A stretch of 64,000 bases of DNA from Sphingopyxis granuli NBRC 100800 (GTDB taxonomy: Bacteria; Pseudomonadota; Alphaproteobacteria; Sphingomonadales; Sphingomonadaceae). The translations under genes were made by a program, and so were the position numbers. The notes under the pieces were generated by a model. It saw only the letters and a program-made list of their open reading frames with translations. It ran no database searches and had not been told where the DNA came from. The stretch's first letter is position 1, and every line of letters begins with the position of its first letter. Shown here piece by piece: positions 1-64,000 of this stretch. The stretch spans positions 1-64,000 of the forward strand of contig NZ_BCUA01000007.1 of assembly GCF_001591045.1 (NCBI RefSeq), read 5' to 3'.

Positions 1-46
1 GGGGGCGATCGCGGCCCGCCGACGCTGTTTGAGGACGCCAGCCCCC

Positions 47-85
47 TCCACCGCTTCGCGGTCCCCCTCCCCGCAAGCGGGGAGG
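47..85. repeat. GC-rich REP-like hairpin downstream of murB
   Basis: Positions 66-74 (CCTCCCCGC) and 77-85 are perfect inverted copies around a 2-base loop, next to a second small dyad near 47-62. This is the type of short hairpin repeat common between sphingomonad genes. A reading frame can be forced through it on the minus strand (GTG near 107), but the product resembles no D-Ala-D-Ala ligase, which often follows murB. Bases 1-101 are therefore treated as intergenic. Confidence 0.5.
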
Positions 86-101
86 ATTTTGATTGCCACG
101 C

Positions 102-1094
102 TCACGTCTCCACTCCCACGCGCTGAATCTCCCATTGCAGGTCTATGCCGCTGTTCGTCTTCACCCGGCGGCGCACCTCTTCGCCCAGCGCCTCGATGTC
201 GGCGCTGGTCGCGGTGCCGGTGTTGATGAGGAAATTGGTGTGCTTCTCGCTGACCTGCGCGCCGCCGACCGTGAGCCCGCGGCAGCCGGCCGCGTCGACG
301 AGCTGCCACGCCTTGTGCCCCTCGGGATTCTTGAAGGTCGAGCCGCCGGTGCGCGAACGCAGCGGCTGCGACGCCTCGCGGCTCGCCGATATGCGGTCCA
401 TCTCGGCCTGGATCGCCCGCGGGTCGCCGGGGCGGCCGCGAAAGATCGCGCCGATCACCACCGCGCCCGCGGGCAAGGCGCTGTGGCGATAGCTGTAGCC
501 GAGGTCGGCAAGCGGCAGCGTGCGGCGCTCGCCCGAGCGCAGCACGACCTCGGCCTCGACCAATATGTCCTTGACCTCGCTGCCGTATGCGCCGCCGTTC
601 ATGCGCACGAAGCCGCCGACGGTGCCGGGGATCGAGCGCAGGAATTCGAGCCCCGCGATGCCGGCGTCGCGCGCGGTCGAGGAGACGAGGATGCCCGACG
701 CGCCGCCGCCGCAGCGCAGCGTCGTCGCCTCGATGGCCGCGACCGTCGCGAACGCCTTGCCCAGCCGCACGACGACGCCGGGGAAGCCGCCGTCGCGGAC
801 GATCAGGTTCGAGCCGAGACCGAGCGCCATGACGGGGATCGCGGGGTCGAGATCCCGCAGGAAGGCGGACAGGTCGTCGGCATCCTTCGGCTCGAACAGC
901 CAGCCGGCGGGACCGCCCGCCTTGAACCAGACGAGCGGCGCCAGCGGGGCATCGGGGGTGAGCTTGCCGCGGACATTCCCAAATGCCGTTTGCCCTGAGC
1001 CTGTCGAAGGGCCGATCTTCCCTTTTTCCTCCGCACGAGAAAAGGACTGTCCTTCGACAGGCTCAGGACGAACGGCTTTGGGATCGGACGTCAT
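102..1094 (-). CDS. murB: UDP-N-acetylenolpyruvoylglucosamine reductase MurB
   Basis: This cytoplasmic flavoenzyme reduces UDP-GlcNAc-enolpyruvate to UDP-MurNAc, the second committed step of peptidoglycan precursor synthesis. The 330-residue product shows the FAD-binding stretch [12 protein letters not shown], the active-site serine motif GGSTFKNP and the C-terminal [10 protein letters not shown]. Its ATG overlaps the murC stop (ATGA), so translation is probably coupled. An oddity is the N-terminus: roughly residues 5-40 are encoded by an inverted pair of a dispersed repeat, and recognisable MurB sequence begins only afterwards, near [11 protein letters not shown] keep the ATG at 1094 because of the coupling and the uninterrupted frame. 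A downstream start cannot be excluded. Confidence 0.96.
977..1083. repeat. Inverted pair of dispersed repeat inside the murB 5' end
   Basis: CCTGAGCCTGTCGAAGG at 994-1010 is repeated exactly in inverted orientation at 1051-1067. The similarity extends outward to about 977 and 1083, giving arms of about 33 bases with few mismatches and a 40-base loop. The CCTGAGCCTGTCGAAGG unit is a familiar dispersed repeat of sphingomonads and related bacteria. Here it is translated in frame as the N-terminus of MurB instead of lying between genes. Confidence 0.8.
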
Positions 1095-2524
1095 GCCTGC
1101 CCCTCCACCGCCGCCGCCAGTCCTGCCGCGATCTTCGTGATGTCGCCCGCGCCGAGGCAGATGATCCGGTCGCCGGCGCCGATCTGCCCCGCCGCGATCG
1201 CCCCGGCGACCGTCGCGGCGAGCGCCGCGGCGTCGGGGACGAAGGCGACGTCGCGGTGGCCGCGGTCGCGCAGCCCCTCGACGAGCGCCGCCGACGTCAC
1301 CCCCTCGATCGGCGCTTCGCCCGCCGCGTAGACCGGCAGCGCATAGACGATGTCGGCGTCGTTGAACGCCTGCTGGAACTCGTCCATATGGTCGCGAAGA
1401 CGTGTAAATCGGTGCGGCTGGACCACCGCGACGACGCGCCCCATCCCCACGCCCTCGCGCGCGGCGGCGAGCACGGCGCGGATCTCGACCGGGTGGTGGC
1501 CGTAATCGTCGATGACCGTCACGACACCTTCAGCCGCCGCGATCTCGCCGACCTTGGTGAAGCGGCGCTTGACCCCCGCGAACCCCTCGAAGCCCGACAC
1601 GATGCGCGCGTCGGGCACGCCCATGTGCAGCGCCACCGCGACCGCCGCGAGCGCGTTCTGGACATTGTGGCGGCCCGCCATCGGCAGGTGGATGCCCTCG
1701 ATCGTCCGGCTGCTCCCGTCGGCCAAGCGCACCACGACGTCGAAGCGGTTGCCGTCGGGTCCCGGCGTCACATTGGTGCCGCGCACGTCGGCCTGCGCGG
1801 AGAAGCCGTAGGTGACGATGCGCCGGTCGCGGATGCGCGGGATGATCGCCTGCACCTCCGGATGGTCGAGGCAGAGCATTGCGGCGCCGTAGAAGGGCAC
1901 ATTCTCGATGAACTCGACGAAGGCGGCCTTGATCGCGTCGAAGCTGCCGTAATGGTCGAGATGTTCGGGATCGATGTTGGTGACGACCGCGATCGTCCCG
2001 TCGAGGCGCAGGAAGCTGCCGTCGCTCTCGTCGGCCTCGACCACCATCCAGTCGGACGCGCCGAGCCGCGCGTTCGAACCATAGCTGTTGATGATGCCGC
2101 CGTTGATGACCGTCGGGTCGATCCCGCCCGCATCGAGCAGCGCGGCGACGAGGCTGGTCGTCGTCGTCTTGCCGTGCGTCCCGGCGATGGCGACGGTCGA
2201 CTTGAGCCGCATCAGCTCGGCGAGCATTTCGGCGCGGCGGACGATCGGCACGCGCTGCGCGAGCGCCGCCTCGACCTCCGGATTGCCGCGCTGGACCGCG
2301 GTCGAGGTGACGACGACCGCGACGCCCTCGACATTTTCGGGGGCGTGGCCGATCGCCACCTTGATCCCGCGCCGACGCAATCCCTCGACGACATAGGATT
2401 CGGCGATGTCGCTGCCCTGCACCTGATAGCCGAGGTTGTGCATCACCTCGGCGATCCCCGACATGCCGATGCCGCCGATGCCGATGAAGTGGATGATGCC
2501 GATATCGGTCGCGACGCCGCGCAT
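1091..2524 (-). CDS. murC: UDP-N-acetylmuramate-L-alanine ligase MurC
   Basis: MurC adds L-alanine to UDP-MurNAc using ATP in the cytoplasm, and is the first of the four Mur ligases. The 477-residue product carries the nucleotide-binding [14 protein letters not shown], the P-loop [11 protein letters not shown], the EADESDGSF motif, [14 protein letters not shown] and the C-terminal [10 protein letters not shown]. The frame stays open further upstream, but that part overlaps murG and has no family resemblance. The ATG at 2524 forms a TGATG overlap with the murG stop and gives the expected length. The 3' end overlaps murB by four bases. Confidence 0.97.
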
Positions 2525-3702
2525 CAGTTCGCCTCCCGCGCCGCGGCGACGCCGCTTGCCGGCGCGCGCTGGGCGCTGGCGCCGACGCGGATCACATCCA
2601 TCAGCGGCGGCGGCGCGAAGGATTCGACGAGGTCGGCCAGATCGCGCGTCGCTTGCGGTAGGCCGCAGCCCGCCGCATGCCCGGCCGCCGCCTCGAGCGC
2701 GCCGGGTTCGAGCGCCATGCGCTGGATATGCTTGGCGACCGCGGCGGGGGTGAAATCCGCCTGCGCGAAGGCGATGGCGCCCCCCGCCTCGACCAGGTCG
2801 ACGACGTTCCAGCGCTGGTGATCGTCCATCGCGTGCGGATAGGGGACGAAGATCGCCGGGCGGCCCGCGCAGGCCAGTTCGGCGACGGTCGAGGCGCCGG
2901 CGCGGCCGATGAACAGATGCGCCCAGCGCAGCCGTTCGGGCAGGTCGGCGATATAGGGCGCGCATTCGGCCGCGACGCCGAGTTCGGCATAGCGGGCGCG
3001 CACGCCCTCGATATCCGCCTCGCGCGCCTGCTGCACGACCTGGAGCCGTTCGAGCAACGCGGGGGGCAGCATCGCGATCGCGGCGGGCACGACCTCGCTC
3101 AGCACCGTGGCGCCGAGGCTGCCGCCGACGACGAGCAGGCGGACGATGCCGTCCTCGGGCAGCGGCGGGAAGCCTTCCTCGCGGATCGCGACGATCTCCT
3201 CGCGTACCGGATTGCCGGTGAGGTGGCGCTTCATCGCCTGCTTTTCGGGGAAGCGGTGGATGTTGCGGTAGGCGACGGCCACCGCGTCGACGCGCGGCGC
3301 CATCAGCCGGTTGACGCGGCCGAGCACCGCATTCTGTTCGTGGATCACGCGCGGCCGCCGCGTCGCCCCCGCGGCGAGCAGGCTGGGCAGCGAGGGATAG
3401 CCGCCGAAGCCGACGACGACGGCCGGGTCGAATTCGCCGATCAGTTCGATCGCCTGCCGGCGCCCCTTGCGGATCGCCAGCGCCGCCTTGACCCAGCCGA
3501 CGGGGCCGCCGTGGACGCGGCCGGCGGGCAGCACATGCGTTTCGAGTTCGGCGGGCGCGCCCGGAATCCTGAGGCCGCGGTCGTCGCTGACCAGCGCCAC
3601 GCGGTGCCCGCGCGCGATCAGTTCGCCCGCCAGCGCATAGGCGGGCAGCATATGGCCGCCGGTGCCGCCGGCGGCGAGGAGGAAGTGGCGGGTCGCGGTC
3701 AT
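2524..3702 (-). CDS. murG: UDP-GlcNAc: lipid I GlcNAc transferase MurG
   Basis: This peripheral inner-membrane GT28 glycosyltransferase converts lipid I to lipid II. The 392-residue product has the N-terminal glycine-rich [20 protein letters not shown], the [13 protein letters not shown] motif, VVGGSLGA at the start of the second Rossmann domain and the donor-binding [17 protein letters not shown], followed by [10 protein letters not shown]. Length and motif order are normal for MurG. It begins 10 bases after the ftsW stop and its stop overlaps the murC start by one base, consistent with a continuous transcript. Confidence 0.97.
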
Positions 3703-3712
3703 CGGCGGGCGA

Positions 3713-4951
3713 TCATTTCTTGTTCCAGTTGCGGGTCAGGGACACCCGCGCGGCATAGGGGTTCCGCCGGGTCAGCGACAAGAGCAAACCCATGCCGATC
3801 GACAGCGCGATGAAGGAGGAACCGCCATAGCTGATGAAGGGCAGCGTCATCCCCTTCGACGGGAAAAGCTGGGTGTTCACCGCCATGTTGATCGTCGCCT
3901 GCCCCCCGAACTGCGCGATCAGGCCGGCGACGGCGAGGATCAGGAAGCTGTCCTCTTCGTCGAGCAGGCGGACGAGGACGCGGACGATGATCGCGAGATA
4001 GAGGACGACGATGGCAAGGCACGCGATCAGCCCGAATTCCTCGCCGATCACCGAGAAGATATAGTCGGTGTGCGCCTCTGGCAGCTTGAACTTGGCGAGC
4101 CCGGCGCCGGGGCCGGTGCCGATCAGCCCGCCGGCGGTGATCGTCGCATGCGCCTTGTCCTCCTGAAAGCTGTCGCCTTCGCCGAACAGCCAGCTGTTGA
4201 TGCGCTGGGTCGCGACCGAATAGGTGAAATAGGCGACGACCAGCCCTGCGAGCCCGCCGGTGGCGAGCAGCACGATGATCCGCATCGAAAGCCCCGCGAC
4301 CATCACCAGCACCAGCCAGGTACCGATGAAGATGATCGTCTGCCCCAGGTCGGGCTGTCCCATCAGCAGCACCCCGATGATGCCGGTCAGGACGAAGGAG
4401 AGCGGCACGACCGGCAGGCTTTGGTCGTGGAGCCGCAGCGACAGGATCCACGCGAGCGACACCGCGAAGAAGGGCTTGAGGAATTCCGATGGTTGCAGCC
4501 GGAACATGCCGCTGCCGAGCCAGCGCTGCGCCCCGTTCACCGAGGCGCCGATCAGAGGCACCAGGAACAGCAGGATCAGGAAGGTCAGCGTGCCGTAGAT
4601 GGCGAAGCGCCGCGCCTGCGGCTTGGGCAGCATCGACACCGCGAGCATCACCGGCACGCCGACGATCACCCACATCAGCTGGCGGTAGAAATAATAGAGC
4701 GGATCGAGGCTGGCGGTCGTCGTCGACAGTTTCTGCGCCGCGACCGGCGAAGCGGCGGCGACGGCGACCAGCCCGACCGCGACCAGCATCGAGACGAGGA
4801 GCAGCAGCACCCGGTCGATTTCCCAGAACCACAGGCCGAGCGGCGTGCGGTCGGCGCGGCTGAGCCGCGGCCCGCGGCGCTTCGCCGTCCGGGTCGTCGC
4901 CGCGATGATGGGTCGTTCGGTGGCGTTCATGCTGTCCGGCTCCCCACTCAT
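3713..4951 (-). CDS. ftsW: Peptidoglycan glycosyltransferase FtsW
   Basis: FtsW is the SEDS-family polymerase of septal peptidoglycan and works with the FtsI transpeptidase at the divisome. The product has about ten hydrophobic segments and SEDS landmarks: NGAQRW, QPSEFLKPF, GQPDLGQT, HTDYIFSVIGEEFG and GMTLPFISYGGSS. I place the start at ATG 4951 (412 residues). The ATG at 4930 (405 residues) has a better-spaced GGGGAG ribosome site and is an equally good choice. Open frame upstream of 4951 runs into an inverted repeat and is probably not coding. A 127-base gap holding that repeat separates it from murD, the largest break in the dcw operon. Confidence 0.96.
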   Translation of the reverse strand: MSGEPDSMNATERPIIAATTRTAKRRGPRLSRADRTPLGLWFWEIDRVLLLLVSMLVAVGLVAVAAASPVAAQKLSTTTASLDPLYYFYRQLMWVIVGVPVMLAVSMLPKPQARRFAIYGTLTFLILLFLVPLIGASVNGAQRWLGSGMFRLQPSEFLKPFFAVSLAWILSLRLHDQSLPVVPLSFVLTGIIGVLLMGQPDLGQTIIFIGTWLVLVMVAGLSMRIIVLLATGGLAGLVVAYFTYSVATQRINSWLFGEGDSFQEDKAHATITAGGLIGTGPGAGLAKFKLPEAHTDYIFSVIGEEFGLIACLAIVVLYLAIIVRVLVRLLDEEDSFLILAVAGLIAQFGGQATINMAVNTQLFPSKGMTLPFISYGGSSFIALSIGMGLLLSLTRRNPYAARVSLTRNWNKK

Positions 4952-4984
4952 GCCCTGGCCAACACCGGGCGGGCACCTGCCCCG

Positions 4985-5066
4985 TCCGTTCGCGTCGAGC
5001 GAAGTCGAGACGTCCATCGGCCGTGCACGACTTCGCGGCGTCTCGACTTCGCTCGACACGAACGGA
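4985..5066. repeat. REP/BIME-like inverted repeat between murD and ftsW
   Basis: The 28-base arm at 4985-5012 is matched by an inverted arm at 5039-5066 with one mismatch. The arms contain GTCGAGCGAAGTCGAGA. The same paired element, with arms of the same length and sequence, recurs at 34011-34094. The pair could form a long hairpin in the murD-ftsW transcript and is the only sizeable untranslated gap within the operon. Confidence 0.85.
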
Positions 5067-5078
5067 GATGAAAGGCCG

Positions 5079-6395
5079 TCATTCGCCAAGCGCCAAAACG
5101 GCCGCGCGGAACGCGTCGCCGCGCTGCTCATAATCCCCGAACTGGTCGAAGGAGGCGCAGGCGGGCGACAGCAGCACGACGTCGCCCGGCCGGACGGCGG
5201 CGGCGGCCTGCGCGACGGCGGTCGCGAGGTCGCCCGACCGTTCGACCGCGATGGCGTCGCCGATCTCGACCGCGAACGGGTCCATCGCCTCACCGATCAG
5301 ATAGGCGCGCCTGACGTTGCCAAACCACGGGCGGCAGGCGGCGAGCCCGTCGCCCTTCGCCCGCCCCCCGGCAATCCAGTGCAGACGCTGGTCCGGCGCC
5401 GGCGGAAAGGCCGCCAGCGCCGGTGCAGCGGAAGCCGCGTTGGTCGCCTTGCTGTCGTTGTACCAGCGGGCGCCACGGGCTTCGCCGACCCATTCCATGC
5501 GATGCGGGAGCGCGGTGTAGGTCGCGAGCCCACGCTCGATCTGTTCGTCGTTCAGCCCCAGCACGCGGCACACCGCGATCGCGCAGACGGCGTTCTGTGC
5601 GTTGTGCGGTCCCTGCAGCGCGGGCCAGCGCGCCTGGTCGGCGGGGTCGATATCCTTTGCCGACACGCGGTGGAGCCGATGCGCGACGCGCCCCGCGATC
5701 ATCCGCGACGGATCGTCGTCGACCGCGATCACCGCGACCTGATCGGGGGTCTGGAGCGCGAAGAGGCGCGCCTTCGAGGCGGCATAGCTTTCGAAACCGT
5801 CGTAGCGGTCGAGATGGTCGGGCGTGATGTTGGACAGCACGGCCACGTCGCAGGCGAGGCTGCTCGTCAGGTCGATCTGATAGCTCGACAGTTCCAGCAC
5901 ATAGACGCCGACGCCGTTTTCATTTGGCGACAACGGATCGCGCGTCAGGATCGGCAGGCCGATGTTGCCGCCCATCAGCGCCGGGATCGCCGCCGTCTGG
6001 AGCATATGGGTAATCAGCGCGGTGACGGTCGACTTGCCGTTGGTGCCGGTGATGCCGACGACCTTGTGCGGGGGCAGATCGGCGCGCGCCTCCGCGAACA
6101 GTTCGACGTCGCCGATGACCGGCACGTGCGCCGCGCGCGCATGGTCGGCGATCGGATGGCGGTTGAGCGGCACCCCCGGCGAGACCACGACGCCCGCGAA
6201 ACCGGCGAGGTCGATCGCCAGCGGATCGCCGATGTCGGCGCCGAGCGCCATCGCCGCGTCGCGCGCGTCGGCGCGGTCGTCCCACGCGGTGACGCCCGCG
6301 CCGCCGGCGATCAGCGCCTCGACCGTGGCGAGGCCCGAGCGCGCCAGCCCGAGCACCGCATAACGGCGGCCGGCGAAGGCGCGCGCGGCGATCAT
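5079..6395 (-). CDS. murD: UDP-MurNAc-L-Ala:D-Glu ligase MurD
   Basis: MurD adds D-glutamate to UDP-MurNAc-L-alanine in the cytoplasm. The 438-residue product has [15 protein letters not shown] at the UDP-binding end, the P-loop [34 protein letters not shown] and the YNDSKATN motif. The ATG at 6395 overlaps the mraY stop as ATGA and starts directly before the family's first conserved residues. The open frame continues 28 codons further upstream but there overlaps mraY without homology. Confidence 0.96.
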
Positions 6396-7462
6396 CGCAG
6401 CTTGAGCGTCGCGAGCCCCGCGAGCGCGAGGACGATCGAGACGATCCAGAAGCGGATGACCACGGTCGATTCGGGCCATCCCAATTGCTCGAAATGATGG
6501 TGAATCGGCGCCATGCGGAAGACGCGCCGCCCGGTGCGTTTGTACCAGAAGACCTGGATGATCACCGACAGCGCCTCGGCCACGAACAGCCCGCCGACGA
6601 GGACCAGCACCAGTTCGTGCTGCGCGGTGACGGCCATCGTCGCGAGCGCCCCGCCCAGCGCGAGGCTGCCGGTGTCACCCATAAACACCGCCGCCGGCGG
6701 CGCATTGAACCACAGGAAAGCCAGGCAAGCGCCGATGATGGCCGCGGCGAAGATCGCGAGCTCGCCCGCCCCCGGCACGTGCGGTATGCCGAGGTAGCCC
6801 GCGAACTTCGCATTGCCCGACAGATAGACGATGACGAGGAAGGTCAGGCTGGCGATCATCACCGGAAAGGTCGCGAGCCCATCGAGCCCGTCGGTCAGGT
6901 TCACCGCATTGCCGAAGCCGACGATCAGCACCATCGCGAAGACATAGAAGAAGGGCCCGAGCGGGATGGTGACGTCGCTGAAGAAGGGCAGATAGAGGTC
7001 GGTGCCGGTGCGCGACACGATCAGCAGCACCGCGACCGCGGCGATGCCGAATTCGATTGCCAGGCGCACACGCCCCGGAATGCCGCGATGGCTGGCCTTG
7101 GTCACCTTGTCGAGATCGTCGAGGAAGCCGACGAGCGCGAAGCCGCCGGTGACGAACAGGCAGGCCCAGACGAAGCGGTTCGACAGGTCCATCCACAGCA
7201 GCGCCGAAACCATCAGCGAAATCAGGATCATCAGCCCGCCCATCGTCGGCGTGCCGCGTTTCGCCAGATGGCTTTGCGGGCCGTCGTCGCGGATCGGCTG
7301 CCCCTTCCCCTGCCGCATGCGCAGCATCAGGATGAAGCGCGGCCCGATCCACAGCCCGATGATCAGCGCGGTCGCGACGGCGGCGCCCGAGCGGAAGCTC
7401 AGGTAGCGGATGAGGTTGAGAGCCCCGGGAAAGCCAAGCCATTCCGCCAGCCAGTATAACAT
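6392..7462 (-). CDS. mraY: Phospho-MurNAc-pentapeptide transferase MraY
   Basis: This integral membrane enzyme transfers phospho-MurNAc-pentapeptide to undecaprenyl phosphate, making lipid I. The 356-residue product is strongly hydrophobic and shows KRGTPTMGG, the Mg-binding [24 protein letters not shown] and [13 protein letters not shown] use ATG 7462, which forms TGATG with the murF stop. A TTG one codon earlier is open but unnecessary. The stop overlaps murD. Confidence 0.97.
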
Positions 7463-8838
7463 CAATAGTCCCCGTTGGTCAGCGCCGTGACGACATGCGA
7501 CAGGCCGACGCTGTTCGATCCCTTGACCAGCACGACGTCGCCGGCGCGGATCACGTCCTTCAGCCGCGCGGTCGCGTCCACGTGGGCGGGCACATGCTCG
7601 AAATCGACGCGCCCCTCAAGCGCTTTGGCGAGCGGCGCCATCTCTTCGCCGACGAGCAGGGCGAACTGCACTCCCGCCGCGACGAGCGGAGCGGCCAACC
7701 CTTCGTGGTAGGCGGCGCCATCGGGGCCGAGTTCCTTCATGCTCCCCAATATCGCCACCTTGCGCCCGGCGGATTCGTCGCCGAGCAGGCCGATGGTCGC
7801 CGCCATCGAAGTGGGGTTGGCGTTATAGCTTTCGTCGATGACCCGAATCTCGCCGCCGGGCACCGCGACGCGGTGGCGCGCGCCGCGTCCCGCGAGCCCG
7901 CCCATCTCGGCAAAGGCGAGCCCCGCCGCGGGCAGGTCGCCGCCGACCGCCTTGACCGCCGCGAGCACCGCCAGCGCGTTCGACACCCAATGCGCCCCCG
8001 CCTGCGCGATGGTGAAGCAGAGCAGCGCATCCTGCACCTGCGCCGTGACCAGCGAGCCGCCCTGTCCGTCGGGCAGCCAGTCGACCGCGCGCACGTCCGC
8101 GCCCTCGCCGAAACCGAAGCTGACGATGTGCGCGGCATGCTGCTCCGCCTTCGCGCGCAGCCGCGCATGATGCGGGCTGTCGAAGGGGATGATCGCGGTG
8201 CCGCCGGGTTCGAGCCCCTCGAAAATCTCGCCCTTGGCGTCGGCGATCGCCGCTTCGCTGCCGAAATATTCCATATGCGCCGGGGCGATGGTGGTGACGA
8301 TCGCGACGTGCGGGCGGACCATGCGGGTCAGCGCCGCAAGTTCGCCTTCATGGTTCATGCCCATCTCGAAGATGCCGAAGTCGGCGGCCCCCGGCATGCG
8401 CGCGAGGCTGAGCGGCACGCCGACATGGTTGTTGTAGCTCTTGACCGAGCGATGCGCCTTGCCGGGGCGGAAGCGGTCGAGCGCCGCGAACAGCGCCTCC
8501 TTCGTCCCCGTCTTGCCCGCCGATCCGGTGACGCCGACGATCCGGGCATGGCTGCGCGCACGCGCCGCGATGCCCAGCGCATTCAGTGACGCCGCGCTGT
8601 CGGCGACGCGGACGTGCGGGTAATCGACGGAGGTTTCGCAGACGATACCCGCGGCGCCGGCGGCGATCGCCTTGTCGATGAACTTGTGGCCGTCGGTCGC
8701 CTCGCCCTTCATCGCGATGAACAGGTCGCCCTTCGCCACCTCGCGCGAATCGAAGGCGACGCCCTGCACGGTGAAGTCGGCGCTGGCGGTGCCGCCGGTG
8801 GCTGCGGCGATGGCGCGCGCGGTCCACAGCGGAGTCAT
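7462..8838 (-). CDS. murF: UDP-MurNAc-tripeptide:D-Ala-D-Ala ligase MurF
   Basis: MurF adds D-Ala-D-Ala to complete the UDP-MurNAc-pentapeptide. The 458-residue product has an N-terminal substrate domain with FDSREV, the P-loop [33 protein letters not shown] and the C-terminal [12 protein letters not shown]. The ATG overlaps the murE stop as ATGA and the stop overlaps mraY by one base. Length and motif set are typical. Confidence 0.97.
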
Positions 8839-10274
8839 GCCGCCGCCTCCCGCGCGACGGCGACGTCGTCGAAGGGGATGACGCGCGCCGCGGCGCCGCT
8901 GCCGACGATCTGCCCCTGCTCGTGCCCCTTGCCTGCGATGCAGACGATGTCGTCGGCGCGCGCCTCGGCGATCGCGGCGGCGATCGCGGCGCGGCGGTCG
9001 CCGATCACCCGCGCATCGGGCGCGCCCCCGGCAATCGCGGCGCGGATGGCGGCGGGGTCCTCGCCGCGCGGATTGTCGTCGGTGACGATCAGCACGTCGG
9101 CCCCGGCGGCCGCCACCCGGCCCATCTCGGGCCGCTTGTCGCGGTCGCGGTCGCCGCCGGCGCCGAAAACGAGGATCAGCCGCCCGCTCGCATGCGGGCG
9201 CAGCGCGTCGAGCGCCGCCGCGATCGCGTCGGGCGTGTGGGCATAATCGACATAGACCGGTGCGCCCGCGCGAGTGATCGCCGCGCGTTCGAGGCGGCCG
9301 CGCACCGGCTGGAGACGGGCGAGATTGGCCAGCGTCTGTTGGACGTCGCCGCCGGTCGCGATGACGAGCCCCGCCGCGACCAGCGCATTGGCGGCCTGAT
9401 AGGCGCCGATCAGCGGCAGCGTGACCTTCTGCGCGAGCGGCCCCGCGGCGATCGTCAGCGACTGGCCGAGCTGGGTCGGCTCGCGCGCGACGAGCCGCAG
9501 CGTCTCGCCCTCGCGCCCGACCGTCAGAATCCGCAGGCCGCGCTGCTTCGCTTCATATTCGGCGGCCGCCGACCACAGATCGTCGGCCCAGATCACCGCG
9601 ACGCCGTCCGGATCGACCACTTCGCGGAACAGCCGCATCTTCGCCGCCAGATAGGCGTCCATGTCGCCATGATAGTCGAGATGGTCGTGGCTGAGGTTGG
9701 TGAAGGCGGCCGCCTTCACCGGCACCCCTTCGGTGCGATACTGGTCGAGGCCGTGGCTCGACGCTTCGAATGCGGCGTGCGTCACGCCTTCCGCGGCGAG
9801 CCCCGCCATGTTCGACAGGAAGGTCACGATGTCGGGCGTCGTCAGCCCGGTCGACGCGCTGTCGTTCGAGGTGGTGATGCCCAGCGTGCCGATCGAGGCG
9901 GCGTGGAAGCCCGCCATGCGCCAGAGCTGGCGCGTCATCTCGACCGTCGAGGTCTTGCCGTTGGTGCCGGTGACCGCGACGCAGGTCGCCGGAAAGCGGT
10001 GGAAGAAGCGCGCCGCGATGTGCGCGAAGGCGCGCCTTGGGTTGGGGTCGGCGATGTGCACCGCGCCCGCCACCGTCGCCCCCGGCCGCGCGACCACGGC
10101 GATCGCGCCGGCCGCGATGGCGGCGGGGATGAAATCCTCACCGTTGAACCGTTCGCCGGCGAAGGCGCCGAAGATCGTGCCCGGCGCGACCTTGCGGTGG
10201 TCGATGGCGAGCCCGGTGACGACCGGGTCGGCACCCGAGGGGCCCGGCGGGTCGAGGAGCGCCAAGAGACGCAT
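8835..10274 (-). CDS. murE: UDP-MurNAc-L-Ala-D-Glu: meso-DAP ligase MurE
   Basis: MurE adds the third stem-peptide residue. The 479-residue product carries the P-loop GTNGKTSTVEM, LTTPDIVTF, EASSHGLDQYR, NLSHDHLDYHG, DYAHTPDAI and DNPRGED. In known MurE enzymes a DNPR motif marks specificity for meso-diaminopimelate, so the cell wall is expected to be of the DAP type. The start at 10274 makes TGATG with the ftsI stop. The longer open frame to 10850 lies antisense to nothing but overlaps ftsI in another frame and has no homology. Confidence 0.97.
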   Translation of the reverse strand: MRLLALLDPPGPSGADPVVTGLAIDHRKVAPGTIFGAFAGERFNGEDFIPAAIAAGAIAVVARPGATVAGAVHIADPNPRRAFAHIAARFFHRFPATCVAVTGTNGKTSTVEMTRQLWRMAGFHAASIGTLGITTSNDSASTGLTTPDIVTFLSNMAGLAAEGVTHAAFEASSHGLDQYRTEGVPVKAAAFTNLSHDHLDYHGDMDAYLAAKMRLFREVVDPDGVAVIWADDLWSAAAEYEAKQRGLRILTVGREGETLRLVAREPTQLGQSLTIAAGPLAQKVTLPLIGAYQAANALVAAGLVIATGGDVQQTLANLARLQPVRGRLERAAITRAGAPVYVDYAHTPDAIAAALDALRPHASGRLILVFGAGGDRDRDKRPEMGRVAAAGADVLIVTDDNPRGEDPAAIRAAIAGGAPDARVIGDRRAAIAAAIAEARADDIVCIAGKGHEQGQIVGSGAAARVIPFDDVAVAREAAA

Positions 10275-11968
10275 CAGTCCGCCTTCCCGCCCTTCCAGAG
10301 CAGCGGCGTCAGTTCGGACACGTCGACGTCGCGGCTTTCGTCGGGGAAGACGCCGAGCATCGGCCCCGCGCGCATCACCACTTTCCGGACCACCGGCGCG
10401 GCGGTCCAGCCGGCGGTGCGCTGCCCCGAGCTGAAGGCGTTGCCCTTCGGCTCGTCGATCATCGCGAGGACGACGTAGCGCGGATTGTCCATCGGGAAGG
10501 CGGCGGCGAAGGTCGAGACGAGCGAATGGCGGCGATACCCGCCCGCGCCCGGCTTTTCGGCGCTGCCCGTCTTGCCGCCGACGCGGAAGCCGGGCGCGTC
10601 GGCCTGGCGCCCGGTGCCGTCGGACACGATCAGGCGGAGAAGCTGGCGCATCCGTGCGCTGGTCGACGCCTTGAACACGCGGCGCCCCTGCGGCGGCGCC
10701 TTGTCGCCCAGCTTGAGGATTGTCGCCGGGCGCCAGATGCCACCGTTGACGAGCGCCGCATAGGCGCTGGCGAGGTGCAGCGGAGTCACCGCGATGCCGT
10801 GGCCGTAGCTGGTCGTCATCGTCGTCAGCCGGCCCCAGTCGCGCGGCCACAGCGGAAACGCCCGTTCCTTGATGTCGATCCCCGGCCGCTTGTCGAACTC
10901 GAGATTGCGGAACAGTTCCTCCATCTTCTCGCGGCCGAGCTGGTCGGCGATCTGCGCGGTGACGACGTTCGAGCTGTGGATCAGCGTTTCGGGCACGTTG
11001 AGCCAGCGGCCCATGCTGTGCGAATCGCGGATGCGGAATCCGGCGATCGCGAGCGGCCGGGTCGCGTCGTAGCGCTTCGCCATGCTGGTCACCACGCCAT
11101 TGTCGATCGCCGCCCCGATCGACAGCGGCTTGAAGGTGGAACCGAGCTCGTAGAGGTTATAGGTCACCGCGTTGCGCCGCGCGCCGCCGTTGTCGGGCGC
11201 CAGCTTGTTCGGATTATAGGTGGGCAGCGAGGTCATGGCCAGCACTTCGCCCGTGTGGACGTCGAGGATCAGCCCGGCGCCGCCGATCGCCTCCAGATTG
11301 GCGACGGCGTTCGACAGCTCGCTTTCGAGTACGCCCTGCACGCGCGCGTCGATCGACAGCGCGAGCGGATCGCCGCGCGTCGCCTTGTCGGTCAGCCGTT
11401 CCTCGAACGCGCCCTCGACCCCGGTGACGCCCTGCCCGTCGGCGTTGGTGAAGCCCAGCACGTGCGCGGCGAGCGAAAGCTGCGGATAGAGCCGCTCCTT
11501 CTCGCGCGGGAAGTCGAACCCGACATCGCCGATCGCGTTGACCGCGGCGACCTGATCGGGCAGCGCGCGGCGGCGGATATAGGTGGGACGCGGCCCGTTC
11601 AGCTTTGCGAGCAGGTCCTCGCGCGGCATGTCTGGAAAGATCCGGTGCAGCTCGTCGGCCAGATAGGGCCGGCTGTTGAGCAGCTTCGACGGCACGACAC
11701 GGATTGAATAGCCGTCGATCGTCCGCGCCAGCGGCACGCCGTTGCGGTCGACGATGTCGGCGCGCGCGGGCACGAAGGTCGCCGATCCGTTGCGGTGCCC
11801 GGCGGAAGTGTCGAACAGCGCGAAATAGACGAGCCGCACCGACACAAGGAAAAAGGCCGCCATGAACAGCAGCATCAGCATCATCAGACGCTGCTGCGCG
11901 GTCAGCAATATCTGCTGCCGCACCCCCGCGGTCCGTACCCGGGTCGGTCGGACGACCAGCGTGTTCAT
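10274..11968 (-). CDS. ftsI: Septal peptidoglycan transpeptidase FtsI (PBP3)
   Basis: This class B penicillin-binding protein crosslinks septal peptidoglycan in the periplasm. The 564-residue product has a short cytoplasmic N-terminus, one membrane span near residues 28-50, a PBP dimerisation domain, and a transpeptidase domain with the serine motif STFK, the SSN motif and the KTGSAEK triad. The C-terminus is tail-like and ends in WKGGKAD. The ATG overlaps the ftsL stop (ATGA), and the stop abuts murE. Confidence 0.97.
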   Translation of the reverse strand: MNTLVVRPTRVRTAGVRQQILLTAQQRLMMLMLLFMAAFFLVSVRLVYFALFDTSAGHRNGSATFVPARADIVDRNGVPLARTIDGYSIRVVPSKLLNSRPYLADELHRIFPDMPREDLLAKLNGPRPTYIRRRALPDQVAAVNAIGDVGFDFPREKERLYPQLSLAAHVLGFTNADGQGVTGVEGAFEERLTDKATRGDPLALSIDARVQGVLESELSNAVANLEAIGGAGLILDVHTGEVLAMTSLPTYNPNKLAPDNGGARRNAVTYNLYELGSTFKPLSIGAAIDNGVVTSMAKRYDATRPLAIAGFRIRDSHSMGRWLNVPETLIHSSNVVTAQIADQLGREKMEELFRNLEFDKRPGIDIKERAFPLWPRDWGRLTTMTTSYGHGIAVTPLHLASAYAALVNGGIWRPATILKLGDKAPPQGRRVFKASTSARMRQLLRLIVSDGTGRQADAPGFRVGGKTGSAEKPGAGGYRRHSLVSTFAAAFPMDNPRYVVLAMIDEPKGNAFSSGQRTAGWTAAPVVRKVVMRAGPMLGVFPDESRDVDVSELTPLLWKGGKAD

Positions 11969-12558
11969 TGCGGCGTCTTGCCTCCCGCCGCTTCGCGGGC
12001 CGCCTGACGCTTGAGGTCGGCGAGCGTCGATTCGGTGAGGAGCTGGTCCTCGATCATCTTGAGCTGTTCACGCCGCCGCGTCGGCGCCATGTGTGGCAGC
12101 GCGTCGCTGCGCACCGCGCTGTCCGCCTGCGCGAGCACGACGGGCTTTTCGGCGGCGGGCCGCGCGGCGGCCGGCGGGGCGGGCGCGGCTTCGGGCGTGC
12201 CGACCGGGCTGACCATCGCCATCAGCACCGGCGCGACCTCGTTCGCGCCGCGCGCGCGCGGCAGGCGGTCGATCGAGGCGAGCTGCGTCTCGCTCGACAG
12301 ATATTGCGACGCCGAGGGCGCCGAATAGCCGAAGGTGTCGGCGTTCCACTGTTCGAGCTGGCGCATCGACGCGCGCACCGCCAGTTCGGATTCGAGATAG
12401 CGGATATTGTCGCGCGTCCGGTCGATCTGCTTTTCGATGCGCGACAGTTCGCTGCGCGTCGCCGCGACCTTGAGCGACACGGGGTAGAGCATCATCGCGA
12501 AGACCAGCACCAGCAGGACCAGGCCGATCCCCTGAAGCTTGCGGGCCGCCATCAGCAT
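11965..12558 (-). CDS. ftsL: FtsL-like divisome protein (by position and topology)
   Basis: The product is 197 residues with one membrane span near residues 9-27, followed by a periplasmic heptad-like stretch with alternating charged residues that includes [16 protein letters not shown]. The C-terminal half is rich in Ala, Pro and Arg and looks disordered. FtsL proteins are short bitopic coiled-coil proteins that bring FtsI and FtsW together, and they diverge too fast for confident sequence assignment. The slot between rsmH and ftsI is diagnostic. It is longer than the roughly 100-130 residues common in other bacteria. The ATG at 12558 has an AAGGAGG ribosome site and lies inside the end of rsmH. 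The ATG at 12552 is an alternative. Confidence 0.82.
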
Positions 12559-13529
12559 GACATCGCCTCCTTCGTCATCGTCGCGGGCCAGGCGGGCGCC
12601 GCCGTCCGCACCGCGCTGCGCAGCGTCGCCGAACGCGCGCGCGGATTGCGCGCCTCTTCGGCCTTGCCCGGGCGCAGCTTGCGCGCGGGCGGGTGGAAAG
12701 TGGCGGCCCGCGCCGAAGGAAGAAGCGCGGGCCGGTGGCGCGAACCGCCGGCGTCGCCGCCGCTGCGTTCGCGCAGGAAATTCTTCACGATGCGATCCTC
12801 GGTGCTGTGAAAGCTGACCACCGCAAGACGGCCGCCGGGGCGCAGCACGCGTTCCGCCGCCTCCAGCCCCGCGACCAGTTCGTCGAGTTCGCCGTTGATG
12901 TGGATGCGGATCGCCTGAAAGCTTTTCGTCGCCGGGTCCTTCGGCGCGCCCGGCGGATGCCGCAGCGCCTTGCGGATCACCGCCGCGAGTTCGCCGGTGC
13001 GCGACAGCGGCCGCGCGGCGACGATCGCGCGCGCGACGCGGCGCGACTGGCGCTCGTCGCCATAATGATAGAGGACGTCGGCGATCTCGCTCTCGTCGGC
13101 GCGGTTCAGCCACTCGGCGGCGCTTTCGCCCTCCTGCGCCATGCGCATGTCGAGCGGGCCGTCGGCCTGAAAGGAAAAGCCGCGCGTTTCGCGGTCGAGC
13201 TGCATCGACGACACGCCGATGTCGAAGGCGATGCCGTCGATCGCATCGATCCCGCGCGCCGCGAGCAGGCGGTCGATCTCGCCGAAACGGCCGTGAATCA
13301 GCGTCAGCCGGCCGCCGGCCTCGTCGACCAGCGCCTGCCCCTCCGCGATCGCATCGGGGTCGCGGTCGCAGGCGATCACCTCCGCCCCCGCCGCGAGCAT
13401 CGCGCGGGTATAGCCGCCGGCGCCGAAGGTCGCATCGACGTGCCGCTCGCCCGGACCGATGGCGAGCGCGGCGACGACCTCGTCGCGCAGCACCGGATCG
13501 TGGCGAGGATCGCGGGGAAGCCCGGTCAC
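12552..13529 (-). CDS. rsmH: 16S rRNA (cytosine1402-N4)-methyltransferase RsmH
   Basis: RsmH (MraW) methylates N4 of C1402 in the ribosomal decoding centre, using S-adenosylmethionine. The 325-residue product shows the SAM-binding [52 protein letters not shown] and [14 protein letters not shown]. The start is GTG at 13529, overlapping the mraZ stop as GTGA with a GGGGAGG ribosome site eight bases upstream. Upstream open frame lies inside mraZ and is discarded. Confidence 0.95.
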
Positions 13530-14026
13530 TTGCGCGCCCTCCCCTTCGTTTCGGCCCAGGCGGCCGCGAGCCGCTTGAGCACCGGATCGGCCTCGGCGCA
13601 TTCGGCAAGCGTCGGCAGCCACCAGATTTCGAAGCGGCGACCCGATCCGACGAAGGCGGTCGCCCCCGCCTCTCCGACGCGGTCGCGCGCGGTGAAGTTG
13701 GGGAGGAAGCGCCCGCTGTCGTCGAGCGTATAGGCCTCGGTATAGCTGAAGCGCTTCTTGAACGCCTCGTCCTCGTCGAAGTCGAGATTGCGGGCGAGCG
13801 CGGTGTCGCGATCGCGCTCGATCTCGTCGGAGAGGCGGTCGTACTGGTCCTGCCCATAGGCGACCAGGCAGGGCAGCTTTTCATGGAAGCCGACCCAGAG
13901 CACGCGCTGACCGTCCGCATTGAGGGGCACATTGTTGCGGAACTGCGAAGGGACGGCGATCCGCCCCTTGCCATCGATCGCGGCGAAGTTGGTGCCCGAG
14001 TATCGTCCGGGCGTTACAACCGCCAT
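13526..14026 (-). CDS. mraZ: Transcriptional regulator MraZ
   Basis: MraZ forms a ring-shaped oligomer of swapped-hairpin AbrB folds, binds short direct repeats upstream of its own gene and regulates the dcw operon. The 166-residue product has the two family half-repeats: an N-terminal one around [13 protein letters not shown] and a second around [10 protein letters not shown] candidate operator of four GGGT boxes lies 128-161 bases upstream. It is the first gene of the operon. The ATG at 14026 is the only start giving the usual N-terminus. Confidence 0.96.
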
Positions 14027-14153
14027 CGCTGCAGCCCCTATTTCTCGCGCCTCCGGGCAAAACTTCCCTGATCCCGAAATCGCAAGGATTCCGGGTCGAA
14101 TGACTCAGGCGGAGATTGCCCCTCTCCGATTCCTGCCTATCAAGAGTCGTTCG

Positions 14154-14187
14154 GGGTGGAAAGGGGTATTTTAGGGTGAAACCGGGT
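14154..14187 (-). promoter_or_regulatory. Candidate MraZ operator: four GGGT boxes, 10-bp period
   Basis: GGGT occurs at 14154, 14164, 14174 and 14184, exactly 10 bases apart (plus strand, opposite to mraZ). Known MraZ operators are direct repeats of TGGGN-type boxes separated by 5-base spacers, also a 10-base period, upstream of mraZ. The position and periodicity fit. The orientation appears reversed relative to the Escherichia coli arrangement. A TAAAAT hexamer lies inside the array on the mraZ strand. I see no clear -35/-10 pair elsewhere in 14027-14408. Confidence 0.65.
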
Positions 14188-14320
14188 ATTCACGCCCCAA
14201 ATTGGCGATTCTGAGGTAAATCGAGCGCCAAAACGGGCGCGCGGACGCCCGAAAGCGCTTCCGGCGACAGATCATGGATCGAAACGGATTGGCCATTATC
14301 CCTGTTCGGCAGCCAATTGA

Positions 14321-14387
14321 TCCCCGGCGAAAGCCCGGCCCACGCGGGGCAGCGCTTCGCAATCTGGACCCCGGCTTTCGCCGGGGA
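14321..14387. repeat. REP-like inverted repeat upstream of mraZ
   Basis: TCCCCGGCGAAAGCC at 14321 is matched by an inverted copy ending at 14387, with about 30 bases between the arms. This is another sphingomonad-style hairpin family, different from those at 4985 and 977. It lies between the MraZ box array and the end of the neighbouring membrane-protein gene, so it may help end transcription of that gene. Confidence 0.6.
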
Positions 14388-14408
14388 ACCGTATCGGGAT
14401 TCAACGCC

Positions 14409-15566
14409 CTAACCGGCCGCCGGCCGTATCCACAGCGGGCGGAGCCAGCCTTGCGCGTCGTCCCGTCCGGCAAGCCGCGCCGCGATCCATTCGATCGTGT
14501 CGGCCTTGCGCAGATGCGCGGCCCAGCGCGGGACCGGCTGCCACAGCGGCGCGAACAGCAGGTCGGCGTCGCCGACCAGCCATGCCTGCCCCCGTCCGAT
14601 CGGACAGGCGGCGACGCGCGCGTCCGCAAAGCTGCGGCATCCGGGCGGCAGACGCGCGAAGCGCCCGGCGCTGAACAGGCGCAGTCGCGCGCCGTCGACA
14701 TCGACCGGCCGCGCCGCGCGGTCGCCCGGCGGCGCAGCATCCAGCGTCACGCCCCAATGATCGAGCAGCGGCGTGAGCAGGCTCGTGACCGGCGGATTGC
14801 GCGGGTCGCCGAGCGGATGCGCGGGCGGCCATCCCGACAGCGCGTCGGCGAGCACGACCGCCCGGCCCCCGCCGCGCACGAAGGCGTCGATCGCCACCAG
14901 CTCGCGCGGCGCGAGCGCGCGCGGGTGCGCGAGCAGCAGCGCGCCGCCCGGCGGCGGCGGATGGTCGACAAGGCTGTCGACGAGGCGGACCGGCAGCGCC
15001 GCCTCGATCGCACGGAGCGCCGGATCGTCCTGCGACCCGTCGGCGATCATCGCCGCGATGCCGCCGCCACCGGCCCAGCGCAACGGCAGCCCGGTCAGCA
15101 TCGTCGCGGGCGCTGCGGCGCGGAAGGCCGGGCGATAGAGCAGCGCAAGCGCGGCGTGGCCGGCGGCAAACCAGCCGACAGCGAGCAGGAGCAGCGCGGC
15201 GACCCGAAGGGCGGCACGCCGGCGCCAGCGAACGATTGCGTCGCACAGCCACGCGGTGGCGGCGCCCGCGACGGCGACCAGCGCGACCCCTCCCCCATCG
15301 AGCGCGTGCGCCAGCAGAAGGGTGAGCAGACACTGGATCGCCGCAAGCGACAGCAGCGCGATCAGAAAGGCTCGCCATCGCGCGGGGGCCGCATCGTCAC
15401 GGCGCCACCAAGCCAGCAGCGCCAGCGGCGGCACGAGCAGCGGCAGGGCAAGCGCGGGGTCGATCCGGCCGAGCATGGCCTGCCCGCCGGCGAACCAGGC
15501 GAGCGCCGCGGCAAGCGCCGCGACCGCGAGCGCCGGCCACAGCGACCCGCGGGCCGATGCCGTCAC
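14409..15566 (-). CDS. GldG-like membrane protein, putative ABC auxiliary
   Basis: The 385-residue product has about four hydrophobic segments within the first 150 residues, followed by a soluble domain with short alternating strand-like segments, for example GGALLLAHPRALAPRELVAI and GGGRAVVLADALSG. That pattern resembles the Rossmann-like domain of GldG/ABC-transporter auxiliary proteins, which bind no obvious cofactor. I see no catalytic motif. The start is GTG at 15566, overlapping the stop of the preceding small gene, so the three genes from cysK onward look cotranscribed. Substrate and partners are unknown, and no ATPase or permease gene is adjacent. Confidence 0.6.
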   Translation of the reverse strand: MTASARGSLWPALAVAALAAALAWFAGGQAMLGRIDPALALPLLVPPLALLAWWRRDDAAPARWRAFLIALLSLAAIQCLLTLLLAHALDGGGVALVAVAGAATAWLCDAIVRWRRRAALRVAALLLLAVGWFAAGHAALALLYRPAFRAAAPATMLTGLPLRWAGGGGIAAMIADGSQDDPALRAIEAALPVRLVDSLVDHPPPPGGALLLAHPRALAPRELVAIDAFVRGGGRAVVLADALSGWPPAHPLGDPRNPPVTSLLTPLLDHWGVTLDAAPPGDRAARPVDVDGARLRLFSAGRFARLPPGCRSFADARVAACPIGRGQAWLVGDADLLFAPLWQPVPRWAAHLRKADTIEWIAARLAGRDDAQGWLRPLWIRPAAG

Positions 15567-15955
15567 CGCTTCGACTGGCGGGCGCGGGCGAGTTCGGGAT
15601 CGGGTTCGAGGTCGGGCACGGTCGCCACCGACGGCGGTGCCTGCGGCACCTTGATCGCGGCCCCCGCATTATCCTCCTTCGACACCGGCTGGACCCCCAG
15701 GTCCTCGAGCGGCGCACTGCCGCTGCCAGCCTCCGCGCCGGGCAGGCGGACCGCGGTGGCGGTCGCGACGTCCTTGGCCGCATTCTCGCGTGCCCGGTCG
15801 CCGATCACGCCCGCCAGCCCGACGAGCAGCAGCACGGTGACGACCCCCGCGATCCCGATCTGCAGCCGGCGCATCGTGTCATGGACCGGCACCGCGTCGG
15901 CGGGCGCCGACGCCTGTCCGCCAACGGTCGAGGACCGGATTTCGGGCCGGGTCAC
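15563..15955 (-). CDS. Small single-span membrane protein, function unknown
   Basis: The 130-residue product has a short N-terminal cytoplasmic part, one membrane segment near residues 30-50 (IGIAGVVTVLLLVGLAGVIG) and a polar tail rich in Ala, Pro and charged residues. I recognise no family. The start is GTG at 15955 in a GTGA overlap with the cysteine synthase stop, and its own stop overlaps the next gene. Translation of the three genes therefore looks coupled. Confidence 0.65.
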   Translation of the reverse strand: MTRPEIRSSTVGGQASAPADAVPVHDTMRRLQIGIAGVVTVLLLVGLAGVIGDRARENAAKDVATATAVRLPGAEAGSGSAPLEDLGVQPVSKEDNAGAAIKVPQAPPSVATVPDLEPDPELARARQSKR

Positions 15956-16932
15956 GCCGCCGCCTCCGCGAGCCCTTTGCTCGCGAGCCATTCGGGGTTG
16001 TAGAGCGTCGAGAGATAGCGAAAGCCGCTGTCGCACAGGATCGTCGCGATCCGCTTGCCGGGGCCCAGTTCGCGCGCCAGCGCCATCGCGCCCGCGACGT
16101 TGATCCCCGACGAAAGGCCGAGGCACAGCCCCTCTTCGGCGAGCAGGCGGCGCACCACCGCCAGCCCCTCCGCATCGGAAATGCGGAACTGCGTGTCGAT
16201 CGGCGCGCCGTCGAGGTTGCCGGTGATGCGGTTCTGGCCGATCCCTTCGGCGACGCTCGACCCCTCGGGCTTCAGTTCGCCGCACTTGTAGTAATTATAG
16301 AGTCCGGCGCCGTGCGGATCGGTCAGCGCGATGGTGATCGCCGCGTCCTTGGCCTTCAGTCCCAACCCCGTTCCGGCGATCGTCCCGCCGGTCCCCGCGG
16401 CGCAGGTGAAGCCGTCGACGCGGCCGTCCATCTGCCGCCAGATCTCCTCCGCCGTGCCGAAGATATGCGCCTTGCGGTTGGCGATATTGTCGAACTGGTT
16501 GGCCCAGATCGCATTGTCGGTCTCTTCGGCGATGCGGCGCGAGGTGTGGACGAAATGGCCGGGATTGGCGAAGGGCGCGGGCGGCACGAGCACCAGTTCG
16601 GCGCCGAGCGCGCGGATCGTCGCCATCTTCTCGGCGCTCTGGTTGTCGGGCATGACGATGATCGTCTTGTAGCCGAGCGCGTTGCCGACGAGCGCGAGGC
16701 CGATGCCGGTGTTGCCCGCGGTTCCCTCGACGATCGTGCCGCCGGGCTTCAGGCTGCCGTTCGCCTCGGCGTCGCGGATGATATAGAGCGCCGCGCGGTC
16801 CTTCACCGATCCGCCGGGGTTCGCATATTCGCACTTGCCCCAGATTTCGCAGCCCGTTTCCTCGCTGGGCCCCTTCAGCAGCACCAGCGGGGTGTTGCCG
16901 ATCAGGTCCAGGCTATTTTCAGCGATGGTCAT
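15952..16932 (-). CDS. cysK: Cysteine synthase / PLP-dependent beta-replacing enzyme
   Basis: The 326-residue product belongs to fold type II PLP enzymes that make cysteine from O-acetylserine and sulfide in the cytoplasm. The cofactor lysine lies in PGGSVKDRAA, the substrate-binding loop is EGTAGNTGIGLA and the phosphate-binding glycine loop is AAGTGGTIAG. The C-terminus has LCDSGFRYLSTLYN. It is slightly different from classical CysK in the C-terminal lid, so another beta-replacement reaction cannot be excluded. It is the first gene of a three-gene coupled unit. Confidence 0.88.
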   Translation of the reverse strand: MTIAENSLDLIGNTPLVLLKGPSEETGCEIWGKCEYANPGGSVKDRAALYIIRDAEANGSLKPGGTIVEGTAGNTGIGLALVGNALGYKTIIVMPDNQSAEKMATIRALGAELVLVPPAPFANPGHFVHTSRRIAEETDNAIWANQFDNIANRKAHIFGTAEEIWRQMDGRVDGFTCAAGTGGTIAGTGLGLKAKDAAITIALTDPHGAGLYNYYKCGELKPEGSSVAEGIGQNRITGNLDGAPIDTQFRISDAEGLAVVRRLLAEEGLCLGLSSGINVAGAMALARELGPGKRIATILCDSGFRYLSTLYNPEWLASKGLAEAAA

Positions 16933-17066
16933 GTCCCCGATCTAGGACGACGGCCCATGCGCCGCAAGACAGCTTCGCTTGGCCGGCCCATCGGCTGGCT
17001 TTGTCGACCAACGGGGCATCGGGTCCGACCAACGACAGTGCGCAGCCGTCCGAAGACTTGCCTTGG

Positions 17067-17079
17067 TGATATTATATCA
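17067..17079. promoter_or_regulatory. Zur-box-like palindrome upstream of zinc receptor
   Basis: TGATATTATATCA is a perfect 13-base palindrome 47 bases upstream of the receptor start. It resembles the AT-rich Zur sites of alphaproteobacteria (TTATATTATAA-type palindromes). Under zinc sufficiency Zur would repress the adjacent receptor. The agreement of an AT-rich palindrome in GC-rich DNA with a His-rich receptor supports the assignment. The exact consensus match was not tested. Confidence 0.6.
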
Positions 17080-17125
17080 TTACTGCGACGACGCTATCGC
17101 TTCGAAACAGCAACGGGAATCCTCC

Positions 17126-19264
17126 ATGCGTCTGTCATCCTCCGCCGCCGGCCTCACCCTCGCGCTCGTCCTTTCGGCTCCGGCCTTCGCGCAGGACCGC
17201 ACCGCGAGAGGCGTTGGCGACGACCTGCACACCGACCAGCCGATCGTCGTGACCGCCCCCTATGTCCGCAGCCTCGACATCCTCGGCAACGTCTCGGTGC
17301 TCGAAGGCGACGAGCTGGCCCGCGACATCCGCGGGCAGATCGGCGACAGCCTGACCCGCCAGCCCGGGGTGTCGGCCACCAGCTTCTCCCCCGGCGCCTC
17401 GCGGCCGGTGCTGCGCGGCTTTTCGGGCGAGCGCGTGCGCGTGCTGACCGACGGCATCGGCTCGATCGACGTGTCGAACACCTCGGCCGACCATGCGGTG
17501 ACGATCGACCCGCTGACCGTCGAGCGCATCGAGATATTGCGCGGCCCCGCGGTGCTGCTGTTCGGCAGCCAGGCGATCGGCGGTGCGGTCAACCTGTTCG
17601 ACCGCCGCATCCCGCGCAAGGTTCCGGCGGACCATGTCCATATCGACGCGATCGGCGGCTATGCGACCGCGGCCGACGACCGCAACCTCGGCGGCTCAAT
17701 CGACGTCGCGCTGAGCCCGCAGGTCGTCGCGCACTTCGACGGAAGCTGGCGCAAGACCGACGACATGCGCGTCGGCGGCTATGTCAACGCGCCCGGGCTG
17801 CGCGGCCAGCTGCTCCACCTCGCCGAGCATGCGGTCGAGGACGGCCACGCCGACGAGGCGGCGGAGCTGACCGCACAGGCGAACCGGCGCGGACGGATCG
17901 CCAACACCGCGAGCGAGACGTGGACGGCGGCGGGCGGCCTGTCGCTGATCAACGACGGCGGGCAGCTCGGCATCTCGGTCAGCTATTTCGACACCGGCTA
18001 TGGCGTCCCCGAACGGCCCGATACCGCGCACGACCACGGGAACCACGACGACCACGATCATGACGACGACGATCACGGGCACGAACATGGCGAAGGCCCG
18101 GTGACGATCGGCATGAAGCAATGGCGCGCCGACCTGCGCGGCGAGGTCGAGCTGGGCGACGGCTTCTTCGACAAGCTGCGCCTGCGCGGCGGCTATGCCG
18201 ATTACCAGCATACCGAATATGAAGGCGACGAGGTCGGCACGGTCTTTTACAACAAGGGGGTCGAGGGACGGCTCGAACTGGCGCAGAACGACCGCGGCGG
18301 ATGGCGCGGAGCGAGCGGGGTGCAGTTCAGCCACCGCGATTTCGACGCGGTGGGCGCCGAAGCCTTCGTCCCGCGCAACCTGACCGACCAATATGCGCTG
18401 TTCACGCTTCAGGAATGGACGGCGGGGCCGCTCGGCCTCGAGGCCGCAGCGCGCTTCGAAAGCACCAGCGTCCGCGCGCCGGCGCTGGGCATCACGCGCG
18501 CCTTCGACACCTTCTCGGGCGCGCTCGGCGCCAATTACGACCTGACCGAGGCGGTGAAGCTGGGCGTGTCGGTGGCCCGCGCGGTGCGCGCGCCGTCGGC
18601 GGAAGAGCTGTTCTCGAACGGTCCGCACATCGCCACCCAGTCGTTCGAGCTCGGCGACGTCAACCTCAAGCGCGAGGCGAGCTGGGGCGCCGAAGCCTCG
18701 CTCAAGCTGCGCAGCGACCCGGTGAATTTCAGCCTTTCGGTCTATTCGAACTGGTTCGACGATTTCATCTATTCGGATGCGACCGGCGCCGAGGAGGATG
18801 GCCTTCCCGTTTTCCGCTATTTCCAGCGCGACGCGCGCGTCTGGGGTTTCGAGGCGGAGGCGAGCGCGCGACTGGCGCAGATCAGCGGCTTCGCCATCGT
18901 CGGCGACGTCACCGCCGACATGACGCGCGCGAAGATCAAGGGCGGCCCATATGTGCCGCGCATCCCGCCGCTGCGCATCCTGGGCGGGATCGAGGCGCAG
19001 GGCGACCGCGTCGATGCGCGCGCCGAGGTCGAATGGACCGACGACCAGACCCGCATCGCGGCCTTCGAGACGCCGACCAAGGGCTTCACGCTGGTCAACG
19101 CGTCGATCAGCTGGCGCCCGCTCCCCGAGGCGCGGCATCTGACGCTGTCGTTGGCGGCGAACAATATCTTCGACGTCGACGCGCGGCGCCACGCGAGCTT
19201 CACCAAGGATTTCGTGCCCCTCGCCGGCCGCGACATCCGCCTCACCGCACGGGCGAGTTTCTAG
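17126..19264 (+). CDS. ZnuD-like TonB-dependent zinc receptor
   Basis: The 712-residue outer-membrane receptor has a cleavable signal peptide (LTLALVLSAPAFAQ), a plug domain with LRGFSGERVRVLTDGI and LRGPAVLLFGSQAIGGAVN, and a beta-barrel ending in Phe. An extracellular loop near residues 297-318 is packed with His and Asp (HDHGNHDDHDHD), like the zinc-binding loop of ZnuD. It probably captures zinc, perhaps nickel or cobalt, and uses TonB-ExbBD energy for import. The frame is open further upstream, but ATG 17126 starts directly before the signal peptide. A Zur-box-like palindrome lies 47 bases upstream. Its neighbours do not suggest a shared operon. Confidence 0.88.
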   Translation: MRLSSSAAGLTLALVLSAPAFAQDRTARGVGDDLHTDQPIVVTAPYVRSLDILGNVSVLEGDELARDIRGQIGDSLTRQPGVSATSFSPGASRPVLRGFSGERVRVLTDGIGSIDVSNTSADHAVTIDPLTVERIEILRGPAVLLFGSQAIGGAVNLFDRRIPRKVPADHVHIDAIGGYATAADDRNLGGSIDVALSPQVVAHFDGSWRKTDDMRVGGYVNAPGLRGQLLHLAEHAVEDGHADEAAELTAQANRRGRIANTASETWTAAGGLSLINDGGQLGISVSYFDTGYGVPERPDTAHDHGNHDDHDHDDDDHGHEHGEGPVTIGMKQWRADLRGEVELGDGFFDKLRLRGGYADYQHTEYEGDEVGTVFYNKGVEGRLELAQNDRGGWRGASGVQFSHRDFDAVGAEAFVPRNLTDQYALFTLQEWTAGPLGLEAAARFESTSVRAPALGITRAFDTFSGALGANYDLTEAVKLGVSVARAVRAPSAEELFSNGPHIATQSFELGDVNLKREASWGAEASLKLRSDPVNFSLSVYSNWFDDFIYSDATGAEEDGLPVFRYFQRDARVWGFEAEASARLAQISGFAIVGDVTADMTRAKIKGGPYVPRIPPLRILGGIEAQGDRVDARAEVEWTDDQTRIAAFETPTKGFTLVNASISWRPLPEARHLTLSLAANNIFDVDARRHASFTKDFVPLAGRDIRLTARASF

Positions 19265-19295
19265 GGCTCGCTTCGATCCCATCGAAACGGAGCCC
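19264..19295. terminator. Hairpin terminator between convergent genes
   Basis: GGGCTC and TTCGAT pair with ATCGAA and GAGCCC around a CCC loop, giving a long interrupted stem directly after the zinc receptor stop. There is no T-run, so it is a probable but not classical terminator. It could also serve the convergent MFS gene that ends at 19307. Confidence 0.5.
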
Positions 19296-19306
19296 GGGAA
19301 CGGAGC

Positions 19307-20725
19307 CTAGGAGGAAATATCCTCGATCGACCGGTCCTGCGTTTCCGGCCCGAACCACCAGACGAGCAGGGCCGCGGCGGAGAAGCACAGGGCGCAAGCG
19401 ATGAAAGCGCCGGTATAGTCCCATTTCAGGATCAGGGCCGAGATGAGCAAGGGGCCCGAAACGGCCGCGATGCGCCCCACGGTCGAGGCGGTTCCCAGCC
19501 CGGTGGAGCGCGCGCGGGTCGGAAACAGTTCGGGCGTATAGGCGTAGATCGCCGTGGCGACCGAAACGAGGAAGAAGTGCATCGCCGCTCCGGCCGCGAC
19601 GACGAGGACATATGTGGACGCCTGTCCATAGAGGAACGCGGCCACCGCGACGCACAACAGCGCGATGATGATGACGATCTTGCGCCCGAACCGCTCCATC
19701 GCCTGTCCCGTTATCCAGCCCGCCGGTATGCCCGCCATCGTGATGAGAACTCCTGTCCCGATGGATGCGGTAATGCTCATCCCGCGGTCGACGAGGAATT
19801 TTCCGACCCAGACGCTGATCCCATAATAGGCCAGCAGGAACAGGAACCAGAGCGACCAGGCAAACAAGGTTCGTTGCGCATAGCCGGGCGCGAACAGGGT
19901 GCGGAATCCGCCGTGTCCGGTTGTGGCACTCGCGACTTTTCCGTCCGATTTCGGCGATGGAAGCGGCTTTCCATATGCATCCGCAACGGCAGCTTCGAAG
20001 CGCCGCATGGCGTGCTCCGCCTCGTCGTGGCGGCCCGAAGCCTCGTACCAGCGCGGGGATTCCGGCAGGTTCCGGCGGATATACAGCGCGGCCAGCGCGA
20101 CGACGAACATGACGACGAACATCGCCCGCCACCCCAGCGAAGTGCCGATGAGCGAAATCACGCCAAATGATGCCAGCGTGAAGAGAACGACCGAACTTTG
20201 CGACGCGACGTGCATCCATCCGCTGATGCTGGCGCGACGATTGGCGGGCATGATCTCGGCGACCAGCGCGAACACCGCGGGCAGTTCGGCGCCGAGCCCC
20301 AGACCCGTGACGAACCGGAAAAAGCTGAAGGACCAGATATCCCAGGAAAAGGCTGTCAGCAGGCTCGCCGTCCCCCAGATCAACATGCTGTGGATCAGGA
20401 TTTTCCTGCGCCCGAAACGGTCGGACAGATATCCGGCGGCCGTGGCGCCGACGCCGACGCCTGCGAAAACCGACCCGCCGGCAATGCCCGCCTGCTGGAC
20501 CGTCAGACCAAGATCGAGCGTGATAGCCGAGAGCAGGTAGGACAGCATGACGAGATCGACGGCGTCGGCGGCAAAGCATGTCGCGAGAATGACCGCGAGC
20601 CACCGTTGATAGCCGGTAAATGGCAGGCGCTCGAAACGCTCCGACAGCGAATATGCAGTCGGCCGGTCGGGCCGGGCAAGATGGCCGACGCCATGATGAT
20701 CGGGGTTCTCATGCTTGTTTTTCAT
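19307..20725 (-). CDS. MFS transporter (metabolite:H+ symporter type)
   Basis: The 472-residue inner-membrane protein has twelve predicted spans and the signature DRFGRRK in the 2-3 loop, a second RFGRK in the 8-9 loop, and PESPRW after span 6, which marks the sugar/metabolite porter branch. It probably imports an organic acid or small amide. The start at ATG 20725 has a GGGAG ribosome site. A strong TTGACA-16-TATAAA promoter overlaps the shared cluster motif at 20937-20964, so I place it in the GntR-controlled catabolic cluster. The substrate cannot be read from the sequence. Confidence 0.85.
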   Translation of the reverse strand: MKNKHENPDHHGVGHLARPDRPTAYSLSERFERLPFTGYQRWLAVILATCFAADAVDLVMLSYLLSAITLDLGLTVQQAGIAGGSVFAGVGVGATAAGYLSDRFGRRKILIHSMLIWGTASLLTAFSWDIWSFSFFRFVTGLGLGAELPAVFALVAEIMPANRRASISGWMHVASQSSVVLFTLASFGVISLIGTSLGWRAMFVVMFVVALAALYIRRNLPESPRWYEASGRHDEAEHAMRRFEAAVADAYGKPLPSPKSDGKVASATTGHGGFRTLFAPGYAQRTLFAWSLWFLFLLAYYGISVWVGKFLVDRGMSITASIGTGVLITMAGIPAGWITGQAMERFGRKIVIIIALLCVAVAAFLYGQASTYVLVVAAGAAMHFFLVSVATAIYAYTPELFPTRARSTGLGTASTVGRIAAVSGPLLISALILKWDYTGAFIACALCFSAAALLVWWFGPETQDRSIEDISS

Positions 20726-20936
20726 ATGGCTGCCACTCCCATGTGGGCCGCGATCCTGAGGGCGTACCCGTTTGATTTGCTTGTTCGAGGCGTCGAATTG
20801 ACGAAAATCCCGGGTTCATCCGGACACGGCGAGCCGCTTCGCTGCGCCGCAAGGCCGCGCGGACCGGGTTTGCAGCCGTTCGGTATCAGTGCGGGATTCG
20901 ACCGGCTTCGCTCCCCTTTGGTTGAAGCATGAAAAT

Positions 20937-20964
20937 TTTATAGATACGGTTTTATTTCTGTCAA
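20937..20964 (-). promoter_or_regulatory. Promoter and shared motif copy D (MFS/M81 intergenic)
   Basis: On the minus strand TTGACA (20964-20959) and TATAAA (20942-20937) are 16 bases apart, a near-consensus sigma70 promoter aimed at the MFS gene. The spacer contains AATAAAACCGTATC, a variant of the composite motif found at 25111-25140, 28389-28412 and 28542-28565 (TTGAC, TAATA, CCGGAT, TAAT). Overlap with the promoter suggests repression. The M81 gene starts 47 bases away on the other side. Confidence 0.55.
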
Positions 20965-21010
20965 GTTCGGTTTATCCGGACAGCATCGACAATCTGGACG
21001 GGGACGGCGC

Positions 21011-22486
21011 ATGCCACGAATCGCCATCGGAGGCTTTGGTCACGAAACGAACAGCTTCGTTTCGCATCGCGCGGACTATGCGTATTTCGCGGACCATCGC
21101 GACCGTCCCCCGCTGGTCCGGGGCAGCGCCATCTTCGACTGGCTGCGCGATGGCGTGTTCCCCATCACCGCCTTCATCGAGGCCATGCGCGACGAGCATG
21201 TCCTGATACCGCTCGCATGGGCGCATGGCGGCGCGGGGGGACCGGTCACCGATGACGCGTTCGAACGCATCGCCGGCGAACTGGTCGGGCGCCTCTCCGA
21301 AGCCATGCCGATCGATGCCGTCTATCTCGACCTCCATGGCGCCATGGCATCCATTCCCTTCGAGGATGCCGAAGGGGAATTATTGCGGCGCGTTCGGACC
21401 GTCGTCGGCGACAGACCGATCGTCGTCAGCCTCGACTACCACGCCAATATCACGCCGGAGATGGTCGAGCATTGCGACGGCATGGTCGTGTTCCTGACCT
21501 ATCCGCACGTCGATCGCCGGGAAACGGGGGAGCGCGCGGCAAAACTGCTTTCGAGCCTGCTGGGCAAGCCGCGTCCGGCGGGGCGCGCCGTCCGGCATAT
21601 ACCGTTTCTCATTCCAACGACCTCGCAATGCACGCTGGTCGAACCCTCGCGCAGTATTGTCGCGGAATCGCGATTGCTCGACGGCGATGTGCTGAGCCTT
21701 TGCTATGCCGCCGGATTTCCGCCTTCGGACCTGTTCTGGTGCGGCCCGACCGTGGTGGCCTATGCTGACAGCCAGACCGAAGCCGATCGCGTTGCCGACG
21801 CCCTGACGGAACTGATCGTGTCGCGCGAGGCGGATTTCGATGCGACATTGCTGACGCCCGCCGAAGGCGTGGCGCGTGCGATCGCGATATCCCGGACGGC
21901 CTCCCGACCCGTTGTACTGGCCGACGTGCAGGACAATCCGGGAGGCGGAGGCAGCGCCGACACGACGGGAATTCTTCGTGCGCTGCTAGAGGCCGGGGCG
22001 AGCAACGCGGTGGTCGGAATCCTCTGTGACGCCGACGCCGCAGCGGCGGCGCATGCGGCCGGAGAGGGATGCGAGATCGAAACAGGGCTTGGCGGGTGTG
22101 TCACGGTAGACGACGTGGAACCGGTTTACGCCCGCTACAAGGTGAAAACCTTGGGCACCGGCCGGTTTCGCACCAGTGGTGCCGTGGCTGGCGGGCTCGA
22201 TGTCGATCTGGGACCGATGGCCCTGCTGACGGTCGGCGGTACGGAGATCGTAGTCTCGTCGAAGCGGATGCAGGCGATGGACCTCGAACCGTTTCGCCAT
22301 CTGGGGGTCGAGCCGGCCGAACGGGATATCGTCGTGGTGAAGAGCGCGGTCCATTTCCGGGCGGAGTTCGGCCCGATCGCCGAACAGGTGCTCCTCATCA
22401 AGGCACCGGGCGCCTTTGCCGACGATCCTGAAGATTATCCCTACGAACGCCTGCGCAAGACGGTGCGCCTGCGTCCGTGCGGGTGA
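21011..22486 (+). CDS. M81 family protein, MlrC-like metallopeptidase
   Basis: The 491-residue product belongs to the family named after MlrC of the sphingomonad microcystin pathway (peptidase M81). It shows GGFGHETNSF, VYLDLHGAM and VSLDYHANI, which supply the acidic and His metal ligands, plus the C-terminal TVGGTEIVVSSKR. MlrC cleaves small linear peptides in the cytoplasm, but most family members have unknown substrates. The other mlr genes (mlrA, mlrB) are absent here, so microcystin should not be assumed. The start ATG 21011 lies just beyond the divergent promoter region with motif D. Confidence 0.85.
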   Translation: MPRIAIGGFGHETNSFVSHRADYAYFADHRDRPPLVRGSAIFDWLRDGVFPITAFIEAMRDEHVLIPLAWAHGGAGGPVTDDAFERIAGELVGRLSEAMPIDAVYLDLHGAMASIPFEDAEGELLRRVRTVVGDRPIVVSLDYHANITPEMVEHCDGMVVFLTYPHVDRRETGERAAKLLSSLLGKPRPAGRAVRHIPFLIPTTSQCTLVEPSRSIVAESRLLDGDVLSLCYAAGFPPSDLFWCGPTVVAYADSQTEADRVADALTELIVSREADFDATLLTPAEGVARAIAISRTASRPVVLADVQDNPGGGGSADTTGILRALLEAGASNAVVGILCDADAAAAAHAAGEGCEIETGLGGCVTVDDVEPVYARYKVKTLGTGRFRTSGAVAGGLDVDLGPMALLTVGGTEIVVSSKRMQAMDLEPFRHLGVEPAERDIVVVKSAVHFRAEFGPIAEQVLLIKAPGAFADDPEDYPYERLRKTVRLRPCG

Positions 22487-22544
22487 CGTCGAACGCTATC
22501 AGTGCCTGCGGCCAAGCTGATGAAAGGCGATGCGGCCTGGCTGG

Positions 22545-23063
22545 TCAGTATCCCGCCGCGCGATAGGGGCCGTGGCCCTTGCGATAGACCAGAAACTTGC
22601 GCTCGAAGCGGCAGACCTCGTCGCCGTGCTGGTTGTGGGCGCGGGTCCGGACATGCAGGATTCCCTGGTCCGGGCGCGATGCCGATTCGCGCTTGCCCAG
22701 AATTTCGGATTCCAGAAGGATCGTATCCCCGGCATAGACCGGCTGGAGTACGACATCGGTCAGGCTCAGATTGGCGACGACCTTGCCGAAGGTCTTGGTC
22801 GTCATCGCCATCATGCTCAGCAGGTAGGTTTCGGCGACCTGCATTTTTTCCCCGCGCACCGCGCGGGCATAGTTGCGATCGACGAGGTGCGGGGTAAGGT
22901 CCAGCGATTGCAGCGCATGCTTGTGGCAATCGCCCTCTTCGAATGTCCGGCCCGGCCGATGTTCGAAAACCTGGCCGACATCGAAATCCTCGAAGTCAAC
23001 GCCGTAGCATTCAATATATGTATCCTCGGCCTGTCGGCGCAGGAAATTGAATGATTCCTTCAT
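22545..23063 (-). CDS. MaoC-like hotdog protein, first of tandem pair
   Basis: The 172-residue product has the MaoC/(R)-hydratase hotdog pattern: FEDFDVGQVFEHRPG near the N-terminus, a central helix, and a C-terminal strand series ending in FLVYRKG. MaoC hydratases use an Asp and a His about five residues apart. Here the matching stretch reads SLDLTPHLVD, where by eye the Asp is kept but the His is one place early. It is the last gene of the CaiB-MaoC-MaoC operon, four bases after its paralogue plus a short start shift. I use ATG 23063. A TTG at 23072 is also open. A likely role is hydration of an unsaturated C4-C5 acyl-CoA. Confidence 0.8.
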   Translation of the reverse strand: MKESFNFLRRQAEDTYIECYGVDFEDFDVGQVFEHRPGRTFEEGDCHKHALQSLDLTPHLVDRNYARAVRGEKMQVAETYLLSMMAMTTKTFGKVVANLSLTDVVLQPVYAGDTILLESEILGKRESASRPDQGILHVRTRAHNQHGDEVCRFERKFLVYRKGHGPYRAAGY

Positions 23064-23076
23064 CCTGTCCAACTTT

Positions 23077-23619
23077 CTAATAGTTGTTTTCCGAAAACGG
23101 GAGAGATTCCTTCCTGTATATCAGGCTATCATATTGCATTTCACAGAAGACAATGTCCTTCTGATTGATCCCATATGTCATGATGGTGACTTTTCCGCAT
23201 TGGGCATCGTCACATTGCGAAGTGTCCATGATCCGACTTTCGCTGTACAAGGTATCACCGGCGAAGATCGGCGCTTTCATCGTGATATGGTCCCAGCGGA
23301 TGATCGCCTTGCGCCTGTTGAAAGTTTTCCACGTCATCCCGATCAACCGCTGGATCATGGCCGTCGTGACCATCAGCGGCGAAGAAAACTCGGTTTGCGC
23401 GGCATATCGCGCGTCATAATGCAGCATGGCCTGGTTCAACGTATCCATGCAGTCGTCGATATTGTCCTGCTGGGTAATCGTATAACCCGGACGATGCCGA
23501 AAATGCTGGCCTGCCCGGAAGTCTTCGAAATCAAGGCCGAAGCGTTCCCGGTACCGATCTTTTCCGACAGGAACATAGGCCGGGAACATCATGTCCCCCG
23601 TCTCGCTTTCTCTCGTCAT
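23077..23619 (-). CDS. MaoC-like hotdog protein, second of tandem pair
   Basis: The 180-residue product is a paralogue of its neighbour: RERFGLDFEDFRAGQHF aligns with the same region of the other protein. At the catalytic position it reads LNQAMLHYD, so the His seems present while the Asp is replaced by Asn. Together the two may form a heterodimer in which the active site is shared, as described for heteromeric MaoC hydratases of steroid degradation. Its ATG overlaps the CaiB stop by one base (TGATG). Confidence 0.8.
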   Translation of the reverse strand: MTRESETGDMMFPAYVPVGKDRYRERFGLDFEDFRAGQHFRHRPGYTITQQDNIDDCMDTLNQAMLHYDARYAAQTEFSSPLMVTTAMIQRLIGMTWKTFNRRKAIIRWDHITMKAPIFAGDTLYSESRIMDTSQCDDAQCGKVTIMTYGINQKDIVFCEMQYDSLIYRKESLPFSENNY

Positions 23620-24818
23620 CAGATCACCCCCGACAGTTCGAGGTCGCGTATGGCGTTCTCGTCAAAGCCGATGTCGCGAAGAAGGCTGCTGGTATGCTCT
23701 CCCAGCGCCGGCGACATTTTCAGGTCGAGGCGGTCGGCCCCGAAATTCATCGGGCTGTCCAGGACCTTGAAATCCCTCCCCCCGTCTCGAGCTATGGTCC
23801 GTATCCGGCCGGTTTCGGTGACGAAGGGATTCTCCATCGCCTGCCTTACGTCGTAAACGGGTGCGACCGGGACCTTTCCATCAAAAACGGATATCCATTC
23901 GAATGTCGTTTTCCGGCTGAAGACGTCGTCCAGAACAGCAGTCAGCTCGTCCCGAACGTCATATCGTTTCGAGAATGTCTCGTAACGCGGATCGTCCGCA
24001 AGATCGCCTCGCCCGATCTTCTCGCACAATATCCTCCAGAATTTCTCCTTGTTGCACATGACATAGATCCATCCGTCCTTCGTCCTGTACAATTGGCAGG
24101 GCGTCAGCGAGGCATGGGCCGACCGCGGCAATCGCTGTTGATTGTGGCCGGAATTCAATTGCCAATGCGCGATGTAGTTGAGGTTGTAGAGCGCCACGTC
24201 GAACAGGTTGATGTCGACGTCGCGGCCCCTTCCCGTCTGCCTGGCTTCCAGCAGGGCGGCCACCGTGGCGCAGGCGAGTGCCAGTCCCGACATGAAATCG
24301 ACGATCGAGAGCCCGAACCGCGTCGGCGGCGTATCCGGCTCTCCCGTCAGCGAGAAGAAGCCGGCCTCGGCCTGCATCATATAGTCGTATCCGGGCCAGC
24401 CCGCCCGCTCGCCGGTGCGGCCGTAGGCGCTGATATGCCCGCAGACCAGCTTGGGATTGAAAGCCTTCAGATGATCGTAGGTAAGGCCGAGTTTCTCCGG
24501 AACGTCGCCGCGCAGATTGCCGACGATCGCGTCCGCATTCTCGACCAGGCGGTGCAGAATCTGCCTGCCGCGATCCTGCGTCAGGTCGATGGTCATGCTC
24601 TTCTTGTTGTGATTGAGACCCTGATAGAAAATGCTTGCCGAGCATTCCGGCATGTCGTCCAGAAAGAAGGGGCCGACCGAGCGCGAAATATCTCCGCCAT
24701 CGCGCGGATTCTCGATCTTGATGACTTCCGCGCCCATGTCGACGAGATACTGGGTGCCGATCGGCCCGGCGCCATATTGCTCTACGGCCAGAATGCGGAC
24801 GCCGTTTAACGGAAGCAT
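23619..24818 (-). CDS. CaiB/BaiF family CoA-transferase
   Basis: The 399-residue family III CoA-transferase moves CoA between acids through an enzyme-bound aspartyl intermediate. It starts with LPLNGVRILAVEQYGAGPIG, has GAEVIKIE, LNHNKKSMTIDL, DAIVGNLRG, ISAYGRTG and the catalytic-Asp neighbourhood MMQAEAGFFSLTGEPD. It is first in a coupled operon with two MaoC-like genes. With the nearby CitE-like lyase this gives activation, hydration and cleavage, the logic of mesaconate or itaconate breakdown. The acid used is inferred, not shown. Confidence 0.9.
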   Translation of the reverse strand: MLPLNGVRILAVEQYGAGPIGTQYLVDMGAEVIKIENPRDGGDISRSVGPFFLDDMPECSASIFYQGLNHNKKSMTIDLTQDRGRQILHRLVENADAIVGNLRGDVPEKLGLTYDHLKAFNPKLVCGHISAYGRTGERAGWPGYDYMMQAEAGFFSLTGEPDTPPTRFGLSIVDFMSGLALACATVAALLEARQTGRGRDVDINLFDVALYNLNYIAHWQLNSGHNQQRLPRSAHASLTPCQLYRTKDGWIYVMCNKEKFWRILCEKIGRGDLADDPRYETFSKRYDVRDELTAVLDDVFSRKTTFEWISVFDGKVPVAPVYDVRQAMENPFVTETGRIRTIARDGGRDFKVLDSPMNFGADRLDLKMSPALGEHTSSLLRDIGFDENAIRDLELSGVI

Positions 24819-25251
24819 GATGAGATTCTCCAGGAATGAGCGTGAGATACCGGGGGCCTCATGGGGCGGGCAGACGGGACGATGGCGCCCGCGTCATGAA
24901 CCGGGAGGACGACGAGCGACGCTTTCATGAGCAGACGCGGCGATCATCCGCTTCCCGTTGCAACAAGGCCGAATGGAACCACGCATAAACCCTCGCCAAA
25001 GCATCCTGACACACCGCGCGCAGAGGCGATCTTCTTTGGCTTGTGATGGGTAAGCCTTTGAAAATCACCGGGGTTGGGCCCTTTACCATGCCGACCCCTT
25101 ATCATGTTTTCAATTAAATCCGGTTCTATTAATTGTCAAGCACCAAGAGCAGCGTCCATAGGCCGCCGCATAGGCGCTCAACTTCGGGTAAATCCTGTGA
25201 TATGGGGCGGTCGCAACGGGGCGGAAGCGCCCCTCAAAACCTTGGAAAATC
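24819..25251. other. 433-base divergent intergenic region
   Basis: The region separates the CaiB operon (minus) from the GntR gene (plus). It holds motif copy A at 25111-25140 and no open frame with recognisable homology. The part near 25080-25140 is clearly richer in A and T than the flanking genes. Any transcript to the CaiB start from the TTGACA at 25139 would have a long leader of about 290 bases. Confidence 0.6.
25111..25140 (-). promoter_or_regulatory. Shared motif copy A (CaiB/GntR intergenic)
   Basis: On the minus strand this copy reads CTTGACAATTAATA, then GA, then ACCGGATTTAATTG. It includes a perfect TTGACA and shares the TAATA and CCGGAT blocks with the copies at 28389 and 28542. 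It is placed to control both the CaiB operon and gntR itself, as expected for a self-regulating GntR protein. Confidence 0.55.
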
Positions 25252-26040
25252 ATGGCTCAGAAACCGAACCAGCGAATTGCACAGAAGGGCGTGCCACTTT
25301 ACCAGCAGATCGCATCATGGCTGCGCGAAGATATCGACAGCGAGCTGTATCCGGTCGGGTCGCTCCTGCCGCCGGTTCCCGAACTCGCGAAAGCGTTCGG
25401 CGTCGGCAAGCATACCGTCGGCAAGGCATTGGAGCAGTTGAAGAACGGAGGCGTGATATCGATCCGCCGCCGTGGCGGCACGCGAGTGGAAGCGACCCTG
25501 GCGACGACCAGTCCCTATGTCGTCCAGGCGTTCGATTCCATCACGCAATACTCCAACATGGCAAAGCTGAAGATCACCGACAAGAATCTGATCGTGGCGC
25601 GAAAGGATGTGGCGGAGATGCTGCAGTGTCCATCCGCGCAGGAGTGGCTGCATATCGAAGGATATCGGTCGAGCAACACGTCGGAAGAAGTCGTCGGCTA
25701 TACCCAGGTTTTCATCAACCGCGCCTTTCCCAAGATTTACGAGCGCGTTAATAAAAACACGCTCATCATCTTCAAAATGTTTCAGGAAATATACGACGAG
25801 AGCATCGTCGAAGTTCGTCAGGAGATGCGCGCCATCGTCATTCGCGATAAGGCGGCGAAGGTTCTGAAGGTTCCCGAAGGCACGATCGGCATGCGCTACA
25901 TAACGCGCTTCTACAGCGCAAAGGGCGAGCAGCTGGAAGTGACGGTCAACATCCACCCGCTGGATAAGCTGAACTTCGCGCAGCATATCGTCTATCCGCG
26001 CCCCATCAACGACGCTTCCGGATCACCCGACGCCGGGTGA
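25252..26040 (+). CDS. GntR/HutC-family regulator with UTRA domain
   Basis: The 262-residue product has an N-terminal winged helix (about residues 12-80; PLYQQIASWLRE, LPPVPELAKAFGVGKHTVGKAL) and a C-terminal UTRA ligand-binding domain. UTRA domains bind small effectors and release the dimer from DNA. Its position in the middle of the catabolic genes, and the recurring motif in three intergenic regions, make it the likely local regulator. The gene is less GC-rich and richer in Lys, Asn and Ile than the dcw genes. It ends 18 bases inside the convergent CitE-like gene. The ribosome site before ATG 25252 is weak. Confidence 0.9.
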   Translation: MAQKPNQRIAQKGVPLYQQIASWLREDIDSELYPVGSLLPPVPELAKAFGVGKHTVGKALEQLKNGGVISIRRRGGTRVEATLATTSPYVVQAFDSITQYSNMAKLKITDKNLIVARKDVAEMLQCPSAQEWLHIEGYRSSNTSEEVVGYTQVFINRAFPKIYERVNKNTLIIFKMFQEIYDESIVEVRQEMRAIVIRDKAAKVLKVPEGTIGMRYITRFYSAKGEQLEVTVNIHPLDKLNFAQHIVYPRPINDASGSPDAG

Positions 26041-26874
26041 TGCGCGCGCCAACAAGCGTCGGGCCCATGCGATGACCGGGCGGTCGACCATGTGGCCATC
26101 GACGCTGACGGCCGCCCCGCCCTGACCTTCCGCGGCAAGGACGATTTTCCTCGCGCGTTCGACATCGCGGTCGTCGGGGCGGAAGGCTTCGTGAACGGCA
26201 GCGACCTGAGATGGGTGGATGACGACCCTGCCGTCGAACCCCATCCCCGGGAGCCGGCGGCTTTCCTCGGCGAGGCCGTCCATGTCCGCGATGGCGAGCC
26301 ACGCGCCATCGAGTGCGAGGATGCCTGCGCGCGCGGCGGCCTGAACGATCCGGCCGCGGGCATAATGCAGGGCGTCCCAGTGCATTCCGCTGCCCGTTTC
26401 GGCGGAATAGTCGGCCGATCCGAAGCAGATCGCAGCAACATGCGGCGCCATGGCGATTTCGGATGCGTTTTCCAGGCCTTCCGCCGTCTCGACAATCGCG
26501 ATGATCGGACAGTGCAGGTCGATCTCGTCCATCACTGCGGCGAGTGCGCGGATGTCGCCGGAACAGCATGCCTTGGGCAACAGGATGGCATCGGGCCGGA
26601 TGGCGCAGGTTTCGAGGTGGAGCAGGTCCTTCAGTCCATCGAGGGTCGAAAGGCTGTTGATCCGCAAGGCGCGACGGACCTCCGGCTTGGCGGCGATGGT
26701 GAAAAACCCTGCGACTGCGTCGCGCGCCGCCGCCTTGTTCACGCATGCGACGGCGTCTTCCAGATCCACGCAAACGATGTCGGCACCGCTGCCGAGGGCT
26801 TTTGCATAGCGATCCGGGCGATCGGCGGGCACGAACAGCGTCGTTCGCGCGACCGGAAGGGTCGGGCTTTCCAC
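26023..26874 (-). CDS. HpcH/HpaI (CitE-like) acyl-CoA lyase
   Basis: The 283-residue TIM-barrel protein resembles the beta subunit of citrate lyase and malyl/citramalyl-CoA lyases. It has TTLFVPADRPDRYAKA, GADIVCVDLEDAV with the Mg-binding acids, IVETAEGLEN, CFGSADYSAE and FDGRVVIHPSQ. It probably cleaves a 3-hydroxyacyl-CoA to a 2-oxoacid and an acyl-CoA. I use GTG 26874, with GAAGGGA at proper distance. GTG 26895 overlaps the upstream stop as GTGA and adds seven residues. It follows the secreted M20 gene and overlaps gntR at the 3' end by 18 bases. Confidence 0.85.
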   Translation of the reverse strand: MESPTLPVARTTLFVPADRPDRYAKALGSGADIVCVDLEDAVACVNKAAARDAVAGFFTIAAKPEVRRALRINSLSTLDGLKDLLHLETCAIRPDAILLPKACCSGDIRALAAVMDEIDLHCPIIAIVETAEGLENASEIAMAPHVAAICFGSADYSAETGSGMHWDALHYARGRIVQAAARAGILALDGAWLAIADMDGLAEESRRLPGMGFDGRVVIHPSQVAAVHEAFRPDDRDVERARKIVLAAEGQGGAAVSVDGHMVDRPVIAWARRLLARASPGVG

Positions 26875-26891
26875 GGACCGATTCCCTTCGT

Positions 26892-28349
26892 TCACTTCAT
26901 ATAGTCGAGCGGCGGATTGCGATCCCCGACAAGCGAGACATATCGATATCCGGCCCCACGGCGTTCGACGAACTCGGCCTTCACTTCGGCCACAAGTTCG
27001 GGGGACAGCATCAGGTCGACCATCGTCAGCGCCATAGCCTTGGCGGCGACATGCATGCCCTTCAACCCAATCGACATGTTGCTGGCGGCCGTGGCCTGCC
27101 ACGAATGACCCGACGTGCCGGGCACATAAGTCGCGGTCCTGATCCAGTTGGTCGGCACCGTCCACGAGACATCGCCGACATCCGACGATCCCGTCCAGAT
27201 GTCGGTGGGATTCAACTCGACGGGCTGGATCTCCCGCGCCCGATCGATCTTCGGTATAGGCTGCTGGAAACTCTGGATCAGCGTTTGGGCAAAAGCCATT
27301 TCCTGCGCATCATAGATCACACCGCCCACCCGTTTCAGATTGTCATGAGAAATCTGCGACAGCCTGGTGTTGGGCAGATAGCCGTAATGACCCGTCAGCA
27401 CTTCGTGGTCTACGGTCGTGCCGGTGCCGAGGGCGGCGCCCTCCGACGCCTTGACGATGCGATCCCAAAGCCTTTGGGCTTCCTGCGCGTCGGGGTCGCG
27501 CACGAAATAATAGACCTCTGCGAAATCGGGCACGATATTCGGGGCCGGGTTCGTCCCGGTTATCGCATAGTGGATGCGCGACTTTTCACCGATATGTTCG
27601 CGCATCATATTGGCCATCACATTCATCACCTCGACCCCATCGAGCGCCGACCGCCCCTTGTCCGGCGCGGCAGAGGCGTGCGTGGCGTAACCGTGGAAGC
27701 GGAATTTGCCGGTGATCATCGCGAGGTTCGATTTGGTGACGGCGGCATTGTAGCTGTCGGGATGCCAGTTCATCATCACATCCACGTCGTCCAGCAGACC
27801 ATCGCGAACCAGATATGTCTTGCCGCCGCCGCCCTCTTCGGCAGGCGTCCCGTAAACGCGGATCGTACCCCGCCCCTTGTGCGCCGCCAGCCAGTTCCGA
27901 ACGGCGACAGCGGCCAGGACCGAGCCGGCCCCCAGTAGATTGTGTCCACAACCATGGCCGGCGTCGTGCCCGTCCATTGCCTGTTTGACGGGAACACCCG
28001 CCTGGGACAGTCCGGGCAAGGCATCGAATTCGGCGAGAATGCCGATGACGGGCTTACCTTCACCATATGAAGCCACAAAGGCCGTCGGCATCCCCGCGAT
28101 CGGCGTGGTGACCTTGAAGCCGGCCTTCGCCAAGCGCTCCTGAAGAAGCGCGGAGCTTTTGTGCTCCTGATATCCAAGCTCTGCCCAGCGCCCGATCTGC
28201 AAAGCGTTCGCGTCGTCGACGGATTGCATATTCTCGATGTCGGCTAACAGAGCACCGTGCCAATCGGAGCGCTCCTGAGCGGCGGTGGGCGCATGACCGC
28301 CCAACAAGGCGATCGCTATGAAGCCTGCTTGCCATCCCCGCCATTGCAT
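26892..28349 (-). CDS. Secreted M20 family amidohydrolase (AbgB-like)
   Basis: The 485-residue product starts with a signal peptide (GFIAIALLGGHAPTAAQ) and is a di-zinc M20D amidohydrolase. Visible metal and catalytic motifs are LAEFDALPG, GHDAGHGCGHNLLG, TPAEEGGGGK and NWHPDS. Relatives hydrolyse N-acyl-amino acids or p-aminobenzoyl-glutamate. Here it would act in the periplasm, after entry through the divergent TonB receptor, releasing an acid or amine for the MFS transporter. The second of two tandem ATGs (28349) has the better spacing to GGGGGAG. The first is at 28352. A TATAAT-type -10 lies 40 bases upstream. Confidence 0.88.
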   Translation of the reverse strand: MQWRGWQAGFIAIALLGGHAPTAAQERSDWHGALLADIENMQSVDDANALQIGRWAELGYQEHKSSALLQERLAKAGFKVTTPIAGMPTAFVASYGEGKPVIGILAEFDALPGLSQAGVPVKQAMDGHDAGHGCGHNLLGAGSVLAAVAVRNWLAAHKGRGTIRVYGTPAEEGGGGKTYLVRDGLLDDVDVMMNWHPDSYNAAVTKSNLAMITGKFRFHGYATHASAAPDKGRSALDGVEVMNVMANMMREHIGEKSRIHYAITGTNPAPNIVPDFAEVYYFVRDPDAQEAQRLWDRIVKASEGAALGTGTTVDHEVLTGHYGYLPNTRLSQISHDNLKRVGGVIYDAQEMAFAQTLIQSFQQPIPKIDRAREIQPVELNPTDIWTGSSDVGDVSWTVPTNWIRTATYVPGTSGHSWQATAASNMSIGLKGMHVAAKAMALTMVDLMLSPELVAEVKAEFVERRGAGYRYVSLVGDRNPPLDYMK

Positions 28350-28388
28350 CATTCGCTCCCCCAAAAACTTCGGCTTCTGCAATTTGAT

Positions 28389-28412
28389 ATTATATCCGGA
28401 AATATTAGTCAA
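28389..28412 (-). promoter_or_regulatory. Shared motif copy B (upstream of M20 gene)
   Basis: The minus strand reads TTGACTAATA, TTT, CCGGATATAAT. It matches copy A with a three-base deletion between TTGAC and TAATA. The terminal TATAAT lies about 40 bases before the M20 start and can act as its -10 box. The operator would thus sit directly on the promoter. Confidence 0.55.
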
Positions 28413-28541
28413 TTACGATTGCCAAGCACCGAACCACCCCATCGGCGTATCGGGAAAGAGGTTAGCGCGATACCGCATCAAAGCAGCCATATCCGGCGAA
28501 TTATTCGTACAATCGAACATGCACCCGCTTCTACCATATGG

Positions 28542-28590
28542 AATAAATCCGGTATTAATTGTTGACGGAGAAAGCGGCTGTCACTATCCA
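28542..28590 (+). promoter_or_regulatory. TonB-receptor promoter with shared motif copy C
   Basis: TTGACG (28562-28567) and TATCCA (28585-28590) are 17 bases apart and directed at the receptor gene. The motif at 28542-28565, read on the minus strand as ACAATTAATACCGGATTTA, shares two blocks exactly with copy A (ACAATTAATA and CCGGATTTA) and overlaps the -35 box. This placement suits repression by the cluster regulator. Confidence 0.5.
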
Positions 28591-28635
28591 CGGCGTGGAA
28601 GAGGCCGTGGAATGGCCTCCAAAAGGGAGGAAGCG

Positions 28636-30822
28636 ATGCGGTTGAATTATAAGGTGGGACTGTCGGCCCTGGCCCTGCAGGCGACTCTGTTGGCCGCATC
28701 CGGCGCGCAGGCGGCGGAGCAGGAAGCCGCGAGGGATGGCGGGATCGACGATATCGTCGTCACCGCGCAGAAGCGCAGCGAAAACCTGCAGAGCGTCCCG
28801 ATTTCCATCTATGCGCTGAGCGGCGATTCCATCGCCAAGGCCGGCCTGAACGACGTCTATGACCTGGCGTCCTATGCCCCCAGTTTCAAAAGCGACAATG
28901 TGGGTCCGGCGGATCCGACGTTCACGATGCGCGGCATCGGGTCGAACGAGCGCGGGGCGGGGAGCGACCGGTCGGTGGTCGTGTTCCTCGACGACATCTA
29001 TATCGGCCGCAGCTCAGGCACCGTTTTCGAACTGTACGATATCGAGCGCATCGAAATGCTGCGCGGACCGCAAGGCACGCTGAGCGGCCGCAACGTCGTC
29101 GGCGGCGCGATCAACATCGTCACCAAGAAACCGACCGAGCGATTCTCGGCAGCGGCCGAGGTGACCCTCGGCAACTATGATCTGCGACAGGCGAAAGCCC
29201 GCGTGAACGGAAAGCTTGCCGAAGGCGTCGCTGCCAGCCTCTCCTTCACGACACGCTCGCGCGACGGATTCTACACCTATGCTCCGACCGGCAAGGATAC
29301 CGACGGGATAAATTCCACCAACCTGCGCTCCAAGATCGCGATCACGGCCAGCGACAATCTGGAAATCCTGCTGTCGGGCGATGTCTCACGCTTTCGTCAG
29401 GACGGCGTTTCGGCGAAACCGTTCGGAGTCGGGAACTACACCAGGAATACACTCGGCTACACACCGCTTCCCGATCCGTGGACAATCGAAACGTCGCGCC
29501 GGGGCTATGCGGAGGTTGATCTGTGGGGCCTGTCGGCACGCGCCGATTTGACGACGGACGTGGGCATTCTGACGTCGATCACCGGCTATCGCCACGTGCT
29601 GTCGGACAGCGCGCAGGATTCGATCGGTCTGCCGGCGGGCTATTTCCTTTCCTATCTGTCGGCGCGGGAAAAATCGGATTTCTTCTCGCAGGAACTCCGC
29701 ATGGCCTCGCTTCCCGACAGCGGGCCCCTGACGTGGGTCGTGGGCCTCTATTTCCTCAGGGACGATGTCCACCGGCTCGAAGGCTATGATCGCGATTTCA
29801 AGGGGCAGACATCGCGGCCGCTATGGAATCAGGATGCAAGGACCACGAGCATTTCCGGCTTTGCGCAAGGCACGTACAAGCTCACCGACCGGTTGAACCT
29901 GACGGCGGGCGTTCGCTACACGCACGACGACAAGCGGCTGCACAATATCCTGACCGACGAGTCGGGCGGGACCGCGACCAACGGCCTCACGCCCGGAATT
30001 TCGGCGTTCGACGTTTCGGTGCAGAAGAACTTCAATGCCTTTACGCCGAAGGTCACGATCGATTTCTCGCCAAGCGAGGACGCCCTGATCTACGCAACCG
30101 TGTCGAAGGGGTTCAAGTCGGGGGGCTTCCAAGGGCTGGCCCCCACCGCGGCCGCGGCCACGCGCGCTTTTTTTCCGGAAATCGCCTGGAACTATGAAAT
30201 CGGCACCAAGACGCGATGGTTCGACAACCGCCTGCAGATCAATCTTGCGGGCTTCTATATGGACTATCAGGATCTCCAGGTCAGCAATCGCATCCTGACC
30301 ATTCCCGGCGACCAGTCTTCGGCGCTTCGTATCCTGACCAATGCTTCGGACGCCGTCGTCAAGGGCATCGAACTCGAGGTGCTGGCCAAGCCGGTCCCTG
30401 GGCTGACGCTGTCAGGGAATTACGCGTATCTCGATACGGAGGTGAAGAAATTCATCATCGGAACCGACGGGACGGACCTGTCCGGAAACCGGCTCGGCAA
30501 GGCGCCGAAGAACGCATTCACGATCTCCGGTTCCTATGTCAAAAGCGTCGGCGAGAATTCGGAAATCTCCTTCAACGCCGACTATGTTTATCAAAGCTCG
30601 ATGTTCTTCTTCATCGAGAACACCCCGACCGCGGAAGAGCCAGCCTACGGCATCTTGAACGGGCGCATCACCTATACGCTCAACAACTGGTCCTTTACGC
30701 TGTTCGGCCGCAATATCACCGACAAGCTCTACAGGACGAAGACCGTTCCCGTCGGGGACGGGGCATTCTCGGGCTTCGGGGATCCGGCCACCTATGGCGT
30801 AACCGTCGGCTATAAATTCTAG
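28636..30822 (+). CDS. TonB-dependent receptor of the catabolic cluster
   Basis: The 728-residue outer-membrane receptor has a signal peptide ending near ASGAQA, a TonB-box-like region at DDIVVTAQKRSENLQ, the plug with LRGPQGTLSGRNVVGGAIN, and a barrel ending GVTVGYKF. This is the common sphingomonad type of receptor for organic substrates. ATG 28636 is preceded by GGGAGG. Upstream in-frame codons lie in the promoter region. Its divergence from the secreted M20 gene and the shared motif suggest that it brings that enzyme's substrate across the outer membrane. No FecR/sigma signalling extension is seen. Confidence 0.9.
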   Translation: MRLNYKVGLSALALQATLLAASGAQAAEQEAARDGGIDDIVVTAQKRSENLQSVPISIYALSGDSIAKAGLNDVYDLASYAPSFKSDNVGPADPTFTMRGIGSNERGAGSDRSVVVFLDDIYIGRSSGTVFELYDIERIEMLRGPQGTLSGRNVVGGAINIVTKKPTERFSAAAEVTLGNYDLRQAKARVNGKLAEGVAASLSFTTRSRDGFYTYAPTGKDTDGINSTNLRSKIAITASDNLEILLSGDVSRFRQDGVSAKPFGVGNYTRNTLGYTPLPDPWTIETSRRGYAEVDLWGLSARADLTTDVGILTSITGYRHVLSDSAQDSIGLPAGYFLSYLSAREKSDFFSQELRMASLPDSGPLTWVVGLYFLRDDVHRLEGYDRDFKGQTSRPLWNQDARTTSISGFAQGTYKLTDRLNLTAGVRYTHDDKRLHNILTDESGGTATNGLTPGISAFDVSVQKNFNAFTPKVTIDFSPSEDALIYATVSKGFKSGGFQGLAPTAAAATRAFFPEIAWNYEIGTKTRWFDNRLQINLAGFYMDYQDLQVSNRILTIPGDQSSALRILTNASDAVVKGIELEVLAKPVPGLTLSGNYAYLDTEVKKFIIGTDGTDLSGNRLGKAPKNAFTISGSYVKSVGENSEISFNADYVYQSSMFFFIENTPTAEEPAYGILNGRITYTLNNWSFTLFGRNITDKLYRTKTVPVGDGAFSGFGDPATYGVTVGYKF

Positions 30823-30892
30823 GGCCGCGATTCATCGACTGAAGGACCGAACGACGAGGGCGACGAGAGCGATCGCCAACATGCCGTGACAT

Positions 30893-30918
30893 GCCGCCCC
30901 TGCAAAGGCAGGGGCGGC
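30893..30918. terminator. Perfect 11-bp hairpin after fabG
   Basis: GCCGCCCCTGC (30893-30903) and its exact complement at 30908-30918 enclose AAAG. It lies between the convergent receptor and fabG genes. There is no clear T-run on either side, but the stem is very stable and the location fits a terminator for both. Confidence 0.55.
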
Positions 30919-30925
30919 AAATGCA

Positions 30926-31669
30926 TCAGGACAGCATCGCCATGCCGCCGTTGACGTGGATCGTCTGGCCGGTGACGTAGCCGGCCTCGCGCGACGCGAG
31001 GTAGACGACTGCAGCGGCGATGTCGCTTCCTTCCCCCATCCGGCCCGCCGGGATGCGCTGGTTGAGCGCTTCCTTCTGCGCATCGGGCAGGCCGTCGGTC
31101 ATCGCGGTGGCGATGAAGCCCGGCGCGACGCAGTTCACGGTGACGCCGCGGCTCGCCAGTTCCTGCGCCAGCGCCTTGGTCATGCCGGTGACGCCCGCCT
31201 TCGACGCGGCATAATTGGCCTGCCCCGGATTGCCGGTCGCGCCGACGACGCTGGTGATCGAGACGATGCGGCCGAAACGCGCCTTCATCATCGGCTTGGC
31301 GGCGGCGCGGCACAGGCGGAAATTCGCCTCGAGGTTGATGCGGATGACGTCCGACCATTCCTCGTCCTTCATGCGCAGGATCAGATTGTCGCGCGTGACG
31401 CCGGCATTGTTGACGAGAATATCGAGCGTCCCGCCCAGCGCCTCGACCGCCGAAGGCACGAGCGCGTCCACCGCGGCGGCATCGCCGAGATTGCACGGCA
31501 AGGCGACCGCATCGCCGCCAAGGCTGTCGCGGAAGCCATTCAGCTTGTCGGCATTGGAACCCGAAACCGCAAGCCGCGCGCCCTGCGCGGCAAGCGCCTG
31601 CGCGATCGCGGAGCCGATGCCCCCCGAAGCGCCGGTAACGAGAGCGGTCATGCCGGTGAGATTGAACAT
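30926..31669 (-). CDS. fabG: 3-oxoacyl-ACP reductase FabG
   Basis: The 247-residue short-chain dehydrogenase reduces 3-oxoacyl-ACP with NADPH in fatty acid synthesis. It has the Rossmann motif TGASGGIGSAIA, NNAGVTRDN, the catalytic Ser (SITSV), YAASK, and the C-terminal TGQTIHVNGGMAM typical of FabG. In related bacteria it follows fabD directly. Here a GxxExxY gene separates them. Confidence 0.93.
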   Translation of the reverse strand: MFNLTGMTALVTGASGGIGSAIAQALAAQGARLAVSGSNADKLNGFRDSLGGDAVALPCNLGDAAAVDALVPSAVEALGGTLDILVNNAGVTRDNLILRMKDEEWSDVIRINLEANFRLCRAAAKPMMKARFGRIVSITSVVGATGNPGQANYAASKAGVTGMTKALAQELASRGVTVNCVAPGFIATAMTDGLPDAQKEALNQRIPAGRMGEGSDIAAAVVYLASREAGYVTGQTIHVNGGMAMLS

Positions 31670-31680
31670 CGTGTCATTCC

Positions 31681-32133
31681 TTATGTTTGAGTCCGGTCGT
31701 CGGACATTGGTCCATGGTAATTTTCGCGCAGAGGCGCAGAGTGCGCAGAGTCCTTATGGTCATTGACGAGGCGGCGGATACCTTCCTTCAAGGTAGGCTG
31801 ACCGAAATTGATCAGCAGTCCCACAGGCAGATGGAGCAGCTTCAAATAAGTGAGAACCTGCTTTGAATGGACGGGATGCGCGCCATCGGTCGACTTGACC
31901 TCGACCACTAATCGCTCATCAATCAGCAGATCGACACGCGCGACTTCGGTAAACTCCATGCCATCGAAAATGATGTTGATCGGCCATTGCCGATCAACCT
32001 TATATCCCATCGCGCCAAGACGCCCGACCAGAAGCTTCTCATAGACGCTTTCCAGAAAACCCGGCCCGATTTCGCGATGCAGACGCATCGCGACGCCGAT
32101 CACATCATGCGAAATCTGATCGATGGACACCAT
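31681..32133 (-). CDS. GxxExxY protein (PD-(D/E)XK nuclease-like)
   Basis: The 150-residue product has the eponymous motif GFLESVY near residue 25 and the D...EVK pattern in RVDLLIDERLVVEVKS, the catalytic signature of the PD-(D/E)XK nuclease fold. The biological role of the family is unknown. The gene sits between fabD and fabG and is bounded by a 28-bp inverted repeat. The right arm ends two bases before the ATG, and the left arm lies within the 3' end, encoding part of the last 24 residues. This suggests insertion of the gene as a unit. It could still be transcribed with the fab genes. Confidence 0.85.
   Translation of the reverse strand: MVSIDQISHDVIGVAMRLHREIGPGFLESVYEKLLVGRLGAMGYKVDRQWPINIIFDGMEFTEVARVDLLIDERLVVEVKSTDGAHPVHSKQVLTYLKLLHLPVGLLINFGQPTLKEGIRRLVNDHKDSAHSAPLRENYHGPMSDDRTQT
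31723..31750. repeat. Left arm of inverted repeat bounding GxxExxY gene
   Basis: TTCGCGCAGAGGCGCAGAG at 31723-31741 is an exact inverted copy of 32145-32163. After two mismatched bases a further CGCAGAG also matches, giving 26 of 28 identities. This arm is inside the coding region near its 3' end. Confidence 0.9.
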
Positions 32134-32135
32134 GT

Positions 32136-32163
32136 CTCTGCGATCTCTGCGCCTCTGCGCGAA
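32136..32163. repeat. Right arm of inverted repeat bounding GxxExxY gene
   Basis: This is the inverted partner of 31723-31750. It lies between the GxxExxY start codon (32133) and the fabD stop (32168), so it forms essentially the whole fabD-GxxExxY spacer. Its purine-rich minus strand probably provides the ribosome site. Confidence 0.9.
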
Positions 32164-32167
32164 TCTT

Positions 32168-33118
32168 TCAAAGAGCTTTGAGCAAAGCCTCGATATCGTC
32201 CATCGACATCACGCTCACCGTCTCGACCTCGCCGCCGGCGCTTCGCTTGACCATCGGCGACAGCACTTTGCCGCCGATTTCGACGAAGCGGTCGACGCCG
32301 ATGTCCTCCATCGCGCGGACGCTCTCGCGCCAGCGGACGCGGCCCGTCACCTGGCTGACGAGAAGGTCGCGGATCGTGTCGGCATCGCTGACCGGCGCCG
32401 CGGTGACGTTGGCGACCACCGGGACCAGCGGCGCGGCGGGCGGATTCGCGCCGAGCGCCTCGGCCATCGCATCGGCCGCGGGCTGCATCAGCGGGCAGTG
32501 AAAGGGAGCCGAGACGGGCAGCAGCACGCCGCGTTTGATGCCCCAGGATTGTCCGGCTTCCTTGACCAGCGCGACCGCGCGCTCGACCGCACCCTTATGG
32601 CCCGAGATCACGACCTGCGACGGGTCGTTGTCGTTGGCGACGGTGCAGACCTCGCCCTCGGCCGCCGCGTCGGCGAGCTTCTGCGCGGTGTCGATGTCGG
32701 CGCCGAGCAGCGCCGCCATCGCGCCGACGCCGACCGGTACCGCCGCCTGCATCGCCTGCCCGCGCGTCTTCAGCAGCCGCGCCGCGGTCGCGAGGTCGAA
32801 CGCTCCCGCCGCGCACAGCGCCGTATATTCGCCGAGACTGTGGCCCGCAACATAGTCCGCGATCGCCGTCAGCGTCACGCCGCCTTCCTTTTCAAGCACG
32901 CGCAGCGTCGCGATCGCGTTCGCCATGATCGCCGGCTGCGCGTTTTCGGTCAGCGTCAGCTCGTCTTCCGGTCCCTCGCTCATCAGCTGGAACAGATGCT
33001 GGCCGAGCGCCTCGTCCACCTCCTGAAACACCTCGCGCGCGTGGCTCGATGCATCGGCGAGCGCCCTGCCCATGCCGACCGACTGGCTGCCCTGACCCGG
33101 AAAGATGAATGCGCGCAT
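32168..33118 (-). CDS. fabD: Malonyl-CoA:ACP transacylase FabD
   Basis: The 316-residue cytoplasmic acyltransferase loads malonate onto acyl carrier protein. It has the N-terminal FPGQGSQSVGMG, the nucleophile elbow GHSLGEYTAL, the active-site His in APFHCPLM, and VEIGGKVLSPMVKR. ATG 33118 begins directly at the family start (MRAFIFPGQGSQ) and is preceded by AAGGGGA. The ten-codon upstream extension is discarded. Confidence 0.95.
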   Translation of the reverse strand: MRAFIFPGQGSQSVGMGRALADASSHAREVFQEVDEALGQHLFQLMSEGPEDELTLTENAQPAIMANAIATLRVLEKEGGVTLTAIADYVAGHSLGEYTALCAAGAFDLATAARLLKTRGQAMQAAVPVGVGAMAALLGADIDTAQKLADAAAEGEVCTVANDNDPSQVVISGHKGAVERAVALVKEAGQSWGIKRGVLLPVSAPFHCPLMQPAADAMAEALGANPPAAPLVPVVANVTAAPVSDADTIRDLLVSQVTGRVRWRESVRAMEDIGVDRFVEIGGKVLSPMVKRSAGGEVETVSVMSMDDIEALLKAL

Positions 33119-33162
33119 CTGGCGTCCCCTTGGTGTGATGTGTCGCACCCGCGCCTATTGCC

Positions 33163-33990
33163 TCACCCGGCGCGATGCAAGCCGAAGGGAACGACCTTGT
33201 TCGCCGCGTCGTGCCCGATGTCGGCGCGGCCGAGCCAGGCGATGCCGGTGCGCGCACACCAGTCCCGCGCGATCGCCTCCGCCTCCATCCCGAACGGCCG
33301 GTCGTTCACGGGCACGTCGCTGACGCGGCCGAGGCGCAGCCCGGCCAGCTCGCGCGGCGCCAGGCAACTTGCGACATGGAAGAAGGCGCGGTCGAAGGCA
33401 TAGAGATATTCGCTCACCTCCTCGACGAGCAGCACATGACCGCCGAGATCGGGTTCAAGCGGGGTTCCGAGCAGCATCGACAGCGTCATCAGGTTGAAGG
33501 CGGCATGGCGCGCACCGTGGGCGAGGCCCGGCTCGCATGCGGCGGGATCGCGCGCGACCAGCCAGTCGAGCGCACGCGCCACCGCCGCCTCGCCGTCCGC
33601 GCGGCGGACATCGGCGACCATCGGGCCGTGCGCGACATGGTCGAACCCCTCGCGATAGAGGCAGGCGAGCAGATTGCCCTGATCCGAATAGCCGAGGAAC
33701 GCCTTGTGCCGCGCGCCCTCCCCCATCGCGGCGACGGCGTCCCCGGCGATCCGGCATGCGCCATAGCCGCCACGCGCGAACCAGATCGCGTCGATGTCGG
33801 GCCGGTTCGCCATCGCGACCAGCGCCTCGCGCCGCACCGCGTCGGCGCCCGCGAAATGACCATGGCTGACGAAGCATTGCGGGTCGAAGACCAGCTCGAC
33901 CTCGGGATAGCCGAGCGCCGCGATCGCGCGCACCGCCTCTGCATCGTCGGGCAATATGGGGGTCGAGGGGGCGACGATTCCGATGCGCAT
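33163..33990 (-). CDS. ldcA: LD-carboxypeptidase (S66, LdcA-like)
   Basis: LD-carboxypeptidases remove the terminal D-alanine from muropeptide tetrapeptides during peptidoglycan recycling in the cytoplasm. The 275-residue product has the S66 order: IGIVAPSTPI at the N-terminus, WFARGGYGACR, the Ser motif LGYSDQGNLL, the Glu motif LLVEEVSEY, and a His near the C-terminus. ATG 33990 begins at the first conserved strand, and the longer frame upstream crosses a repeat. It is divergent from an Mpl-like ligase that would use its product. Confidence 0.88.
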   Translation of the reverse strand: MRIGIVAPSTPILPDDAEAVRAIAALGYPEVELVFDPQCFVSHGHFAGADAVRREALVAMANRPDIDAIWFARGGYGACRIAGDAVAAMGEGARHKAFLGYSDQGNLLACLYREGFDHVAHGPMVADVRRADGEAAVARALDWLVARDPAACEPGLAHGARHAAFNLMTLSMLLGTPLEPDLGGHVLLVEEVSEYLYAFDRAFFHVASCLAPRELAGLRLGRVSDVPVNDRPFGMEAEAIARDWCARTGIAWLGRADIGHDAANKVVPFGLHRAG

Positions 33991-34010
33991 GACTAGAAGC
34001 ACCTCCCAAA

Positions 34011-34094
34011 TCCGTTCGCATCGAGCGAAGTCGAGATGCCCCTCGGCTCTGCGCTGTCCCGATGGGTGTCTCGACTTCGCTCGACACGAACGGA
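34011..34094. repeat. REP/BIME-like inverted repeat between ldcA and Mpl-like gene
   Basis: The arms at 34011-34038 and 34067-34094 are inverted copies with three mismatches or fewer. They are almost identical to the arms at 4985-5066, with a similar 28-base loop size but different loop sequence. This identifies a dispersed, paired element in the genome. It occupies most of the divergent intergenic region. Confidence 0.85.
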
Positions 34095-34147
34095 TTTCGC
34101 GCTGAGTGCCGGTTGCAAAGCCTTCGCCAAGGCCATAACGCGCGGGC

Positions 34148-35527
34148 ATGGCCGAAAACAAATCCTATTTCTTCTGCGGCATCGGCGGATCGGGGATGCT
34201 GCCGCTGGCGATGATCGTCGCGGCGCGCGGAGCCGCGGTTTCGGGGTCGGACCGCAGCCGCGACCAGGGGCGCACGCCCGACAAGTTCGAGTGGATCGCC
34301 GGCCGCGGCGTCGCGCTGTTTCCGCAGGACGGCAGCGGCGTCGCGGCGGGCCAGACGCTCGTCGCCTCCGCCGCGATAGAGGACGGCGTGCCCGACGTCG
34401 CGGCCGCGCGCGCGCTCGGCCTGCCGCGGCTGACGCGCGCCGACCTCAACGCCGCGCTGTTCAACGCCGCCGACACGGCGGTCGGCGTCGGCGGGACGAG
34501 CGGCAAATCGACCGTCACCGGGATGATCGGCTGGATCCTGGAGCGCGCGGGGCGCCGCCCGACCGTGATGAATGGCGCGGTGATGCGCAATTTCGCCGGC
34601 GCCGACACCCCCTTCGCCAGCGCGCTGGTCGGCGATCCGGCGACCTATGTCAGCGAGGTCGACGAAAGCGACGGGTCGATCGCGCTCTATCGCCCCGACG
34701 TCGCGGTCGTCACCAACATCAGCCTCGACCACAAGAGCCTCGACGAACTGCACCGGCTGTTCGGTGATTTCGCCGCGAAGGCGCGCGTCGCGGTGATCAA
34801 CGCCGACGACGCCGAATCGGCGCCGCTGCTCGCCGGCGGCAACGTCCTGCGCTTCGGCTTTTCCGACGCGGCGGCGGTGCGCGGCAGCGATTTCGAGCCG
34901 CTGCCCGACGGATGCCGCTTCACCGTGCATTTCGCGGGCGACAGTCACGCCGCCCGCCTGCGGATGCCGGGACGCCACAATGCCGCCAACGCCCTCGCTG
35001 CGATCGCGGCGGCGCGCGCGCTCAATATCCCGGTGGCGCAGTCAGTCGCGGCGTTGGCCGATTTCGTGGGCCTCGCGCGCCGCTACGAGGTGCTGGGCCA
35101 GGCGGGCGGCGTCACCGTCATCGACGATTTCGCGCACAATCCGGACAAGGTGGCCGCGACGCTGGCGGCGGTCGCCGAATTGCCGGGCCGCGCGCTGCTC
35201 TTCTTCCAGCCGCACGGCTATGGTCCGCTCCGCCAGATGGGCCAGGAGCTGGCGGCGAGCTTTGCGGGCGGGATGCGCGACGGCGACCGGCTGTTCGTCT
35301 GCGATCCGGTCTATTTCGGCGGCACCGTCGACCGCAGCATCGGCAGCGAGGCGCTGGTCGCCGACATCGTCGCCGGCGGCAGCGACGCGGTCCACCTGAC
35401 GACGCGCGCGGCGTGCGGCGCGGCGATGCTCGACGCGGCGAAGCCCGGCGACCGCATCCTGATCCTCGGCGCGCGCGACGACACGCTGACCGAATTCGGG
35501 TACGAAATACTTGCGAAGTTGACCTGA
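34148..35527 (+). CDS. Mpl-like Mur ligase (MurC paralogue)
   Basis: The 459-residue Mur ligase has FFCGIGGSGMLPLA at the N-terminus, the P-loop GVGGTSGKSTVTGMI, EVDESDGSIALY, NISLDHKSLDEL and DDFAHNPDKV. It is a second MurC-type enzyme beside the dcw murC. Mpl enzymes attach recycled L-Ala-D-Glu-DAP tripeptide to UDP-MurNAc. The divergent LD-carboxypeptidase, which makes the tripeptide, favours that role. The P-loop and C-terminal motif differ from dcw MurC (SGKST against HGKTT, and AHNPDK against GHHPVE). The substrate is inferred. Confidence 0.8.
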   Translation: MAENKSYFFCGIGGSGMLPLAMIVAARGAAVSGSDRSRDQGRTPDKFEWIAGRGVALFPQDGSGVAAGQTLVASAAIEDGVPDVAAARALGLPRLTRADLNAALFNAADTAVGVGGTSGKSTVTGMIGWILERAGRRPTVMNGAVMRNFAGADTPFASALVGDPATYVSEVDESDGSIALYRPDVAVVTNISLDHKSLDELHRLFGDFAAKARVAVINADDAESAPLLAGGNVLRFGFSDAAAVRGSDFEPLPDGCRFTVHFAGDSHAARLRMPGRHNAANALAAIAAARALNIPVAQSVAALADFVGLARRYEVLGQAGGVTVIDDFAHNPDKVAATLAAVAELPGRALLFFQPHGYGPLRQMGQELAASFAGGMRDGDRLFVCDPVYFGGTVDRSIGSEALVADIVAGGSDAVHLTTRAACGAAMLDAAKPGDRILILGARDDTLTEFGYEILAKLT

Positions 35528-35634
35528 CCTCCGCGCAAATGGGCAAGGGACAAAGGCCGACCTCGGCTTGAATTTTGGCGCTGCAGCCTTTATGTCAACC
35601 TTGTATACCGGGCGGCAAAGCAGCAGATGTGGCT

Positions 35635-35724
35635 ATGACGGGTGCATGGATCGCGATAATCATCGGCGTCATTACGGCATTGGTCCTTGCATTTTCCTCT
35701 CGCTCGCAAGAACCCGACGCCTGA
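35635..35724 (+). CDS. Possible 29-residue single-span membrane peptide
   Basis: The short frame begins MTGAWIAIIIGVITALVLAF and ends in a polar tail, a convincing one-span membrane peptide layout. Against it, there is no good ribosome site, and I know no family match. A GTG two codons earlier would add two residues. Conservation in related genomes would decide. Confidence 0.25.
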   Translation: MTGAWIAIIIGVITALVLAFSSRSQEPDA

Positions 35725-35842
35725 TCCATAAGACGCTCCGCATGCCCGCCACGACTGGCGCGTGCCCCCGGAACGCATGATCCCTGCAAGAAGCGGGGCG
35801 GGGGGACATTCGAACCGATGCGCTACCGGACAATGCGATCCC

Positions 35843-35870
35843 TTGCTTATCCCGCCGAAATCTGTATAGG
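35843..35870 (+). promoter_or_regulatory. Probable rpsF operon promoter
   Basis: TTGCTT (35843-35848) and TATAGG (35865-35870) are 16 bases apart, a common form of housekeeping promoter in alphaproteobacteria. It would start transcription near 35877 and give a leader of about 128 bases before rpsF. Confidence 0.6.
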
Positions 35871-35876
35871 CGCCCG

Positions 35877-36004
35877 CATTCGGGGCGAGGCCTTGTGCCT
35901 GTCGCCCCGTTTGCTTTGCACGAACAGGCAAAGCCGGACGACAGCCGGAGGGGTTTCGCGATCGGCGCGAAATCAGCGATCGGCCAAATGAAGGAAGCGC
36001 AACC
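35877..36004 (+). promoter_or_regulatory. Structured rpsF leader, possible S6:S18 target
   Basis: GGGGCGA and TCGCCCC form a hairpin around 35883-35911. Further on come two GCCGGA copies (within AAGCCGGACGACAGCCGGAGG), followed by a purine-rich site before the ATG. In many bacteria the S6:S18 complex binds a CCG-containing bulged stem in the rpsF leader to limit its own synthesis. The repeated CCG elements make this plausible, but no alignment to the known motif was possible. Confidence 0.35.
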
Positions 36005-36370
36005 ATGCCGTTCTACGAGCATGTATTCATCGCGCGTCAGGACCTGAGCCAGGCTCAGGTCGACGCGCTGGCGGAAAATGTCGCCACGATCGTCACCGAC
36101 CACAAGGGCACGATCCACAAGACCGAAACCTGGGGCCTGAAGCAGCTCGCCTACAAGATCGCGAAGAACCGCAAGGGTCACTACGCGATGGTGTCGGTCG
36201 AAGCGCCGGGCGAAGCCGTCGCCGAGATCGAGCGCCAGGCGGCGATCAACGAAGATATCATCCGCTGGATGACGATTCGCGTCGACGAGCTCGAAAAGGG
36301 TCCGTCGGTGATGATGCGCAAGCAGGAACGCCGCGGCGGCCGTGGCCGTGACCGCGACGGCGAAGAATAA
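36005..36370 (+). CDS. rpsF: 30S ribosomal protein S6
   Basis: The 121-residue protein binds S18 and the central domain of 16S rRNA. It begins [13 protein letters not shown], has [12 protein letters not shown] and [11 protein letters not shown], and carries a basic Arg/Gly tail with acidic end ([13 protein letters not shown]). It leads a three-gene ribosomal operon, with 11 bases to rpsR. Confidence 0.98.
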
Positions 36371-36381
36371 GGAGAAGCATC

Positions 36382-36606
36382 ATGGCACGACCCTTTTTCC
36401 GTCGCCGCAAGACCTGCCCCTTCAGCCAGAAGGACGCACCGGTCATCGATTACAAGGACGTCCGCCTGCTCCAGGGTTACCTGTCGGAGCGCGGCAAGAT
36501 CGTCCCGTCGCGGATCACCGCGGTGTCCACCAAGAAGCAGCGTGAGTTGGCCCGCGCGATCAAGCGCGCCCGCCACATCGGCCTGCTTCCCTACATCGTG
36601 AAGTAA
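36382..36606 (+). CDS. rpsR: 30S ribosomal protein S18
   Basis: The 74-residue basic protein partners S6 on the 30S platform. It shows [29 protein letters not shown] and the C-terminal [11 protein letters not shown] single Cys near the N-terminus replaces the multi-Cys zinc motif seen in some S18 proteins. It is preceded by an AAGGAG ribosome site and followed after 13 bases by rplI. Confidence 0.98.
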
Positions 36607-36619
36607 GGAGGGCGGACCG

Positions 36620-37249
36620 ATGGAAATCATCCTGCTCGAACGTATCGAGAAACTGGGCGGTATCGGCGACGTCGTCACCGTCAAGAACGGCTTTGCGCGC
36701 AACTATCTGCTGCCCAACCACAAGGCGCTGCGCGCGAACGACGCCAACCGCAAGCTGTTCGAAGCGAACCGCTCGAAGATCGAGGCCGACAACGCCGAAC
36801 GCCGCAGCGCCGCCGAAGGCCGCGCCAAGGATGTCGACGGCAAGCAGGTCGTGCTGATCCGCCAGGCGTCGAACACCGGCCAGCTCTACGGCTCGGTGTC
36901 GGTGCGCGACATCGTCGACGCGCTGGTCGAGGACGGCGTGACCAACATCACCAAGGCGATGGTCGAGCTCGAACGCCCGATCAAGTCGCTCGGCCTGTTC
37001 GACGTCAAGGTCCGGCTGCACCCCGAGGTGAGCGTTACCGTCGGCGTCAACGTCGCCCGCTCGCCCGACGAGGCCGAAATGCAGAGCCAGGGCATCGACG
37101 TGATCGCGGCCATGTTCGAGGAAGAACATGCCGAAGCGGTCGCCGCGGCGCTGGAACCCGACAGCGAGGACGAGTTCGAGGACGCGACCCCGCCGTCGGA
37201 AGCGGTTGCGGAAGACGCACCTGCGGCCGACGAGGGCGAAGAGGCGTAA
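36620..37249 (+). CDS. rplI: 50S ribosomal protein L9
   Basis: The 209-residue protein binds domain V of 23S rRNA. The N-terminal domain has the usual EIILLERIEKLGGIGDVV and GFARNYLLPNHKA. A connecting helix and C-terminal domain follow. It is about 60 residues longer than the Escherichia coli protein because of an acidic tail (DSEDEFEDATPPSEAV and beyond). Such tails occur in other alphaproteobacteria. It ends the operon before a strong terminator. Confidence 0.97.
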   Translation: MEIILLERIEKLGGIGDVVTVKNGFARNYLLPNHKALRANDANRKLFEANRSKIEADNAERRSAAEGRAKDVDGKQVVLIRQASNTGQLYGSVSVRDIVDALVEDGVTNITKAMVELERPIKSLGLFDVKVRLHPEVSVTVGVNVARSPDEAEMQSQGIDVIAAMFEEEHAEAVAAALEPDSEDEFEDATPPSEAVAEDAPAADEGEEA

Positions 37250-37273
37250 GCCTTTCTTCCTCTCGCAAGAGGC

Positions 37274-37311
37274 AAAAAGGCTCCGAAACCGCATGGTTTC
37301 GGAGCCTTTTT
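37274..37311. terminator. Bidirectional intrinsic terminator after rplI
   Basis: AGGCTCCGAAACC and GGTTTCGGAGCCT pair perfectly around GCAT, with A-run before and T-run after (37307-37311). It is a textbook terminator for rpsF-rpsR-rplI and may also stop readthrough from the convergent folE gene, which has its own small hairpin at 37359-37382. Confidence 0.92.
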
Positions 37312-37390
37312 GTCATCGTCTCGCCAGGGCTTCCATATCGCCGCCCTATCCCCTGCCGTCGCCCCGACGAAAGCTGGGGCGAGGTTTCGA

Positions 37391-37987
37391 TCAATACCCC
37401 ATCAGGCTCAGCACTTCCTTGCGGCTGCGTTCGTCGTCGAGGAAGCAGCCGAGCAGGCGGCTTGTCACCATGCCCACGCCCGGCGTGCGCACGCCGCGGC
37501 CGGTCATGCAGCCGTGCTGCGCATCGATGACCACCGCGACGCCGTGCGGCTGGAGATGGTCCCAGATGCACCGCGCGACCTCGGCCGTCAGCCGCTCCTG
37601 CACCTGGAGCCGGCGGGCATAGCCGTTCAGGACCCGCGCCAGTTTCGAGATGCCGACGACGCGATCCTTCGGCAGATAGGCGATCGACGCCTTGCCGGTG
37701 ATCGGCGCCATATGATGCTCGCAGTGCGACTGAAACGGAATGTCGCGCAGCAGCACGATCTCGTCATAGCCGCCGACCTCTTCGAAAGTGCGCGACAGGT
37801 GGAGGCCCGGGTCCTCGGCATAGCCCTGGCAATATTCCTTCCACGCGCGCGCGACGCGCTTCGGCGTGTCGAGCAAACCCTCGCGCGACGGGTCGTCGCC
37901 CGCCCATTCGATCAGCGTGCGGATCGCGTCCTGCACGGGACCGGGCACGAGAATCTTGCCGTCCGGCCCCAGTTCCACCTCGGTCAT
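37391..37987 (-). CDS. folE: GTP cyclohydrolase I FolE
   Basis: The 198-residue enzyme converts GTP to dihydroneopterin triphosphate, the first step of folate synthesis. Zinc and catalytic motifs are SHCEHHMAPITGKASIAYLP and QHGCMTGRGVRTPG. Other family parts are LLDTPKRVARAW and SRKEVLSLM at the end. It is the zinc-dependent type IA enzyme. ATG 37987 has GAGGGG four to five bases upstream. The longer open frame into 38179 is intergenic sequence. Confidence 0.95.
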   Translation of the reverse strand: MTEVELGPDGKILVPGPVQDAIRTLIEWAGDDPSREGLLDTPKRVARAWKEYCQGYAEDPGLHLSRTFEEVGGYDEIVLLRDIPFQSHCEHHMAPITGKASIAYLPKDRVVGISKLARVLNGYARRLQVQERLTAEVARCIWDHLQPHGVAVVIDAQHGCMTGRGVRTPGVGMVTSRLLGCFLDDERSRKEVLSLMGY

Positions 37988-38271
37988 CGCCCCTCTTTCA
38001 CTGTTGCTATCATGTCGCACATGTCGCCCCCCAAATGGCTTTGCGCAAGCCCATGGCGCGAAGAAATTCCCACCCCGGGACAAGTTTACGTTGGGGAATC
38101 GTGGCTTTTCGGAAGGAGCCGAGGAGCGCGCTTTCCCGCGATTTTTTCTCCGGCACAAGTGGCTTGACGCTTTCGTCAACTAAGCGCACCTTTGGACCAT
38201 TACAGAGTTCGCTTGAGCGGACCGTAATCCGGAGAGGCCGGCGTTTTCCCCGACGCCGGTGGGAGAGGACG
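37988..38271. other. Leader region between folE and TonB receptor
   Basis: No gene is recognised. A short palindrome TTGACG-CTTT-CGTCAA lies at 38164-38179. A CCGGCG hairpin lies at about 38238-38258, just before a possible 49-codon leader frame. I found no match to the cobalamin or thiamine riboswitch cores by eye. Confidence 0.45.
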
Positions 38272-38421
38272 ATGACCAGCATCGCTGGCGAGCAGCAACT
38301 GCTCTGGCGTCGGATCGGACGGGTCCGGTGCCCGTTCGTATGCCTGATCGGCGTCCCTTCCCCAACCACAAATCAGATTTGGGCGACCCGCAACCGCGGG
38401 ATCGAAAATGGGAGGATATAA
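38272..38421 (+). CDS. Possible 49-residue leader peptide abutting receptor
   Basis: The frame starts at ATG 38272, three bases after a GGGAGAGG ribosome site, and its TAA stop (38419-38421) directly touches the receptor ATG at 38422. The encoded peptide is basic and shows no homology that I recognise. The exact abutment and ribosome site suggest translational coupling or a regulatory leader, but chance is possible in GC-rich DNA. Confidence 0.35.
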   Translation: MTSIAGEQQLLWRRIGRVRCPFVCLIGVPSPTTNQIWATRNRGIENGRI

Positions 38422-41400
38422 ATGAAGTTCAACGCACTGATCGGAACGTCCATCCTGGCCATGACGGTGGCGACACCGGCCTATGCGCAGAGCGGTTCCA
38501 CGACCGACGCGTTCGGCGGCGAGATCGTCGTCACCGCGCAGCGCCAGTCCGAACGCCTGCAGGACGTGCCGATCGCGGTCAGCGCCTTCTCGTCGGAAGC
38601 GCTCGAGGCGCAGCAGATCAAGACGCCGTCGGACCTTCAACTCACGCTGCCGAACGTCACCTTCACCAAGACAAACTTCACCGGCGCAAGCTTCACCATC
38701 CGCGGCATCGGCGACCTGTGCGTCGGCACGACCTGCGACAGCGCGACCGCGATCCATTTGAACGGCGACCCGCTGTTTTCGACCCGCCTGTTCGAAACCG
38801 AATTCTTCGACCTCGAACGCGTCGAGGTGCTGCGCGGGCCGCAGGGCACGCTGTTCGGCCGCAACGCGACCTCGGGCGTGGTCAACGTGATCACCGCCAA
38901 GCCGAAGCTCGGCGTGTTCCAGGCGTCGGCCGAAGCCGAATATGGCAATTATGACTCGATCAAGGGCAAGGCGATGGTCAACATCCCCCTTGGCGACACC
39001 GCGGGCATCCGCGTCGCGGGCATCTACCTCAACCGCGACGGCTACACCAAGAACACCTTCCTCAATACCCGCATCGACGACCGCGACCTCTACTCGGTCC
39101 GCGGCTCGCTGCGCTGGGAGCCGTCGTCCGACACCACGATCGACCTGATGGGGTCGTATTTCCACGAACGCGACCAGCGCACGCGCATCCAGAAACAGCT
39201 TTGCCAATATGACCCGACAGGCATCCTCGGCTGTCTGAACAACCGGCTCGACGCGTCGCCGTTCAACGGCAATGCGACCTTCACCGCCGCACTGACGTCA
39301 AAGGAATTCCTGGCAACGCAGGGCATTCCGGCCGCCTTCGCGCTTGGCAGCATTTACGGCCCCAACGTCTATGGCAATACGTCGATTTCGAGCGACCCGC
39401 GCGAGGTAAAGACGGCCTTCACGCCGTCCTATTTCACCAGCGAACTGATCCTCCAGGGCCAGATCGAACATAATTTCGGCCCGGTCGCCTTGCAGGTGTC
39501 CGGCCAGTATCAGAAGGTCAAGCTCGAGGCGCAGCAGGATTACAACAGCAATATCGGCGACCGCTCACTCTATGCGGGGGCCTTGAACACGTTGGCTTTC
39601 TTTGCCGCCAACGGTATTCCGACCGGCCTGCCGGCGCCTGCTCCGGCGTTTGTTCCTGGCTCTGCAGCCTATTTCGCGCCCGTAGCCGCAGCCCTGATTC
39701 CGAACGGTCCAAACGGCGTTCTTTGCACTTCGCAGTCCGACGATACGGGACGCGGCGTGTTTGGCGGCAACGGCATCTGCAGCGATCAGTCGCTGCAATT
39801 CGATCGATCGAACCAGTATAACAGCAGTTGGTCGGGGGAAGCCATCCTGTCCAGCGACCTTGATGGTCCGTTCAACTTCCTGCTCGGCGGCATCTATGCC
39901 GATTATCACCTGACCGAGAACAGCTATTATGTGAACGCCTTCCCGATCGATTATCTCGCGGGTGTGCTGGGAGCGTTCTCGTCCTTTAAGGCGGGATTGC
40001 CGCCGTCGGTGCTGGGTCAGCCCTTCTTCCGCAACAACACGGATGATTTGAAGATCAAATCCTACGGTCTTTTCGGGGAAGCCTATGTCGAGTTCAGCGA
40101 TCGGCTGAAACTGACCCTCGGCCTGCGCTACAACAACGACAAGAAGAGCGTCCGCACACGGTCGCTGCTCGCCAGTTCGAACGGCAATATCTTCGCACCC
40201 CACAGCTTTGCCGGCGATCTGTTCGACACACCCTATGGCGCCCTTTTCGATGGCGACAGCGCGACGCCCTGTACCCAGACGTTGCCCGATGGCAGCACGG
40301 CTTTCATGGATGGCACCCCCGCTACTCCGGTGGGCGCGGTCGGATCGAAACCGGGATGCGAAGCCTATCAGAGCCGCAGCGTCTCCTATAACAAGCTGAC
40401 TGGCCGCGCGGTGATCGACTTCAAGATCACCGAGGACAATCTGATCTATGCCTCCTATTCGCGGGGCTATAAATCGGGCGGCATCAACCCGCCGCTGCAG
40501 CCGGTCTTCGCGGTGCCCGAATCGTTCAAGCCCGAACAGGTCGACGCGTTCGAAATCGGGTCGAAGAACAGCTTCGGCAACGGCGCACTGCAGCTCAACG
40601 CGACGGCCTTCTACTACAAGTACAAGGATCTCCAGCTCAGCAAGATCGTCGCCCGTACCGCGGTCAACGACAACGTCAGCGCCGACATCTACGGCTTCGA
40701 AATCGAAGGCATGGTGCGGCCCGACCCGAACTGGCTGATCAACCTCGGCTTCAGCTACCTGCATACGAAGGTGACCGAAGACAAGCTCACCAGCAACCCG
40801 CGCGATTTCGGCGGCGGCCGAGCCGATGCCGTCATCATCAAGGACATCACCAACGGTGCGAACTGCGCGGTTTCGTCGACTTCGGGCAACGTCACCGGTG
40901 TCAACGCCTTCGTCAACACGGTGAACAACGTCATCAACGCCGGCCTCGTCCCCGGCCTCGCCGCCGGCGCTGGCTTGCAGGGAACGACGACCTTCCCGGC
41001 AGACGGAGGCATCGCTTCGACCGGTGCTTTCGGCATTTGCGGCGTGCTTGGCGCCGCTGCCAGCGGCGCCTTCGCGGGGGCCGGTCTCGACCCGGCGGCG
41101 TTCGGCGGGATCGAATATCATTCGGCCGGCGTCAATGTGAACCTGAAGGGCAACAAGCTGCCGCAGGCGCCGAACTATAAGTTCAGCGCTGGCGTGCAAT
41201 ATACCGCGCACCTCGGCGACAGCGACATGACGCTCGTCCCGCGCTTCGACCTCGCCTACACCGGCGACAGCTATGGCAGCATCTTCAACGGCAACGTCAA
41301 CAAGATCAAAGGCTATGCCCAGGTCAACGCGCAGCTTCAGCTGAACGGAGCCGAGGACAAATGGTTCGTGAAGGGGTTCATCCAGAACGTCTTCGACGTG

Positions 41401-41508
41401 AATAGCGTCACCGGTCTCTACATCACCGACCAGTCGTCGGGTAACTACACCAACATCTTCACCCTCGAACCGCGGCGCTACGGCATCGCGGCGGGCGTGC
41501 GGTTCTAA
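38422..41508 (+). CDS. Large TonB-dependent receptor
   Basis: The 1028-residue outer-membrane receptor has a signal peptide ending TPAYAQ, a TonB-box-like GEIVVTAQRQSERLQD, plug motifs RGIGDLCVG and LRGPQGTLFGRNATSGVVN, and a barrel ending YGIAAGVRF. It is about 250 residues longer than typical. The extra length lies in polar loops with several Cys pairs, for example around CQYDPTGILGC. The substrate is unknown, since no catabolic genes are adjacent. ATG 38422 follows GGGAGG. It ends at a terminator shared with the convergent receptor. Confidence 0.9.
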   Translation: MKFNALIGTSILAMTVATPAYAQSGSTTDAFGGEIVVTAQRQSERLQDVPIAVSAFSSEALEAQQIKTPSDLQLTLPNVTFTKTNFTGASFTIRGIGDLCVGTTCDSATAIHLNGDPLFSTRLFETEFFDLERVEVLRGPQGTLFGRNATSGVVNVITAKPKLGVFQASAEAEYGNYDSIKGKAMVNIPLGDTAGIRVAGIYLNRDGYTKNTFLNTRIDDRDLYSVRGSLRWEPSSDTTIDLMGSYFHERDQRTRIQKQLCQYDPTGILGCLNNRLDASPFNGNATFTAALTSKEFLATQGIPAAFALGSIYGPNVYGNTSISSDPREVKTAFTPSYFTSELILQGQIEHNFGPVALQVSGQYQKVKLEAQQDYNSNIGDRSLYAGALNTLAFFAANGIPTGLPAPAPAFVPGSAAYFAPVAAALIPNGPNGVLCTSQSDDTGRGVFGGNGICSDQSLQFDRSNQYNSSWSGEAILSSDLDGPFNFLLGGIYADYHLTENSYYVNAFPIDYLAGVLGAFSSFKAGLPPSVLGQPFFRNNTDDLKIKSYGLFGEAYVEFSDRLKLTLGLRYNNDKKSVRTRSLLASSNGNIFAPHSFAGDLFDTPYGALFDGDSATPCTQTLPDGSTAFMDGTPATPVGAVGSKPGCEAYQSRSVSYNKLTGRAVIDFKITEDNLIYASYSRGYKSGGINPPLQPVFAVPESFKPEQVDAFEIGSKNSFGNGALQLNATAFYYKYKDLQLSKIVARTAVNDNVSADIYGFEIEGMVRPDPNWLINLGFSYLHTKVTEDKLTSNPRDFGGGRADAVIIKDITNGANCAVSSTSGNVTGVNAFVNTVNNVINAGLVPGLAAGAGLQGTTTFPADGGIASTGAFGICGVLGAAASGAFAGAGLDPAAFGGIEYHSAGVNVNLKGNKLPQAPNYKFSAGVQYTAHLGDSDMTLVPRFDLAYTGDSYGSIFNGNVNKIKGYAQVNAQLQLNGAEDKWFVKGFIQNVFDVNSVTGLYITDQSSGNYTNIFTLEPRRYGIAAGVRF

Positions 41509-41523
41509 CCAGCCCAAATAGGC

Positions 41524-41566
41524 AAAAAAAGCCCCGGCCTCTCGAACGAGAGGCCGGGGTTTCTTT
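41524..41566. terminator. Bidirectional terminator between two receptors
   Basis: CCCCGGCCTCTCG (41532-41544) and its complement (41547-41559) enclose AA, with seven A residues before and a T-rich run after. It serves both convergent receptor genes. A smaller GGGCG/CGCCC hairpin follows near 41585. Confidence 0.92.
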
Positions 41567-41607
41567 TGTCCATCGTCGAAGGACGGGCGCGGACGCCCGC
41601 CTTCCGA

Positions 41608-44121
41608 TCAGAATTTGAAGCGCGCGGTCACACCGTAGGTCCGCGGCTGGCTGGGATAGCCCGAGACGCTGCCCGACTGCGCGACGGCGTTGAAGATCGT
41701 CGTCAGATAGCGCGCATTGGTCAGATTGCGGCCCCACACGCCGAGTTCGAGGCCGTTGGTCAGCGCGACGGTGAAGGACGCGTTGAGCTGGTTGACCTCG
41801 CGCTTCAGATTCTGCGCGACGCTCGCCGGCAGGGCGGCGAGGCCGTCGACGATCTGCGTCGGGCTTTCATACTGATAGTCGACATGCGCGATCGCCCGCG
41901 TCCCGCCCGCGAATTCGTGGGTGTAGGTGCCGCCCGCCGACACCGACAGGTCGGGGATGCCCGCGGGCTTCATGCCCGACAGGTCGCCGAACGCCGAGGC
42001 GACGAAGCTGTCGTATTTGGCGTCGAGATAGGTGACGGCGAGGTTCAGGTTGAGTCCGCGAACCGGCCGCACCGATCCGTCGAACTCGATCCCGAAGGTC
42101 GACTGCTTGCCGGCGTTGGCGAGCGCGAAGCCGGTGCCGGTGAAGACGTTCGACTGGAACCCCTTGATCGACTGCTTGAACACCGCGAGGTTCAGCGCCG
42201 CGACCGACCAGTTGGCCTTCAGCCCCGCCTCATAGACTTCCGATTCCTCGGGCGCCGCGAAGCGCGTGCCCGCCACCAGGTTCGGTGTCGCGAGGCCGCC
42301 CGCGACGATCGCGGGCAGGTCCGCCGCCAGTGGGCGGCTGTCGCGCGACAGGTTGACCGAGGCGGCCTTGAAGCCGGTCGCATAGGTCGCATAGACGTTG
42401 ACCGTGTCGGTCAGTTCATAGGACAGACGCGCGCTCCACGAAAAATCACCATCGCTGACCCGGCCCGGCTCGACGCTGTTCGGAACGTCGAGGAAAGGCG
42501 GCAGGAACTGAAAATCCTTGAGGCCGGCGAGGGGGTTCGCGCTACTGCCATCGGGCAGGATCAGCGTCGGATTCGCCGCGAGGAAAGCGGCGGTCGCCGG
42601 ATCCACCCCACTGCTGACAAGCACGAATTCACGGAACGGCGTATAGGCGGCCGCGTCGAGGTCGATCCCCGAAAAGACGTCGGTGCTGGTGACGTTGGTC
42701 GTGAAGCGCTTCTTGTCCTTCGTATAGTTGCCGCCGAGCGTCAGCGTCAGCCGGTCGCTGATCCCGAAATCGAGCGTGCCGAAGATCGACCAGGCGGTGT
42801 TCTTCATCCGGTAACGTTCATCCATGCCGTCGCCGGCGTGGAAGAAGGAATCGTTCGGCGCACCCAGCGCGGCCTCGAGCGTCGGAACGTCCAGCAGCCC
42901 GCCGCTGGCCGCCTGGATCAGCGCGTTGCCATAGGGACGGAAGTCGTCGCCGAAATAGATCTGACTGTGCTGCCGAATCTTCTCGTGGAAATAATAGCCG
43001 CCGATCAGAAAGTTGACCGGCCCGTCGAAGTCCGACGTCAGCCGCAGTTCCTGAGTGAACGTGTTGATCGCGGTATCGTCCGATTTCTGCCCGATCAGGT
43101 CGGCGCCCGAGAAATCCGAATCCTGATTGGTGTCGGCGCGCACCTCGCGATAGGCGGTGATCGAGGTCAGCGCGAGCGCGCCGAGATCATAGTCGATCTG
43201 CGCCGATCCGCCGTAATTCTCGATCTCGTTCGACGACAGGAAATTATTGTAGACGTGATAGGAAAAGGGATTGGCGGCATCGACGCTCGTCCCGCCCGCC
43301 AGCAGGTCGGTGATCGCGACCGTCGGCCCGGCGATGACGTTCGCCGCAATGCAGCAATTCTCGTCGATCTTGTCGTAATCGCCGATCAGGCGGATCGACA
43401 GCGCTTCGGTCGGTTCGAACAGCAACTGCCCGCGCACACCCCAGCGGTTGCGGTCGTTGACGTCCTTGCCCAGCCGCAAATCCTGCGCATAGCCGTCGCG
43501 GCGGTTGAAATTGCCGCCGAGCGAGAAAGCGACATTTTCACCGATCGGGCCGGTGACATTGCCCTTCACCGTGATCGCGTCGTAATTGCCGTAGGTCGCC
43601 TCGACCGAGCCGCCGAAATCATATTGCGGCTTTTGCGTGACGATGCTGATGACGCCCGCCGAGGCGTTCTTGCCGAACAGCGTCGATTGCGGACCGCGCA
43701 GCACCTCAACGCGTTCGAGGTTGGGCAGGTCGCCGATCTGCGCCGCCGAACGCGAGCGATAGACACCGTCGATGAAGACGCCGACCGACGGCTCGATGCC
43801 GGGGTTGTTGGCACCGTTGCCGAAACCGCGGATGATGAAATTGGTATTGGCGCTCGACTGAAGCTGCGCCACGCGCAGGCTGGGCACCGCCGATTGCAGG
43901 TCGATGAGGTCGCGGATCTGCGAATTTTCGATGTCGGCCGCCGAGGCCACCGACACGGCGATCGGCGTATCCTGCAGCGTCTGCGACCGCTTGCTCGCGG
44001 TGACGATGATCTCGTTGCCGTAATCATTATCGCCGGCACCCGTGTTCTGGGCAGCGGCGATGGCGGGGGTCGCGGCGGCGCACAGCATCGTGGCGCCCAG
44101 CAGCATGTTGCGCAAGGTCAT
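41608..44121 (-). CDS. TonB-dependent receptor
   Basis: The 837-residue outer-membrane receptor has a signal peptide ending near TPAIAAAQ, a TonB-box-like NEIIVTASKRSQTLQDTP, plug motifs IIRGFGNGANNPG and LRGPQSTLFGKNASAGVIS, and a barrel ending TYGVTARFKF. It is the sphingomonad siderophore/organic-substrate type, not further assignable. ATG 44121 follows GGAGAGAGAA. The frame stays open to 44823 but this overlaps the next gene. A possible TTGACG -35 lies at 44219-44214. Confidence 0.9.
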   Translation of the reverse strand: MTLRNMLLGATMLCAAATPAIAAAQNTGAGDNDYGNEIIVTASKRSQTLQDTPIAVSVASAADIENSQIRDLIDLQSAVPSLRVAQLQSSANTNFIIRGFGNGANNPGIEPSVGVFIDGVYRSRSAAQIGDLPNLERVEVLRGPQSTLFGKNASAGVISIVTQKPQYDFGGSVEATYGNYDAITVKGNVTGPIGENVAFSLGGNFNRRDGYAQDLRLGKDVNDRNRWGVRGQLLFEPTEALSIRLIGDYDKIDENCCIAANVIAGPTVAITDLLAGGTSVDAANPFSYHVYNNFLSSNEIENYGGSAQIDYDLGALALTSITAYREVRADTNQDSDFSGADLIGQKSDDTAINTFTQELRLTSDFDGPVNFLIGGYYFHEKIRQHSQIYFGDDFRPYGNALIQAASGGLLDVPTLEAALGAPNDSFFHAGDGMDERYRMKNTAWSIFGTLDFGISDRLTLTLGGNYTKDKKRFTTNVTSTDVFSGIDLDAAAYTPFREFVLVSSGVDPATAAFLAANPTLILPDGSSANPLAGLKDFQFLPPFLDVPNSVEPGRVSDGDFSWSARLSYELTDTVNVYATYATGFKAASVNLSRDSRPLAADLPAIVAGGLATPNLVAGTRFAAPEESEVYEAGLKANWSVAALNLAVFKQSIKGFQSNVFTGTGFALANAGKQSTFGIEFDGSVRPVRGLNLNLAVTYLDAKYDSFVASAFGDLSGMKPAGIPDLSVSAGGTYTHEFAGGTRAIAHVDYQYESPTQIVDGLAALPASVAQNLKREVNQLNASFTVALTNGLELGVWGRNLTNARYLTTIFNAVAQSGSVSGYPSQPRTYGVTARFKF

Positions 44122-44291
44122 GATTCTCTCTCCGACCCGCGAAGCGCAGCCCACAGGGGCCTGAGGAGGGGATGCTCCGGGGGTGCCAGTGGCCCTAGCG
44201 CGCCGCCGGACACCGTCAACGCGGAGAAAGAAAAACCTTGGCTTTTCCGTCCGATAGTGGCCGAAAAGCAACAGTCCCCGTGCGAGACCCC

Positions 44292-44894
44292 CTACAGCCG
44301 TCCGCTGAACAGGCCGGAAACCGGCGCCATGATGAGGCTGAGCAGCAGCGCGACCACGATCGCGGCGATGATGACGACGGCGGTATAGCCCAGCGCCTTC
44401 GCTTCCGGCGCCCGCATCAGCTTTGGCAGCCCGAGGTAGAGCAGATACAGGCTGTAGAGGCCGAGCAGCATCAGCACGGCGAGCGCCGGGACGAGGCCGA
44501 AGATTCCGGCCACCCAACTCGCGGTTGCCGAATAGGCGGCGACCTTGAACGCCTGCACGCGATTGGGCGTCGCGTCGAAGGTCGGCGCGAGGGCGTCGAT
44601 GATCAGCGCCAGCACAAACACGCCGACCAGCGCCGCGCCATATTGGACGAGCGCGGTGCCGAGCGCCGCGCCGACTGACGGCCGAAATGTGAAGCCCATC
44701 GCCGAATAGCCGAAGACGGTCGACCCGATGAAGTGGGCGACGGCGGGAATCGCCGCGAGCGGCAAGACATGGCGGCGATAGATGTCGCCGATCGTGTCCG
44801 CCTCCGTATCGATCTTCGCCCATTCCTCCGCCGGACGCAGAAGAATGCCCCTCACGCGCGCGACGAGCGCCGGCTTGCCATCATTCGCTGTCAT
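44292..44894 (-). CDS. Yip1 family membrane protein
   Basis: The 200-residue inner-membrane protein has five or so hydrophobic segments. The N-terminus reads ILLRPAEEWAKIDTE, a pattern seen in bacterial Yip1/DUF1282 proteins. Their function is unknown in bacteria. ATG 44894 is preceded by GGGGAGAGGAAG. The longer open frame to 44966 is rejected because the ribosome site points to 44894. It stands alone between the receptor and the acyl-CoA operon. Confidence 0.75.
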   Translation of the reverse strand: MTANDGKPALVARVRGILLRPAEEWAKIDTEADTIGDIYRRHVLPLAAIPAVAHFIGSTVFGYSAMGFTFRPSVGAALGTALVQYGAALVGVFVLALIIDALAPTFDATPNRVQAFKVAAYSATASWVAGIFGLVPALAVLMLLGLYSLYLLYLGLPKLMRAPEAKALGYTAVVIIAAIVVALLLSLIMAPVSGLFSGRL

Positions 44895-44955
44895 CTTCCT
44901 CTCCCCATTTCGCGGCTTTCGACGGAGCCATATGCGGGATTCCGGCCCGTCGCCG

Positions 44956-44973
44956 CTGTGCTCCATAGCACAG
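44956..44973. terminator. Hairpin downstream of acyl-CoA operon
   Basis: CTGTGCT and AGCACAG pair around CCAT, within a larger CGCCG/CGGCG-flanked dyad. It lies between the last crotonase gene and the Yip1-like gene on the same strand. It lacks a T-run, so it is a weak terminator call. Confidence 0.4.
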
Positions 44974-45005
44974 GGACGGCGGAAACGGGAAAGACGCGTC
45001 CGGGG

Positions 45006-45764
45006 CTACTCGAACCGGCCGCCGCGCCCGGCACCATCGGCGAAGCGGCCGGCGCCGGCCTTCGCCTCGGCGCGCAGCGGCTTTTCGCCCTCGCGTCCCT
45101 CGAACCGCAGCGCCTCGGCCAGGTCGAAGTCCCATTGGCGATAGGCCGACGCCCGGTCGGTGCGCATGCACAGCGCCGGAAAGCGCGCGATCTCCGCCGC
45201 CAGCGCCTGCGCGGCCGACAGCGCGGCACCGTCCGGCACGACGCGGCTGGCCAGTCCCATCGCCAATGCCTCGTCCGCCGCGACCGACCGCCCGGTCAGG
45301 ATCATGTCGAGCGCCCGCCCCTGACCGACGACGCGCGGCAGGCGCACCGTGCCGCCGTCGATCAGCGGCACGCCCCAGCGGCGGCAGAAGACGCCGAAGG
45401 TCGCGCTTTCGGCGGCGACGCGCAGATCGCACCACAGCGCGAGTTCGAGCCCGCCCGCGACCGCATAGCCCTCGACCGCGGCAATCACCGGCTTCGACAG
45501 CAGCATCCGCGTCGGCCCCATCGGCCCGTCGCCCTCGGGCTCGTAGCGGCGTTCGCCCTGCCCCACCGCCTTCAGGTCGAAACCGGCGCAGAAATGGCCG
45601 CCCGCCCCGGTCAGCACCGCGACCGCGCTGCCGTCGTCGGCCTCGAAATCGGCGAATGCGGCGCGCAACGCGTCGGCGGTCGCCGGGTCGACCGCGTTGC
45701 GGCACGCGGGCCGGTCGATGGTGACGGTGCGCACCGCGCCGTCGTTCGTGACGCGGACCGTCAT
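45006..45764 (-). CDS. Crotonase-family protein, one catalytic Glu missing
   Basis: The 252-residue product has the crotonase oxyanion motif GGHFCAGFDL and the first catalytic-Glu region GGLELALWCD. At the place of the second hydratase glutamate (PE in classical enzymes) it reads FCRRWG by my alignment. It may therefore be an isomerase, hydrolase or other crotonase rather than a hydratase. Its ATG overlaps the AidB-like stop (ATGA), and it ends the operon CaiB-crotonase-AidB-crotonase. Confidence 0.82.
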   Translation of the reverse strand: MTVRVTNDGAVRTVTIDRPACRNAVDPATADALRAAFADFEADDGSAVAVLTGAGGHFCAGFDLKAVGQGERRYEPEGDGPMGPTRMLLSKPVIAAVEGYAVAGGLELALWCDLRVAAESATFGVFCRRWGVPLIDGGTVRLPRVVGQGRALDMILTGRSVAADEALAMGLASRVVPDGAALSAAQALAAEIARFPALCMRTDRASAYRQWDFDLAEALRFEGREGEKPLRAEAKAGAGRFADGAGRGGRFE

Positions 45765-47383
45765 GCCGCGGGCATCGCGCGGTCGACGATCATACGCGTG
45801 TCGATCGCGGCATCGAAGGCGCCATAGGCGCTGCCACGCGGGATCAGCCGCAGGCGGCAGAAAGCCTCCGCGAGCGGGTTGCCCTGGCCGATCAGCACCG
45901 CCGCCTGCGCCGCGAGCGCGAGCCGCTCGATCAGCAGCCGCGCGGTGCCTTCGTGCGCGGCGCGCAGGTCGATCGCGTCGATCCAGCGATCATAGGCGCC
46001 GTCGTGCCCGCGCTGCGCCGCCAGAAAGGCGTGCAATGCCTCGACCCCGTCGGGTTCGCGCGCGATGGCGCGCAGCAGGTCGAGCGCGATGACGTTGCCC
46101 GACCCTTCCCAGATCGCGTTGAGCGGCGACTGGCGGAACAGGCGCGGCATCGGCCCCGCCTCGATATAGCCGGCACCGCCATGCGCCTCCATCGCTTCAT
46201 AGACGAGGCCGGGCGCGCGCTTGCACACCCAATATTTGGCGACGGGGGTCAGCAGCCGCGCGAGGGGATCGTCCGCATCGAACGCCTGCGCCAGCCGGAA
46301 GCCGAGCGCCGTCGCCGCCTCGCTTTCGACCGCAAGGTCGGCGAGCACCGCCGCCATCGCCGGCTGGTCGATCAGGCGGCGCTGGAAGGCTGAGCGGTTC
46401 GCGGTGTGCCACAACGCCTGCGCGAGCGCGCCGCGCATCTGCTGCGCCGATCCGACGACGCAGTCGAGCCGCGTGTGCTGGACCATCTGGATGATCGTCG
46501 CCACCCCGCGCCCTTCGGGCCCCAGCCGCTGCGCCAGCGCGCCATGATATTCGATTTCGGACGAGGCGTTCGACCGGTCGCCCATCTTGTCCTTGAGCCG
46601 CATGACGCGAAAGCCCGCGTTGCGCGTCCCGTCGGGCAGCCACCGCGGCACGAGGAAGCAGGTCAGCCCGCCCCCCGCATAGGCGAGCGTCAGGAAGGCG
46701 TCGCACATCGGCGCCGAACAGAACCATTTGTGCCCCGTGAGGCTGTACCAGCCCTCCTCGCCCGTCGGCTCGGCGCGCGTCGTGTTGGCGCGCACGTCGC
46801 TGCCGCCCTGCTTCTCGGTCATCGTCATGCCGATCGTCACCCCCGCCTTTTCGGCGGCGGGGCGGACCGCCGGGTCATAGCGGCCGGCGGCGATGCGCGG
46901 CACCCACATATCGGCGACCGCCGGCTCGGCACGCAGCGCAGGCACTGCGGCATAGGTCATCGTCATCGGACAGCTCGTCCCCGAATCGGCCTGCCCGGTC
47001 AGGAAGAGGATCGCCGAATGCAGCGCATGTCCGTGCGCGCTGCCGTCCCACGCGGCCGACGCGAAGCCGCTGTCGAGCCCCAGCCGCATCAGTTCGTGAT
47101 AGGCGGGATGGAAACGCACTTCATCGACGCGGTGACCGTAGCGGTCGAACGTTTCGAGCACCGGCACCTGCCGGTTCGCCTCGACGCCCCATTCGATCAC
47201 CTTGGCCGAGCCGCAGCGCTGCCCCAGCGCCGCCAGCCGTTCGGCATGGCCCGCCGCCCCCGCCTGCGTCACCGCATCGACCAGCGCGCGGTCGCCGGTG
47301 AACAGGTTCGTGTTTTCGAGCGGCGGCGGCTGGTTGAACACCTCATGCGTGTCGAGCCGGTCGATCGGGCGGATGGCGGTCAT
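45761..47383 (-). CDS. aidB: AidB-like acyl-CoA dehydrogenase
   Basis: The 540-residue flavoprotein matches AidB of Escherichia coli in length and landmarks: N-terminal TNLFTGDRALVDAV, CPMTMTYAAVPAL, MTEKQGGSDVRAN, TGHKWFCSAPMCDAF and YEAMEAHGGAGYIE. AidB is linked to protection from alkylating agents and has weak isovaleryl-CoA dehydrogenase activity. Here it lies between two crotonases and downstream of a CaiB transferase, so a catabolic role is as likely. ATG 47383 has GAGGAG upstream. No Ada-type regulator is near. Confidence 0.88.
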   Translation of the reverse strand: MTAIRPIDRLDTHEVFNQPPPLENTNLFTGDRALVDAVTQAGAAGHAERLAALGQRCGSAKVIEWGVEANRQVPVLETFDRYGHRVDEVRFHPAYHELMRLGLDSGFASAAWDGSAHGHALHSAILFLTGQADSGTSCPMTMTYAAVPALRAEPAVADMWVPRIAAGRYDPAVRPAAEKAGVTIGMTMTEKQGGSDVRANTTRAEPTGEEGWYSLTGHKWFCSAPMCDAFLTLAYAGGGLTCFLVPRWLPDGTRNAGFRVMRLKDKMGDRSNASSEIEYHGALAQRLGPEGRGVATIIQMVQHTRLDCVVGSAQQMRGALAQALWHTANRSAFQRRLIDQPAMAAVLADLAVESEAATALGFRLAQAFDADDPLARLLTPVAKYWVCKRAPGLVYEAMEAHGGAGYIEAGPMPRLFRQSPLNAIWEGSGNVIALDLLRAIAREPDGVEALHAFLAAQRGHDGAYDRWIDAIDLRAAHEGTARLLIERLALAAQAAVLIGQGNPLAEAFCRLRLIPRGSAYGAFDAAIDTRMIVDRAMPAA

Positions 47384-47394
47384 CGTCTGTCTCC

Positions 47395-48261
47395 TCAATC
47401 TTCGGCCGGCAGGCGCTTCGACACCTGGCTCGCGATCGGATCGCCGCTGTCGCGCTCGGCCACCGCCTGCTTGAAGCCGACCTCCTGCGCGCGCTCGCGG
47501 AACCATATACCCTCTGGCGAATGGCGCGAAACGCCGTCGAACAGCGTCGCGAACATCTGCGTGTTATTGAGGCCCATATTGTCATAGGCCTGATTGACGA
47601 CGGTCTTCGTCATCATCAACTGGTTGCGGGGCACGCCGCGCAGCCGCCCCGCCAGCCGCTCGACCGCATCGTCGAGTTCCGCCTCGGGCACCGCCTCCAG
47701 CGCCAGGCCGATGCGCGCCGCCTCGCGTCCGTCGATCAGGTCGCCGGTCATCATCATCCGCTTCGCCATCTGCGGCCCCAGCCGATAGACCCACATCGCC
47801 GGCGTCGGCACGCCCCAGACGCGCGCGGGCGGATAGCCGATGCGTGCATCCTCCGCCATGATCAGGAAGTCGCAGCACAGCGCGATGTCCGATCCGCCCG
47901 CGACCGCAGCGCCGTGGACGCGCGCGATCGTCGGCTTGGTCGCGCGCCACAGCGCCATGAAATCCTGCGTGTTGCGCCACATCATCTGGAAATCGAGCGT
48001 CGGGTCCCACGGCATGTCCTGCGACCCGCTGATCTCTCCCTTGCGCTCGGCATAATGCTTGAGGTCATAGCCGCCGCAAAAGCCCGGCCCCGCGCCGCGC
48101 ACGACGATGACATGAACGTCGGGGTCGGCCTCCGCCTTCTCGACCGCGGCGCGGATCTCGCGCGGCATGCCGTGCGCGATCGCGTTGAAATATTCGGGCC
48201 GGTCGAGCGTGATCGTCGCGACCCGGTTGTCGGTCGTATAGGACAGGGTTTCGAAACGCAT
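47395..48261 (-). CDS. Crotonase-family protein, atypical active site
   Basis: The 288-residue product has the crotonase fold with GAGPGFCGGYDLKHYAE and GGSDIALCCD. By eye, both hydratase glutamates are replaced: Asp in GGSDIA and PPAR where PE is usual. A long insertion around residues 75-95 (WDPTLDFQMMW) is unusual. It is unlikely to be a simple enoyl-CoA hydratase. ATG 48261 has GAGGAG nine bases upstream. A TTG at 48267 is ignored. It lies three bases before the CaiB stop region. Confidence 0.82.
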   Translation of the reverse strand: MRFETLSYTTDNRVATITLDRPEYFNAIAHGMPREIRAAVEKAEADPDVHVIVVRGAGPGFCGGYDLKHYAERKGEISGSQDMPWDPTLDFQMMWRNTQDFMALWRATKPTIARVHGAAVAGGSDIALCCDFLIMAEDARIGYPPARVWGVPTPAMWVYRLGPQMAKRMMMTGDLIDGREAARIGLALEAVPEAELDDAVERLAGRLRGVPRNQLMMTKTVVNQAYDNMGLNNTQMFATLFDGVSRHSPEGIWFRERAQEVGFKQAVAERDSGDPIASQVSKRLPAED

Positions 48262-48263
48262 GG

Positions 48264-49448
48264 TCAAATCTCCTCGGGGAGGTGGACCGCGCCCATGGCG
48301 AGCGCGGCGGCGATTTCAGCGGCGTCGAGGCCGGCGGCGGCGAGGATGGCGCGGCCATGTTCGCCGACCCGCGGCGCATGGGCATCGGTCGCCGCCCGCG
48401 CGCCGTCGAAGCGTGCGACCGCGCGGGCGCGGCGCACCGGTCCCGCCTGCGGATGGTCGGTCAGCGCGACGAAATCGTCGTGGGCGAGCTGCGCATGCCC
48501 CGGCAGCGCCGCCGAGCGGTTGGCGACGCCGCACGGCACCCCCGCCTCGGCCAACCGCTCGACCGCCTCGGCCGTCGTCATCGCCGCGACGCGCGGGGCC
48601 GAAAAGGCGCGCAGATCGTCCCAGTTGAGGAAACGCGTCGCCATGTCGGCATAGCGCGGATCGGACAGCAGCTCGGGTGCGCCGATCGCCCGCGCCCAGC
48701 CTTCGAACTCCGATTGCGACAGCATGACGACGACGATCCATCCGTCCGCCGTCGCCCAGGGACGATAGACCGCGGCGATGTTCGGCATCCGCGACGGCGC
48801 GTCGGGAAAGACTTCGGCCCCGTGCAGGTCGATCCAGCCATAAGCGACCGCCGCTTCGAGCATCGAGATATCGACCACCGTCCCCTCGCCGCTGCGCCCG
48901 CGCGCGACGAGCGCCGCGGTCGCAGCTTGCGCGGCATAGAGACCCGCCGTCTTGTCGCAGATCCACTGCGGCGCCAGCGTCGGCTCGCCGCTGTCGTCCC
49001 AGCTCACCATCCCCGATTCGGCCTGGATGATCGGGTCATAGGCGCGGGTGCCGCACATCGGCCCATCTTGCCCGAAACCGCTGATCCGCGCGATCACCAG
49101 ATCGGGGCGGAGCGCGTGCAGTGCCGCGATGCCCAGCCCCAGCCGTTCCATCACCCCCGGCCGGAAATTGTGTATCAGCAGGTCGGCATGCGGAACGAGG
49201 CGGCAGAGCAGAGCGCGGCCCTCGGTGCGGGCAAGGTCGAGCGCGATCGATTGTTTTCCTGCGTTGAGCGCGACGTGCGCCGAACTGAACCCCGGCGCCG
49301 CGATCGCGCCCAGCAGGCGCGCCCGGTCGCCCTCGGGCGGTTCGATCTTCCACACGCGCGCACCCTGCTGCGCCATGATCTGCGTCGCGAGCGGTCCCGC
49401 GACAACGCTGGTCAGATCGATTACCGTGATGCCTTCGAGGGGCAGCAT
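48264..49448 (-). CDS. CaiB/BaiF family CoA-transferase
   Basis: The 394-residue family III CoA-transferase begins LPLEGITVIDLTSVVAGP and has ARVWKIEPPEGDRAR, NAGKQSIALDL, LLIHNFRPGVMERLGLG and ISGFGQDGP, followed by the catalytic Asp region DPIIQAESGMVSWD. It starts the acyl-CoA operon and is divergent from a PaaX-like regulator. The ATG at 49448 follows GGAGAGGAAG. An ATG at 49463 would add five residues. The acid substrate is unknown. Confidence 0.9.
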   Translation of the reverse strand: MLPLEGITVIDLTSVVAGPLATQIMAQQGARVWKIEPPEGDRARLLGAIAAPGFSSAHVALNAGKQSIALDLARTEGRALLCRLVPHADLLIHNFRPGVMERLGLGIAALHALRPDLVIARISGFGQDGPMCGTRAYDPIIQAESGMVSWDDSGEPTLAPQWICDKTAGLYAAQAATAALVARGRSGEGTVVDISMLEAAVAYGWIDLHGAEVFPDAPSRMPNIAAVYRPWATADGWIVVVMLSQSEFEGWARAIGAPELLSDPRYADMATRFLNWDDLRAFSAPRVAAMTTAEAVERLAEAGVPCGVANRSAALPGHAQLAHDDFVALTDHPQAGPVRRARAVARFDGARAATDAHAPRVGEHGRAILAAAGLDAAEIAAALAMGAVHLPEEI

Positions 49449-49466
49449 CTTCCTCTCCTCCATTAT

Positions 49467-49480
49467 TTATTGCACAATAA
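49467..49480. promoter_or_regulatory. Palindromic operator candidate between CaiB and PaaX genes
   Basis: TTATTGCACAATAA is an inverted repeat with 6-base arms around CA. It lies 19 bases before the CaiB ATG and 8 bases before the regulator ATG, so a bound protein would block both. It is distinctly AT-rich in this GC-rich setting. Confidence 0.6.
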
Positions 49481-49487
49481 GTCGGAT

Positions 49488-50303
49488 ATGGACGCAGAAC
49501 GCAACATAATAATCGCTGGCGGCGGCACGATGAGCGCACGGATGCTGATCCTCGACCTGCTCGACACCGGCGAGCCGCCGGCCTTCTCGGTCGGCGAACT
49601 GGTGCGGGCGGGTGCCGCCTTCGGCATCGAGGCCCCGGGAATCCGCACCGCGCTGACGCGCCTCAAGACCGAGGACCGGGTGCGCGCGATCGCGCGGGGC
49701 CGTTACACGATCGGTTCGGGCGGCGCACCGCTCCAGCAGCTCATCCTGGGCTGGCGGACGCGGCTCGACCTGCGGCGGGCGTGGGGCGGCGGCTGGCTGC
49801 TGGCGATCGCGGGGCCGCTGGAACGCGCCGACCGGACGGCGTGGCGCCGCACGCTGCGCGCGCTGGACCTCGAAGGCTTTGCCGAGGCCGAAACGAACGT
49901 CTGGGCGCGCCCCGACAATCTGGAAGGCGGCGCCGAGGGGGCGCGGCAAAGGCTGGCGACGCTCGACGCGGCCGCATCGCTGTGCGTCGTCGAGGCGGCG
50001 GGGCTCGACGCGGGGCGCGCGGAACGCTTCCCGACGCTGTGGCCCGCCGACGCCCGGCGCGCGGCCTATCTGGAACTGGCCGGGGCGCTCGACCGCAGCG
50101 GCGCGCGCATCGACGCCATGCCGCTACACGCCGCGGCGGCGGAGACGCTGCTGCTCGGACGGCAGGCGATCCGCGCCATCATGCGCGATCCGCTGCTTCC
50201 CGACGCGTTCGGCCCGGCCGACGGCCTGTCGCGCCTGATCGAGGCGATGAACCGCTACGACCGCGTCGGCAAGGCGATCTGGCAAGCCTATTTGCGAGGA
50301 TAA
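49488..50303 (+). CDS. PaaX-like transcriptional regulator
   Basis: The 271-residue product has an N-terminal winged helix (about residues 15-75; ARMLILDLLDTGEPP, GIRTALTRLKTEDRV) and the PaaX-type central and C-terminal regions. PaaX proteins repress catabolic operons and respond to CoA thioesters such as phenylacetyl-CoA. Here the likely target is the divergent CaiB-crotonase-AidB operon. The start at ATG 49488 lies just after the palindrome and has no strong ribosome site. The downstream ATG at 49530 is an alternative. Confidence 0.8.
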   Translation: MDAERNIIIAGGGTMSARMLILDLLDTGEPPAFSVGELVRAGAAFGIEAPGIRTALTRLKTEDRVRAIARGRYTIGSGGAPLQQLILGWRTRLDLRRAWGGGWLLAIAGPLERADRTAWRRTLRALDLEGFAEAETNVWARPDNLEGGAEGARQRLATLDAAASLCVVEAAGLDAGRAERFPTLWPADARRAAYLELAGALDRSGARIDAMPLHAAAAETLLLGRQAIRAIMRDPLLPDAFGPADGLSRLIEAMNRYDRVGKAIWQAYLRG

Positions 50304-50304
50304 A

Positions 50305-50325
50305 GCGCGGCGCCTTTAGCCGCGC
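50305..50325 (+). terminator. Terminator after PaaX-like gene
   Basis: GCGCGGC (50305-50311) and GCCGCGC (50319-50325) enclose GCCTTTA and are followed by CTTTAT. It begins two bases after the stop codon. The T-run is short, so the strength is moderate. Confidence 0.6.
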
Positions 50326-50407
50326 CTTTATCTGCATCGTCTCAAATCCGTTGGGACGGTAATTTGGATACTAATGCATGATTGTCTTGGCTCGCAAAGC
50401 CGCGTGC

Positions 50408-50486
50408 TCCCGCGAATGCGGAAGTCCAGAGCTTCGAAGAGCCAAGGGCGGCGCCACATCGCTCTGGGTCCCCGCCTGCGCGGGGA
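50408..50486. repeat. Imperfect REP-like inverted repeat
   Basis: CCAGAGC (50426-50432) and GCTCTGG (50461-50467) pair, flanked by further GC-rich complementary segments including GTCCCCGCCTGCGCGGGGAC at 50468-50487. This is the sphingomonad hairpin-repeat style. It fills the space between the PaaX-like gene and the convergent aldolase. Confidence 0.5.
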
Positions 50487-50532
50487 CACGACATGGTTCA
50501 TCCAAACATGATCACGCTCCAAACTCGACACA

Positions 50533-51570
50533 TCAGCCCGCGACCTCGCGGCGGCGCACCATGTCGAGCGCGACGTCGACGATCATGTCCTCCTGACCGC
50601 CGACCATCTTGCGGCGGCCGAGTTCGACGAGGATCGCGCGCGTGTCGAGTCCGTGGTCGGCGGCGGCCTTTTCGGCGTGACGCAGGAAGGAGGAATAGAC
50701 CCCGGCATAGCCGAGGGTCAGCGTCTCGCGATCGACGCGCACCGGGCGGTCCTGCAACGGGCGCACCAGTTCCTCAGCGGCGTCCATCAGCGCGAACAGG
50801 TCGCAGCCATGGTTCCAGCCATAGACGTCGGCGGCGGCGATGAAGACCTCCAGCGGCGCATTGCCCGCCCCCGCGCCCATGCCGGCAAGGCTGGCGTCGA
50901 CGCGGATCGCACCGTTCTGCACCGCGACGATGCTGTTCGCGACGCCGAGGCTGAGATTGTGGTGCGCGTGGACGCCGCGCTGCGTCTCGGGCTTCAGCAC
51001 GCGGTCATAGGCGGCGAGCCGCGCCGCATAGCCGTCCATCGTCAGCGCACCGCCCGAATCGGTGACATAGACGCAATGCGCGCCATAGCTTTCCATCAGC
51101 TTCGCCTGGCCCGCCAGCGCTTCGGGCTCGGACATATGGCTCATCATCAGAAAGCCCGCGACGTCCATACCGATGCCGCGCGCGAACCCGATATGCTGCT
51201 TTGCGACGTCGGCCTCGGTGCAATGCGTCGCGATGCGGACCGATCGCACGCCCATTTCATAGGCGTGCTTCAGATCGTGGATCGTCCCGATGCCGGGGAG
51301 AAGCAAGGTCGTGAGCACGCTATGCTCCAGCACCTCGGCCACTGCGCCGATCCAGTCCCAGTCGGTATGCGCGCCGAAGCCATAGTTGAAGCTCGATCCT
51401 TGCAGGCCATCGCCGTGCGACACCTCGATCGCGTCGACCTTCGCAGCGTCGAGCGCCCGCGCGATCGCGCGCACATGGTCGAGGCCGTACTGGTGGCGGA
51501 TCGCATGCATCCCGTCGCGCAGCGTCACGTCCTGGATATAGAGCTTTGTGGTGATGGGGTCGAAGCTCAT
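50533..51570 (-). CDS. mhpE: 4-hydroxy-2-oxovalerate aldolase
   Basis: The 345-residue aldolase cleaves 4-hydroxy-2-oxoacids to pyruvate and an aldehyde, and channels the aldehyde to its partner dehydrogenase. It has the N-terminal [27 protein letters not shown], the metal-binding His pair in [11 protein letters not shown], and [14 protein letters not shown]. The ATG at 51570 overlaps the dehydrogenase stop (ATGA). It ends the hydratase-dehydrogenase-aldolase operon. The MhpE/DmpG/BphI subfamily cannot be separated by eye. Confidence 0.95.
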
Positions 51571-52499
51571 GCCGCCATCCTTTCGGCGATCTTCTCGGCG
51601 GTCTTCAGCGCCGCCGAGGTCATGATGTCGAGATTGCCCGCGTAAGCCGGCAGATAATGCGCCGCCCCCTCGACCTCCAGAAAGACGCTGACCTTCAAGC
51701 CCGTGAAGCTGCCGCCCATTTCCGGAATGGTCAGCGGCGCGTTGCCGCCGATGCTTTCGAACTGCACCGCCTGCTTCAGCCGGTATCCGGGGACATAGCT
51801 CTGCACCTCGGCCACCATGGCCTCGACCGACCGGCGGATCGCGTCGCGGTCGCCGTCGTCGCACAGGCAATAGACGGTGTCACGCATGATCAGCGGCGGT
51901 TCGGCGGGGTTGAGGACGATGATCGCCTTGCCGCGCGCCGCACCGCCGACCTCGACGATCGCCTGGCTCGTCGTCTCGGTGAACTCGTCGATATTGGCGC
52001 GGGTGCCGGGGCCGGCGCTCTTCGACGCGATGGACGCCACGATTTCTCCATAATGCACCTTCGCCACCCGATTCACCGCCGCGACGATCGGGATCGTCGC
52101 CTGCCCACCGCACGTCACCATGTTGACGTTCGGCGCATCCAGATGCGCATCGCCGTTCACCGGCGGGATCGTGTACGGCCCGACCGCCGCCGGCGTCAGG
52201 TCGATCACCCGCTTGCCGTGGGCGACCAGCACCTCGCTATGCCGCTGGTGCGCACCTGCGGAGGTCGCATCGAAGACGATGCCGATGTCGGCAAAGCCCG
52301 GCATCGCGACGAGCCCGTCGAGTCCCTCGGCAGTAATCGGCACGCCGAGCCGCTCGGCGCGTTTCAGGCCGTCGGATTCGGGATCGATGCCGACGAACGC
52401 CCCCATTTCCAGTCCCTTCGACAGGCGCATGATCTTGATCATCAGGTCGGTGCCGATATTGCCCGACCCGATGATCGCCACTTTGGTTTTCGCCATCAT
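51567..52499 (-). CDS. mhpF: Acylating acetaldehyde dehydrogenase
   Basis: The 310-residue NAD-dependent enzyme converts acetaldehyde (or a longer aldehyde) and CoA to the acyl-CoA in complex with the aldolase. It has the nucleotide motif [22 protein letters not shown], and the catalytic Cys in [10 protein letters not shown]. The C-terminal region has FESIGGN and [10 protein letters not shown]. Two ATG codons occur in tandem at 52499. It starts one base after the hydratase stop. Confidence 0.95.
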
Positions 52500-52500
52500 C

Positions 52501-53280
52501 TCAGTTCCCGTAGGTGAAGCGGCATTCGCCGATGCCCGCGACGCGCGCGATCACCGCGTCGCCGGGCGTCAGCGCGACCATCGGCCCCAGCGCGCCGGCG
52601 AGCAGGATGTCGCCCGCCTTCAGCGGCTCGCCGCGCGCCGCCAGCGTCCGCGCCAGCCATGCGGCGGCGTTGAGCGGATTGCCGAGCGCCGCGGCGCCGA
52701 CCCCGGTCGAGGCGACCGCGCCATTGACGGTCATTTCCATCGCCGCGCCTTCGAGGTCGAGCCCGGCGAGCGGCCGCCCAGCGTCGGCGAGCAGGAAGAA
52801 GGCCGACGATCCATTGTCGGCGACCGTGTCGGCAAAGCTGATCTTCCAGTCGGCGATGCGGCTGTCGACGATCTCGATCGCCGCATGGACGCGTGCGACT
52901 GCCGCCGCCGCCTGTTCCGCCGTCGTCGCCGGGTCGGGCAGGTCGGCGCCGAGGATGAAGGCGATCTCCGCCTCCGCCTTCGGCTGGATCGCCCGCGCCG
53001 GGTCGAGTCGGCCGCCGTCGGCGATGCGCATGTCGTCGAACAGCACCCCGAAATCGGGCTGGTCGACGCCGAGTTGCTGCTGCACCGCCTTCGCCGTCAA
53101 TCCCGCCTTGCGCCCGACGATGCGCCGCCCCTGCGTTTCCCAGAAGCGCGTGTTGATCGTCTGCACCGCATAGGCGCCGTCGGCATCGGTCGGGTCCAGC
53201 CCGTCGCGAAGCGGGGGCACGGTTCCGCCCGTATAGGCGTCGCGCAGCCGCCGCGCGAGGTCTTCGAATGTCGCTGTCAT
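52501..53280 (-). CDS. mhpD: 2-oxopent-4-enoate hydratase
   Basis: The 259-residue enzyme adds water to 2-hydroxypenta-2,4-dienoate, giving 4-hydroxy-2-oxovalerate for the aldolase. It has [20 protein letters not shown], the acidic metal-binding region [22 protein letters not shown], and ADNGSSAFF. It is the first gene of the operon and faces the IclR regulator across 101 bases. No ring-cleavage dioxygenase is in the window, so the upper pathway must lie elsewhere. Confidence 0.94.
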
Positions 53281-53381
53281 CTCGGTCTCCCTGCGCGCCT
53301 GCTATCAGGGATCGCGCCGGGCGCCACCGCGCGATTGCGATTATCTCTTAATATTCGAGAGCAAGCCTGCCAAAAGGTGAC

Positions 53382-54176
53382 ATGAATTCGCCCTCGCCCC
53401 CCGCTTACACATCGCAGACGCTGATCAAGGGACTGCGGCTGCTCGAAGCGCTGGTTCGCGACGGCGGGCGCTCGACCCTGTCGGCGGTGGCGGCGCGGCT
53501 GGCGCTGCCGCCGCAGACGGCGCACCGCCTTGCGCTGACGCTCGAGGCCGAAGGCTATCTGGTCCGCACCGCGAAGGGCGTCTATCGCGCAGCGCCGCGC
53601 CTCGCCGCCCTCGCGCAGCCCAGCGAGCCGCGCGCCGCGCTCGCCGCCGGCCTGCGCCGCCCGCTCGCGCGGCTGGCGGCGCAGTTCGGCGCCTATGCCC
53701 ATGCCGGCATCCTCGAGGATTCGATGGTCACCTACATCGTCAAGGAGCGCGGCGACGCCGCCGAGCTGTTCACCGCCGAACGGATGCAGCTCGAAGCCTA
53801 TTGCTCGGCGATCGGCAAGATATTGCTCGCCGCGCTGCCCGAGCCCGCGCTGGCCGCCTATCTCGCCGGCGGCCCGCTGATCGCGCTAACCCCAAACACG
53901 ATCACCGATGCGGCGGTGCTGCGAGACGAGCTGGCGACGATCCGCCGGACCGGCATCGCCTATGACCGCCATGAAATCCGCAACGACCTGTTCTGCATCG
54001 CGGTGCCGCTGCCGCCGGAGGACGGGCGCATCGAGGGCGCGATTTCGCTATCCTTCCTTGGGCGCACACCCGATCCGGCGGTGCGGCGCAAGACGATCGC
54101 GCGTCTGCGCGCGGTGGCCCGCCGCCTCGCCGGAGAGGCCGGTCAGGCGGGCGCCGCCAGTTCCGCCCGCACATAG
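53382..54176 (+). CDS. IclR-family transcriptional regulator
   Basis: The 264-residue product has an N-terminal winged helix (LIKGLRLLEALVRDGGRSTL, PPQTAHRLALTLEAEGYLVR) and a C-terminal GAF-like effector domain with EAYCSAIGKILLAALP and the final AISLSFLGRTP. It probably controls the divergent lower meta-cleavage operon. IclR proteins often respond to aromatic acids or their oxoacid products. The short intergenic region has AT-rich sequence around 53341-53360 but no clear operator. Its 3' end overlaps the convergent dehydrogenase gene by 34 bases. Confidence 0.9.
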   Translation: MNSPSPPAYTSQTLIKGLRLLEALVRDGGRSTLSAVAARLALPPQTAHRLALTLEAEGYLVRTAKGVYRAAPRLAALAQPSEPRAALAAGLRRPLARLAAQFGAYAHAGILEDSMVTYIVKERGDAAELFTAERMQLEAYCSAIGKILLAALPEPALAAYLAGGPLIALTPNTITDAAVLRDELATIRRTGIAYDRHEIRNDLFCIAVPLPPEDGRIEGAISLSFLGRTPDPAVRRKTIARLRAVARRLAGEAGQAGAASSART

Positions 54177-55120
54177 TCGACCGACCCGGCGCCGCTTGTC
54201 AGCCGCTGGGCGCCGAGCTGCCGGTTCCACCAGCTTTCAGACCCATCGGCAAGCCGCCATTCGTGCAGACGGCGGGTGAAGAGGTGAAGGTCGTGCTCGA
54301 CGCTGATCCCGATCGCGCCGTGCACCGCGTGCGCGGTTGCGGCGACGCGCGTCGCGGCCCTGCTCGCCACCGATTTGGCGGTCGCAGCGGCGGCCAGCGA
54401 AGGCGGCCAGGCCCCGGCGCAGCCGAGTTGCGACGCGATGCGCGCCGCGACCGCCTCTTCGGCCATCACCGCCAGATTCTGTTGGAGTGCCTGCTGGCGG
54501 CCGATCGGCTTGCCGAACTGGGCGCGCTCGTTGGCATAGGCGGCGGTCATCGCGACGAGCCGATCCGCCGCGCCGGCGATCAGCGCCGCGCGCAGCACCG
54601 CCGCAAGCGCGCGCAATCCCCCCGCCGGCGCCGGCAGCATCCCGTCGAGCCGGTCCCATCGCATCCGCGCCGCGAGGCTGCGGGCAACCCCTGTCGCTTC
54701 GGCCCCGTCCGCCGCGACGAGGGCGAGCCGCCCGTCCTGTTCGACCAGCACATGGCGCGCGACGAGCCCCAGCGGCACCACCACCGTCTGTCCCGGCGCC
54801 GCCACGGCGAGCGCGACCGGTCCGTCGGGCAGCGGCGCACCGGCGTCCGCCAGTAACGCCCGCGCGATCATCGTCTCGCCGACCGGCAGCGGCACCGCGT
54901 GGCGCCCCAGCGCCTGCCATAGCGGCTGCACCGCCGCGACCGGCAGGCCGAAGCCGCCCGCCGCCTCGGCAACCAGCGCGTCGAGAAACCCCGATCCGGC
55001 CACCGCGTCCCACATCGCATCGGTATCGCCGCCCGCCTCGACCGCGCGCACCGCGGCGGGCGCGGCGACGGTTTCGAGCATCCGCTCGAAGGGCGAAAGA
55101 AGCGCATCGTGATCCATCAT
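54143..55120 (-). CDS. Acyl-CoA dehydrogenase-like subunit, short
   Basis: The 325-residue product has a recognisable ACAD C-terminal domain with the FAD-contact motif RAQFGKPIGRQQALQQ and AVHGAIGISVEHDLHLF. The middle domain lacks the SEPGSGSD-type FAD/substrate motif, and the N-terminal half is Ala-rich and divergent. The neighbouring gene has exactly the opposite defects. This complementarity resembles the alpha2beta2 ACADs of steroid degradation. Its ATG overlaps the neighbour's stop (ATGA). The substrate is unknown. Confidence 0.8.
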   Translation of the reverse strand: MMDHDALLSPFERMLETVAAPAAVRAVEAGGDTDAMWDAVAGSGFLDALVAEAAGGFGLPVAAVQPLWQALGRHAVPLPVGETMIARALLADAGAPLPDGPVALAVAAPGQTVVVPLGLVARHVLVEQDGRLALVAADGAEATGVARSLAARMRWDRLDGMLPAPAGGLRALAAVLRAALIAGAADRLVAMTAAYANERAQFGKPIGRQQALQQNLAVMAEEAVAARIASQLGCAGAWPPSLAAAATAKSVASRAATRVAATAHAVHGAIGISVEHDLHLFTRRLHEWRLADGSESWWNRQLGAQRLTSGAGSVDYVRAELAAPA

Positions 55121-56268
55121 CGCAGTCCCATTCCGCGCGCGATGATCCCGCGCAATATTTCCCGCGTGCCGCCGCGCAGCGAAAAGCTCGGCGCCACATG
55201 CGTCACATAGAGCAAGGTGCGATACAGCTCCGCATCGACCGGCTCGTCCGGATGCGCGGCGAGGTCGTCGCCGATCGCGATCGGCAGTTCCTGTTCGAAG
55301 CTGGTGCCGAGGTCCTTGACCAGCGACGCCTCGACCACCGGGCTCTCGCCGAGCGCGAGCCGCGCGGTGCAGGCGATCGACATCGCCCGCAGCGTCCCCA
55401 GCCGCGCGGTGAAATCGCCGACCAGCGCCACCGTCGCCGAATCCTCGCGCCCCATCGCCTGCAGATGCCGCACCCAGGCGTCGAGCAGCACGACGCTCGA
55501 ATAGATGCGCTCGGGCCCGCTGCGTTCGAAGGCGAGTTCGGCCGTGACCTGCTTCCAGCCCTCGCCCTCATGCCCGATCAGCGCGTCGGCGGGCAGGTCG
55601 ACATCTTCGAAGAACACCTCGGCGAAATGCGCGTCGCCCGCCAGGTCGGCGATCGGCCGCACCGTCACGCCCGGCGCCTTGAGGTCGATGATGAGCTGCG
55701 ACAGGCCGCCGTGCCTATCCTCGCTGGTGCCCGAGGTGCGGAGCAGCGCGATCATGTAGTCGCTGTGCATCGCGTTGCTCGTCCAGATCTTCTGGCCGTT
55801 GACGCGCCAGCCGCTTTCGGTGCGCTCGGCGCGGGTGCGCACGCTGGCAAGGTCGGACCCCGACCCCGGCTCGCTCATCCCGATGCAGAAGAAAATCTCG
55901 CCGCGGCAGATGCGCGGAAGATAGTCATCGCGCTGTGCCTCGGTGCCGAAACGCAGGATCAGCGGCGCGCTCTGGCGGTCGGCGATCCAGTGCGCCGCGA
56001 CCGGCGTACCCACCGCGAGCAATTCCTCGACGACCACGAAGCGCGCGAACGGCCCGCGTTCGCCGCCGCCATAGCGCCTGGGCAGCGTCAGGCCGAGGAA
56101 GCCCGCTTCGCCCAGCCTGCGGCTGAACGCCGCGTCAAACCCCGCCCACGACCGGGCGCGGGCCGCATCGCCGCGCGCCGCGACGGCTTCGGCTGCAAGC
56201 GCGCGGATCGCCGGGCGCAGCGCTTCGTCTTCGGCGGGCAGCGCCGCGAGGGTCAATGTGTCGAACAC
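55117..56268 (-). CDS. Acyl-CoA dehydrogenase-like subunit, long
   Basis: The 383-residue product has FLGLTLPRRYGGGERG, CIGMSEPGSGSDLASV, VNGQKIWTSNAMHSDY and the C-terminal GGTREILRGIIARGMGLR of acyl-CoA dehydrogenases. The segment that should contain RxxFGxxIxxxQ reads MGREDSATVALVGDF, so the C-terminal FAD contact looks lost. The start is GTG at 56268, with AGGGAAG upstream. It probably forms a heteromeric enzyme with the next gene. Confidence 0.85.
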   Translation of the reverse strand: MFDTLTLAALPAEDEALRPAIRALAAEAVAARGDAARARSWAGFDAAFSRRLGEAGFLGLTLPRRYGGGERGPFARFVVVEELLAVGTPVAAHWIADRQSAPLILRFGTEAQRDDYLPRICRGEIFFCIGMSEPGSGSDLASVRTRAERTESGWRVNGQKIWTSNAMHSDYMIALLRTSGTSEDRHGGLSQLIIDLKAPGVTVRPIADLAGDAHFAEVFFEDVDLPADALIGHEGEGWKQVTAELAFERSGPERIYSSVVLLDAWVRHLQAMGREDSATVALVGDFTARLGTLRAMSIACTARLALGESPVVEASLVKDLGTSFEQELPIAIGDDLAAHPDEPVDAELYRTLLYVTHVAPSFSLRGGTREILRGIIARGMGLR

Positions 56269-56374
56269 CCGTCTTCCCTCCTATGTGGCCGGCCGCACCG
56301 CGGCAGATGCCGCATGCCCCATCGCGACCACGGCAGCAATAGATATGCAGCCTCCTTCCCGAAGGCCGATTCGG

Positions 56375-56701
56375 TCACCCTCGCGGCATCGCCCACGCCG
56401 CCCACAGCCAGCCGGCGATCATCAGGGCGCCGCCGATCGGCGTCACCGCGCCCAGCCACCGCGGCGCGCCCAGCGCCATCGCATAGAGGGTGGCGGCGAA
56501 CAGGATCGAACCGGCCAGCAGCATCGCCGCCGGCCCACGCGCGACGCCCATCACGGCGAGCGCCCCGACCGCGTGGATCAACTGATAGAGGCCGCCGGTC
56601 CGCAGCCATTCGGCCTCTTGCTGCCCCGCCGCGCCATGGGCGCCGAACGCGCCCGCCGCTACCGCGACGGCCGCGGAAATCGCCGCAAACAATCCGATCA
56701 T
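56375..56701 (-). CDS. DUF423 (YgdD-like) membrane protein
   Basis: The 108-residue inner-membrane protein has four predicted spans and the family pattern GAFGAHGA near the N-terminus, LIHAVGALAVM, ATLYAMALGAPRWLGAVTPIGG and IAGWLWAAWA. The function is unknown. ATG 56701 follows AAGGAAAAGG. The longer frame upstream lacks family sequence. It is divergent from rimO, with 83 bases between the starts. Confidence 0.88.
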   Translation of the reverse strand: MIGLFAAISAAVAVAAGAFGAHGAAGQQEAEWLRTGGLYQLIHAVGALAVMGVARGPAAMLLAGSILFAATLYAMALGAPRWLGAVTPIGGALMIAGWLWAAWAMPRG

Positions 56702-56784
56702 CGTCCTTTTCCTTCCTTCGCGCGGCCGCCCGATAGCGCCGCGCGTGACAAAGCCACAAAAATCGCATAAGGGCGCCGCCAATC

Positions 56785-58155
56785 ATGCCAGTCAAGACCC
56801 TCCCCGCCCAGCCGAAAGTCGGCATGGTTTCGCTCGGCTGCCCGAAGGCGCTGGTCGACAGCGAACGCATCCTGACGAAATTGCGCGCCGACGGCTATGG
56901 CCTGTCGCCCGATTATGCCGGGGCCGACGTGGTGCTCGTCAACACCTGCGGCTTCCTCGACAGCGCGAAGGAGGAAAGCCTCGAGGCGATCGGCGAGGCG
57001 ATGGCGGAGAACGGCCGCGTCATCGTCACCGGCTGCATGGGCAGCGAGGCCGACCTGATCCGCGCGCGCTTCCCGAAGGTGCTCGCGGTCACCGGCGCGC
57101 ATCAATATGAGCAGGTGGTCGATGCGGTCCACGACGCCGCGCCGCCGACGCAGGGACCCTTCGTCGATCTGGTGCCGGAGGGCGGGCTCAAGCTGACCCC
57201 GCGCCACTACAGCTATCTGAAGATCAGCGAGGGCTGCAACCATAGCTGCGCTTTCTGCATCATCCCCGACCTGCGCGGCCGGCTGGTCAGTCGCCGCATC
57301 GACGCGGTGCTGCGCGAGGCGGAGAAGCTCGTCGCGGCGGGGACCAAGGAACTACTGGTGATCAGCCAGGACACCTCGGCCTATGGCGTCGATATCCGCC
57401 ATGATCCGCGCGAGTGGAAGGGGCGCGAGGTGCGCGCGCACATGACCGATCTCGCGCGCGAACTCGGCCAGCTTCGGACGAGCGAAGGCCGCGCGCCGTG
57501 GGTGCGGCTGCACTATGTCTATCCCTATCCGCACGTCGATGCGGTGATCCCGCTGATGGCGGAAGGGCTGCTCACCCCCTATCTCGACATTCCCTTCCAG
57601 CATGCGAGTCCGAAGGTGCTGAAGGCGATGAAGCGCCCCGCGAACGAAGCGAAGGTGCTCGAACGGCTCGCGGCGTGGCGCGCGATCGCGCCCGACATCG
57701 CGGTGCGGTCGAGCTTCGTCGTCGGCTTCCCCGGCGAGACCGAGGAGGATTTCCGCTATCTGCTCGACTGGCTCGACGAGGCGCAGCTCGATCGCGTCGG
57801 TGCTTTCCGTTTCGAGCCGGTCGCGGGCGCGCAGGCGAATGCCCTGCCCGATCCGGTGCCGGACGCGGTCAAGGAAGAGCGCTACCAGCGGATCATGGAA
57901 AAGACCGCCGCGATCAGCGCCGCGAAGCTCGCGGCGAAGGTCGGCCGCACCCTTCCCGTCATTATCGACGAGGTGGGCGAAGCCGACGAGGATGGCAGCA
58001 TCGGCGCCACTGGCCGCAGCCAGGCCGACGCGCCGGAGATCGACGGCCATGTCTACCTTCGCGACGTCGCCGCAGGGCTGAAGGCAGGCGACATCGTCGA
58101 CGTGCTGGTCGAAGACGCCGACGAGCATGACCTGTTCGGGGTCGTGACCGCCTGA
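56785..58155 (+). CDS. rimO: Ribosomal protein S12 methylthiotransferase RimO
   Basis: RimO is a radical SAM enzyme that adds a methylthio group to Asp89 (E. coli numbering) of ribosomal protein S12. The 456-residue product has the N-terminal UPF0004 domain with three cluster-binding cysteines ([33 protein letters not shown]), the radical SAM CxxxCxxC in CNHSCAFC followed by [12 protein letters not shown], and a C-terminal TRAM domain. The motif DLRGRLVSR is characteristic of RimO rather than MiaB. Confidence 0.96.
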
Positions 58156-58229
58156 TTTCCGGGCGACATTTTTACGGGAACGCTTCGGCCCGGTCGGTGG
58201 TAGAACAGATATCGACCGGGGGCCGACAC

Positions 58230-59711
58230 ATGCGGATAGCACAGCGACTGCCATATCTGATCGTCATCGCGACGGCGCTTGCCGGCTGCAAGGCGCAGAC
58301 GGTCGCGGACATGGCGCCGCCCCGCGCCACCGACACCGCGCCGACACCGAAGCAGACCTCGCTGGTCGCGGTGCCGATTGACGCCGACGCCGCGGCGCTG
58401 CGCACCGCGCTCGAACGCGCGGTGCCGCGCACGCTGTGGACGATCGACCGGCGCGAACCGAAGTGCGTGCCGCCGCAGGGCGTCAAGGTTTTCGGCAAGA
58501 AGGTGAAGGTCACGCCGCCGATCGCCTGCACCATCGTCGGGCAGGTGACGCGCGGCCCCCTGCGGCTGCGCGGCGAAGGGCAGGAGATCGTGGTCGACGT
58601 GCCGCTGAACGCGCGGGTCAGCGCGCGCGACGTCGGCGGCGTCCTGAAAGGGGAGACTGCGACCGGATCGGCGATAGCGCACGCGCGCATCCGCGTCGAA
58701 CTGACCCCCGACTGGCGGCTGCAGGGCAAGGCGCGCATCGCCTATGGCTGGACGAAACCACCGGGGATCGACTTCCTCGGCCGGCGCATCACCTTCACCG
58801 ACCAGGCCGACGCGAAGCTGAAGCTCGTCGTGCGCGACGTCGAGCGCGAGGTGAACCGGGAGATCGCCCGGGTCGACGTGAAGCGGCAGGCGGCCGACAT
58901 CTGGCGGCGCAGCTTCACCACCCTCGAACTCAATCGCGAAAATCCGCCGGTGTGGATGCGCCTGACGCCGCAGCGCCTCCTCTATGGCGGCTACCGCGTC
59001 GACGGACAGCGCATCAAGCTGAACCTTGCGCTAGAGGCGATGACCGAAAGCTTCGTCGGCGATCGCCCCGCCGACCCCGCGCCGACGGCGCTGCCGCGGC
59101 TGGTGCACGAAACGCCGCGCCCGCACCTCGACGTGTTCGTGCCCGTCGTCGCCGATTATGCGGAACTGGAACCGGTGATCCTGCGCGCGCTGGTCCAGCG
59201 GTCGGCACGGTCGTTCGAGGTTCCGAAGGTCGGGCCTGTGATGGCGAAGTTCGACAAGGTGACGGTCTATGGCGCGCCGGGCGGCCGCGTCGCGGTGGGT
59301 GTCTCGGTCACAGCGCAGCCGCAGCGCATCCCGCAGGGGCCGACGCACGGCCGCATCTGGGCCACCGCGGTCCCGGTGAACGATCCGGGATCGGCCGAGG
59401 TCCGCTTTGCCGATCTGACAATTCTGGGCGACACCGACGGGATCGGGGGCGATCTGCTGCTGAAGCTTGGGCAAAGCCCCGGCTTCTCGACCCTGATCGC
59501 GTCCGCGCTGACGCAGAATTTCACCCGCGACGTGGAGGAACTGGAAGGCAAGATCCGCCGCGCGGTCGATCAGCGGCGCGAGGGCGATTTCGAGATTCGC
59601 ACGACCGTTTCCGGCTTCGAGACCGGCGAGATCAAGGCCTATGGCGCGGGCCTCTATCTGCCGGTCCGGATGAGCGGATCGGCCAGCATCGCCTATCGAC
59701 CCGCCCGATAG
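58230..59711 (+). CDS. DUF4403 family lipoprotein
   Basis: The 493-residue product has a lipoprotein signal peptide with lipobox LAGC (about residues 17-20), then a long beta-rich domain of the DUF4403 type, with paired repeats around SLVAVPIDADAAALRTAL and HLDVFVPVVADYAELE. The family is predicted to be secreted and lipid-binding, with unknown function. ATG 58230 starts just before the signal peptide. The stop directly abuts the stop of the convergent curli gene at 59712. Confidence 0.8.
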   Translation: MRIAQRLPYLIVIATALAGCKAQTVADMAPPRATDTAPTPKQTSLVAVPIDADAAALRTALERAVPRTLWTIDRREPKCVPPQGVKVFGKKVKVTPPIACTIVGQVTRGPLRLRGEGQEIVVDVPLNARVSARDVGGVLKGETATGSAIAHARIRVELTPDWRLQGKARIAYGWTKPPGIDFLGRRITFTDQADAKLKLVVRDVEREVNREIARVDVKRQAADIWRRSFTTLELNRENPPVWMRLTPQRLLYGGYRVDGQRIKLNLALEAMTESFVGDRPADPAPTALPRLVHETPRPHLDVFVPVVADYAELEPVILRALVQRSARSFEVPKVGPVMAKFDKVTVYGAPGGRVAVGVSVTAQPQRIPQGPTHGRIWATAVPVNDPGSAEVRFADLTILGDTDGIGGDLLLKLGQSPGFSTLIASALTQNFTRDVEELEGKIRRAVDQRREGDFEIRTTVSGFETGEIKAYGAGLYLPVRMSGSASIAYRPAR

Positions 59712-60080
59712 TCAGCCGGCCACCGTCTCTTTGTGGAGAATGCGGCCCGCGCCATCCGCGATCGTGAAGGTGACGCGCCACGGCACCTCGTCGGGGAAGC
59801 GCGTCCGGCCGAGGACATGGGGCTTCGCGCCGGCGATATAGCTCGCCGAATTGCGCGAGCGCGACTTGCCCGTCACCTCGACCGTATAGACATAGCGCTC
59901 GCCATGCCCCGGCCGGCCTTCGAGGGTCAGTTCGACATATCCCGCATGCCGTTCGGTCTGCAGCAGAATCGGTGAGGCGTCGCGAGATGTCATGGCGGTC
60001 GATCCCGAAGCGAGAAAAGCGGCAAGCGGTGCCGCCAACAGAAATTGCGCCGCCCGCACCCAGGCGCTCCACGGTTTCAC
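59712..60080 (-). CDS. csgH: CsgH-like curli assembly chaperone
   Basis: The 122-residue product has a signal peptide (FLLAAPLAAFLASG) and a small beta-rich domain (YVELTLEGRPGHGERYVY, KSRSRNSASYIAGAKP, WRVTFTIADGAG). This resembles the periplasmic CsgH/CsgC proteins that keep curlins from polymerising too early. The start is GTG at 60080, overlapping the preceding stop (GTGA). Its place at the end of a csgG-curlin locus supports the call. Sequence similarity in this family is weak. Confidence 0.7.
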   Translation of the reverse strand: MKPWSAWVRAAQFLLAAPLAAFLASGSTAMTSRDASPILLQTERHAGYVELTLEGRPGHGERYVYTVEVTGKSRSRNSASYIAGAKPHVLGRTRFPDEVPWRVTFTIADGAGRILHKETVAG

Positions 60081-60547
60081 CGGCGATTGCCCGGCTTGGG
60101 TTGCTGGACCGGCGGATCGGGCGGCCCGATCGGCAGCTGGTCGGAATCGGCGCCGAATATCCCTTCGGACCCCGGAAACTGGTTCAGGAACCGCGCCAGC
60201 ATGTCGGGGCCGATCTCGCGCGCGATTAATTCAGGCGTGGGCTGCTGGCCCCGGCGGCGTATCATTTCCCAGGCCGTCGCGACCTCCCGGTACAGTTCCG
60301 CGCGCGGATGCTCCACCGTCAGCTTTTCCAGGCTGCCTTCGGGACCGCTATCGTCGCGCGGCAGGTCGATCGTGTCCGGCAGTTGCTCGACGGCAACGCT
60401 CGTGGATTTGCGGGCGTCGACCTGTTCGACCTGATCGCCGCCCTTTTCGCGGGGCGGGCCGATCTGGCTCACCGTGGTCGCCTCGCCCCCGCTCGGCGGC
60501 GGTTCCGCGGTCGGCGCGGCCAGAAGCAAGGCGAAGGCGACGATCAA
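60077..60547 (-). CDS. Unrecognised secreted protein in curli operon
   Basis: The 156-residue product has a short hydrophobic N-terminus (IVAFALLLAAPTAEPPP), a polar middle part and a helical region (LYREVATAWEMIRRRGQQ) before a Pro-rich tail. I do not recognise it. Its position is where csgE or csgF lies in other curli loci, but I see neither pattern. The start is TTG at 60547, overlapping the CsgB-like stop (TTGA), with GGGAAG just upstream. It may be a lineage-specific secretion or nucleation factor. Confidence 0.65.
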   Translation of the reverse strand: MIVAFALLLAAPTAEPPPSGGEATTVSQIGPPREKGGDQVEQVDARKSTSVAVEQLPDTIDLPRDDSGPEGSLEKLTVEHPRAELYREVATAWEMIRRRGQQPTPELIAREIGPDMLARFLNQFPGSEGIFGADSDQLPIGPPDPPVQQPKPGNRR

Positions 60548-61167
60548 CGGCTTCCCGTCTGGGTGATGCCGATCGAGGCACCGCCCTCCTGAAGGATCTG
60601 CAGGATCAGGCCCGTGCCGATCTGATCGATGGCGGCCAGATTGTCGTTCCCCTGCTGGGTGACGTCGAGCGCGTTCCCCGCGCCGGTCTGCGTCAGCATG
60701 GCGATATTGCCGATCCCGTCCTGAAGCAGGCCGATATGGTTGGCCGCGCCGGCGTCCGCCTGCTGGGTCACCAGCGCGCTGTTCGCCTGGCCGGATTGCC
60801 ATATGCTCGCGATATTGCTGCCCCCCGGCGCACCCGACTGGCGGACGCCGACGGTGCCGTCGCTCCCTTCCATCGCCAGCGTGACGGCGGCCAGCGCATC
60901 GCCCTGCTGGACGATGTCGGCCCGAAGCGCGTCGCCGGTCAGCGTGATGTCGACGGCCGCATGAGGGGCGTCCTGCGCCACGTCGACGCCGCCGGCGGAG
61001 CCGATCTGTTCGATCGTCACGCTCTGGCCGGGATGCTGGCCCTGCGCGACCGCGGCCGAAAGCCCGGTCCCCGATTGGTCGATCGTCGCGGTGGACTGGG
61101 CCATGGCGACGCCCGGTCCGGCCGACAAGGCCCCGGCGGCGAGAAGCCATAGATCACGGCGTTTCAT
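60544..61167 (-). CDS. csgB: CsgB-like minor curlin
   Basis: The 207-residue secreted protein has a signal peptide ending GVAMAQ and about seven to eight degenerate curlin repeats, for example QSGQANSALVTQQ, QTGAGNALDVTQQ and QQGNDNLAAIDQ. Repeats with Q-x-G-x-x-N-x-A/S-x-V-x-Q stack as amyloid. The lower regularity and position suggest the nucleator role of CsgB. A GGGAGAAG ribosome site precedes ATG 61167, and a strong terminator stands immediately before it. The product is exported through the CsgG pore. Confidence 0.82.
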   Translation of the reverse strand: MKRRDLWLLAAGALSAGPGVAMAQSTATIDQSGTGLSAAVAQGQHPGQSVTIEQIGSAGGVDVAQDAPHAAVDITLTGDALRADIVQQGDALAAVTLAMEGSDGTVGVRQSGAPGGSNIASIWQSGQANSALVTQQADAGAANHIGLLQDGIGNIAMLTQTGAGNALDVTQQGNDNLAAIDQIGTGLILQILQEGGASIGITQTGSR

Positions 61168-61185
61168 CGGACTTCTCCCTGCAAT

Positions 61186-61224
61186 AAAAAGTCCCCGGAG
61201 GGCGCCCTGGGGCGTCCTCCGGGG
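61186..61224 (-). terminator. Intercistronic terminator between csgA and csgB genes
   Basis: On the minus strand CCCCGGAGG (61224-61216) and CCTCCGGGG (61201-61193) pair around a GC-rich loop, followed by ACTTTTTA. This is an intrinsic terminator, starting 8 bases after the csgA stop and ending about 19 bases before the csgB start. Readthrough would give fewer csgB than csgA transcripts. Confidence 0.85.
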
Positions 61225-61231
61225 CGCGGGG

Positions 61232-62647
61232 TCACTGTGCGACGTTCGCCACGTTGAACGATCCCGACTGAAGAACGGTCGAGACGTTTCCGTTGGTGAG
61301 CTGCGTCACATTCGCGGTGTTGTTGTTGCCGCTCTGATCGACCGACGAAGTGTTGCCCGAACCAAATTGCAGGACGAGCGCATATTGCGAGTTGCCTGCC
61401 TGGGTCACGGTCGAGCTGTTGTTGTCGGCATACTGGCCGACACCGGCATAGCTGCCGCTGCCGGTCTGGACGATCGACGAGCTGTCGAAATTGCCCGTCT
61501 GCTCGTTGACCGCGACATGGTTGTCGCCATCCTGGTCGATCGACGACGTGCCGTCATTGCCATATTGGTAGATCGCCGCAGAGAAATTCTCCGTCGGCGG
61601 GCTATCCTCGCGCTGGATGATGCTGCCCGTATTGCGGTTGCCGACCTGATAGACCAGGGCGTCGCTGTCCTCGGACCGCTGGACGATCGATGCGTCATTG
61701 TCGTCGCCGGCAAGCTGCCAGACATAGGCGACCGAACGGTTGCCGTGGTTCAGCACGCTCGACACGCTGTTCGTGCCCCACTGCAGGACCTCCGCATAGC
61801 CGTCGTTGGCCCGCTGGAAGACTTCGGAGTCGTTGCCGTCCCCGGACTGGTCGACATAGACCGACGAATTGATCGGCCGGATGCCGCCCGGCGACGTCTG
61901 GTCGACAAGGCTGCTGTTGCCGTTGCCCGACTGGTCGACGGTCGCCAGCACCGATTCGCCGTCCTGGACGATGTCGGAACTGTTGCCGTCGCCGCTCTGG
62001 TTGACGTCGGCGTCGTCGTCGGTTCCGGTCTGCAGGACGGTCGAGAAATTGTCGGCCCCGCTCTGCACGACATAGGCCTCGCCGACGTCGCCGATCTGAT
62101 CGACCGTGCTGTCGTTTCGCAGCCCGGTCTGCGTCACCTCGGCGATCTGGCTGCCGGTGCCGCCCTGGTTGATCATGCTGTTGTTGCCGTAGCTGTCGTC
62201 GGTCAACGCCGCCGTCGCATCGCCCTGAACCACCGTCGCGCTGTTGCCGTCGCTGGCCTGGTTGATCGTCGAGGACTGCCAGTCGTCGACCTGCGTCACG
62301 TCGGCATTATTGTTGTTGCCTGACTGATTAACGAACGATTCGGTCTGGATCGCGATGGTCGACGTGTCCTGCGATACCGTGGCGACATTATTGTCGCCGG
62401 ACTGATCGACCTCCGACACGTTGATCGGGGTCGAACCCGATCCGTCGTCGGCCTGGGTGACGTTGGCGAGGTTGTTGGCGCCGCTCTGGGTGACCAGCGA
62501 ATCGCCGCCGTCCAGCGAACCCGTCTGGTCGACATTGGCGGTATTGCCGGTGTTCGACTGGTTGACGGTGCTGACCGATTGGGCGAGCGCCGGTCCGGCG
62601 ATTGCTAGCGCGAGAACCGAAGCCGCGCTCATCATCATCTTCTTCAT
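61232..62647 (-). CDS. csgA: Long CsgA-like major curlin
   Basis: The 471-residue secreted amyloid subunit has a signal peptide ending GPALAQ and about 18 curlin-like repeats of some 22 residues following V-x-Q-x-G-x-x-N-x-x-x-V-x-Q. Examples are VDQSGNGNSSLVDQ, VLQFGSGNTSSVDQ and YVDQSGDGNDSEVFQ. The classical CsgA has five repeats and about 150 residues, so this is three times longer. It is also rich in Asp, giving an acidic fibre. ATG 62647 has AAGGAG upstream. A terminator follows directly. It is exported by the neighbouring CsgG. Confidence 0.88.
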   Translation of the reverse strand: MKKMMMSAASVLALAIAGPALAQSVSTVNQSNTGNTANVDQTGSLDGGDSLVTQSGANNLANVTQADDGSGSTPINVSEVDQSGDNNVATVSQDTSTIAIQTESFVNQSGNNNNADVTQVDDWQSSTINQASDGNSATVVQGDATAALTDDSYGNNSMINQGGTGSQIAEVTQTGLRNDSTVDQIGDVGEAYVVQSGADNFSTVLQTGTDDDADVNQSGDGNSSDIVQDGESVLATVDQSGNGNSSLVDQTSPGGIRPINSSVYVDQSGDGNDSEVFQRANDGYAEVLQWGTNSVSSVLNHGNRSVAYVWQLAGDDNDASIVQRSEDSDALVYQVGNRNTGSIIQREDSPPTENFSAAIYQYGNDGTSSIDQDGDNHVAVNEQTGNFDSSSIVQTGSGSYAGVGQYADNNSSTVTQAGNSQYALVLQFGSGNTSSVDQSGNNNTANVTQLTNGNVSTVLQSGSFNVANVAQ

Positions 62648-62960
62648 CTTCCTGCTCCTTGGCTTTTGCGGCAGGCGATGCGCCGCCGCAATACAAAGGC
62701 CGGATCCGTTGCGTCATCCAGCGCCGGCCCCGCTGGCTGCCGACGGGAAGAGAGAACGCGGTCGGTGCGGCGGCCACGGGGGGGATCGGCGCCGCCGCAC
62801 CTTGCGATTCCGCCGCGGCTGCGATATGAAGCCGGACGGACGCTCGCGTCTGGCGAGGTTTCCCGTAAACCTTGCCAAGTCCGGTCTCGTCGACATCGCG
62901 ATGCCAATCAGAGTGTCGACGGGACCGCCTTTCGTGCCCGGATGATCCGGGCGATTCCTT
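62648..62960. other. 313-base csgG-csgA spacer with strong hairpin
   Basis: The spacer between csgG and csgA on the minus strand has no convincing gene. GGTGCGGCGGC (62764-62774) and GCCGCCGCACC (62791-62801) form an 11-bp stem that may end csgG transcription. The remaining 115 bases before csgA must hold its promoter, but I cannot identify clear boxes. Confidence 0.5.
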
Positions 62961-64000
62961 CTATTCCCCTCCCTTGTTCGGCTGGGTCGTGACGTTCGTC
63001 GTATCCAGCGTGTTGAGCGTCGGCATGGGCGGCGCGGGTTGCGCCGGCCCGGTCGGGCGTGCCGCCGGCTGCGCGGGCCGCGCCGAAAGCTGCGGTGCGT
63101 CGCCGCGGTGCGCCGGCGCCGCGGGCGCACGCGCCTGGACATAGCCGGGCGTGCATGCGCCGGTGATCGTGCTGCCGTCGGTGCGGCGCACCAGTTCGAC
63201 CGCCTCGGGCTCGATATTGTCGCGGCGCGCATAATATTGGCGGAGCAGCTTTTCGCTGAACTCCGGCTGCGTCGACATGCACCACAGATCGCGCCCCGCG
63301 CCTTCGATGATCAGGCCGTAGACCGCGGATTCGATCGCCTGCTGCAGCGCGAGGGCGTCGGGCTCGTTGGTCGCGACGCCGCCTTCCAGTTCGAGCAGGT
63401 CCTTGAACGCGACATAGCGGAAGGCATTGGCGTCGAGCCCGATCGACGCGATCGACTTGCGTACGCTGACGGTCAGCAGCACCTCGCCCGTCTTTACGCT
63501 GACGGCACGGAGATAGACGGTCACCGTATCCTCGCGATATTTGGTGCTGCCGCCGATGCCCAGGAACCGCGCGCCGATACCGCCCGACTTGGTGTTGGTA
63601 TCGTATCCGATGATGCCGCCTTCCAGGATGACGCCCGCGAAAAGCAGCGGGGGAAGCGCCTGGCGATTGAGTTTCGTCTCGCCCAGGTAGGACGCCCGCA
63701 TCTCGCGGATCACGGCGCGCTCGCGCAGCAGATTGTCGAGGCGCTCGCGCTCGATGACAGTGAACCAGCGCCCGCGCCCCGATTCCTGCAGTGCCTTGAC
63801 CAGAATCGAGGTCGCACCCTGCGTGACCGCGCGCGACAGCGTCTGGACCCCTTCGGTGGGTTTGAACTGGCCCGTCTGATCGGCGAAATTATAGACCGCG
63901 ACCGAGATATTATCGCCGGGTGCCGGCAGGCTCTGCAAGGTGTGGGTCGCGGGGGTCGGCAGCACCGGCTGCGGCGCCGACCAGCTCGCCCCGTCGTTCA
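62961..64000 (-). CDS. csgG: Curli secretion pore CsgG, 5' end outside window
   Basis: CsgG is an outer-membrane lipoprotein that forms a nonameric pore for curlin export. The visible 346 residues show VAVYNFADQTGQFK, SRAVTQGATSILVKAL, FTVIERERLDNLLRERAVIR, LFAGVILEGGIIGYDTNTKS, GGIGARFLGIGGSTKY and VTVYLRAVSVKTGEVLLTV. The frame is open at the window end, so the lipoprotein signal lies beyond 64000. A GTG at 63965 is not the start. A Pro/Ala-rich C-terminal tail of about 60 residues is longer than in classical CsgG. Confidence 0.93.
   Translation of the reverse strand, partial: NDGASWSAPQPVLPTPATHTLQSLPAPGDNISVAVYNFADQTGQFKPTEGVQTLSRAVTQGATSILVKALQESGRGRWFTVIERERLDNLLRERAVIREMRASYLGETKLNRQALPPLLFAGVILEGGIIGYDTNTKSGGIGARFLGIGGSTKYREDTVTVYLRAVSVKTGEVLLTVSVRKSIASIGLDANAFRYVAFKDLLELEGGVATNEPDALALQQAIESAVYGLIIEGAGRDLWCMSTQPEFSEKLLRQYYARRDNIEPEAVELVRRTDGSTITGACTPGYVQARAPAAPAHRGDAPQLSARPAQPAARPTGPAQPAPPMPTLNTLDTTNVTTQPNKGGE

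Follow-up and report, generated by a model that had tools for sequence, protein, structure and literature searches.

A GxxExxY gene packaged between inverted heptamer arrays in Sphingopyxis: a candidate minimal mobile unit

The locus considered here is best compared with two described systems. In the RAYT/REPtron a Y1 transposase gene is flanked by inverted REPs, and many gene-less repeats are dispersed through the genome. The other is the intervening sequence (IVS) of 23S rRNA. PMC4990558 reports that the Coxiella IVS ends in a stem of 28 bp and that RNase III excises it from RNA; it calls the IVS with an S23 ORF a selfish element and cites the idea that such elements were formerly mobile. 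Our subject is an element built around a different gene, one encoding a GxxExxY protein. Proteins of this kind occur in many phyla and, to our knowledge, have no role assigned. The GxxExxY family or its accessions are mentioned in three papers of the collection searched, PMC8934634 among them. Our literature search, which covered few subscription papers or preprints, returned none of 18 motif strings and, among the matches listed, no description of such elements.

The window, a stretch of 64,000 nucleotides from Sphingopyxis granuli NBRC 100800 (contig NZ_BCUA01000007.1, positions 1 to 64,000), carries a GxxExxY gene of 150 aa on the reverse strand (31681..32133). It is flanked downstream by a fabG-like host gene (30926..31669) and upstream by a fabD-like host gene (32168..33148), both also on the reverse strand; we provisionally take these to be fabG and fabD. 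The left arm, on the 3′ side of the GxxExxY gene (31723..31750, forward strand), consists of TTCG and three CGCAGAG units, and the right arm, on the 5′ side (32136..32163, reverse strand), has the same three units. The whole element, taken from arm to arm without regard to strand (31723..32163), measures 441 bp, and sizes are alike elsewhere. The two arms are inverted and identical at 26 of 28 positions, just as the initial annotation had described them: the coding sequence runs into the first at its 3′ end, and the second immediately precedes the start codon. That annotation treated the repeat as one 28-mer; the positions and the identity hold, but the arm is an array of heptamers. Read by eye from the outside inward, the arms have the form TTCG-[CGCAGAG]-G-[CGCAGAG]-NN-[CGCAGAG], giving six identical heptamers in all, and both mismatches are confined to the NN spacer (TG/AT). 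The left arm is read through as part of the coding 3′ end. The right arm stops 2 bp short of the start codon, where it would provide the purine-rich ribosome-binding stretch of the gene, and lies 4 bp from the fabD-like stop codon.

In the predicted fold of the element RNA the arms pair into a panhandle (MFE -206 kcal/mol, z -6.7). This predicted structure, the abutment of the 5′ arm on the start codon and the resemblance of the matched arrays to the binding sites of a self-specific protein would all suit a regulatory role, in which the arms form an RNA hairpin and an operator array and the protein, for example a defence or conflict nuclease, controls its own expression. We consider this quite unlikely. 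It leaves unexplained the gene-less pairs, the empty sites, the flipped orientation at one site and the nested pairs described below, and the PADLOC matches are weak, the best (RTasPDDEXK, E 4.9e-4) covering 54 of 226 profile positions and that to Cas4 being likewise weak.

The window protein scored 122.8 bits against TIGR04256 (cut-off 35) and 121.9 against PF13366 (PDDEXK_3; cut-off 22), far over both curated cut-offs, and on these sequence scores we assign it to the GxxExxY/PDDEXK_3 family. At E values up to 1, TIGR04256 was the sole NCBIfam match of the window ORF, and Pfam gave PDDEXK_3, a weak Cas4 match and nothing else. Sequence searches for relatives of solved structure gave none for the protein and one chance-level match for the profile. 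The AlphaFold model has a pLDDT of 87.5; residues 128-150, whose codons lie in the left arm and past it, come out disordered and at low confidence. The top Foldseek match of the model was SSO0001 (4ic1; E 1.4e-3, none being at 1e-3 or better), which we take to be a Cas4. Structural alignment with SSO0001 extended across 99 residues at 3.9 Å with a Z of 8.8, the best of a set of middling values; a restriction-endonuclease-like protein came next, and Holliday-junction resolvases and exonucleases ranked lower.

In an alignment of 78 sequences, G25, L27, E28, Y31, D68, K80, Q92, F110 and R121 are invariant, conservation of H19, E32, E78 and Y96 reaches 90% or more, and no cysteine occupies an invariant or nearly invariant column. 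The conserved H, D, ExK and Q..Y residues, presumably the RecB-type motifs, together with the modelled fold make the protein Cas4/RecB-like in its core. Unlike Cas4 or RecB, however, it is a single small domain with no conserved cysteine, and its Cas4 profile score is weak. By modelled fold and catalytic residues, which agree with the PD-(D/E)XK signature given in the initial annotation, we classify the window protein as a PD-(D/E)XK nuclease whose cleavage activity is putative. Eight plasmid records carry a relative of it.

The element resembles a 23S IVS in having a similar-sized small ORF between terminal inverted repeats, and in the window these repeats close a predicted RNA stem. It differs from the IVS in its protein, for which a PD-(D/E)XK fold rather than a four-helix bundle is modelled, in having no S23 ORF, in its word, and in its location, which is in protein-gene junctions (in the window, that between the fabG-like and fabD-like genes). 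As in the RAYT/REPtron, the gene is flanked by inverted repeats that are dispersed too. Unlike the RAYT/REPtron, the window protein has no Y1 domain found by Pfam or NCBIfam, the arms are heptamer arrays, and copies in one genome have different words. Terminal inverted repeats are likewise a feature of cut-and-paste transposons and MITEs, and the gene-less elements, which end in inverted repeats, resemble one another inside and mostly measure 126-182 bp, are MITE-like; unlike MITEs, they showed no target duplication evident by eye in our comparison of diverged species, and no partner transposase was identified. The GxxExxY element is IVS- or REPtron-like in its working and, by the features tested, belongs to neither group.

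Inverted arrays were scored at 138 GxxExxY loci: 29 evenly drawn from a phylum search, 80 best matches of a collection scan and 29 of the genus. Sampling is biased for the best-match loci, and the 138 include several cases of one junction recurring across species. A locus passed when its inverted-match score was at least 29 and exceeded that of each shifted control window taken there, there being 13 such windows for most loci from genome searches and up to 45 for others. Arrays were found at 124 of the 138 loci and 14 failed; the passing loci comprise 25/29 of the phylum sample, 70/80 of the best-match loci and 29/29 of the genus. A score of at least 36 was reached at 109 of the 138 loci, while control windows (3861 in all) reached 36 at 9 loci. 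At least two CRCNNA[GTC] units occur in the arm pair of 121 of the 124 passing loci. The organisms named, subject to errors in MAG titles, include members of Pseudomonadota, Verrucomicrobiota, Bacteroidota, Chloroflexota, Cyanobacteriota, Planctomycetota and Thermodesulfobacteriota.

The 24 genomes reached via these loci hold from 1 to 17 GxxExxY matches each. When 40 copies from six multi-copy genomes were each compared with 100 dinucleotide shuffles, 34 passed and 6 failed, and the CRCNNA[GTC] word was present in both arms at 28 of the 40, the remainder having other words or none. In the two sets of loci taken together, seven passing rows duplicate another row. On the protein tree the phylum labels change 29 times over 15 groups (minimum 14, shuffled 44.2); because host bins and paralogues blur this tree, we make no claim of transfer from it. 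No recent burst was seen, which weighs against a mobile unit: in a comparison that left out loci L151-L230, no near-identical copies were found in different flanks of one genome.

Genes for S23 proteins (four-helix bundles that we take to be unrelated to GxxExxY proteins and not to be nucleases) also lie within inverted arrays: under the first rule, 21 of the 29 loci scored passed (L332 was too short). Compared with shuffles, 16 of 20 S23 copies from nine genomes passed, several being the same loci as in the first-rule set. Their arm words are other heptamers, such as GTAGGCA and AGTGAGT. Within genomes the own arm was the best match in 11 of 13 cases, and both misses are the identical pair L419/L420. 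The S23 gene of L419 sits in 23S rRNA and its ends are inverted TCAGGGA-type heptamer arrays; this copy is a classical intervening sequence. L419 and L420 were considered as a fresh transposition and rejected as such: their sequences match at each of the 1521 bases retrieved and L419 is in 23S rRNA, and two rRNA operons are therefore likely. TIGR02436 (S23) had no match in the S. granuli genome, in a search in which no positive control responded.

In this genome the 19-mer of the window repeat, allowing up to 3 mismatches, occurs at 40 places compared with 4 for a reversed control, so the repeat is not a chance occurrence. It is a dispersed family, found mostly as convergent pairs. The initial annotation had asked whether the 19-mer flanks other GxxExxY genes: each of the three GxxExxY genes of this genome does lie inside an inverted array, though of a different word, and most copies of the repeat are gene-free. 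Among the 122 matches listed for four genomes, neighbours less than 500 bp apart were convergent in 39 cases, divergent in 3 and tandem in 13, and the convergent pairs among these matches measured 62-224 bp (28 of 39 at 126-182 bp) or 434-454 bp. Four genomes yielded thirty gene-less pairs, many of which are 71-84% alike in their interiors over the longer matches and have, by eye, two inner hairpins in common.

Nested array pairs were seen at L015, L017, L020, L026, L293, L302 and L304, the outer word being usually of the GCAGAG or GCAAAG type and the inner one of the CGGAG or CGAAG type; this looks like insertion of one element into another. In this genome two short array pairs close to contig ends (L016, near 7830, and L025, near 2024) have the same sequence as their outer right flank, and the duplication thus takes in a larger stretch.

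Across 80 Sphingopyxis genomes the 40 with a GxxExxY gene hold a median of 17 repeats and the 40 without it a median of 1 (p 3e-11); after subtraction of 4 matches per gene copy the medians for the same 80 are 12 and 1 (p 1.6e-6). There are six gene-free genomes with 6-19 repeats and seven gene-bearing ones with 4 or fewer. That repeat abundance follows gene presence fits with the gene-less elements being possible derivatives of complete ones. A comparison of independent pairs on the fabG/fabD tree gave a trend in one direction, about 2.2 for and 0 against, of 5, which is not significant, the pairs being too few. A Y1/RAYT-type transposase is present in 15 of the 80 genomes, the source genome included, and genomes with one have a median of 14 repeats versus 2 in those without (p 0.012). 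RAYT was rejected as the mover of the repeats, given that it is confined to these 15 genomes and is missing from 7 genomes with at least 50 repeats.

This distribution also bears on the idea that the arrays are moved by host recombination or replication or by a trans-acting transposase, with GxxExxY and S23 genes as settled cargo. Such a passenger role is in keeping with the presence of the same kind of ends on S23 genes, which have no nuclease, and with the absence of a gene from most array pairs. We nevertheless find it rather unlikely. Each family has its own word, none of the 16 passing S23 left arms having two or more GxxExxY-type units; the arms follow the protein even among co-resident paralogues, as described next; and the scarcity of Y1/RAYT-type transposases, also in repeat-rich genomes, speaks against a mover of that type.

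The arm words are often private to individual copies. In three genomes, with 15, 9 and 6 copies tested, the own right arm was the best match of the left arm in 10/10, 8/8 and 6/6 passing copies; because it was best among co-resident copies, host base composition is not the cause. Over 120 loci, with all other sources taken together, the own right arm came strictly first in 61 and within the top three in 88, and related species have arm words in common. When heptamers that occupy different places in the two opposite arms are compared, their agreement over variable positions is 0.836 if both come from one element and 0.556 if they come from two (0/500 permutations), as determined for the 110 of 151 distinct elements that have two units in both arms.

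Spacers, too, agree more within an element (0.743) than between elements (0.436). Agreement of this sort could result from homogenisation of the arms through gene conversion or template switching in the palindrome, for which recognition would be unneeded. We regard this as very improbable as the whole explanation, since the units at different positions agree as well, and since homogenisation alone does not account for arms that follow the protein from paralogue to paralogue, as co-descent as a unit would.

This tracking was observed at three levels. For paralogues within a genome, which are 22-70% identical, protein identity correlates with arm similarity (rho 0.46, p 0.0002; 101 pairs from five genomes). 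The correlation was also found across 120 loci (r 0.39, 0/1000 permutations; Mantel test on 120 of the 124 rows, L143, L231, L235 and L256 being dropped) and across 26 genus loci (r 0.63, 0/2000 permutations). Co-descent of gene and arms as a unit explains the correlation, and self-recognition would explain it too. The tracking lends indirect support to the suggestion in the initial annotation that the nuclease may act on the repeat. A unit moved by its own nuclease, acting on its own word, would be the most economical account of arms that are both private and protein-tracking.

Related genomes were compared at two junctions. For fabG-fabD, 60 genomes were searched and 59 gave a measurable interval; in the 60th (L107, L156) GxxExxY adjoins fabG and fabD was not found within the stretch. 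The comparison of close relatives for empty sites, called for by the initial annotation, bore out their existence: the interval is empty (3-29 bp) in 36/59 genomes, holds GxxExxY in 16/59, a gene-less arm pair in 1/59 (L120) and other genes with no GxxExxY in 6/59, for instance, as judged by eye, a protein of ~650 aa and proteins of 190-200 aa. One of the six inserts with other genes (L092) has an arm-like stretch adjoining fabG. The GxxExxY inserts belong to two protein subfamilies, A (8) and B (8), each with its own arm type, and several subfamily B elements retain an A-type right arm on the outside.

The nadB junction, measured in 30 of the 80 genomes, is empty (14 bp) in 3 and holds a gene-less element of 142-180 bp in another 3; the remaining junctions contain a GxxExxY element in either orientation, other genes, or both. 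Between L238 and L241 the flanks are collinear and the element is inverted. A 241-bp gap at L277, L281 and L285 reads, by eye, like a small host gene, and gene content therefore varies at this junction. Comparison of empty with filled sites at both junctions revealed no clear target-site duplication by eye, among diverged species. The presence or absence of the element was compared between species. The fabG/fabD tree requires at least 13 changes between inserted and none; for the label "none", starred branches make 5 of them necessary. Because the insert states are no more clustered than shuffled labels and this tree is poorly resolved, gains and losses are not separable.

The packaged unit is real and general, and it is present or absent at the same sites in related genomes. 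From these site comparisons we infer that the element may move. The initial proposal of a minimal mobile or repeat-spreading unit gains from the packaging seen elsewhere and from the 36 empty sites, but one of the observations that the annotation named as refuting it was, taken literally, made: copies of the repeat are common at a distance from GxxExxY genes. On balance we lean, with modest confidence, towards a minimal mobile unit, IVS- or REPtron-like, that is moved or kept by a Cas4-like PD-(D/E)XK protein reading its own arms. Such a unit would be about 440 bp long, with one small gene between two inverted heptamer arrays, the heptamer in Sphingopyxis and many others being CRCNNAG with spacers mostly of 1-3 nt. 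The protein would bind its own heptamers at both ends and cut or nick there, after which host repair could place a copy of the unit in short sites at gene junctions; short elements whose arms match could be carried in trans. At the RNA level the panhandle closed by the arms may be cut by RNase III, as in the intervening sequences of 23S rRNA; since RNase III could cut there, insertion within an operon would be tolerated and translation of GxxExxY damped.

A broader proposal, which we put forward tentatively and rate at somewhat below an even chance, is that these elements represent a new class of bacterial mobile elements in many phyla, in which inverted arrays of a short word serve as a private address and the protein of each copy reads no word but its own, at least two unrelated proteins (the Cas4-like nuclease and S23) having converged on the scheme or had it in common. 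If the reading as a mobile unit holds, GxxExxY proteins and the S23 proteins of intervening sequences would be parts of a single type of minimal selfish element, the short repeat arrays of several phyla would gain a source, and the manner in which the intervening sequences of 23S rRNA moved, an old question, would be reopened. The copy-private words would also offer many natural pairs of protein and DNA word.

Some multi-copy genomes show further variation. G344 (L370-L384) has 17 GxxExxY matches, of which 15 were retrieved, with widely different sequences and arms. L375, L377, L380, L381 and L382 form a protein branch with a GFQEV motif; four of these five (L375, L377, L380 and L381) have a very different arm word, GTCTGAAC..GATTT, and L377, L380 and L382 failed the arm test. 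At L376, in a multi-copy genome, a 141-bp direct repeat (395-535 and 955-1095) brackets the GxxExxY gene in addition to the inverted pair, and a third copy of this repeat, 98% identical, lies near another GxxExxY gene at L365 (3211-3351).
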